Positions 1 to 32,481 of a stretch of DNA of 32,481 nucleotides are shown piece after piece (position 1 is the first letter of the stretch; each line of letters begins with the position of its first letter). The stretch covers positions 1 through 32,481 of the forward strand of contig JAISYB010000012.1 in assembly GCA_031270215.1 (NCBI GenBank). The letters run 5' to 3'. A program made the translations under genes and the position numbers. The stretch comes from Streptococcaceae bacterium (GTDB lineage Bacteria > Bacillota > Bacilli > Lactobacillales > Streptococcaceae). The notes beneath the pieces were generated by a model. It ran no database searches and had not been told where the DNA came from. It saw only the letters and a list, made by a program, of their open reading frames with translations.

Positions 1-438
1 GCCCCAAACCATATGTGCTAGCGGATAGTAAACAAAGATTGACCAGATACCAATAAATAGAAACAACGCGCCAAATTTCATTCGCCCAGCAGCAGAGCCT
101 GTAATAATCGCTGCCGTAATCAATGCAAACATCATTTGAAAGCCGGCAAACAGTGCATCTGGTATTTTATACCCCAAGGTTGACTTAGCTTCTGAGATGC
201 CATTTAAAAAGATATGTTTGAAATCACCAATGAATGTGCCGCTCCCGCTAAACGACAATGAATACCCCAACACAATCCACAACACCGCAACCAAGCCTAA
301 AACACAAATGACTTGCATCATCGTATTCAAAACATTTTTCCGCCGTTCCAAGCCGCCATAGAAAAAGGCGAGTCCGATGGTCATTAACCAAACCAATGCG
401 GCACAAATAATAATAAAGGCAATACTTCCTGCTTCCAT
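1..438 (-). CDS. amtB: AmtB ammonium transporter (N-terminal part, runs off the window)
   Basis: Inner-membrane channel for ammonium/ammonia uptake. It is missing from the ORF track because it has no stop inside the window. From the ATG at 438 the frame stays open for 146 codons to base 1. The protein starts MEAGSIAFIIICAALVWLMT and has the Amt features FYGGLERRKNVLNT, FQMMFALITAAIITGS and YYPLAHMVWG, the family's conserved motif near residue 140. At least four hydrophobic segments are visible. Full Amt proteins are about 400 residues, so roughly the first third is here. A strong AGGAGG precedes the ATG. Regulation is readable from the sequence: a perfect GlnR box lies about 30 bases upstream, so expression should rise under nitrogen limitation. 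A PII (glnK) gene, often a partner, would lie outside the window. Confidence 0.93.
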   Translation of the reverse strand, partial: MEAGSIAFIIICAALVWLMTIGLAFFYGGLERRKNVLNTMMQVICVLGLVAVLWIVLGYSLSFSGSGTFIGDFKHIFLNGISEAKSTLGYKIPDALFAGFQMMFALITAAIITGSAAGRMKFGALFLFIGIWSIFVYYPLAHMVWG

Positions 439-469
439 AATACCCTCCTAGAAATCTTTATTTTTGTTA

Positions 470-486
470 TGTCATAAAATATAACA
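470..486 (-). promoter_or_regulatory. GlnR operator upstream of amtB
   Basis: Read on the minus strand, the 17 bases TGTTATATTTTATGACA match the GlnR/TnrA consensus TGTNANATTTTNTNACA at every fixed position. It sits 32 bases before the amtB start. GlnR is the nitrogen regulator of low-GC Gram-positives and represses ammonium transporter genes when glutamine is abundant. The match is seen directly; GlnR binding is inferred. Confidence 0.82.
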
Positions 487-582
487 CATATTTTAGAATT
501 CTCAAACTATTTTTACAATAAAATGCTTTTTTAGCCAAAAAACGTTCGATTTATGTTACGTTTTATTACATAGACTTCAAAA

Positions 583-622
583 AACACAAGAACAAACCAT
601 ACCATGATTAATTTCTTGTGTT
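583..622 (-). terminator. Strong intrinsic terminator after a structured stretch
   Basis: A perfect 10-bp stem (AACACAAGAA / TTCTTGTGTT) with a 20-base loop is followed on the minus strand by a run of T. It is the second terminator downstream of the GntR gene. Between the two (about 625-705) is another stem, AAGCCGA / TCGGCTT, with a short inner hairpin. The 439-764 interval otherwise holds the amtB promoter and GlnR box. The 60-codon ORF listed at 531-713 starts inside the first terminator and does not look real. Confidence 0.75.
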
Positions 623-702
623 CGAGTAACGAAGCCGAGACAGCGACAGAAGCTTTGCTCCAGCCGCATTTATCGGCTTTCAAGTTAGACGGCAAGCACA
701 AC

Positions 703-728
703 AAAAAGCCCACCGATAAAAAGCGGGC
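703..728 (-). terminator. Intrinsic terminator of the GntR gene
   Basis: On the minus strand, GCCCGC, a loop, then GTGGGC (one G-T wobble) is followed by TTTTTG, 37 bases after the stop codon of the GntR regulator. Confidence 0.75.
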
Positions 729-764
729 GATTTCTGCCTAATTAAGTTAAATATCAAGCGATTA

Positions 765-1478
765 TTATTTTTCCAGAAGAATTTCAAAACGATTGCCAGC
801 ATAGCGCGATAAAACGTACTCAAAGGGTTGCCCACTTTTCAAATAAGATATCTGCCTCAAACGCAAAACAGCATCTCCTCGTTTTAGCTTTAATAGCTCT
901 GCTGTTTTTTCATTTGCCACGCTTGCTGAAATCTTCTGCGTATTACCACCAATCGCATGACCCAAGTCCTTAAGCGTTTGGTAAAAATGTTTTGACACCT
1001 CATGCTTTGCTGCATTTGCAACCAATTCATGTGGTATTGCTGCGATTTCATAACAAATTGGCTCATCATCACCATAGCGAATCCGTTCCATTCGAACAAT
1101 CAAAGCACCTTCTTCTAATTGCAATACTTCACTTTCAACAGCTGTCGGTCGTGTTAAAAAATACGAAATTAATTCACTGCGCGGCACTTTCCCTTGTGCG
1201 TGCATTAATTCAGAAAAACTCGTTGTTCCTGTTAGTTTCTCATGTACCTTCTCTCTTGCAATAAACGTACCTGCACCAATACGCCTTTCAACAATTCCTT
1301 CCTCTACTAAAGTTAAAACTGCTTGACGCAAAGTCATTCGACTAACGTTAAACCTCAATGCCAAAGCCCTTTCGCTCGGCAGACGTTCACCAATTTTCCA
1401 CACGCCACGCTCGATATTTCGTTGCAATTCATCATGAATTTGAATATAAACTGGTAGATTTTCACTCAATATCTCCAC
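765..1478 (-). CDS. GntR-family (HutC subfamily) transcriptional regulator with UTRA domain
   Basis: DNA-binding regulator of about 235 residues. Residues 8-75 form the winged helix typical of GntR proteins (RLPSERALALRFNVSRMTLR, then GIVERRIGAGTFIA). Residues 90-235 form a UTRA ligand domain (ERIRYGDDEPICYE, then YVLSRYAGNRFE), which usually senses a sugar phosphate or similar small metabolite. YvoA/NagR of Bacillus is a family example, but the effector here cannot be read from sequence. The gene stands alone, with a terminator behind it and a promoter in front. The ORF-track start is a GTG only two bases after GGGGAGG. The in-frame TTG three codons later (1469) has better spacing and may be the true start. 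No adjacent sugar gene reveals its target. Confidence 0.88.
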   Translation of the reverse strand: MEILSENLPVYIQIHDELQRNIERGVWKIGERLPSERALALRFNVSRMTLRQAVLTLVEEGIVERRIGAGTFIAREKVHEKLTGTTSFSELMHAQGKVPRSELISYFLTRPTAVESEVLQLEEGALIVRMERIRYGDDEPICYEIAAIPHELVANAAKHEVSKHFYQTLKDLGHAIGGNTQKISASVANEKTAELLKLKRGDAVLRLRQISYLKSGQPFEYVLSRYAGNRFEILLEK

Positions 1479-1513
1479 ATCCTCCCCGCGTAATATTTCA
1501 TCGATTAATATCC

Positions 1514-1542
1514 ATTATACCTTTGATTAGTTATTTTGTCGT
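1514..1542 (-). promoter_or_regulatory. Promoter of the GntR gene
   Basis: A perfect -10 TATAAT (1514-1519) on the minus strand has a 17-base spacer to a weak -35 ACGACA (1537-1542). It lies about 35 bases before the start codon. Confidence 0.55.
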
Positions 1543-1605
1543 AATTATCTAGAAAATTTTTTGATGATTCAAAAAAGAATGGATTTATCCGAAATCATGC
1601 AAGAA

Positions 1606-1633
1606 GAGCTTGGGATTATCGTCCCCCAAGCTC
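1606..1633 (-). terminator. Likely terminator after prsA
   Basis: A perfect 9-bp GC-rich stem (GAGCTTGGG / CCCAAGCTC) with a 10-base loop begins 16 bases past the prsA stop. The tail TTCTTGCATG is only moderately T-rich. Confidence 0.6.
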
Positions 1634-1649
1634 CCTTGATTGTATTTAA

Positions 1650-2654
1650 TTATTTACTCTTGCTTGATTTTTCTTCAGATGAAGATTTTTTGGTTGACGA
1701 CTTAGTTGATGATTTTGAAGTTGATGCCTTTTTAGTTGATGATGTTGAAGTTGAAGCTTCTGTTGAGATAAAGTCACTCAATACTGAACTAAACGCATCG
1801 TCTTTAATCTTAACGTTGGCTTTTTTAAGCTCTGATGAAATAACATCTTTGACAAATGTTTGGTCAGACAGCTTAGTTTGCTCAGCAATATCTGTTAACT
1901 GTTTCTTATATTTCTTCAAATCGCTACCTTTTTTAGAGGTTTTATCCATTTTAACGATATAATAAACTGTTTGATAAGTCGAGGTATCCGTTGATGAAAT
2001 CACTGCTGAAACTTCATCATTTTTAAGCTTCCAAGCTGCTGTTTTCACTTCATCAGGCACCTCTGTAGAGGTTGAATCAAAGGTAATTTTGCCACCCTTG
2101 TCCTTAGTTGCAGTGTCAGTTGATTTTTCCTTGGCAATCTTTGCAAAGTCACTGCCTTCAGCCTGAACGTCCTTTAAGATTGCATTTGCATCGTCTTCGC
2201 TTGCTGCCTTAATAATTGAAGCTGTCACTTCCGGATGGAAAGTCTTCCACGCTGTCTTTAAATCAGCGTCTTTAATTTTAATATGAGCTTTTAATCCAGC
2301 TTCTAGAGCTAAATTATTTTTCAAATATTCCTTAAATGTCGTTTCTGTATAACCTGCAGATGACAATGCTGTTGAAAAGCTATCTCCCAAACCTTTCTTT
2401 TGTTCGTCATATTTTGCAGTAACTTCTTTATCTGTGACATCTTTAGCGTATTTGCTTGAGAACACCTTGTAGATAATCATGTCACGCACAACCTGCTGGC
2501 TTGCTGATTGCGTTTTAGCCTTTTGATAGAAATCATTGACTGTAATTGTTGAACCCTTCATCGACACAATATCTTTTGATGATGAACAAGCGCCTAAGGT
2601 TACAACTGCTGCAAGTGAAACAATACCTACCATAATTTTTTTACTTTTTTTCAT
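1650..2654 (-). CDS. prsA: PrsA foldase, peptidyl-prolyl isomerase lipoprotein
   Basis: Extracytoplasmic chaperone that helps secreted proteins fold as they leave the Sec channel. The N-terminus is a lipoprotein signal: KKSKK, a hydrophobic stretch, then the lipobox LGAC, with the lipidated Cys at residue 23. The middle (about residues 145-240) fits a parvulin rotamase: DANAILKDVQAEGSDFAKIA, GGKITF, then VYYIVKM. The C-terminal 35 residues are almost only Ser, Thr and Lys, a low-complexity tail probably lying in the cell wall. At 334 residues it is slightly longer than streptococcal and Bacillus PrsA because of that tail. It lies downstream of an O-methyltransferase gene, as in streptococci. 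It has its own predicted promoter and a GGAG ribosome binding site. The 133-residue acidic ORF on the other strand is a shadow of the Ser/Lys tail. Confidence 0.95.
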   Translation of the reverse strand: MKKSKKIMVGIVSLAAVVTLGACSSSKDIVSMKGSTITVNDFYQKAKTQSASQQVVRDMIIYKVFSSKYAKDVTDKEVTAKYDEQKKGLGDSFSTALSSAGYTETTFKEYLKNNLALEAGLKAHIKIKDADLKTAWKTFHPEVTASIIKAASEDDANAILKDVQAEGSDFAKIAKEKSTDTATKDKGGKITFDSTSTEVPDEVKTAAWKLKNDEVSAVISSTDTSTYQTVYYIVKMDKTSKKGSDLKKYKKQLTDIAEQTKLSDQTFVKDVISSELKKANVKIKDDAFSSVLSDFISTEASTSTSSTKKASTSKSSTKSSTKKSSSEEKSSKSK

Positions 2655-2710
2655 AATTTTTCTTCTCTCCGCTTCTTATGTTTATTATTTCCCAATAATT
2701 CATCTGTTTC

Positions 2711-2738
2711 ATACTAACATAAAATCAAATTTTAGCAA
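2711..2738 (-). promoter_or_regulatory. Putative prsA promoter
   Basis: Minus strand: -35 TTGCTA (2733-2738), 16-base spacer, -10 TAGTAT (2711-2716), about 57 bases ahead of the prsA start. It suggests prsA can be transcribed apart from the upstream methyltransferase. Confidence 0.4.
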
Positions 2739-2771
2739 AATATTTAGGGAAAATTTGTAAATTTTAGTAAA

Positions 2772-3488
2772 TCAAGCTTCTGCTGACAGATTAACATCTA
2801 TAGCTTCCTTGGTTATCAGGATGAGTCCATCTCCTAAGGGGACAAGTGTCGAGGTTAACTCCGGATGATTTAAAACTGTATCCAAGAAACGCTTTAGACC
2901 TCTATGAATCGCTCGCTTTCCTCTTGGGATTTGTGATACATCCTGCACAATCGTTCCGCCTTGAAAGACATCATCAACCATCAATACCGCACCAGCCTTC
3001 ATGACCCGTAGAATTTCCGGTAAAAAAATGATATATTTTGATTTTGCCGAGTCCATAAAGACAAAATCATACTGCGCACTCGGCAAGGTCTTCAAAATAT
3101 CCTCCGCCTCTCCTTCAAGCAACGTAATCTTATCCTCGACATTTAGCTTTTTAAAATTAGCCTTGGCTTGCTTAATCATCACATCAAAACGATCAATCGT
3201 TGTAATCTTTGCATCTTTAACAATCTCACTCATCAGGCTCGCCGAAAATCCGACTGCGCTTCCAACCTCAAGAATTTCTTTTGGCTTTAGCTGACCGAGT
3301 AAAAACTGCATAAAGACAACCGTTTCATGAGGAATAATCGGGATATTTCTAGCTTGAGCATCACTTTCAAGATTACCAAGCAATCCGCTCAGCCGCCTTT
3401 GTCCATGGCGCATATAATCCAGCACCTCTGGCTTAACAATTGGTCGTGACATCATTTCATTTTTGGGACTATTTGGTGGGATTGCCAT
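2772..3488 (-). CDS. SAM-dependent O-methyltransferase, TrmR/YrrM-like
   Basis: Class I methyltransferase of O-methyltransferase family 3, 238 residues. The SAM-binding motif is EVGSAVGFSA (about residues 75-84). It is followed by TTIDRFD (acidic ribose contact), DFVFMDSAKSKY (metal/catalytic region) and MVDDVF. The closest well-studied relative is TrmR (YrrM) of Bacillus, which methylates 5-hydroxyuridine at the wobble position of certain tRNAs. That function is a family-based inference; catechol-type small molecules are the alternative. AAGGAG lies directly before the ATG. Its start lies 8 bases from the stop of the upstream unknown gene, so the two are almost certainly co-transcribed. prsA follows 117 bases downstream. 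Confidence 0.85.
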   Translation of the reverse strand: MAIPPNSPKNEMMSRPIVKPEVLDYMRHGQRRLSGLLGNLESDAQARNIPIIPHETVVFMQFLLGQLKPKEILEVGSAVGFSASLMSEIVKDAKITTIDRFDVMIKQAKANFKKLNVEDKITLLEGEAEDILKTLPSAQYDFVFMDSAKSKYIIFLPEILRVMKAGAVLMVDDVFQGGTIVQDVSQIPRGKRAIHRGLKRFLDTVLNHPELTSTLVPLGDGLILITKEAIDVNLSAEA

Positions 3489-3496
3489 AATTCTCC

Positions 3497-4585
3497 TTAT
3501 AACACTTCTAACATTGTCTTTAGTTTTTTATTTTCATTTTGAATCTTCATCGCATAAACACCGATTTGCTTCAGGCGCTCTAGGTCGCTTGTCAAGATTT
3601 TGACCGCAACAATTTGGCGATTAACGCGTTTTAGAAGTTTTGTTCTCGCATCAATCCATTCAACCTCCGTTTGCAGCAGGTCAATTTCTATCTTCTCTGA
3701 ACCATGCTTTAGCTTATCCCTAGCGACACTATGACTTAATAACTCCTTTAGCCCGTCAGCACTCACATCAATTGATAACTCGCGGCTGAGCTTTAAATAG
3801 TATTGCCACGCAGGCTTCAAAAGAAGCGCAGCACGTAAAATCATCTGATAATCAATCGTTGCAAGCTTCGTGAAGTCATTTGTCTTGTCCTCTTGGGCAT
3901 CAGTTGCGTGATATGCAATAATTGTATCACGTAATGTCGCAATCTCAAGCTTTAAATGGTAATTTTCCAAGGCAACCTTCTCAAAAAGCTCGCTTTCACT
4001 TTCCTTGTCAATCTCAAGATGCTTTTTCTCCCCTCGTAAAAAAGGGCTTAAATCCTCCGTCAAATCATCAAAATGCTGCTCAGCAAGCTGATTGATTTCG
4101 TAGATATAACGCGTCAGCTCCTTTTCAAAATAAAAAGCTAATGCCGTTTGTTTGACGAGATGATTCTGCTGTCTGATTGCTTCTTTTAGGTCAATTAACA
4201 GCTTTGAACCAGTCGTATCAAACGCTAGTGGGATAAATTCCAGATAATAAACTCGCCCTTGATTAGCGTACTCGGTAAAAACATTGGTCGCTGCGAAATT
4301 GTGAAACAATTGCTCAAAGATTTCTATGACCTTCTCTAATGGAATGACGGACTCTGCGCCTGAAAATTCTAATTTAAAGAAGCTGGTTTTACTGACGACA
4401 TTAATCAAATCTAAAACCTGAAGGTTAATAATCGCCGCAGGATAGAATTGTTCTGCAAAATGCTCCGCATGAATCTTTTCTGCTACCGCCTTAATACTCT
4501 CAACCTCATCTGCTTCATGAATTTTTTGATGATAGCCTATGTTTAAGCTGTCTGCAAAAAAAGTAACCTGTACAAAACGTTTCAA
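3497..4585 (-). CDS. Unrecognised cytoplasmic protein with helical C-terminal half
   Basis: I do not recognise this 362-residue protein. The ORF track starts at a TTG at 4621, but a second TTG at 4585 is preceded by AGGGGG with a 6-base gap. I prefer it; the protein then begins LKRFVQVTFF. There is no signal peptide or membrane segment. Residues 1-125 look mixed alpha/beta (FFKLEFSG, VYYLEFIPLAF). The rest is strongly helical, rich in Glu, Lys and Leu, with probable coiled-coil stretches near residues 210-230 and at the extreme C-terminus (KIQNENKKLKTMLE). It is the first gene of a tight pair with the TrmR-like methyltransferase, 8 bases apart. In streptococci coiA and pepF usually occupy this position, but it resembles neither. 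The start region carries two inverted repeats, suggesting regulation. Confidence 0.75.
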   Translation of the reverse strand: MKRFVQVTFFADSLNIGYHQKIHEADEVESIKAVAEKIHAEHFAEQFYPAAIINLQVLDLINVVSKTSFFKLEFSGAESVIPLEKVIEIFEQLFHNFAATNVFTEYANQGRVYYLEFIPLAFDTTGSKLLIDLKEAIRQQNHLVKQTALAFYFEKELTRYIYEINQLAEQHFDDLTEDLSPFLRGEKKHLEIDKESESELFEKVALENYHLKLEIATLRDTIIAYHATDAQEDKTNDFTKLATIDYQMILRAALLLKPAWQYYLKLSRELSIDVSADGLKELLSHSVARDKLKHGSEKIEIDLLQTEVEWIDARTKLLKRVNRQIVAVKILTSDLERLKQIGVYAMKIQNENKKLKTMLEVL

Positions 4586-4606
4586 AATATGCCCCCTAAT
4601 CTTAAA

Positions 4607-4663
4607 TTGACCCTCGGTCAATCACTTAATTCCCCTGACTTGACTAAACATACCTGCGTCAAG
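4607..4663 (-). promoter_or_regulatory. Two nested inverted repeats at the start of the unknown gene
   Basis: TTGACC-N3-GGTCAA (4607-4621) and CTTGAC-N13-GTCAAG (4639-4663) lie between a TATAAT (4684-4689 region, minus strand) and the preferred TTG start. Perfect half-sites of the form TTGAC/GTCAA just downstream of a -10 element are typical of repressor operators. The regulator is unknown. Being in the transcribed leader, they could instead act as RNA hairpins. Confidence 0.45.
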
Positions 4664-5055
4664 TTTTTCATTATGCTTTAATTATACTCTAAAAATCCAG
4701 ATGTTAAAATAGCTTATTCCAGACAAATTGCAAAAATAGCATTTTTATCAAAGAAACACCTTGTACTTATAATATAGAATAACATTTTTTGGCAGCTGGG
4801 TACTAATCAAGTGCTGAAAATATGAAATATAGCAATAAATTCATCGACTTTTCCTTAATTGTAGTGAGCTGCTGGGTAAAGAACTGTGAGCTTTTTAAAA
4901 AATATATCCTTTATTTTACGCCTTTGAGCATAAACGAGATACTCTTTGATAAACTCTGCGTCCTGCCCCAAAACTAAGGCTAGATGACAGCAAAGTGATT
5001 TAATTCCCTTTAAAAATGTGCTAGACTAGAGATATCAAACACAATTAAACGAAAG
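4664..5055. other. Divergent intergenic region, about 390 bases
   Basis: It separates the minus-strand unknown gene from the plus-strand HAD gene. A TATAAT reads towards the minus-strand gene. A weak TAGACT with a poor -35 near 5025 may serve the HAD gene. One open frame, 4822-4977 (51 codons, plus, MKYSNKF...), is below the ORF-track cutoff and lacks a good ribosome binding site, so I do not call it a gene. No riboswitch or T-box sequence is seen. Confidence 0.4.
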
Positions 5056-5064
5056 GTGGAACTA

Positions 5065-5760
5065 ATGGCTTATATCTTTTTTGATCTTGACGGAACATTA
5101 ACCAACTCCGAAGCTGGTATTCTCAATGCTTTAAAGTATGCTCTTGAGAAATTGGATTTAAAAATCCCAGAAGATGCCACGCTTCGCAAGATGATTGGAC
5201 CGCCGCTTGCAGAAAGTTTTACCAAGATTTTAGCATTGCCAGAAGAGAAAATCCCAGAGGCGATTGCATTTTACCGAGAATACTTTGCAACGTCTGGCCT
5301 ATTTGAAAACGAGCTCTACGAAGGAATCGTTGACTTACTTGAAGCTTTGCAGATTAAAAAGCATTATCTTGCCGTCGCAACTGGCAAACCTGAGCCTTTT
5401 GCCTTACAAATACTGGCACATTTTGACCTATCAAGCTATTTTGATGATGTCGTCGGTGCAACTCTTGACGGAAAATTGAGCAAGAAAACTGATATTTTAG
5501 AAATTGCATTAAAAAATAGCGGCGTACATAAAGACTCTGCCATAATGATTGGCGATAGGAAGTACGATATCTTGGCTGCTCACGCCTGCGGCATCAAAAG
5601 CATTGGTGTCACTTGGGGCTTTGGCAGTATAGAGGAGCTAAAGAGCGCCAATGCAGACGAAATTATCCATTTCCCCGACGAACTTTTACTGCTACTACAT
5701 CGCAAATACTCTGATTTATCAATCAAAAAGGAGGAAATATGTCAAAAACATACCGTATAG
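5065..5760 (+). CDS. HAD-family hydrolase, phosphoglycolate phosphatase-like
   Basis: Cytoplasmic phosphatase of 231 residues. Motif I is DLDGTLT near residue 7, with the nucleophile and acid Asp residues. A helical cap domain follows (about residues 15-80). Motif II is VATGKP, with a distal Lys in LSKKTD, and motif III is MIGDRKYD. The fold and cap match the Gph/PpaX group (phosphoglycolate phosphatase or pyrophosphatase). The natural substrate cannot be told from sequence. The ORF track begins three codons early at GTG; the ATG at 5065 follows AAAGGTGG with correct spacing and gives the usual start MAYIFFDLDGTL. Its last 22 bases overlap the start of the next gene, whose ribosome binding site lies inside it, so the two are probably translationally coupled. 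Confidence 0.9.
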   Translation: MAYIFFDLDGTLTNSEAGILNALKYALEKLDLKIPEDATLRKMIGPPLAESFTKILALPEEKIPEAIAFYREYFATSGLFENELYEGIVDLLEALQIKKHYLAVATGKPEPFALQILAHFDLSSYFDDVVGATLDGKLSKKTDILEIALKNSGVHKDSAIMIGDRKYDILAAHACGIKSIGVTWGFGSIEELKSANADEIIHFPDELLLLLHRKYSDLSIKKEEICQKHTV

Positions 5761-6329
5761 ATAAACGATTAACTTTAGCATTAACGCTAATTACTCTAGC
5801 TCCGATTTCAATTGGAATCCTTTTTTGGAGCGAATTGCCGCAGACTCTGTCGTTTACTTGGCCTTCTAGCCAATTAGCTTTAAATCTTCCAAAAGCAAGC
5901 TGGATATTGCTCTTACCAATCGTCTTTGCTTTGGCTACTTATTTCATATCCAAAGCAAATAAAAATAAGCAGGGTAAACAATCCGTCCTCCTGCTAAAGC
6001 TTGCCCTTTTCCCTGTGCTGTCTAATTTGATTAATCTATTGATTTATCTGTGGTTACTTAAATCCGTTGATGTGATTACCATCTATTTACTGCTATTAAC
6101 GGCGATTATTTATATATTCATCGCGGTTTATTCTCTAACTCGCCCGAAAAGCGATCCTAAACGTTTGGGGGATAAATACTCTATCGCAACACTTATCTTT
6201 GCCATCTTCTTTTTTGTCGCAATTATTGGCGCTTCATATTTCAACCTGCCAAGGTTACTAGACATCGCCTCAATAATTTTGATGCCGTTTACGCTATTTT
6301 CACTTTATTACTTGAACAAACGTAACTAA
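5739..6329 (+). CDS. Multi-pass membrane protein, possibly SdpI/DUF1648-like
   Basis: A 196-residue integral membrane protein with about six hydrophobic segments (near residues 12-30, 52-68, 84-107, 112-130, 148-167 and 172-190). The first segment ending in an LPQTLSFTW stretch resembles the start of DUF1648/SdpI-type proteins, where LP is followed by a conserved extracellular turn. This resemblance is weak and the assignment is tentative. SdpI relatives act as immunity or signalling proteins, but nothing here proves that. AAAGGAGG sits 5 bases before the ATG, inside the HAD gene. It ends an apparent two-gene operon and is followed by a strong terminator. Confidence 0.75.
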   Translation: MSKTYRIDKRLTLALTLITLAPISIGILFWSELPQTLSFTWPSSQLALNLPKASWILLLPIVFALATYFISKANKNKQGKQSVLLLKLALFPVLSNLINLLIYLWLLKSVDVITIYLLLLTAIIYIFIAVYSLTRPKSDPKRLGDKYSIATLIFAIFFFVAIIGASYFNLPRLLDIASIILMPFTLFSLYYLNKRN

Positions 6330-6480
6330 AAAAAGGGGGGCAGCAGCGTTTAACGAAGTAGAAAATCAGGAAATTGCGGGCATTTCATTCACCAATGTTC
6401 GGAAATTTATCTATTTTCCAGGCAAACGAAGTTAAGTCTGACCCAAAAGTCCGAAATTCGTTGATTATGAAAAAGAAAAA
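6330..6480. repeat. Intergenic element sharing a 17-bp core with 20280-20350
   Basis: GGCAGCAGCGTTTAACG at 6337-6353 recurs exactly, inverted, at about 20327-20343. In both copies it is followed by TAGAAAAT, GGGCATTT and a GAAA block in the same order with gaps. No ORF is present. This looks like a diverged intergenic repeat, of unknown class. The 13-mer CTGACCCAAAAGT (6438-6450) lies at its far end. Confidence 0.5.
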
Positions 6481-6481
6481 A

Positions 6482-6525
6482 CGCATGAAATCAATGTTTT
6501 CACAAATGAATTTCATGCGATTTTT
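6482..6525. terminator. Bidirectional terminator between convergent operons
   Basis: A 10-bp perfect stem (CGCATGAAAT / ATTTCATGCG) has TTTTT on the plus side and a long A run on the other, giving a T tail on the minus strand. It serves the membrane protein gene (plus) and the acpP operon (minus). Confidence 0.8.
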
Positions 6526-6644
6526 CTATTTCCAAAACCTTTGAGTCAACCTCTTACGGAAAAGCTAGTGGCAACCTACCTTAGGGTTTCCTTAGGTGCT
6601 GACTAGTCGGCACTGCTTGTCCCCCGTGAATCACGAACATTAAA

Positions 6645-6668
6645 CAGGGGGGCATAGAGCAACCCCTG
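6645..6668 (-). terminator. Hairpin immediately after acpP
   Basis: The stem CAGGGG / CCCCTG begins 4 bases after the acpP stop codon. The T tail is short on the minus strand (TTTA) and better on the plus strand (CTTTTT), so it may act in both directions. Confidence 0.55.
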
Positions 6669-6672
6669 CTTT

Positions 6673-6915
6673 TTACTTCACTGTTTTAACTAAATATGCC
6701 ACGATTTCATTGACGGTTGAGATGTTCTCTGCTTCCTCATCTGAGATTTCAACCTCAAGCTCATCCTCCATTGCCAAAACAAACTCCATGATTTGAATTG
6801 AATCTGCACCGAAATCCTTTGTAATATTAGTTTCGCCATCAATTTTCTCTGGGTCAACTTCAAAATAGTTAGCAATTAGACCTGTTACCTTGCCGTAAAT
6901 TTCCTCTTGAGTCAT
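6673..6915 (-). CDS. acpP: Acyl carrier protein
   Basis: An 80-residue acidic carrier that holds growing acyl chains on a 4'-phosphopantetheine arm. The attachment site is the Ser in GADSIQIMEF (about residue 39); the family norm is DSL, so Ile replaces Leu here. Start and end are well defined: GGAG precedes the ATG and the C-terminus is AYLVKTVK. It lies 2 bases after plsX, whose product makes acyl-phosphate from acyl-ACP, so the pair forms a phospholipid-synthesis operon. The neighbour rather than a fab cluster suggests this copy feeds phospholipid acylation. A second ACP inside a fab operon elsewhere in the genome is likely from related genomes but cannot be seen here. Confidence 0.95.
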   Translation of the reverse strand: MTQEEIYGKVTGLIANYFEVDPEKIDGETNITKDFGADSIQIMEFVLAMEDELEVEISDEEAENISTVNEIVAYLVKTVK

Positions 6916-6917
6916 CT

Positions 6918-7928
6918 TTATTCTCCTTTATTTTCCGTAGCTGCAAAGTATTCGGCTAACTGACCGACCACATTTGTATCTAGCATTTTTTTAATTTGTG
7001 TAATGGTTACGGCAACCGCTCTAGCACCTGTTGCGCCATGCGTCTTAATAACCGGCGCCTTTAAGCCGAATAATACTGCGCCACCCGCATTGGAATAATC
7101 CATTTTTTCCTTCATTCCAAGCAAGCCGTCCTTAAGCAGTAAAGCACCAAGCTTACCTTTTGTGCCTTCTGAACGAATGGAGTCTTTTAAGAGTGACATA
7201 ATCCCGCCTGCTGTCCCTTCGATTGACTTCAAAACGGCATTCCCTGTAAAGCCATCTGTAACAACGACATCAGCAACTCCATTTAAAATATCCCGACTTT
7301 CCACATTGCCGATAAAATTAATCGCTGAATTTTCGCTTAATAGCTCAAAGGCTGACTTAGTTAACTTCGAGCCTTTTGATGCTTCCGTACCGTTATTAAG
7401 TAGGGCAACGGTTGGGTTTTTAATACCACGCACATTTTTTGCATAAAACGAGCCAAGTATCGCAAACTGAACGAGATGTTTTGCGTCATTATCTGCATTT
7501 GCACCAAGATCAAGCATATCAAATCCACTCATCTCCGTACCAAATACCGGCAGAGTGGTCATTAAGCCTGGACGTTCAATCTGTTTAATTCGTCCAACAA
7601 TGAACAGACCCGCTGCAAGTAATGCACCGGTATTTCCCGCAGAAAACAGGGCGTCTGCTGCTCCCTCTTTAACTGCTTGCGCCGCTAAAACCATTGAAGC
7701 CTGCTTCTTTTTTCGGATTGCCTTAACAGGCTCATCATCTGAATTAATCTTCTCATCGGTATGAATAATCGTTACATTGACCTCATCACTCAAATACTTT
7801 TTAATTTCATCAGATTTCCCAAAAAGTAAAAATTCAAGCTCCGAATGAGCCTTCTTTGCCAAGTTAATCCCTTCGATAATCGCTTGAGGGGCATTATCGC
7901 CACCCATTGCGTCGACAGCAATTTTCAC
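6918..7928 (-). CDS. plsX: Phosphate acyltransferase PlsX
   Basis: A peripheral enzyme that converts acyl-ACP plus phosphate to acyl-phosphate, the donor used by PlsY to acylate glycerol-3-phosphate. It has 336 residues, the normal length. The N-terminus [13 protein letters not shown] is diagnostic, and [24 protein letters not shown] is the conserved central motif. The start codon is GTG, with AAGGAGG four bases upstream. It is first in the plsX-acpP pair. The preceding 150 bases hold an extended -10 promoter. Confidence 0.96.
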
Positions 7929-8014
7929 ATTTCCTCCTTTTAATCGCTATATGCGTCAAAATAATTCCAACTGCTATGTTTTTTGTCATCGTCCAATCAA
8001 GACTGCACTATGAG

Positions 8015-8058
8015 ATTATAACACTTTTTCATATTCCTTTGTCAACTTTATATGTCAA
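8015..8058 (-). promoter_or_regulatory. plsX-acpP promoter
   Basis: Minus strand: an extended -10 TGTTATAAT (TATAAT at 8015-8020) with TTGACA at 8040-8045 (19-base spacer). A second TTGACA lies 13 bases further up (8053-8058). The repeated TTGACA could mark overlapping promoters or a regulator site. I looked for a FabT palindrome and found no clean one. Confidence 0.6.
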
Positions 8059-8077
8059 CTTATCTTTTGACGACAAA

Positions 8078-10108
8078 CTAATCAAAAATTGACTGATCAA
8101 AGCGTGTTAAAACTTTATTCAAATCAGAAAATTCCGGCTTTTCCTGCCAATTAGGCAGCTGCCAAATCAGCTTCGCATCACTTCTTGCAACCTCTAAAAT
8201 ATTAGCATCTTGAAGAATATCTGCTACCAAAAACTCCGGCACCCCTGACTGTTTGAGCCCAAAGACCTCACCGCTTCCACGCATTTCTAAGTCTTTTTCT
8301 GCCAAGACGAAGCCATCATTGGTTTCTGTCATAATCTTCAAACGCTCACGTCCTTGCTTTGTCTTAGGGTCGGCAACTAAAACCGTATAAGATTTAGCAA
8401 CGCCTCGCCCAACTCGACCACGCAGCTGGTGCAGCTGGGCAAGACCAAACCTATCGGCGTCCATGATAACCATGACTGTTGCATTAGGAACATCAACCCC
8501 AACCTCAATAACTGTTGTTGAGACCAAAATATCAACCTGATGGTCTTTAAAAGCCTGCATAATTGCTGATTTTTCATCGTTTTTCATTCTACCATGGAGC
8601 AAGGCAAGCCGCGCATCTGTTTTAAAATACAATTGTAGCTCGTCAAGTAATTCAACAGCATTTTTTAAATCTAGCTGCTCACTTTCCTCAATCAAAGGCG
8701 AGATAAAATAAATCTGATGACCTCGAGCAATTTCTCCTTTCAGCCAGCTCAGAATTTTTGGCATGTCTTTATGGCGCATGACTCTGGTAATAACCGGCTT
8801 TCGTCCCTTTGGCAGCTCATCAATGACAGACAATGACATCTCCCCATAAGCTGTTATCGCTAAGGTTCTAGGAATTGGTGTTGCGCTCATCATCAAAACG
8901 TCCGGCTGCTGTCCTTTTTCACGAAAAACTTGGCGCTGACTAACACCAAAACGATGCTGCTCATCAGTAATCACCAAGCCGAGCTTTGAAAAGTTGACAC
9001 CTGCCTGAATAATAGCGTGAGTTCCTACAACCATATCAATCTCACCTGCTGAAATAGCTGCTAGTAGTAACTCTTTCTCCTTTGGCTTTAACCCACTGGT
9101 CAATCTAGCAATCTTAACCGTCTTGCCAAAAAGCTTGGTCAAATGGTTAAAATGTTGAATCGCTAAAATCTCAGTTGGCACCATTAATGCCGATTGAAGA
9201 TTTGCTGTATAGGCTGCATACATCGCAAGCGCGGCAATAACCGTCTTACCACTTCCAACATCTCCTTGCAGCAATCGATTCATATGCCTTGGCTGTTTTA
9301 AATCCAGTAAAATTTCGGCTAACACCAGACTTTGTGCACCTGTCAATTCAAAGGGAAGCTGATTAATCTGCGTATCAACTCTCACAGGGTCGTAATGAAT
9401 TGCCGCACCCGCAACTTCTTGCCGATCAAGATAACTCAAACCCTGCAAACGAAGCTGAAAAAGCAAGAACTCCTGATACTTCATTCGTCTAGTAGCTTGA
9501 TGATAGTCTGTTTCACTATTTGGTAAATGCAGCGCCTTAACTGCCGAAGGATAGGACATTAAGCGATACTTCTCTAGTAAAAACTTCGGTAGAACTTCTT
9601 CAAAAAGCGCCGCATAGCCTAGTTTAATTGCCTGCCTGACTAACTTTTCAAGCTCGCTTTGCTTAACGTTTTTATTCGTGTGATAAATGCCTTGAAAATC
9701 GTCCGCCTTAAATTGCCCACCTAGAATTTTTAAACCCGTCAATGCCTTTCTGGTATCGTCCCATTTGCCAAAGATAACCGCTTGATAGCCTGATGCCACT
9801 TTATCCTTAAGATAGGGCTGATTGAAGAACGAAACAGTAACAATCGCAGCCTCCTGCTTAATCTTAAAGCTCAATTTACTTTTCCTTCGTCCATAATAGT
9901 TAACGACCGGCTCTGTAACAACTGTTCCAATCAAAACCGCTTTTTCGCCATCAATCAAATCATAAACGCTTTTTCTAGCAAAATCCTCGTAGCGAAAGGG
10001 GAAATTCAATAATAAGTCTTCAATTGTTTTGATATTTAAACTCGCAAGAGCTTCTAGTTTCTTTGGACCAACGCCTGCTAAAACGCCAACTGAGTCCTCC
10101 AGTTTCAT
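8078..10108 (-). CDS. recG: ATP-dependent DNA helicase RecG
   Basis: Branch-migration helicase for stalled replication forks and recombination intermediates, 676 residues, full length. An N-terminal wedge domain (GVGPKKLEALASL) includes an OB fold (YYGRRKSKLSFKI). The helicase core follows, with Walker A GDVGSGKT near residue 285, DEQHRFG (DEAH-type motif II), SATPIPRT (motif III) and QLRGRVGRG (motif VI). The ORF track starts at TTG 10111; the adjacent ATG at 10108 has better spacing from GGAGG and is preferred. The parB stop TGA lies directly before it, so the two genes are translationally coupled. Confidence 0.97.
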   Translation of the reverse strand: MKLEDSVGVLAGVGPKKLEALASLNIKTIEDLLLNFPFRYEDFARKSVYDLIDGEKAVLIGTVVTEPVVNYYGRRKSKLSFKIKQEAAIVTVSFFNQPYLKDKVASGYQAVIFGKWDDTRKALTGLKILGGQFKADDFQGIYHTNKNVKQSELEKLVRQAIKLGYAALFEEVLPKFLLEKYRLMSYPSAVKALHLPNSETDYHQATRRMKYQEFLLFQLRLQGLSYLDRQEVAGAAIHYDPVRVDTQINQLPFELTGAQSLVLAEILLDLKQPRHMNRLLQGDVGSGKTVIAALAMYAAYTANLQSALMVPTEILAIQHFNHLTKLFGKTVKIARLTSGLKPKEKELLLAAISAGEIDMVVGTHAIIQAGVNFSKLGLVITDEQHRFGVSQRQVFREKGQQPDVLMMSATPIPRTLAITAYGEMSLSVIDELPKGRKPVITRVMRHKDMPKILSWLKGEIARGHQIYFISPLIEESEQLDLKNAVELLDELQLYFKTDARLALLHGRMKNDEKSAIMQAFKDHQVDILVSTTVIEVGVDVPNATVMVIMDADRFGLAQLHQLRGRVGRGVAKSYTVLVADPKTKQGRERLKIMTETNDGFVLAEKDLEMRGSGEVFGLKQSGVPEFLVADILQDANILEVARSDAKLIWQLPNWQEKPEFSDLNKVLTRFDQSIFD

Positions 10109-10111
10109 CAA

Positions 10112-10897
10112 TCATTCCTCCTTTGGCGGCTTTAATAACGCCAAAATACGATTAAGTTCTTCTAAATCAGCATAGGATAGCTCGATTTTCCCCTTCGTAT
10201 CACTTCCTTTTATCACAACCGTTGTTCCAAAATGTTTCTTTAAATCCTCCTCAACCTCAGCTAAAAAGATATTTTCCTCCCTTAGCTTAGTTGATTTGCC
10301 CGCTTGCTTCAATCTAACGATTGCCTCCAGCTGCCTGACCGTCAACCCCTGCTCTATCGCCTGCTTTGCCAAATCAAGCTGTTGCGCTTTTGTTTTTAAC
10401 GCAAGCAATGTTCTCGCTTGTGCATTTGATAGCTCCCCTGTTTTAAGCGACATCTGTACCTCTTTAGGCAAGGATAAAAGTCGTAGCATATTCGTTAAAT
10501 AAGCCCTTGACTTGCCGACTCTTTGCGCTAGCTTCTCATGTGTCAGCTGTTGATTTGCTAAGATATTTTGGTAAGCGACCGCTTCTTCAATCGGATTTAA
10601 ATCCTCTCTTTGAATATTCTCCAAAAGCGCAATAGTTTCCACTTCCGCAACATCATATGACCGAATAATTGCCGGAATCCTCGTCTTGCCCGCCAATTGA
10701 CTGGCACGAAAACGCCGCTCTCCCGCAACAATTTCATAGCCAAAAACGCTTGACGGTTTAACAATAATCGGTTGAATAACTCCAAATTTCCGAATAGATT
10801 GTGCTAAGCTTTCCAGCTCCTTTGTATCAAAATCTACTCGTGGCTGCTTTGGATTACGCCTAATTTCTTCAATTGATAACATCACTATCTCACTCAT
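10112..10897 (-). CDS. parB: ParB/Spo0J-family chromosome partitioning protein
   Basis: DNA-binding CTPase that loads at parS and recruits SMC for chromosome segregation. It has 261 residues. Box I is RRNPKQPRVDFD, the CTP-binding motif is VAGERRFRAS (GERRxRA), and the central helix-turn-helix includes LTHEKLAQRVGKSRAYLTN. The C-terminal dimerisation segment is short. No parA gene lies beside it, which fits Streptococcaceae, where ParB works without ParA. I see no parS sequence (TGTTTCACGTGAAACA) in the window. It forms an operon with recG, an unusual partner; in many Firmicutes parB lies near the replication origin. The ribosome binding site GGAAAGGG is somewhat distant from the ATG. Confidence 0.93.
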   Translation of the reverse strand: MSEIVMLSIEEIRRNPKQPRVDFDTKELESLAQSIRKFGVIQPIIVKPSSVFGYEIVAGERRFRASQLAGKTRIPAIIRSYDVAEVETIALLENIQREDLNPIEEAVAYQNILANQQLTHEKLAQRVGKSRAYLTNMLRLLSLPKEVQMSLKTGELSNAQARTLLALKTKAQQLDLAKQAIEQGLTVRQLEAIVRLKQAGKSTKLREENIFLAEVEEDLKKHFGTTVVIKGSDTKGKIELSYADLEELNRILALLKPPKEE

Positions 10898-11036
10898 AAC
10901 ATTTTTACCCTTTCCGTATTGTATATAACGTTAGTTTAACACAAAGATAATCAGTGAACGTGTCTATGACTCAAAAAAATCCAAGTCATAAGAAATAGGC
11001 AAAAAACTCCCCACTTTAGAATTGGCTATAAATGAA

Positions 11037-11072
11037 AACAGATAGAAAACTTAGAAAAGCTCGCTATCTGTT
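11037..11072 (-). terminator. Terminator of the secreted-protein gene
   Basis: A perfect 9-bp stem (AACAGATAG / CTATCTGTT) with TTTTCATTT on the minus strand, 57 bases after the stop. CTGACCCAAAAGT (11088-11100, minus) and GAACAATAA lie just before it, both of which recur at other gene ends. Confidence 0.65.
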
Positions 11073-11128
11073 ATTGTTCTGAAAGAAACTTTTGGGTCAG
11101 CTTCAATTTTAATCCAAATAAGCTTGTG

Positions 11129-11986
11129 CTATGCTCTGTTTTTTTGTGATTCAATAGCCGTCCCAAAGCTGATTGTTAGATTCGGAATTCTGCTGCTATC
11201 AGCCTCTACCAGCTTATCGTTTGGCACCTCTAACTCACTGTCAGCACTCCGTCTCCAAACAATCACGATATCATGCGTTTTTACAGCATTAGTCGGAAAA
11301 TCTAACTCGAAGCTAGCATTAATTGCCAACAGCTGGTGCTCAAACAAGCTATCATCGCCACTAGCAGCTATTAAGCCATTTTGTAAAGGGAGAGCTATTG
11401 ATGTTGCCTTATCATCACGCTGCGTATACTGATAAACGCCATCGGTATCAGTAATCACTGGCGGACCATCCCTTCCTAAAAGTGTCGGATCCACTAGTAT
11501 AGCAAATTGTATCTTATCCAAAAGCAATTGATCTAGCTCAGAATTATCCTGCTCAAGCGCCAATATTGGACGAACGACGCCATGGCTGTCCGTTGGCTGC
11601 GCTATCTTGGTCGCAAACGTCACTTTTTTTGTATCCTTACTAACAAAATTTTGATTTGTTAAACGAATGATTTTATAGCCCCATGTCCCTGCCACCAAGC
11701 TATCAACAGCCTTATCATCTCCTAATTGCAAAGCTAAAGCTTCTGACTTCTTTGAAGTATCACTTAGATTTCCGGAATATATTTTATCGAATAAATGAGT
11801 TGAGTCCATAACCATACCAACATTCCACAGTACTACATTAGTGCCAAAGTTATCTGTTACCACTCCAGAAGATGATATTTCTGAAGTATACTTGGCATAT
11901 GTTCCTGCGAAGATACCAATAGATGAAATCGAAAAAAGAATACTGAAGATAATAATCTTACGTTTGTTAAATCTTAAACGACTCAT
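11129..11986 (-). CDS. Secreted or surface protein with SipW-type signal peptide (TasA/camelysin-like, tentative)
   Basis: A 285-residue protein. The N-terminus is basic (MSRLRFNKRK), then hydrophobic (about residues 11-27), then GTYAKYTSE, the pattern of SipW-dependent signal peptides, in which an aromatic and Tyr-rich stretch follows the Ala cleavage site. The mature part starts SSSGVVTDNFGTNVVLWNVGM and contains strand-rich segments (TKKVTFATKIA, ASFELDFPTNAV, LTISFGTA) consistent with a beta-sandwich like TasA or CalY. No LPXTG motif or second membrane helix is seen. No sipW-like signal peptidase is present in the window; the processing enzyme must be elsewhere if this reading is right. 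The gene stands alone, with AAAGGAC as its ribosome binding site, divergent from a MocR-type regulator. Role in biofilm fibres or cell surface is speculation. Confidence 0.6.
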   Translation of the reverse strand: MSRLRFNKRKIIIFSILFSISSIGIFAGTYAKYTSEISSSGVVTDNFGTNVVLWNVGMVMDSTHLFDKIYSGNLSDTSKKSEALALQLGDDKAVDSLVAGTWGYKIIRLTNQNFVSKDTKKVTFATKIAQPTDSHGVVRPILALEQDNSELDQLLLDKIQFAILVDPTLLGRDGPPVITDTDGVYQYTQRDDKATSIALPLQNGLIAASGDDSLFEHQLLAINASFELDFPTNAVKTHDIVIVWRRSADSELEVPNDKLVEADSSRIPNLTISFGTAIESQKNRA

Positions 11987-12226
11987 AAGCTTCGTCCTTT
12001 CTAGTGACCTAAACGCTCTCTTAAGCTGAAAAATTTTACTATCGATTATCTAGCACAAAACATCTCAATGCTAGCCACAAAGTCAAAAGATTTTTACAGT
12101 ATTCTATCATATCTTTAAATAAAACGAAAACAAAAAGGAAACTTCGTTCATTTTTGCCACTGTGCTTATTGAAAGCTTTGCGCTATAATGAGCAAAGAAA
12201 GCTAAATCAAGCACATGGAGTATATC

Positions 12227-13624
12227 ATGACAAGGAAACAACCAAAATATAGACAGATTATGAATGAAATCACAGCCAAGATTAAGTCTGGCGAATTTCC
12301 AAGCTCAAGTCGCCTGCCAAGCGAGAGAGTGCTCGCTAAGCAGCTGTCTGTCAACCGTTCAACTGTTATCAGAAGCTACGAGGAGTTGACCTCTTTAGGT
12401 ATCTTGAAACGAAAACGAGGTAGCGGTACTTATGTTAGCTCAGATTACAATCCAATCTCTATCGGACAAACTAATTGGTATCAAATGATTAGTGCGCAGC
12501 ATTTTACTAAGAAACATTATTATCAAAATAAGATCGAAAACAATAAATACGGGGCAATGGATTTATATACGGGGGAACTATCATCTGATTTGATTCCAAA
12601 TTTCAATTTTCCTGCTTTTGACTGGGCGAATATTGCGCAGAAAAATCAAGATACCTCTGGCTTAATTGATTTAAAATTGGCTGTTTGTCAGCATTTGGCA
12701 CAACAAAATATCCAAGTCACCCCAGAGGAAGTCCTGATAACCAGCGGTGCAAGGCAGGCATTGTTCTTACTTTTGCAGGTCTTGCTTTCTCCAGGAGATG
12801 CTGTAGCAATCGAAAATCCTTCATTTCTCCATGACTTACCATTGTTTCAGACAGCCGGAGTTAAAGCAATTAAGATTCCACTTAATTTAGAAAATGAATC
12901 AATCGACCTCCTCCAGCTAGAAGAACAGCTGCACAAAATAAAGCTTTTAATCTTAAATCCAAATTTTCATAATCCAACAGGAATGACTCTAAGCCTTGCC
13001 AATCGCAAAAAGCTAATTGCACTTTGCCAAAGCTATCAAGTACCGATTATTGAAGATGACGTCTTTCAGTTATTTAATTTCTCAAGGCAAAAAATCCAAA
13101 CGCTAAAGAGCTTAGATACCAAAAATGTCATTTACTTAGGTTCATTATCCAAGCTACTTGGTAAAAACATCAATATCGGCTGGTGTGTTGCTCCTGATTT
13201 CATCGTTAATAAGCTGGCTGCTGCGCGTGAATTAATGGATTTTAACTTAAATATTTTCCCACAAATGATTGCCGCAGAGGCATTTAATTCTCCGCAATTT
13301 GATGAAAAAATCAAGCAGCTTAATCTTAGCCTGCTTGATAAATACCAACAGACCTTAAGCTTTTTACATCAGTTTCCTAAATGGCAAGTAAGCTTAATAA
13401 AGGGCGGTTTATACCTCTGGCTAACTTATCAACGAGAGCTTTCAGTTGATGAATATGACTTGTTTTTACAGGAAAAACTCCTCATTGCGCCAAGCTTCTT
13501 ATTTGAAGATAAGTATGATGCGCTTCGAATTAATTTTACGCGAATTGATGATTTCGCGATTTTTAAGGAACGGTTTGCCAGCGTAAATGCTAAGCTTTCA
13601 AATAGAGTACATTCCCCTAGCTAA
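12227..13624 (+). CDS. MocR/PdxR-type regulator (GntR helix-turn-helix fused to aminotransferase-like domain)
   Basis: A 465-residue regulator. Residues 5-75 form a GntR winged helix (SSRLPSERVLAKQLSVNRST, GTYVSS). Residues about 105-460 form a fold-type I aminotransferase domain: TSGARQALFLL, LNPNFHNPTGMT, IIEDDVF, and the PLP Schiff-base Lys in LGSLSKLLG. Members use the bound cofactor or an amino compound as effector; PdxR controls vitamin B6 synthesis, GabR controls GABA use. No pdxST, gab or transporter gene is adjacent, so the target is unknown; it could regulate itself or the divergent secreted-protein gene. The ATG at 12227, six bases after GGAG, is better than the ORF-track start at 12215. 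A TATAAT lies 39 bases upstream of that ATG. Confidence 0.88.
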   Translation: MTRKQPKYRQIMNEITAKIKSGEFPSSSRLPSERVLAKQLSVNRSTVIRSYEELTSLGILKRKRGSGTYVSSDYNPISIGQTNWYQMISAQHFTKKHYYQNKIENNKYGAMDLYTGELSSDLIPNFNFPAFDWANIAQKNQDTSGLIDLKLAVCQHLAQQNIQVTPEEVLITSGARQALFLLLQVLLSPGDAVAIENPSFLHDLPLFQTAGVKAIKIPLNLENESIDLLQLEEQLHKIKLLILNPNFHNPTGMTLSLANRKKLIALCQSYQVPIIEDDVFQLFNFSRQKIQTLKSLDTKNVIYLGSLSKLLGKNINIGWCVAPDFIVNKLAAARELMDFNLNIFPQMIAAEAFNSPQFDEKIKQLNLSLLDKYQQTLSFLHQFPKWQVSLIKGGLYLWLTYQRELSVDEYDLFLQEKLLIAPSFLFEDKYDALRINFTRIDDFAIFKERFASVNAKLSNRVHSPS

Positions 13625-13629
13625 AACAG

Positions 13630-13677
13630 CTCTCTCCTCAAATTCAGACATCAGCTGAGCTTAGGAGAGAGTTTATT
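13630..13677 (+). terminator. Terminator of the MocR-type gene
   Basis: A perfect 9-bp stem (CTCTCTCCT / AGGAGAGAG) followed by TTTATT, six bases after the stop codon. The flanking A and T runs make it usable on both strands. Confidence 0.75.
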
Positions 13678-13989
13678 AATTATTTTTAGTGGCTGGGCGC
13701 ACATAAAAGTGACGTTTACTGATTGTTTCCCTCCTCTTAATCCACAATGCTTGCAGGACCGAAGCGACATTTCAGCATGAATTGAGGGTGCAAGGAAATT
13801 ATCCATTCGACAAATCTCGCTAGTATCGACAGCATCAGTCGTCTAACGATTAGCCATGCGAGCCATTTTTAGAGTGCCGAATCACTGGGAAGGTCAAGTT
13901 CAAAGGTGCTTGCCGTCTGAAAATGGTGCAAATGCTGGATTCTCTTACTCAACCAGTATTTTCTTCCGTTTATTCATCTGACGTTTTCA
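13678..13989. other. Gene-free structured interval between convergent genes
   Basis: About 310 bases with no credible ORF. It holds a hairpin AATGCTGG / CCAGTATT (13931-13960, one G-T pair), which could terminate mutS, and an imperfect stem around GCTAGTATCG / CGATTAGC (13821-13856). I cannot assign a function; a decayed gene, a small RNA or an intergenic repeat are all possible. Confidence 0.35.
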
Positions 13990-16518
13990 TTATTTTTTAT
14001 ATTTCTGTTGCAGCTCAGCAATGAAATTCATCGCTTCAAGCGGGGTTGTATTCATTAGATTAAAGCTTTCGATTGCTTGCTTAAGCTCATCATCTGCTGG
14101 GGCAAATAGCTGCAATTGTTCCTCTTTTTTCACTAGCTGCTCTACCTTGCCGCTATCATTTTCCAACTCATCAAGAATTACCTGTGCACGTGCTAAAACT
14201 GCTTGTGGTAAGCCTGCAATTTGAGCAACATGAATTCCGTAGCTTTTATCCGCAGGTCCTGCAACCATTTTATGCAAAAAGGTGACTGTCCCATTTTCCT
14301 CCAAAGTGGAAACATGGACATTTTTCAAGCCATCTAGTGTTTCACCTAGAACTGTCAGCTCATGATAATGCGTTGAAAATAGCGTTTTTGCTCCGATATG
14401 ATGATGTAGGTATTCAATGATTGACTGGGCAAGCGCCATACCGTCATAGGTAGCAGTACCGCGCCCCAACTCATCAAAGAGGATTAAGCTTTGGCTAGTA
14501 GCATGGCGAACAGCCCGATTTGCCTCCATCATCTCAACCATAAAGGTAGACTGTCCTGAGATTAAATCGTCACTGGCACCAATTCTCGTATAAATCGCAT
14601 CAAATATCGGCAGAACTGCTGAATCACTTGGTACAAAGCTACCAATCTGTGCCATGATAACCATCAAAGCAAGCTGACGCATATAGGTTGATTTCCCCGA
14701 CATATTTGGTCCGGTAATCAGCTCAATTGTTTCATTCTCGCGCATTTCAATCGAATTTGGAATGTATTGATTGGCGCCTAATACCTTTTCGACAACAGCA
14801 TGGCGCCCCTCTTTGATGTCAATAACCTTGCCAAATTCAACCATTTCAGGTTTTGTATATTGATAGTTTTCTGCAACCTTGGCAAAGCTTTGCAGACAAT
14901 CTACCTCAGCAAGCGTCAATGCCAATTGCTGAAGCGGAGCAATAAAACGTTCAACCTGCGCACGAATCTCTAAAAATAAGCGGCGTTCCAAATCAGATGA
15001 TTGATCTCTTGCTTCTAAAATCGTGCCTTCAAGCTTAGCAAGCTCCCCTGTACCGAAGCGCTCCGAGTTCTTTAGCGTTGCTTTGCGGTAAAAATACTCC
15101 GGAATCTGCGAGAGATTAGACTGTGTGACATGAAAATAGTAGCCGTCTTTGCGGTTATAATCAATCCGAAGATTTTTAATCCCCGTATTCTCCCGCTCCT
15201 TTTGCTCAATTTCGCTAATCCATTTGGCACCATTATTCATCGCCTCACGGAAAACATCTAGTTCAGCATTAAATCCAGCCTTAATTACACCACCGTCAGT
15301 AATTGTATTATTTGCTTCATCATCAATTCCATTTTCAATCAGAGAAACAAGCTCCGGCAATGCTTCCAATGCTGCTGTCAACCGTTCAAGTGACGTATCA
15401 GCAATACTTTCAAGAATGGCTTTAATCCGTGGCACTTGGTATAAAGAATGTTTTAATTGTAATAAATCCTTTGGATTGGCATTCCCAAAAGCAACACGAC
15501 TTGCTAGGCGTTCAAGGTCATAGACTCCCTTTAAGCTCTCCTCTAAATCGCTACGCTCAAAGAAATGCTCTAGCAGTGTCGCAACAATTGCTTGCCTTGC
15601 TAAAATCTGTGAACGACTAATCAACGGACGCTCAATCCACTGTCTTAATAATCGAGTACCCATTGCCGTCTTCGTTTCGTCTAAAAGCCAAAACAGCGTT
15701 CCCTGTTTTTTACCATGGCGAATCGTTTTCGTCAGCTCCAAATTGTACCTTGAAAAATAATCAAGCTTTAAAAACTGCTCAGCAGCATAAATCTTAACCG
15801 GTTTAATATGCGGTAATTGGCGCATTTGGGTCGTGCTGACATAGCCTAAAAGTAAGCTTAGAACACTTTGATACATTTCGTCAGAATCTTCAAGCAAACA
15901 AGATAGCTCTCCTGTGAGCATTTCAATACTTCGTGTTGAAATCAAAATGTTCAAACGCTTCTTAATCACTTCCAAATCAATCATCAAGGCTTCGTCTAAG
16001 ACGAGCTCCTTGGTATTTAAATTAAGACATTCGTTGATAACCTCGTCCAAATCATTAAGATACGTTGCCTTTAATTCTCCAGTAACAAGATCAACATAAG
16101 CAAAAGTAAAATTCTCGCCATATCTAGCTGCTGCCGTCAGAAAATTATTGCTCGTTTGATCGTCATTATCCACCACCGTTCCCGGTGTAAGAACCTGAAC
16201 AACCTCACGCTTAACAACACCTTGTGCAAGTTTTGGGTCTTCCATCTGCTCAGCAATCGCAACCTTATAGCCTGCTGCCACCAGCTGATCAATGTAAATC
16301 TGTGCAGAATGATGTGGCACACCCGCCATTGGTATTGGAATCTGTGCATTTTTATTGCGACTGGTCAAGGTTAGCTCTAAAAGATGTGCCGCCTTAGTCG
16401 CATCATCATAAAATAATTCGTAAAAATCTCCCATTCTAAACATCAAAAAAGCGTCTGGATAATCCTTCTTAATATCTAAATATTGCTGCATTCCCGGAGA
16501 AATTTTTTCTTTTGCCAT
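13990..16518 (-). CDS. mutS: DNA mismatch repair protein MutS
   Basis: Mismatch recognition ATPase that starts methyl-independent mismatch repair with MutL. It has 842 residues when started at the ATG at 16518, which follows AAGGTG by six bases; the ORF-track start 31 codons earlier has no family support and runs into the upstream gene. The mismatch-binding motif is [10 protein letters not shown] near residue 30 (Phe and Glu contact the mispair). The connector, lever and clamp domains follow. The C-terminal ATPase has Walker [10 protein letters not shown] and Walker [12 protein letters not shown], then FSTHYHEL. mutL, often next door, is not in the window. It is the last gene of the DUF2829 - SDR - YlbF - mutS string, with only about 20 bases to the YlbF-family gene. 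Confidence 0.97.
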
Positions 16519-16537
16519 TATAATCACCTTAATTAAA

Positions 16538-16897
16538 TTATTTATCTTCCAAGCTTTGATTAATCTCAAATTCAAGCTTTTCAGCGATGTAGTGCAATAA
16601 ATCATTGACATCCTTTAGCTCTTTTCGATAGCTAATAACCAATGGATGCTGATTAATTTGCTCATTTAACTCGTCTGCCTTTTGGTTTGCAATTTTCGCA
16701 GCACTCTTTTTATCAATTCGTTGATACAAGACTGCATCCTTTTGCGCACGCTCAAGCTCAGCCGTCCACTGTTTGATTTGTTCGTTGTCCTCAAGTTTTT
16801 TGGCAACAGCTTTAAATGCCACAATTTCCTCGAAGTCTGATAAATAAGTCGTCAAATCTGATAATCTTGCTTTGATTTTTTCATCTAAAACACTCAT
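16538..16897 (-). CDS. YlbF/YmcA family (DUF964) protein
   Basis: A small helical cytoplasmic protein of 119 residues. The pattern [33 protein letters not shown] followed by an amphipathic helix fits the YlbF/YmcA family (Com_YlbF). In Bacillus, YlbF, YmcA and YaaT form the Y-complex, which acts with RNase Y on mRNA maturation and affects competence and biofilm formation. Lactobacillales carry such paralogues, but the partner here is not visible. It sits directly upstream of mutS and 18 bases after the SDR gene, so it is part of the same transcript. Confidence 0.8.
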
Positions 16898-16914
16898 GAT
16901 TTCCCTCTACTTAG

Positions 16915-17643
16915 CTATTTTAATGTCCAACCACCGTCTAGCGGAACGATAACTCCCTGAAGGTAGTCCGAGCTTTTACTTGCCAGAAAAAGCGTCAAAT
17001 CAGCAACCTCAGAAGCTTTCCCCCAGCGCTTAAGCGGTGTTAATTCAGCAACCTCTAGAGCAAGCTTGCCATCTCCTGCAAAATCTTTTAGATTCATCGG
17101 TGTTTCTATCGCTCCCGGGGCAATCGCATTGACCTTAATTCCTCTAGCTGCGTAGTCCAGTGCTAATTGCTTAGTAAATCCAGCTAGAGCATGCTTACTG
17201 GTTGTATAGCTTATCCCGCCGCCGCCAGCAACAAGGCTAGCAATCGAGCACATATTTACAATGACTCCTCTCTTCCGCCTGAGCATACTCGGCAAAAAAT
17301 GCTTAGTCGTAACAAAAATACTAACAAGATTGACCGACAAAGTCGCACGAAAATCTGCCAAATCTGTCATCTCCAATGAACGATAATCATCTAAAACGCC
17401 TGCAGTATTGAGCAGAATATCTATTACTTCAATCTGCTCTAGCACCACTTCAAGCGCCTTGGTTTCACGTAAATCTATCTGAAAAAAATGAAAATCGCAG
17501 GAAAGCTCATACGGCATAGGTGCTTTATCTAGTCCATAAACAATTGCGCCTTGGTTCAGAAAAGCCTTAGCCTGTGCCAAACCAATCCCACTTGCACACC
17601 CTGTCACTAAGACACGCGCACCCTTAAATTCTGTAAATATCAT
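16915..17643 (-). CDS. Short-chain dehydrogenase/reductase, FabG-like
   Basis: An NAD(P)-dependent oxidoreductase of 242 residues. The cofactor motif is TGCASGIG (residues 14-21), then LLNTAG (NNAG variant). The catalytic Ser lies in NMCSIAS and the Tyr-Lys pair in YTTSK. The C-terminal LDGGW is typical of classical SDRs. It resembles 3-oxoacyl-ACP reductases, but the acidic LDKAP after strand 2 hints at NAD(H) preference. The true substrate is unknown, and being outside a fab cluster argues against a housekeeping FabG. Its ATG overlaps the stop of the DUF2829 gene (ATGA), so the two are translationally coupled. Confidence 0.85.
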   Translation of the reverse strand: MIFTEFKGARVLVTGCASGIGLAQAKAFLNQGAIVYGLDKAPMPYELSCDFHFFQIDLRETKALEVVLEQIEVIDILLNTAGVLDDYRSLEMTDLADFRATLSVNLVSIFVTTKHFLPSMLRRKRGVIVNMCSIASLVAGGGGISYTTSKHALAGFTKQLALDYAARGIKVNAIAPGAIETPMNLKDFAGDGKLALEVAELTPLKRWGKASEVADLTLFLASKSSDYLQGVIVPLDGGWTLK

Positions 17644-17897
17644 GAATCAGCCTCTTCAGCTTCAACAATCACCCAATCGTCTGCCAGACAATCGCAAACC
17701 GTCGGACTCCACATTGAATAACCCTCTCCGTCGCCTGACACATTAATCAAAAAATAAGGCGTGACAGTTAATTTTTCACCGCTTTCTAGCGTGATTGAAT
17801 CAAAAATTGCGACAAAGTTTTCAGCACCACCCCAGCCTTTCGTCCGAACAGCACGTGCGCCTGCCTTTAATTTTGGTAATACCTCTTCAAAAGTCAT
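17640..17897 (-). CDS. DUF2829 family protein
   Basis: An 85-residue acidic protein. The start TFEEVLPKLKAGARAVRTKGW, then an aromatic-rich middle (PYFLINVSGDGEGYSMWSPTVCDCLADDWVIVE), fits DUF2829. This domain is common in phage and in Lactobacillales genomes and has no established biochemical role to my knowledge. GGAGG gives a good start. It heads the operon with the SDR, YlbF-family and mutS genes and lies about 20 bases after a hairpin terminator that follows metG. Confidence 0.8.
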   Translation of the reverse strand: MTFEEVLPKLKAGARAVRTKGWGGAENFVAIFDSITLESGEKLTVTPYFLINVSGDGEGYSMWSPTVCDCLADDWVIVEAEEADS

Positions 17898-17915
17898 CTG
17901 ATCCTCCTTTTAGAT

Positions 17916-17939
17916 AAAAAAGCGAGACGATTGTCCCAC
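17916..17939 (-). terminator. Terminator between metG and the DUF2829 gene
   Basis: On the minus strand, GTGGGAC - AATC - GTCTCGC (7 bp with two wobbles) is followed by TTTTTT. It is embedded in a longer flanking stem TAGATAAA / TTTATCTA. It ends just before the ribosome binding site of the next gene, so it could be either the metG terminator or an attenuator for the mutS operon. Confidence 0.7.
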
Positions 17940-17954
17940 TTTATCTACTAAACA

Positions 17955-18050
17955 ATTAAGAACACTTGGCAAGCTGTTCTTAATCCATGAGAACAATAAA
18001 GCCGACTAGCAGCCCTTAGAATTTGCAAGCATACTCGTAGCCGCTAGTCG
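17955..18050 (-). other. Two further hairpins downstream of metG
   Basis: In transcription order, CGACTAGC / GCTAGTCG (18003-18050, 8 bp) is followed by ATTAAGAACA / TGTTCTTAAT (17955-17984, 10 bp, perfect). With the terminator at 17916-17939 they make three hairpins in a row in 135 bases. GAACAATAAAGCCGACTAG (17991 on, plus strand) resembles sequences at other gene ends. Confidence 0.55.
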
Positions 18051-18070
18051 CTGTGCTTCATTCCTCACAT

Positions 18071-20083
<2,013 letters not shown>

Positions 20084-20113
20084 CTAATAATAACACAAAA
20101 GACGAAACTTGCG

Positions 20114-20142
20114 CTAATAATTCTTAATCTATCATTTTTCAA
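20114..20142 (-). promoter_or_regulatory. metG promoter
   Basis: Minus strand: -35 TTGAAA (20137-20142), 17-base spacer, -10 TATTAG (20114-20119), about 58 bases before the TTG start. Confidence 0.5.
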
Positions 20143-20190
20143 GCTTTCAACGTTCAGCTTGTAATCATATGAGTAAATCACACAGACGAC

Positions 20191-20233
20191 AAAAAAGACT
20201 GAAAGATTGGTTGCTAAGCCATTGCCCAGTCTT
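20191..20233 (-). terminator. Terminator of the LytTR-DUF3021 operon
   Basis: The minus-strand stem AAGACTG / CAGTCTT, with a 25-base loop, is followed by TTTTTT. It lies about 145 bases past the DUF3021 stop. Confidence 0.6.
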
Positions 20234-20269
20234 AAATTATTGCTCGTAATATCTGGGAGCCAATGCGCT

Positions 20270-20360
20270 AACAGCTAGAAAAACGGTCATTTTCTGAAGA
20301 TTCGCAAAGCAAATGCCCCCATTTTCTATGCCGTTAAACGCTGCTGCCAACTTTCAGCTA
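20270..20360. repeat. Second copy of the GGCAGCAGCGTTTAACG element
   Basis: On the minus strand this reads GGCAGCAGCGTTTAACG, then ATAGAAAAT, GGGGGCATTT and CAGAAAATG. The order matches the element at 6330-6420 with a 17-base identical core. It lies between the DUF3021 stop and its terminator. Confidence 0.5.
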
Positions 20361-20376
20361 CTTTGGCAATATCGGT

Positions 20377-20805
20377 TTATTTTTCCTTCATCGCCTGATA
20401 ATCTTGATTTGCCTTGAGCTGTTGATTGACCGCTTTGACTTCTTTTTTGGCAAGCAGAAACAGTAAGACCCAAATCAACAGATAAACCGCCAAAAATTGG
20501 TAGAAAAAAACTAAATAGCTGCCAAACGTCGCAAAAAAATTTCGATTAAAATGATAATTGATTACTAAGGCTGTTCCGCCGGTCAAGAAAAAATGCAGCA
20601 CAAATGCCGATAAATCATTCAATGCTTCAATTTTAAACAAGTAAGTATACAGGGAAATTAGCCCACCTGCAAAGATAACAACCAACAAATCTAACCGAGA
20701 GTAGCTTATCTTTTCTTGATAAAAGAGGGGAACACTCAGCGAAAAAAAGACACTAAAGCCGATACCAATCATTATACGCCGCAATAAACCTTTTAATTTA
20801 ATCAT
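20377..20805 (-). CDS. DUF3021 family membrane protein
   Basis: A 142-residue protein with four predicted membrane helices (about residues 9-27, 36-57, 63-84 and 92-118) and a charged C-terminal tail. Length and topology fit DUF3021. In Lactobacillales and other Firmicutes these proteins are encoded directly after a single-domain LytTR regulator. In Streptococcus mutans analogous membrane partners (HdrM, BrsM) hold their LytTR regulator inactive; applying that to this pair is inference. Its ATG overlaps the LytTR stop by 8 bases (ATGATTAA), so it is translationally coupled. Confidence 0.85.
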   Translation of the reverse strand: MIKLKGLLRRIMIGIGFSVFFSLSVPLFYQEKISYSRLDLLVVIFAGGLISLYTYLFKIEALNDLSAFVLHFFLTGGTALVINYHFNRNFFATFGSYLVFFYQFLAVYLLIWVLLFLLAKKEVKAVNQQLKANQDYQAMKEK

Positions 20806-21250
20806 GATTTAAAATCCTTTCTTTGAGATTTTTCCAATATCTGCGACTAATATGCATGTTCTCGCCACTTTTTAGCCTTGCCGTCATATTACCCGAAAAA
20901 CTACTTTCGACCTTTTCTAGATAAGCTAGGTTGATGATTGTATTTCTTGAAATGCGCATAAACTGATTTATTGGAAGCTCTGCCTCCATTTGACTCAAGG
21001 TTTGCCGAAAAGTAATTGTTTGATCTGTAAGATGTACGGTCGTATAATCTCCAAATACCTCAAGCCACCGCATATCCGCAAACATGATTTGGTAAATCTC
21101 CCCATCAGTCTGTAAGATATAAGAGGCATATTGATCATCAAAGTCAGCAATATAGCTAATCAATCGTTTAACCCCAGCCGTCTTCTCCAACGCTTCGACA
21201 GTAATGCGAAGCTCCTCTTCTGCCGCACTTTTCTTAAATAAAATCTTCAC
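20798..21250 (-). CDS. LytTR-domain transcriptional regulator
   Basis: A 150-residue regulator with no receiver domain. Residues about 45-148 form a LytTR DNA-binding domain: IYQIMFADMRWLEVFGDYTTVHL, then NQFMRISRNTIINLAYLEKVE and a C-terminal MHISRRYWKNLK. The N-terminal 45 residues are a short alpha/beta segment common in this group. The ORF track adds 17 codons. The GTG at 21250 follows AAGGAG by seven bases and is the likely start. Its partner is the overlapping DUF3021 gene. The neighbouring ABC exporter operon carries a LytTR-type direct repeat in its promoter, so this regulator probably controls it. Confidence 0.88.
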   Translation of the reverse strand: MKILFKKSAAEEELRITVEALEKTAGVKRLISYIADFDDQYASYILQTDGEIYQIMFADMRWLEVFGDYTTVHLTDQTITFRQTLSQMEAELPINQFMRISRNTIINLAYLEKVESSFSGNMTARLKSGENMHISRRYWKNLKERILNHD

Positions 21251-21312
21251 CCTAACACTCCTTGATACAGGCAAGAATTTCCTAACCTGCTGTATTTTCA
21301 CTCAATAAATCT

Positions 21313-21341
21313 ATCATGACGAAAGAAGTCCCAAACGTCAA
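21313..21341 (-). promoter_or_regulatory. Promoter of the LytTR-DUF3021 operon
   Basis: Minus strand: -35 TTGACG (21336-21341), 17-base spacer, -10 CATGAT (21313-21318). It gives the regulator pair its own transcription start between the exporter permease and the LytTR gene. Confidence 0.5.
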
Positions 21342-21379
21342 GAACTCATTCACAAATAATAAAATCATTTGTATCAGCT

Positions 21380-22114
21380 TTATTTGAATTTTTTGGGTAA
21401 ATGATTGACAATGACAAAAATCAAACTAGTTATTCCTAAGAATGCAAGAAAATAAAATGCCTGTTCTGTGAATTCATAGCTCGGCTTACTCCAGTTTTCA
21501 ATCAATGAATTACGGAACACCTCAAAAGGAATAAACTTGCTGATTTGTTTAGCTAAACCGGAAAGCTGAAAATTAACAATCGTTCCGGTTAGAATCCCAA
21601 TCCCGAAGTAAACAAACAGCGCAATCCCTTGAACTATTGCAAATCCTTTTGAAAACCAAGCAATTGTAAACGATAGAAAATAAAATGATGTCGTCAAAAA
21701 TAGTGTGCCCGCAATTATATTGATGATCGTAGATAAAGAAGCCGGTGGTAATGGCAGGTAATTAAATAAAACCACCGAATAGATAAAAGTAACAGCTAGA
21801 CATAGACTGGTAATCGAAATAAATTTACTAACCATCTGCTTCGTTTGTGAATAGCCAAATAAAATCAAACGTGTAGATACACCTCTTTCAATGTCTTTAG
21901 CAAATGCGATAGTGAATGGTAAAATAACCAAACCAAGCGGAATCAGCGGCAGACAGGTCGCAAATAAAGTTTTTGCCATTTCTTGATTTTCTAACAATGA
22001 TTTTGTCTTGTGAAAGTTGCCGATGACAATTATTAGCGGAAGTAAACCACCCACAATCATTCCAACGCTGTAACCCAATGTATTTTTCAATTCAAATTTA
22101 ATATAATGTAACAT
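21380..22114 (-). CDS. ABC-2 type exporter permease
   Basis: A 244-residue membrane protein with six hydrophobic segments (near residues 12-32, 47-69, 95-118, 124-149, 157-180 and 218-237). The cytoplasmic loop after the second segment, IERGVSTRLILFGYSQTKQ, resembles the coupling region of ABC-2 permeases. It partners the ATPase encoded 12 bases upstream; two copies of each would make one exporter. The substrate is unknown. ABC pairs next to LytTR regulators often export peptides or confer antimicrobial immunity, but nothing here proves this. Confidence 0.82.
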   Translation of the reverse strand: MLHYIKFELKNTLGYSVGMIVGGLLPLIIVIGNFHKTKSLLENQEMAKTLFATCLPLIPLGLVILPFTIAFAKDIERGVSTRLILFGYSQTKQMVSKFISITSLCLAVTFIYSVVLFNYLPLPPASLSTIINIIAGTLFLTTSFYFLSFTIAWFSKGFAIVQGIALFVYFGIGILTGTIVNFQLSGLAKQISKFIPFEVFRNSLIENWSKPSYEFTEQAFYFLAFLGITSLIFVIVNHLPKKFK

Positions 22115-22126
22115 CTTGATATCTCC

Positions 22127-22975
22127 TTAATTTCGATTATTGTGAACTGCATTAGAATAAATAAGTTCAATGCTTTTATCAGAAATAATAAATTTCTTTC
22201 CTAGCTTCACTAGGCTTTCAGCAAATGATTGCTGCGCTTTTTGACTATCACAAGAAATTGCATAATAGCTACCTTTTTCACTTTTCAATAATTTATACTG
22301 ATTGATGTCAATTCCTGATATATCCTCTAAAATAATTGCTGAATAACCAACATACTTTTTAAACAGATAAGTTATATCGCCAAAATCAACAACTTGACCT
22401 TGGTCAATAATCAATAATTTATTAGCTAACTTTTCAAGTTCATCAAAATAATGCGTGATAAATAACAATGCCGCAGATTTTTCAGAATACCAATCGGATA
22501 TCTTTTTCATTAACTTATTTCTAGTTTCAAAATCTAATCCGGTTGTCATTTCATCAAAACAAGTAACCGGCGTGTCTTGATATAACACCATAATCAAGGT
22601 CAATCTCTGCTTGTGACCACCGGATAAATTTGCATATTTCTTCTTTAGATTTTTTTCAAAATCAAAGAAACGTACTAATTCTTGCAGCTTATGATTGTGT
22701 TTGTAACTCGTTTTAAGCAGTCCCTCAAGAATTGTTTGACAATTAACTACATCAGGATAACTATTCTCTTGCAGATGAACGGCAATTTCACTTGGCTTTT
22801 CAACTGCACCGGTATATCTTACTTGGTCGGTTAAAACCTTCACTAGGGTTGACTTCCCTGCGCCATTTGCTCCAATAATTCCTACAAAATCGCAGCTCTT
22901 AATTTCATATTCTCCTTGCAGATTTAGAGCGGTAAAATCACCATAGCGAACTGTCACATTTTTTAATTTAATCAT
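22127..22975 (-). CDS. ABC exporter ATP-binding protein
   Basis: A 282-residue ATPase. Walker A is GANGAGKST (about residues 35-43), the Q-loop is HLQENSYP, the signature is LSGGHKQRL, Walker B is VTCFDEMTTGLD and the switch His lies in FITHYFDE. The C-terminal 75 residues beyond the nucleotide domain are a variable extension. AGGATG precedes the ATG. The mRNA leader, about 85 bases, contains a small hairpin, TCAAGG-aag-CCTTGA (23024-23038). Upstream lie a TAGAAT -10 and the paired repeats described separately. Confidence 0.92.
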   Translation of the reverse strand: MIKLKNVTVRYGDFTALNLQGEYEIKSCDFVGIIGANGAGKSTLVKVLTDQVRYTGAVEKPSEIAVHLQENSYPDVVNCQTILEGLLKTSYKHNHKLQELVRFFDFEKNLKKKYANLSGGHKQRLTLIMVLYQDTPVTCFDEMTTGLDFETRNKLMKKISDWYSEKSAALLFITHYFDELEKLANKLLIIDQGQVVDFGDITYLFKKYVGYSAIILEDISGIDINQYKLLKSEKGSYYAISCDSQKAQQSFAESLVKLGKKFIISDKSIELIYSNAVHNNRN

Positions 22976-23065
22976 CTTACATCCTTTCTATATTTAAACC
23001 AAACGACCAACTTTCAAAAACACTCAAGGAAGCCTTGAATAAAATCATTACTATCTTTATTTCCT

Positions 23066-23133
23066 ATTCTACCGATTTTTATCGTCAAGCAAAGCAGACT
23101 GCGGCAAGTGGTCTAAAAGTTGCGATAAGTGGT
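23066..23133 (-). promoter_or_regulatory. LytTR-type direct repeats and promoter of the ABC exporter operon
   Basis: Minus strand: ACCACTTATCGC (23122-23133) and ACCACTTGCCGC (23101-23112) are direct repeats with starts exactly 21 bases apart. The -10 TAGAAT (23066-23071) begins 29 bases after the second repeat, and the -35 is poor. Two repeats one double-helix turn pair apart, ahead of an activator-dependent promoter, is the arrangement bound by LytTR regulators such as ComE. The repeats and spacing are seen directly; binding by the nearby LytTR protein is inferred. Confidence 0.6.
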
Positions 23134-23158
23134 TCTTTGAAAAATTAGCTAGTAAGCC

Positions 23159-23187
23159 TTGACAGCAACACGCTTTTTTATTACATT
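23159..23187 (+). promoter_or_regulatory. tRNA-Thr promoter
   Basis: A perfect -35 TTGACA (23159-23164), 17-base spacer, then TACATT (23182-23187), about 15 bases before the tRNA. Confidence 0.6.
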
Positions 23188-23202
23188 AAATGATAGTGAT
23201 AT

Positions 23203-23276
23203 GCCGCTTTAGCTCAGTTAGGTAGAGCACCACCATGGTAAGGTGGGGGTCACCGGTTCAAGCCCGGTAAGTGGCT
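23203..23276 (+). tRNA. tRNA-Thr (anticodon GGT)
   Basis: A 74-base cloverleaf. Acceptor stem GCCGCTT / AAGTGGC, D-arm GCTC...GAGC, anticodon stem CCACC / GGTGG with loop ATGGTAA (anticodon GGT, reading ACC and ACU), and T-arm ACCGG-TTCAAGC-CCGGT. The CCA end is not encoded. It is a single gene, not part of a tRNA cluster. Confidence 0.95.
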
Positions 23277-23410
23277 TAAAGGCAAAAAAGCCTGCCTTAA
23301 TATAAGTCAAGCTCTGATTTCAGCCAAGCTGCTGGTTCATTTTTCATCACACCGTACCACAAATTTTTAAACCTGCTAATCAAACCATGAATAATATCCA
23401 ATTGTTAAGC

Positions 23411-23455
23411 AAAAAACATTGCATGAAACCTTACTCGTTTCGTACAATGTTTTTT
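23411..23455. terminator. Bidirectional terminator between tRNA-Thr and the MFS gene
   Basis: A long stem (ACATTG...CAATGT with an inner ATGAAAC / GTTTCGT pairing) is flanked by AAAAAA and TTTTTT, so it works on both strands. The remaining sequence between 23277 and 23570 has only a small TTGGCT / AGCCAA hairpin (23512-23529) and no ORF. Confidence 0.8.
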
Positions 23456-23570
23456 CTTGAATTGACCTGTATCATTCCAAAATAAAATCGGTGAAATTAT
23501 AAGCTTTAATTTTGGCTTTTTAGAGCCAAGTGACTTTTAAGAAAGCATTCGCTTAGCACTTCTTCTAAAT

Positions 23571-24749
23571 TTATTTTCTATCCGCATGGTAGAAGAATTT
23601 ATAAAGTAAGATACAAAGAATTGGTAAAATTCCTGCAACGAGATAAACTTGTTGGAAAGTTAAAAGTGTCCTTAATTCACCCAAGATATAAGGACCGATA
23701 CCTAGACCTAAATCTAAACCTATAAAGTAAGTTGATAGCGCAATCCCAATTCGGTGCTTATCGCTGACTGTTTTAAGACAAACTGCTTGCCCATTCGACA
23801 TGAATGTCCCATAACCAAGACCAATTAAAGCGCCAGAAATGAGTAACATCCAACCTGCATTTGTGATACTTAATAAAGCTAAGCCGAGGGTTAAGAACAT
23901 GTAACTCGGATACATCACAAAACGCTCACCGTATTTATCAAAAATCTGCCCTGACAGTGGCCTAGTTGCAGTAATCACCAAAGCATAAACGACAAAGAAG
24001 AACGAGCTCGCTTCAACTAAATGAATTACCTTTGCATAAGATGAAAGAAATGCCAAAACGCTAGAGTATGAAAGCCCCATTAAAAACGCCATTGAGGCAA
24101 TGAAGATAACCTTTTTCTCAATAAAACTATCCAAACCTCTTTTACTTAATGTCGCGCGGTGCATTTCAGATAATTCAATATTTTTAACCGGAAAGGCAAA
24201 ACACGCTACAGTCGTTAAGACAATCAAGACAATTGAGAAGATAATAATGAAATGAAAATTGGTAAGATTTAATAACACCATACCAAGAAACGGCCCGATT
24301 GCAGCGGCTAAGCTTGTGCTTAAGCCATAGTAATTAATGCCTTCACCATGACGAGATTTCGGAATATAAGCCGTAACAATCGCATTGGTCGCAGTTGATA
24401 CCGTCCCGTAGCCAAAACCATTTAAGAAACGTACAAGATACAGCATTGGAATGACTGGAATATATAGATAGGCAATCGTTGTTGCCAGATAGAACAATGC
24501 ACCGTAGCGCAAAACAGCTTTTCTACCAACAAGCTCCAGCTTCTTACCAACAAACAAGCGTGCCAAAAGCGTGCCAATGATATAAATGCCAGAAGCAAGA
24601 CCAGCTTGCCCTAGCGTTGCATGAAGATTGTCCTGTGCGATAACAGCAATAATGACCATTAACAAGTAATAAACTAAATAAACAATGAAATTGATAATCG
24701 TGATACTAATAAAACCTTTATTGAATAATTTTTCCTTAACGTTTTCCAA
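23571..24749 (-). CDS. Major facilitator superfamily transporter
   Basis: A 392-residue inner-membrane carrier with 12 predicted helices in two halves. Motif A between helices 2 and 3 reads GKKLELVGRKAVLRYG, and a second half-motif appears as GQIFDKYGERFVMYP. It resembles the YfcJ/CntE branch of drug or metabolite exporters. The direction and substrate cannot be read from sequence. The start is a TTG, with GGAG and a second AGGA nearby. It stands alone; the next gene upstream is the LacD operon end, more than 500 bases away. Confidence 0.85.
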   Translation of the reverse strand: MENVKEKLFNKGFISITIINFIVYLVYYLLMVIIAVIAQDNLHATLGQAGLASGIYIIGTLLARLFVGKKLELVGRKAVLRYGALFYLATTIAYLYIPVIPMLYLVRFLNGFGYGTVSTATNAIVTAYIPKSRHGEGINYYGLSTSLAAAIGPFLGMVLLNLTNFHFIIIFSIVLIVLTTVACFAFPVKNIELSEMHRATLSKRGLDSFIEKKVIFIASMAFLMGLSYSSVLAFLSSYAKVIHLVEASSFFFVVYALVITATRPLSGQIFDKYGERFVMYPSYMFLTLGLALLSITNAGWMLLISGALIGLGYGTFMSNGQAVCLKTVSDKHRIGIALSTYFIGLDLGLGIGPYILGELRTLLTFQQVYLVAGILPILCILLYKFFYHADRK

Positions 24750-24779
24750 TTTGATCCTTACTCCTTAATCTGTTTGATA

Positions 24780-25224
24780 AATAGAATATAGCCAGCTACA
24801 TATGTTAACTATAGTAGTGGAATTTTAACATCTTTTCCCCATATTGTAAATGAATAGCATAAAAGTTGCCTCGCTTCTCACTAAATCATCTGCTTCACCG
24901 AGCCGTAAAAAGAACATGCGAGAACTGTTTTTATTCAACAAAATCCCTTCAAAAAAGAACCTAGTAAACAGGAAATATTTACTTTTAATTTCTTCGCCGT
25001 CATCAAAGCTGTTTGATTAATTCTCAAGCAATAGTGGCGATTGCCAAGGATTTTCGGACACTGACACTCAGCAATCAAGAACAGCTTCCAGCTTCTGTCC
25101 GTAAAAAACAAAGCTACGAGCGCTTAATATGCGATAAAAAATGAGTATCTGGCTGTTTGTTGAAAAAACTCACAGTCATTATTATCTGACGAAAAATAGG
25201 CGCTATGACATTAGAATAAACAAC
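24780..25224. other. Gene-poor interval between the MFS gene and lacD
   Basis: About 450 bases without a credible gene. The end nearest the MFS gene must hold its promoter; a TTAACA...TCTATT pair is weak. On the plus strand near 25002-25145 a reading frame of about 50 codons stays open without a start. It has no recognised domain, so a decayed gene is possible. A CGGACA / TGTCCG pairing (25044-25105) gives a large imperfect hairpin. Confidence 0.35.
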
Positions 25225-25271
25225 GAGCCAAACACTCACGAGAACTAAAATCTCCCATGAATATTTGGCTC
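25225..25271 (-). terminator. Terminator of the PTS-lacD operon
   Basis: A perfect 8-bp stem (GAGCCAAA / TTTGGCTC) starting 14 bases after the lacD stop, followed on the minus strand by GTTGTTTATT. The plus side has CTTTTT, so it may be bidirectional. Confidence 0.7.
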
Positions 25272-25285
25272 AGCCTTTTTATACG

Positions 25286-26272
25286 CTATTTTATTTCCAG
25301 TTTATCAAACCATGAAGCAGCCGTTTCTGCCAATACAACATTTAGCTCTTCAATATTTTTTCTACCTTCGCTTCGCAACCAAGCAACAGCCACTTCTTCT
25401 CCTGAGACAGCATAAGGTTCGACTCCGTTAGCCCAAGTCGCCCGACCACATAAGACACCATTGAAGGTTGAGCCCGCTTCTTTTGCAAAACGCAGTGTCT
25501 CACGAAATAGCTGTGAACTAACTCCTGCGCTCAAAAAGATAAACGGTAAATCTGTTGCTTCACTTTGTTCCTTGAAGTAATTCTGTGCTTCTTCACGTGT
25601 GTAGCAAGCGATTTCTCCATACCCCTCGACAAAATTCATATTGACTGGCACTTCGACCTTCAATACATCGACGTTGTAACGAGGCTCAGAAAACACCTTC
25701 ATCATTTCGATGACTTTTCTCGGCTTCACCTTGGCATAATCTTCACTACTGCTATCTGAAATTTCTGCATCATAGCTGACAAGCTCTAAGAAAAACGGTA
25801 AATTTTCCGCTACACATTCGCTACCAATTCGTTCGATAAATGCGTGCTTTTGTTCATTGATTGCTTCATCTTCATCAATATCATAATAAAGTAAAAACTT
25901 GCAGGCATCCGCTCTAGCTTCTTTCAACCGTTTGACTGACCAGACATTCAAACTATCAGGCAGACGACCGGGAACCGTTGTATCGTAACCGGTTTTTTCA
26001 TACGCCAGCAATAAACCACTTGAAGCAGCACGTACTTGCGAAGCCGGCAGACCATACTCAGGATCTAACAGGATTGACGTTGCGTACGGTGTCAATTCCT
26101 GTGAAACCAAGCTCTTAAATGCTTCAATATCCTTTTGAACTGTAGCTTTTCCGGCAGCTTGAAACATTTTTTTCAATGCGCCTCGCTGATCGATCGCCAG
26201 CGCACCGATTACGCCCTGAGTGTTGCTGGTATTCTTCATCTTCTCATATTTTTCCTGACTGATTTTTCTCAT
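25286..26272 (-). CDS. lacD: Tagatose-1,6-bisphosphate aldolase, class I
   Basis: It cleaves tagatose-1,6-bisphosphate to dihydroxyacetone phosphate and glyceraldehyde-3-phosphate through a Schiff base. It has 328 residues, close to LacD. The key motifs are present: [12 protein letters not shown] near residue 23, LLDPEYGLP near 68, and the Schiff-base Lys in VLKVEVPVN at residue 205, the same number as in characterised streptococcal LacD. LacD enzymes also accept fructose-1,6-bisphosphate and other epimers, so it alone does not fix the sugar. It starts 3 bases after the PTS IIA stop with GGAG overlapping it, and is the last gene of the operon. No lacA, lacB or lacC is beside it, so this is not the usual lactose/galactose tagatose-6-phosphate cluster. 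Confidence 0.94.
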
Positions 26273-26275
26273 CTT

Positions 26276-26725
26276 CTAGTCTCCACCCAAATATTTCGTT
26301 AATCGGTCATTCAACGCTTTCGGTGTCTGCGCCGCTGCAAATTGTTCCTTGAATTCTTGCTTCATCAGCATACGAGCAATTTTCGACAGCAGCCGCAGAT
26401 GTGTCGTTCCTGCCTCTCCATCTGGAATGAACAATGTAATCGCATAACGGATTGGTTGTCCATCCAAGCTATCCCACTCTACGCCTTCTGTGAAGCTGAC
26501 AATTATCACACTCGGCTGAGTGATTGCGGCGCTCTTCGCATGCGGGATTGCAAAACCGTCCATCATTCCTGTCGTGCCTTCCGACTCTCTTAGCTCCAAT
26601 GCATCAAACACCGCCTGAGATGTTCCCGCAATACCTAATGCCACTGCCTTCTCTGCCAAGAAATGAAAAACATCTGTTTTATTGTCATAACTCTGATTTA
26701 AAAAAATGTGATTTTCTGAAATCAT
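26276..26725 (-). CDS. PTS fructose-family IIA component
   Basis: A cytoplasmic phosphocarrier that takes phosphate from HPr and gives it to IIB. The active-site His lies in DGFAIPHAKS. The fold motif RESEGTTGMMDGFAIPH is typical of fructose/mannitol IIA (PTS_EIIA_2). The ORF track begins at 26770, but that ATG has a poor ribosome binding site. The ATG at 26725, with AGGAGG 12 bases upstream, gives the usual domain start (MISENHIFLNQSY) and is preferred, though the longer form is not excluded. It follows the IIBC gene and precedes lacD. Confidence 0.88.
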   Translation of the reverse strand: MISENHIFLNQSYDNKTDVFHFLAEKAVALGIAGTSQAVFDALELRESEGTTGMMDGFAIPHAKSAAITQPSVIIVSFTEGVEWDSLDGQPIRYAITLFIPDGEAGTTHLRLLSKIARMLMKQEFKEQFAAAQTPKALNDRLTKYLGGD

Positions 26726-26821
26726 TTCCTGTATTTTCCTCCTATTGGTTGCAGACCAAAATTCTTCCATCTGCCTTATTTCTTTATGTATAAGTTGACT
26801 GCTGAACAGCGATTGGGTTGT

Positions 26822-28225
26822 TTATGCTGCCGCCTTCTCTACTCTGCGTTTTTGAATCATGCCTAAAATCACACCACCAACGATTGAACCAGCTAAGATG
26901 GCAACGACCCAAAGCAGCCCGTGTGTCACTACCGGAAGAACCAGAAAACCACCATGTGGAGCTGGCACTTGCACCTTAAACATATAGGTCAAGACAGCCG
27001 CAATCGAAGAGCCTAGCATCATCGTTGGCAAGACACGAATCGGGTCTTTTGCTGCAAACGGGATCGCACCCTCAGTAATGTGTGTACTACCTAAAATAAT
27101 ATTGACTAATCCAGCGTTACGATCATTTGTATCAAAATATTTTCCAAATAAAATCACAGCAACACCTGTAATTAGCGGCGGCGCAATACATGCCGCAGAA
27201 ACTCCAGCCATGAAGCTGGTATTTCCCTCAGCAAGTAAGGCTGTACCAGTGACATAGGCTGCTTTGTTGATAGGACCGCCCATATCAAACGCACACATAC
27301 AACCAACAAGAACCCCCAAGATTAACGGGCTTGAATTTTGGAAGCCTGCCAGAAAGTCCATCATTGTCTGATTAATTGAAGACATTGGCTCAGAAACCAG
27401 CATCATCACCGTCCCTGTAATAAATACTCCCAAAACAGGATATAAGAAAATTGCTTTTAGCCCGTCAAGAGATTTTGGTAAGGAGCTGAATACTTTCATC
27501 AAGCCTAAAATGACATAACCCGCTAGAAATCCAGAGACGATTCCCCCAAGAAATCCTGTGCCGCCATTAGATGCGACTAACCCACCAACGAAACCAACCA
27601 CGAGCCCTGGACGTTTCGCAATGCCTTCTGCAATAAAGGCTGACAAGATTGGCACCATCATACCCATTGCCAAGCTGCCAATGTCCTTTAGCTGTGCTGC
27701 AAACTGATTGTATTGGCTGCTGCTTGGATCAGCAGAATAGATACCGAATAAAAATGAAATGGCAACTAAGAACCCACCACTTACCACGAAAGGCAGCATA
27801 TGAGAAACACCATTCATCAAATTTTTATAAATGCCATGCCCGATACCCGAAGAGCCCTTTGCTTCAGTAGACTCTTTTACATCAGACTGCGTATCTGCTC
27901 CCTTTTTGATTATTCCTTTACCAGCCAAGGCGTCCTCAATCAATTGATCCGGCTCCTTGATTCCCTTGCTCACCGATACCTCGATTACGCGTTTTCCAGC
28001 AAAGCGTTCTACTTGTACATCTTTGTCAGCTGCGATGATTACAGCATCTGCCGCCGCAATTTCCTCATTCGTCAATGCATTTTCTATACCGACCTGTCCA
28101 TGTGTTTCAACCTTGATAGTCACACCTTTTCGTTTAGCTGCCTCCTCCAGCGCCTCCTGTGCCATGTACGTATGGGCAATCCCAGTTGGACATCCTGTCG
28201 CTGCAACGATTTGATAACTACTCAT
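26822..28225 (-). CDS. PTS fructose-family IIBC permease
   Basis: A membrane sugar transporter of 467 residues that phosphorylates its substrate as it enters. Residues 1-100 are the IIB domain, with the phosphorylated Cys12 in AATGCPTGIAHTYMA. A polar linker follows (KKGADTQSDVKESTEAKG). Residues 130-460 are the IIC channel with about nine helices, including the GGFLVAISFLFG and FDMGGPINKAAY motifs of the fructose family. Family members deliver fructose as fructose-1-phosphate; close relatives handle tagatose or other ketoses. IIA is a separate gene, unlike fused FruA. It is preceded by AGGAAGG. Confidence 0.93.
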   Translation of the reverse strand: MSSYQIVAATGCPTGIAHTYMAQEALEEAAKRKGVTIKVETHGQVGIENALTNEEIAAADAVIIAADKDVQVERFAGKRVIEVSVSKGIKEPDQLIEDALAGKGIIKKGADTQSDVKESTEAKGSSGIGHGIYKNLMNGVSHMLPFVVSGGFLVAISFLFGIYSADPSSSQYNQFAAQLKDIGSLAMGMMVPILSAFIAEGIAKRPGLVVGFVGGLVASNGGTGFLGGIVSGFLAGYVILGLMKVFSSLPKSLDGLKAIFLYPVLGVFITGTVMMLVSEPMSSINQTMMDFLAGFQNSSPLILGVLVGCMCAFDMGGPINKAAYVTGTALLAEGNTSFMAGVSAACIAPPLITGVAVILFGKYFDTNDRNAGLVNIILGSTHITEGAIPFAAKDPIRVLPTMMLGSSIAAVLTYMFKVQVPAPHGGFLVLPVVTHGLLWVVAILAGSIVGGVILGMIQKRRVEKAAA

Positions 28226-28386
28226 TACTTTTTCCTTCCTCTCGTTTTGTTCCTTTGTCTGATTGCTCCTCGTCCTCTTCTACAACATATTTTTCTGAAC
28301 GAATGTAACTCGTTCGATTATTTTTTGCATTAATTCCATCACTTCACATCATCAAGATTCTCAAACACTGATTATCCGTACTTATT

Positions 28387-29316
28387 CTAAGAAAGCTGTC
28401 GAACCTTGATTTGTTGGCTCAGTACCTCCACATCTGAAAAATCCGTCAGTCTTTTTTGAAAGGCTGTTGAGCTGGCTGCTGCTAAACTGAATGTTAGATT
28501 TTTCTCTGGTGATACTCCCATCAAATAATTACCAATAAAACAGCCCAGTAATGTATCTCCAGCACAAGCCGTATTTATGACTTTTCCAGTTGGTGCATTT
28601 CCATAAAATACCACATCCTCTGTGATATAGAGGGCTCCCTCGCCACCAAGCGATACCAATACATGCTCTGCCCCCTCTGCGATAAGCTGTTTACCATAGA
28701 ATATACATTCTTCAAAGGTCAGCTTTTTTTTGCCAAACCACTCTGCCAGCTCGTCTTCGTTTGGCTTTAACAAGAACGGATGATAAGGCAGACAATCTAA
28801 TACCTGCCGATAGCTGGTATCTATAATCAAATGTACGCCATTTTCAGCAGTAATCTGACTGATTTTCTGTAGAATTTCTGGTTTTACCCCCTGCGGCAAG
28901 CTACCTGAAATACATAAATAACTATCTGACGGTATTTTGCGTATTTGCTCCAACAGCCGCTCGATTTTTTCCTTTGTTATGCTCGGCCCTTTGTTCACTA
29001 ATTTATATTCTTGTTTTAGATGATTGACCTGCGTAAAAACATTAATCCGCGTCATTCCATCCACCTCTACAAAATCTGTTTGAATCTCCTTTTCAATTAA
29101 AAACTGATTGATGTATGCGCCTGTAAATCCAGCGCTGAAGCCGAGTGCTGTGCTATTCAAGCCTAATTGCTTCAAGATTAATGATACATTGACTCCTTTC
29201 CCATTTGCTTGAATATCATCATCACTGCTTCGATTGACGACATCCGGCTCCATGGTTTCTGTTTCAATAAACAAATCGATTGCCAAATTCATCGTGCAGG
29301 TATATATCGCTACCAT
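28387..29316 (-). CDS. PfkB-family sugar phosphate kinase (1-phosphofructokinase or tagatose-phosphate kinase)
   Basis: A cytoplasmic kinase of 309 residues, of the FruK/LacC branch of the ribokinase fold. Signatures include DIQANGKGVNVSLILKQLG (substrate and fold motif), ISGSLPQGV, LLKPNEDELAEWFG and the catalytic Asp near residue 255 in TACAGDTLLG. Most relatives have GAGD or GSGD; here the first Gly is Cys. In this operon it should phosphorylate the ketose-1-phosphate made by the PTS to a 1,6-bisphosphate for LacD. The ORF track begins at an ATG three bases from AGGAGG; the next ATG (29316) has better spacing. A 160-base gap to the IIBC gene has no terminator. A short hairpin GAACGA / TCGTTC lies there. 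Confidence 0.87.
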   Translation of the reverse strand: MVAIYTCTMNLAIDLFIETETMEPDVVNRSSDDDIQANGKGVNVSLILKQLGLNSTALGFSAGFTGAYINQFLIEKEIQTDFVEVDGMTRINVFTQVNHLKQEYKLVNKGPSITKEKIERLLEQIRKIPSDSYLCISGSLPQGVKPEILQKISQITAENGVHLIIDTSYRQVLDCLPYHPFLLKPNEDELAEWFGKKKLTFEECIFYGKQLIAEGAEHVLVSLGGEGALYITEDVVFYGNAPTGKVINTACAGDTLLGCFIGNYLMGVSPEKNLTFSLAAASSTAFQKRLTDFSDVEVLSQQIKVRQLS

Positions 29317-29345
29317 CATATCCCTCCTGTCTCTTTCTTGTTTTT

Positions 29346-29378
29346 ATTATGCTACAGAATTTTCGGAAAATGTTTTCT
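29346..29378 (-). promoter_or_regulatory. Promoter of the PTS operon with an overlapping cre-like site
   Basis: A minus-strand -10 CATAAT (29346-29351) has no good -35. At the -35 position sits the palindrome GGAAAATGTTTTCT (29365-29378), which matches the CcpA cre consensus TGAAARCGYTTTCA at 11 of 14 positions. This placement would let CcpA repress the operon when preferred sugars are present. The match is visible; CcpA binding is inferred. Confidence 0.45.
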
Positions 29379-29480
29379 AAAACAACAAGGATTGCTGAAA
29401 ATTTTTACAAAATAAGTAACGACTCTGAAAAGCATTTTATTAAGTAATTCGATAAACCATTTATTCCTTTTTAAAAGCTG

Positions 29481-29489
29481 TGGTATACT
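29481..29489 (+). promoter_or_regulatory. rpiR extended -10 promoter
   Basis: TGGTATACT is an extended -10 element about 95 bases upstream of the RpiR-family gene. The -35 is weak. It is divergent from the PTS operon promoter, about 130 bases away. Confidence 0.45.
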
Positions 29490-29583
29490 TACATCGCACA
29501 AGCCGAAAAGCTTCAGTTATGCTGTAATTCTTTTAGTAAAACTCAAACACAATGACTACCTATTAATGAAAGAGGCGAAAAAT

Positions 29584-30339
29584 ATGAGTGCCAAACTAAG
29601 CGAAACGGAAAAGTACCTCTGGCAGTTTATTCGGGAACATATTGAACAAATCCCTTCTTACTCGATTGTCAAATTAAGTGAGGAAGCGAATGTATCAACA
29701 GCAACCATCGTCCGAACGATGAAGAAAAAAGGCTACGAAGGCTTTACCTCGTTTAAACACTCACTAAAGGAACAGACAAATACGACTATCAATTTTTCCG
29801 TCGTTGAAAAAGTAGATAATGAAATCAAAAAGGCAATTTTGAAGAATGAACAAGAGGTCATCCGCTCTATCAATATGATTGATAGCGGTGTGATTGAGGA
29901 CGTGGTGCAAAAATGCTACTCCGCAAAACGGATTGTCCTCTTTGCCCGCGGCTTCTCTGAGTTGATTGCCGAGGAAATGATGGTCAAATTTCAGTTGGCA
30001 GGAAAATACTCACAAATGCACACCGACCCAAACATCATCACCAGTATCAGTAAAAAGCTGGACAAGGATGATTTTGTCATTTTTGTCTCTTTGAATGGTG
30101 AAACACCGGAGCTAGTCGTTGCCGCACAAAATTGCTACGAACAGGAAATCAGCACACTGACAATCTCCGCCAATCGAACAAGCCCACTCGTCAACCTATC
30201 TGAACTGGCATGTATCGGTTTTAAATCCGAAGGCTCTTACTTCCCAGATTACGAAGTTCGTTCCCGACTCCCACTATCGGTCATCGCCAGAATTCTACTA
30301 GATGCCTACGCAATCCGCAAGCAAAAACCAAGGGAATGA
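29584..30339 (+). CDS. RpiR-family transcriptional regulator with SIS domain
   Basis: A sugar-phosphate-sensing regulator of 251 residues. Residues 1-75 form the RpiR helix-turn-helix (IVKLSEEANVSTATIVRTMKKKGYEGF). Residues about 105-240 form the SIS domain, which binds phosphosugars: RIVLFARGFSELIAEEM, FVIFVSLNGETPE, and a C-terminal LLDAYAIRK. The ORF track starts at 29566 with no ribosome binding site; the ATG at 29584 follows GAGG by nine bases. It is divergent from the PTS-kinase-aldolase operon and is its probable local regulator, presumably sensing a phosphorylated ketose. Whether it represses or activates cannot be told. Confidence 0.9.
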   Translation: MSAKLSETEKYLWQFIREHIEQIPSYSIVKLSEEANVSTATIVRTMKKKGYEGFTSFKHSLKEQTNTTINFSVVEKVDNEIKKAILKNEQEVIRSINMIDSGVIEDVVQKCYSAKRIVLFARGFSELIAEEMMVKFQLAGKYSQMHTDPNIITSISKKLDKDDFVIFVSLNGETPELVVAAQNCYEQEISTLTISANRTSPLVNLSELACIGFKSEGSYFPDYEVRSRLPLSVIARILLDAYAIRKQKPRE

Positions 30340-30351
30340 GGAAAAGTCTAA

Positions 30352-30510
30352 CTCGTGCAGCTAGACAATAGGAAAAGCTGAACGAGCTCGTTCAGCTCCC
30401 GAACAATAAGGCGAAAATGACACGTGGTGCTCTTTACCACGAGACACTTTTTGACTTATTGTTGAGAGGAGCTTGCTCGTGAAGCTGGACAATAAGAAAA
30501 GTGAAACGAG
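30352..30510. repeat. Tandem, palindromic intergenic repeat cluster
   Basis: Three related units. CTCGTGCAGCTAGACAATAG... (30352-30386) and CTCGTGAAGCTGGACAATAA... (30476-30510) agree at 29 of 35 positions. The middle unit (30387-30424) has the related GAACAATAAGGCGAAAATGA. A perfect 22-base palindrome, AGCTGAACGAG and its complement, spans 30376-30397. An outer stem AACAATAAG / CTTATTGTT (30402-30463) encloses a terminator-like hairpin. The ORF listed at 30361-30552 (minus) lies within it and is not a gene. Repeat class is unknown to me; no transposase is nearby. Confidence 0.65.
30418..30453 (+). terminator. Terminator-like hairpin of the RpiR gene within the repeat cluster
   Basis: CGTGGT / ACCACG with outer pairing and two mismatches is followed by CTTTTTG, about 80 bases after the RpiR stop. 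Confidence 0.55.
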
Positions 30511-30664
30511 TTTGAGCTGACTTTGAGTAATTAGGAAATATATAATATACAATTTCTTAAAAACAGAGGCTTTATTTTCATCATTTCTACATTATCTCAA
30601 GAATGCCGTCTAGGTCTTGAGAACCATTTTAACTTTTAAAACAAAAATTTTGCTTTTTTTAGTG

Positions 30665-30670
30665 TATAAT
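30665..30670 (+). promoter_or_regulatory. -10 element of the MacB-type ABC gene
   Basis: A perfect TATAAT, about 45 bases before the ATG, with no clear -35. The interval 30511-30664 is AT-rich and holds no ORF. Confidence 0.45.
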
Positions 30671-30715
30671 CGAAGAAGTATTAAAAAAATGTTTTATTAT
30701 AAAGGAGAATGTAAG

Positions 30716-32481
30716 ATGAGTTTTTTGGAATTAAAAGATATTCATAAAAGCTATACTTTGAGTAGTCAAATATTTCCGGTTTTAAAAGGAGTCAATTTAT
30801 CATTTGAGCGTGGAGAATTTGTATCTATTTTAGGGGAAAGTGGTGCGGGTAAAAGTACCTTGATGAATATCATCGCAGGTCTTGACCATGACTATCAAGG
30901 TGATGTCGTCCTTGATGGCAAGTCAACTAGAGGCTTCAAGGAAAAAAGCTGGGATGCTTACCGCAGACAAACGATTGGTTTTATCTTTCAATCCTTCAAT
31001 CTGATTAGTCATCTCACTGTTTTAGATAATATCCTAATCAGCTTAGAGATGACGACCTTAACACATGCCGAACGGGACAAACGTGCACGTGAGCTCCTTA
31101 CGCAGCTTGGCTTAAAGGATCATATCAAAAAGCACCCTAATCAGCTCTCTGGCGGTCAAAAGCAACGTGTCGCAATCGCTCGCGCATTAGCTAGCGATCC
31201 AGATATTATTATCGCAGACGAGCCAACTGGTGCATTAGATGCTAAAACGACCTCCGAAATCTTAGACATTTTACAAACAATTGCACAATCAGGCAAGCTA
31301 GTGATTGCCGTCACTCACTCACAAGATGTTGCAAGTTTTAGTACAAGAGTTGTCCATATCTCAGATGGTGTGATTGATCACGATGAAAGCCAAAAACCAA
31401 GCTATCCTGTTCCTGAAAAGAATGAGCAGCTCATCAGCAAGCCACTTTCACCATTTGCCAGTTATAAAAATGCCTACAAACATTTATTACATAATTTTTG
31501 GAGAAATTTCCTCATCATGTTGGGAACAGGTATTGGTATCTTCTCTGTTCTCGTCTTTTTGGGACTTGGTAACGGGATTAATGGTTTCATTCAAAATCAG
31601 ATTAATTCAATGGTCAATCCAAATTCGATTACCGTTGTTAAAAATCCAAAAGGCACAAAACTCTCTGGACAGCAAGACTATCAAGAAGCAATGACAACAT
31701 TTCAGGGTGATTCATCTAAAATGTTAATTGACGATTCACTAATTGCTAAGCTGAAAAAGCTGAAAAATGTCGATAAGGTCGAACCCGGCTATAGCATGAG
31801 TGGCTATGCACTGTCTTATAATGGTATAAACATTCAAGGGCAAGAGCTACAAACGTGGACAAAAGCTTATAAAACAGACTTAATCAAGGCAGGAAGAAAG
31901 TCCCTTAAGCATAATGACATCATCATTGACAAAACACAAGCAGAGAAATTTTTCCCTGATAATTATAAAAAAATCATCGGTCAAACAATTATAGTCACAA
32001 TTAATACCTTCAATGCGGAAGGCTTACCAACACAGATTACTGCCAATTTAAAGGTTTCAGGAATTGCCTCAGGAGGTCAAGGTGGTGCTCTTGCAATTAC
32101 CAGCTACCAAACAATGAAAGATATTCTTGAGAGCAATCACGCTTTAGCCGATGCCAACTTTGTTTCAGTTAATGTCAAAAATGCAGAAAAAGTAAAAAAT
32201 GTCGCTAGTGCAATCAATCGTATCAAAAAAGGTGATAAGTATCAGCTCTATGGTATCACTGTCGGGAATATTCTAGATACGGTTAATAACTACGTGCAGG
32301 TTGCAGCAATTGCTCTAGCTTCTATCGCAGGTATCTCGCTTATCGTTTCTGCACTGATGATTATTGTTGCAATGTATATGTCCGTTTCTGAGCGTACCAA
32401 GGAAATTGGTGTTTTACGTGCCTTAGGTGAGGGAAAATCCGATATTCGCCGCTTGTTTACGAGTGAATCATTATTAATCGG
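30716..32481 (+). CDS. MacB-type ABC transporter, ATPase fused to permease (3' end outside window)
   Basis: An open frame of 588 codons from the ATG at 30716 (AAAGGAG upstream) to the window edge; it is not in the ORF track because it has no stop. Residues 1-225 are an ATPase: Walker A GESGAGKST, FQSFNLI, LSGGQKQRVAIARAL, and Walker B IIADEPTGALD. After a linker near residue 230, the permease begins with YKNAYKHLLHNFWRNFLIMLGTGIG, the first membrane helix. A large outside domain follows (about residues 285-510; TAKLKVSGIASGGQGGALAI-like strands). The next membrane helices then start with the FtsX core RTKEIGVLRALGEGKSDIRRLF. ATPase and MacB domains are usually fused in Gram-negatives and separate in Firmicutes, though fused forms occur. 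Substrate unknown; export of peptides or antibiotics is typical. Confidence 0.92.
   Translation, partial: MSFLELKDIHKSYTLSSQIFPVLKGVNLSFERGEFVSILGESGAGKSTLMNIIAGLDHDYQGDVVLDGKSTRGFKEKSWDAYRRQTIGFIFQSFNLISHLTVLDNILISLEMTTLTHAERDKRARELLTQLGLKDHIKKHPNQLSGGQKQRVAIARALASDPDIIIADEPTGALDAKTTSEILDILQTIAQSGKLVIAVTHSQDVASFSTRVVHISDGVIDHDESQKPSYPVPEKNEQLISKPLSPFASYKNAYKHLLHNFWRNFLIMLGTGIGIFSVLVFLGLGNGINGFIQNQINSMVNPNSITVVKNPKGTKLSGQQDYQEAMTTFQGDSSKMLIDDSLIAKLKKLKNVDKVEPGYSMSGYALSYNGINIQGQELQTWTKAYKTDLIKAGRKSLKHNDIIIDKTQAEKFFPDNYKKIIGQTIIVTINTFNAEGLPTQITANLKVSGIASGGQGGALAITSYQTMKDILESNHALADANFVSVNVKNAEKVKNVASAINRIKKGDKYQLYGITVGNILDTVNNYVQVAAIALASIAGISLIVSALMIIVAMYMSVSERTKEIGVLRALGEGKSDIRRLFTSESLLI

Follow-up and report, generated by a model that had tools for sequence, protein, structure and literature searches.

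Gene content of the locus

The window, that is, the entire stretch of DNA analyzed here (32,481 nucleotides of contig JAISYB010000012.1 from the Streptococcaceae bacterium assembly GCA_031270215.1), carries on its minus strand four genes that encode, in this order, an ABC ATPase (22127-22975), an ABC-2 permease (21380-22114), a LytTR regulator that lacks a receiver domain (20798-21250) and a DUF3021 membrane protein (20377-20805). The assembly on which the analysis is based comprises 1.86 Mb in 201 contigs, and is fragmented and 84% complete; the genome-wide scans described below therefore have gaps.

Domain searches and comparison with EfiF and EfiG, complemented by a phylogenetic tree in the case of the ATPase, identify the ATPase and the permease as EfiF-like and EfiG-like, respectively, and both belong to the exporter group denoted here type B. 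The LytTR regulator, a protein of 150 aa for which the start at 21250 is more likely than the alternative GTG start at 21301, contains PF04397 as its only domain (3e-24). Immediately 3' of the regulator gene, with an 8-bp overlap, lies the gene for a small membrane protein of 142 aa (PF11457, 6.9e-15), the presumed inhibitor. This organization, an ABC exporter together with a receiver-less LytTR regulator and an overlapping DUF3021 gene, had been recognized in the original prediction, and the open reading frames and the domain searches bear it out in full. The prediction also described the DUF3021 protein as a four-helix one, which is plausible, four hydrophobic segments being found in a relative, but the hydropathy profile of the protein itself clearly delineates only three.

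The site is marked by two conserved neighbors identified by synteny, the tRNA-Thr(GGT) gene on the plus strand (23203-23276) and, on the opposite side of the operon, metG on the minus strand (18071-20056). Also near metG, on the minus strand (17640-17897), is a gene for a small Tad2-like protein (PF11195, Thoeris anti-defence 2-like); a gene 83% identical to it lies beside metG in one of the congeners (G002). The gene is thus chromosomal, and its location is stable. Elsewhere in the window, on the plus strand (24983-25115), there is a degenerate piece of a LytTR DNA-binding domain (PF04397, 7e-6), interrupted by one in-frame stop. It resembles the terminal part of a response regulator of the ComE/AgrA kind and is not surrounded by an intact gene.

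Direct repeats and the predicted promoter

Upstream of the ATPase gene, the minus strand contains two ACCACTT direct repeats, ACCACTTATCGC (23122-23133) and ACCACTTGCCGC (23101-23112), the second starting 21 bp after the first. They are followed by the predicted promoter of the operon (23066-23093), which consists of a weak -35 element, TTTGCT, a 16-bp spacer and the -10 element TAGAAT (23071-23066), the latter beginning 29 bases past the second repeat copy. Both the 21-base offset between the repeats and the position of TAGAAT are as originally described. The same motif is found in the tables of sites for LytTR Regulatory Systems (LRS; PMC6193735). In the notation used for the LRS, the site reads ACCACTTAT-12bp-ACCACTTGC, 10 bp, TTTGCT-16bp-TAGAAT, that is, paired 9-bp direct repeats with a spacing in the 11-13 bp range, just 5' of the -35 element of the operon, which is positioned 10 bp past the second 9-bp repeat. 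The same 10-bp/16-bp layout is present at the corresponding loci of two congeners (L019 and L020).

A genome-wide scan for pairs spaced by 21 bp, the check named along with the original prediction, showed that the repeat pair is the sole match in the 1.86-Mb, 84% complete assembly when up to 3 mismatches are allowed; the reversed pattern, used as a control, has no matches in the same assembly. A looser pattern yields one further match in the assembly (C174), with the copies 20 bases apart, which we discarded as a second genomic repeat pair given its wrong spacing and its probable location within a coding sequence. None of 100 dinucleotide-shuffled versions of this upstream sequence reached the best-pair score of the repeats. 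The leader also contains a terminator-like hairpin (23021-23041, minus strand), which is no more stable than its shuffled counterparts; it was accordingly rejected as an attenuator and is probably not functional.

Assignment to the LRS class and comparison with known systems

The locus is an LRS operon, and its control parts are ordinary for the class. The LRS were described in 2018 by Zou et al. as a combination of a LytTR regulator, a downstream membrane inhibitor and direct repeats, and the number of putative LRS operons on record exceeds 4600 (PMC6193735). The repeats are usually spaced by 12 bp and located 10 bp 5' of the -35 element, and two of the published sites, that of an S. pneumoniae LRS (ACCACTTAC-12-ACCACTTGC, 10 bp) and that of BrsR (ACCACTTAT-12bp-ACCGCTTAT), are almost letter-identical to the window site (PMC6193735). 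In S. mutans, the inhibitor is a DUF3021 or DUF2154 protein in 4 of the 5 cases, ABC genes are present in two of the LRS types, each of the five operons is de-repressed once its membrane protein is lost, and HdrR was demonstrated to work via the repeats; self-activation is named among the hallmarks of the class (PMC6193735). By analogy, the DUF3021 protein of the window probably keeps the LytTR regulator inactive at the membrane, and the originally proposed action of this pair on the repeats upstream of the exporter gains support from the parallel with the S. mutans systems. What the original prediction missed, despite citing HdrR and BrsR, are the LRS class itself and the replacement of the exporter discussed below.

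The SMU_433/434 and SMU_1070c/1069c LRS types of S. mutans (PMC6193735) share with the window a receiver-less LytTR regulator followed by a small membrane protein, ABC genes within the operon, and 9-bp repeats that are 12 bp apart and about 10 bp 5' of the -35 element. The window differs from these types in that its exporter is EfiFG-like, in place of a DrrAB-like one, its leader is longer, and lytTR is preceded by a 129-bp gap in which the former permease gene has left a scar. HdrRM and BrsRM of S. mutans, which combine near-identical repeats with a membrane inhibitor and positive autoregulation, differ from the window in being two-gene operons without an exporter that control bacteriocin and competence genes; a second repeat site that could serve targets of this kind was not found in the assembly (84% complete). 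Finally, ComE and BlpR also read direct repeats about 21 bp apart through their LytTR domains, but these regulators contain receiver domains and work with histidine kinases, whereas the window operon encodes neither a receiver domain nor a histidine kinase of the ComDE/BlpRH type.

Operon organization and self-activation

LytTR/DUF3021 loci were gathered across the order, and the region before every gene was scanned for the repeats. In operons that combine a DrrAB-like (type-A) exporter with LytTR, the 21-bp repeat precedes the first exporter gene in 24 of 28 cases, and a repeat before lytTR was found in none of the 28, in all of which the exporter genes come first. In 15 loci where LytTR is the first gene, the repeat is located before LytTR. 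The repeats thus precede whichever gene is first and accordingly mark the head of the operon. In the window, no terminator was found between the permease gene and lytTR, and the regulator and inhibitor genes lie on the same strand as the exporter genes; the arrangement is compact in the relatives, with about 16-25 bp separating the permease gene from lytTR in two congeners, compared to 129 bp in the window. As judged from the sequence, the four genes would be co-transcribed.

Given that the relatives are compact four-gene operons with the repeats at the head, self-activation is expected, and an autoregulated four-gene operon, in which LytTR would activate its own transcription as in the S. mutans systems, is the simplest reading and very likely the correct one. 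The upstream regions of the orthologous loci have retained the repeat, in line with the original prediction. Its proposal of a one-target circuit in place of self-activation fares differently, because the repeats head an operon that includes lytTR and the DUF3021 gene, without an intervening terminator. Under that proposal, LytTR would activate the exporter promoter only, and lytTR-DUF3021 would be expressed without feedback from a constitutive promoter of their own in the 129-bp gap. Indeed, the gap is longer than its counterparts in the relatives and holds, within the scar, a promoter-like sequence identified by consensus match, TTGACG-17-CATGAT (21341-21313, minus strand), the position of which is kept in both congeners (TTGACG-17-CATTAT), and the DNA of the gap has been kept although the reading frame has not. 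However, with 9 of 12 consensus matches, the site is within the chance range (p 0.24), the relatives have the repeats at the head of compact operons that include the regulators, self-activation is general among the LRS (PMC6193735), and an internal promoter would add to read-through rather than exclude it. A circuit with the exporter as its one target is thus improbable. A basal internal lytTR promoter in the gap is possible, in which case the feedback would remain; as a feature of the locus, this candidate was not retained, its consensus score being not above chance, though its position is conserved.

Apparent replacement of the exporter in place

In both congeners (G001 and G002; loci L019 and L020), a tRNA-Thr(GGT) gene is located upstream of the operon, and in G002, metG, which is 80% identical to that of the window, is located downstream, with one extra gene in between. 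The congeners have the same site and the same type of regulator but a DrrAB-like (type-A) exporter. The exporter genes of the two congeners are 85-87% identical to each other, whereas the congener ATPase shows 30% identity to that of the window, amounting to general ABC similarity only, and the congener permease has no match to the window permease.

The phylogenies of the regulators and of the exporter are in conflict. The tree of LytTR and DUF3021 nests the window in the type-A clade, with support of 98/87 for four rows and 100/99 for seven; a topology that unites the regulator pair with type-B carriers is rejected (p 1.6e-4). In the ATPase tree, the window belongs to type B (99/96), and its union with the congeners is rejected (p 1.9e-5). 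The composition of the genes differs as well, with GC3 values of 0.26 for the ATPase, the lowest in the window, and 0.33 for the permease, compared to the host-like values of 0.38-0.41 for the regulators. A close homolog of the type-B permease is found in only 2 of the 337 genomes of the family, neither congener being among them, and no type-A permease is left in the window's assembly (84% complete). A genome from this family search, G514, agrees with S. macacae in both coordinates and identity, which implies that the window belongs to the Streptococcaceae but to a genus other than Streptococcus.

Between the permease gene and lytTR, the segment 21283-21342 (minus strand) is homologous to the 3' end of the type-A permease gene of the congeners, with which it is colinear at approximately the same distance from lytTR. 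The scores of this scar against the two congeners are 50 and 40, and neither is reached by any of the 3108 control segments from the window, whose maxima are 35 and 36; among unrelated stretches of the relatives, the highest score in this comparison was 42 (L089). The match is detectable at the DNA level only: the translated comparison with the C-terminus of the old permease was not significant, and a protein-level match was rejected. The exporter cassette is flanked on both sides by a 12-bp direct repeat, AATGATTTTATT, with the left copy at 23038-23049 and the right copy at 21358-21369 (minus strand). A repeat of at least this length was reached by 15 of 5000 shuffles (~0.3%), and the flanking copies may be a trace of the exchange event. 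Comparison of the left boundary of the cassette with the leaders of other type-B exporters revealed no convincing homology, and no relatives of the cassette were found in viral contigs. A mobile element was considered as the vehicle and rejected, the 12-bp flanking repeat being suggestive only and the plasmid relatives only ~55% identical.

The conflicting trees, the permease scar, the GC3 of the exporter genes, the rarity of the new permease and the lack of the old one together lead us to conclude, at the level of sequence comparison, that an EfiFG-like pair took the place of the ancestral DrrAB-like exporter within the operon. It is this exchange, with the promoter, the regulator and the inhibitor kept, that is new here. 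A different course of events, in which the whole operon, regulators included, was horizontally replaced at the metG-tRNA-Thr site, the exporter having been exchanged earlier and elsewhere, keeps a small share of the probability, given that divergence is greater for the regulator pair than for metG: the identity to the congeners is ~50% for LytTR and 33-38% for DUF3021, and the neighbor of the pair in the best tree is an operon of G066, which belongs to another family (98/89). Nevertheless, a clade that unites the window regulators with those of the congeners, although not the best tree, is not rejected (p 0.09), the scar matches the permease tail of the congeners and not that of G066, against which the gap scores 24, the chance level, and the GC3 is host-like in the regulators but not in the exporter. 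Whole-operon replacement is, accordingly, unlikely.

EfiFG-like exporters and their relatives

Over the full length, the window ATPase is 55.0% identical to EfiF and the permease is 54.1% identical to EfiG. The window exporter belongs to the same type-B group as EfiFG in the trees, with type A apart at 100/100; its placement inside the group is not firm. The nearest relatives of the exporter come from S. macacae, Leuconostoc species and G201, and plasmid relatives are found on pIVK83 of S. epidermidis and on a related S. saccharolyticus plasmid. Plasmid pIVK83 encodes epifadin, a peptide-polyene antimicrobial, and EfiFG, a candidate exporter, is described as the one potential resistance protein that the epifadin cluster encodes (PMC11310079). 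The EfiFG system differs from the window in that the biosynthetic genes reside on the plasmid and that neither LytTR nor DUF3021 is among the listed neighbor genes (PMC11310079). In the window, the exporter is not associated with peptide-polyene biosynthetic genes, and an NRPS condensation domain was found neither in the assembly (84% complete) nor among the ten neighboring genes scanned. Given that the assembly shows no such domain, protection against compounds made by other organisms appears to be a likelier role of the exporter than export of an own product.

In S. macacae, the exporter pair is located beside a broken polyketide synthase gene. The respective stretch (L085, 5138-8441), in which the EfiFG-like exporter and the broken ketosynthase gene have a transposase-like ORF close by, looks like what is left of a hybrid polyketide cluster. 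In Leuconostoc and related loci, type-B exporter homologs are attached to LytTR/DUF3021 pairs, with the exporter first. In several loci of this type (L047, L048, L086-L088), the second LytTR half-site, ACCGCTTAT, overlaps an intrinsic terminator-like hairpin, ACCGCTTATCACAAAAGCGGTTTTTT, which is located ~100 bp before the exporter. In G201, which forms a long branch in the regulator tree, the LytTR gene comes first, followed by a strong repeat pair (ACCGCTTGT-12-ACCGCTTGT) and then by the DUF3021 gene and an EfiFG-like exporter (L043, 5671-8288); this is possibly a natural circuit without LytTR self-activation. Jointly, the window, the Leuconostoc-type loci and G201 suggest that EfiFG-like exporters were joined to LRS regulators on about three separate occasions.

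Proposed mechanism and implications

As an explanation of the locus as a whole, we favor, with high confidence, a self-amplifying LRS operon in which the exporter was exchanged in place. That the repeats arose by chance or serve a different response regulator of the LytTR type, the DUF3021 pair controlling something else, is very improbable: the genome does encode two other full LytTR proteins (~240 aa), but the repeat pair is single in the assembly, its spacing and position are those of the LRS, and its presence at this site, together with the same operon type, is conserved across genera and families.

The regulatory part of the favored explanation, that is, inhibition by DUF3021, activation via the repeats and feedback, is carried over from the LRS class. 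In the resting state, DUF3021 would hold LytTR inactive at the membrane. An inducing signal, for which membrane stress provoked by an antimicrobial is the likeliest candidate, would relieve the inhibition, and the freed LytTR would bind both repeats and activate the operon. The exporter and both regulators would then rise together, forming a self-amplifying loop that would be reset by DUF3021, and the induced exporter would relieve the membrane stress. In this lineage, the EfiFG-like pair, acquired horizontally, displaced the DrrAB-like genes; the repeat-bearing promoter and both regulatory genes stayed in place, as did the 3' end of the former permease gene. The cargo could perhaps be a competitor's peptide-polyene or another hybrid polyketide/peptide antimicrobial.

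The signals and the physiological roles of the LRS are largely unknown, and it is in this context that the exchange is of value. Exchange of the exporter alone, with promoter, regulator and inhibitor retained, uncouples the signal that is sensed from the cargo that is transported, and suggests that exporters are exchangeable under one sensor. Furthermore, one LRS exporter is now linked to a named class of compounds, the epifadin-like ones, which provides a concrete candidate for both the inducer and the substrate. A broader generalization, which we put forward tentatively and consider less probable than its alternatives, is that the LRS pairs sense membrane damage in general and that exporters are coupled to them and swapped, the EfiFG-like ones with a different regulator or gene order each of the roughly three times. 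If this is the case, the LRS would be an inducible platform for resistance against membrane-active antimicrobials of competitors, in which sensing is independent of the transported compound.
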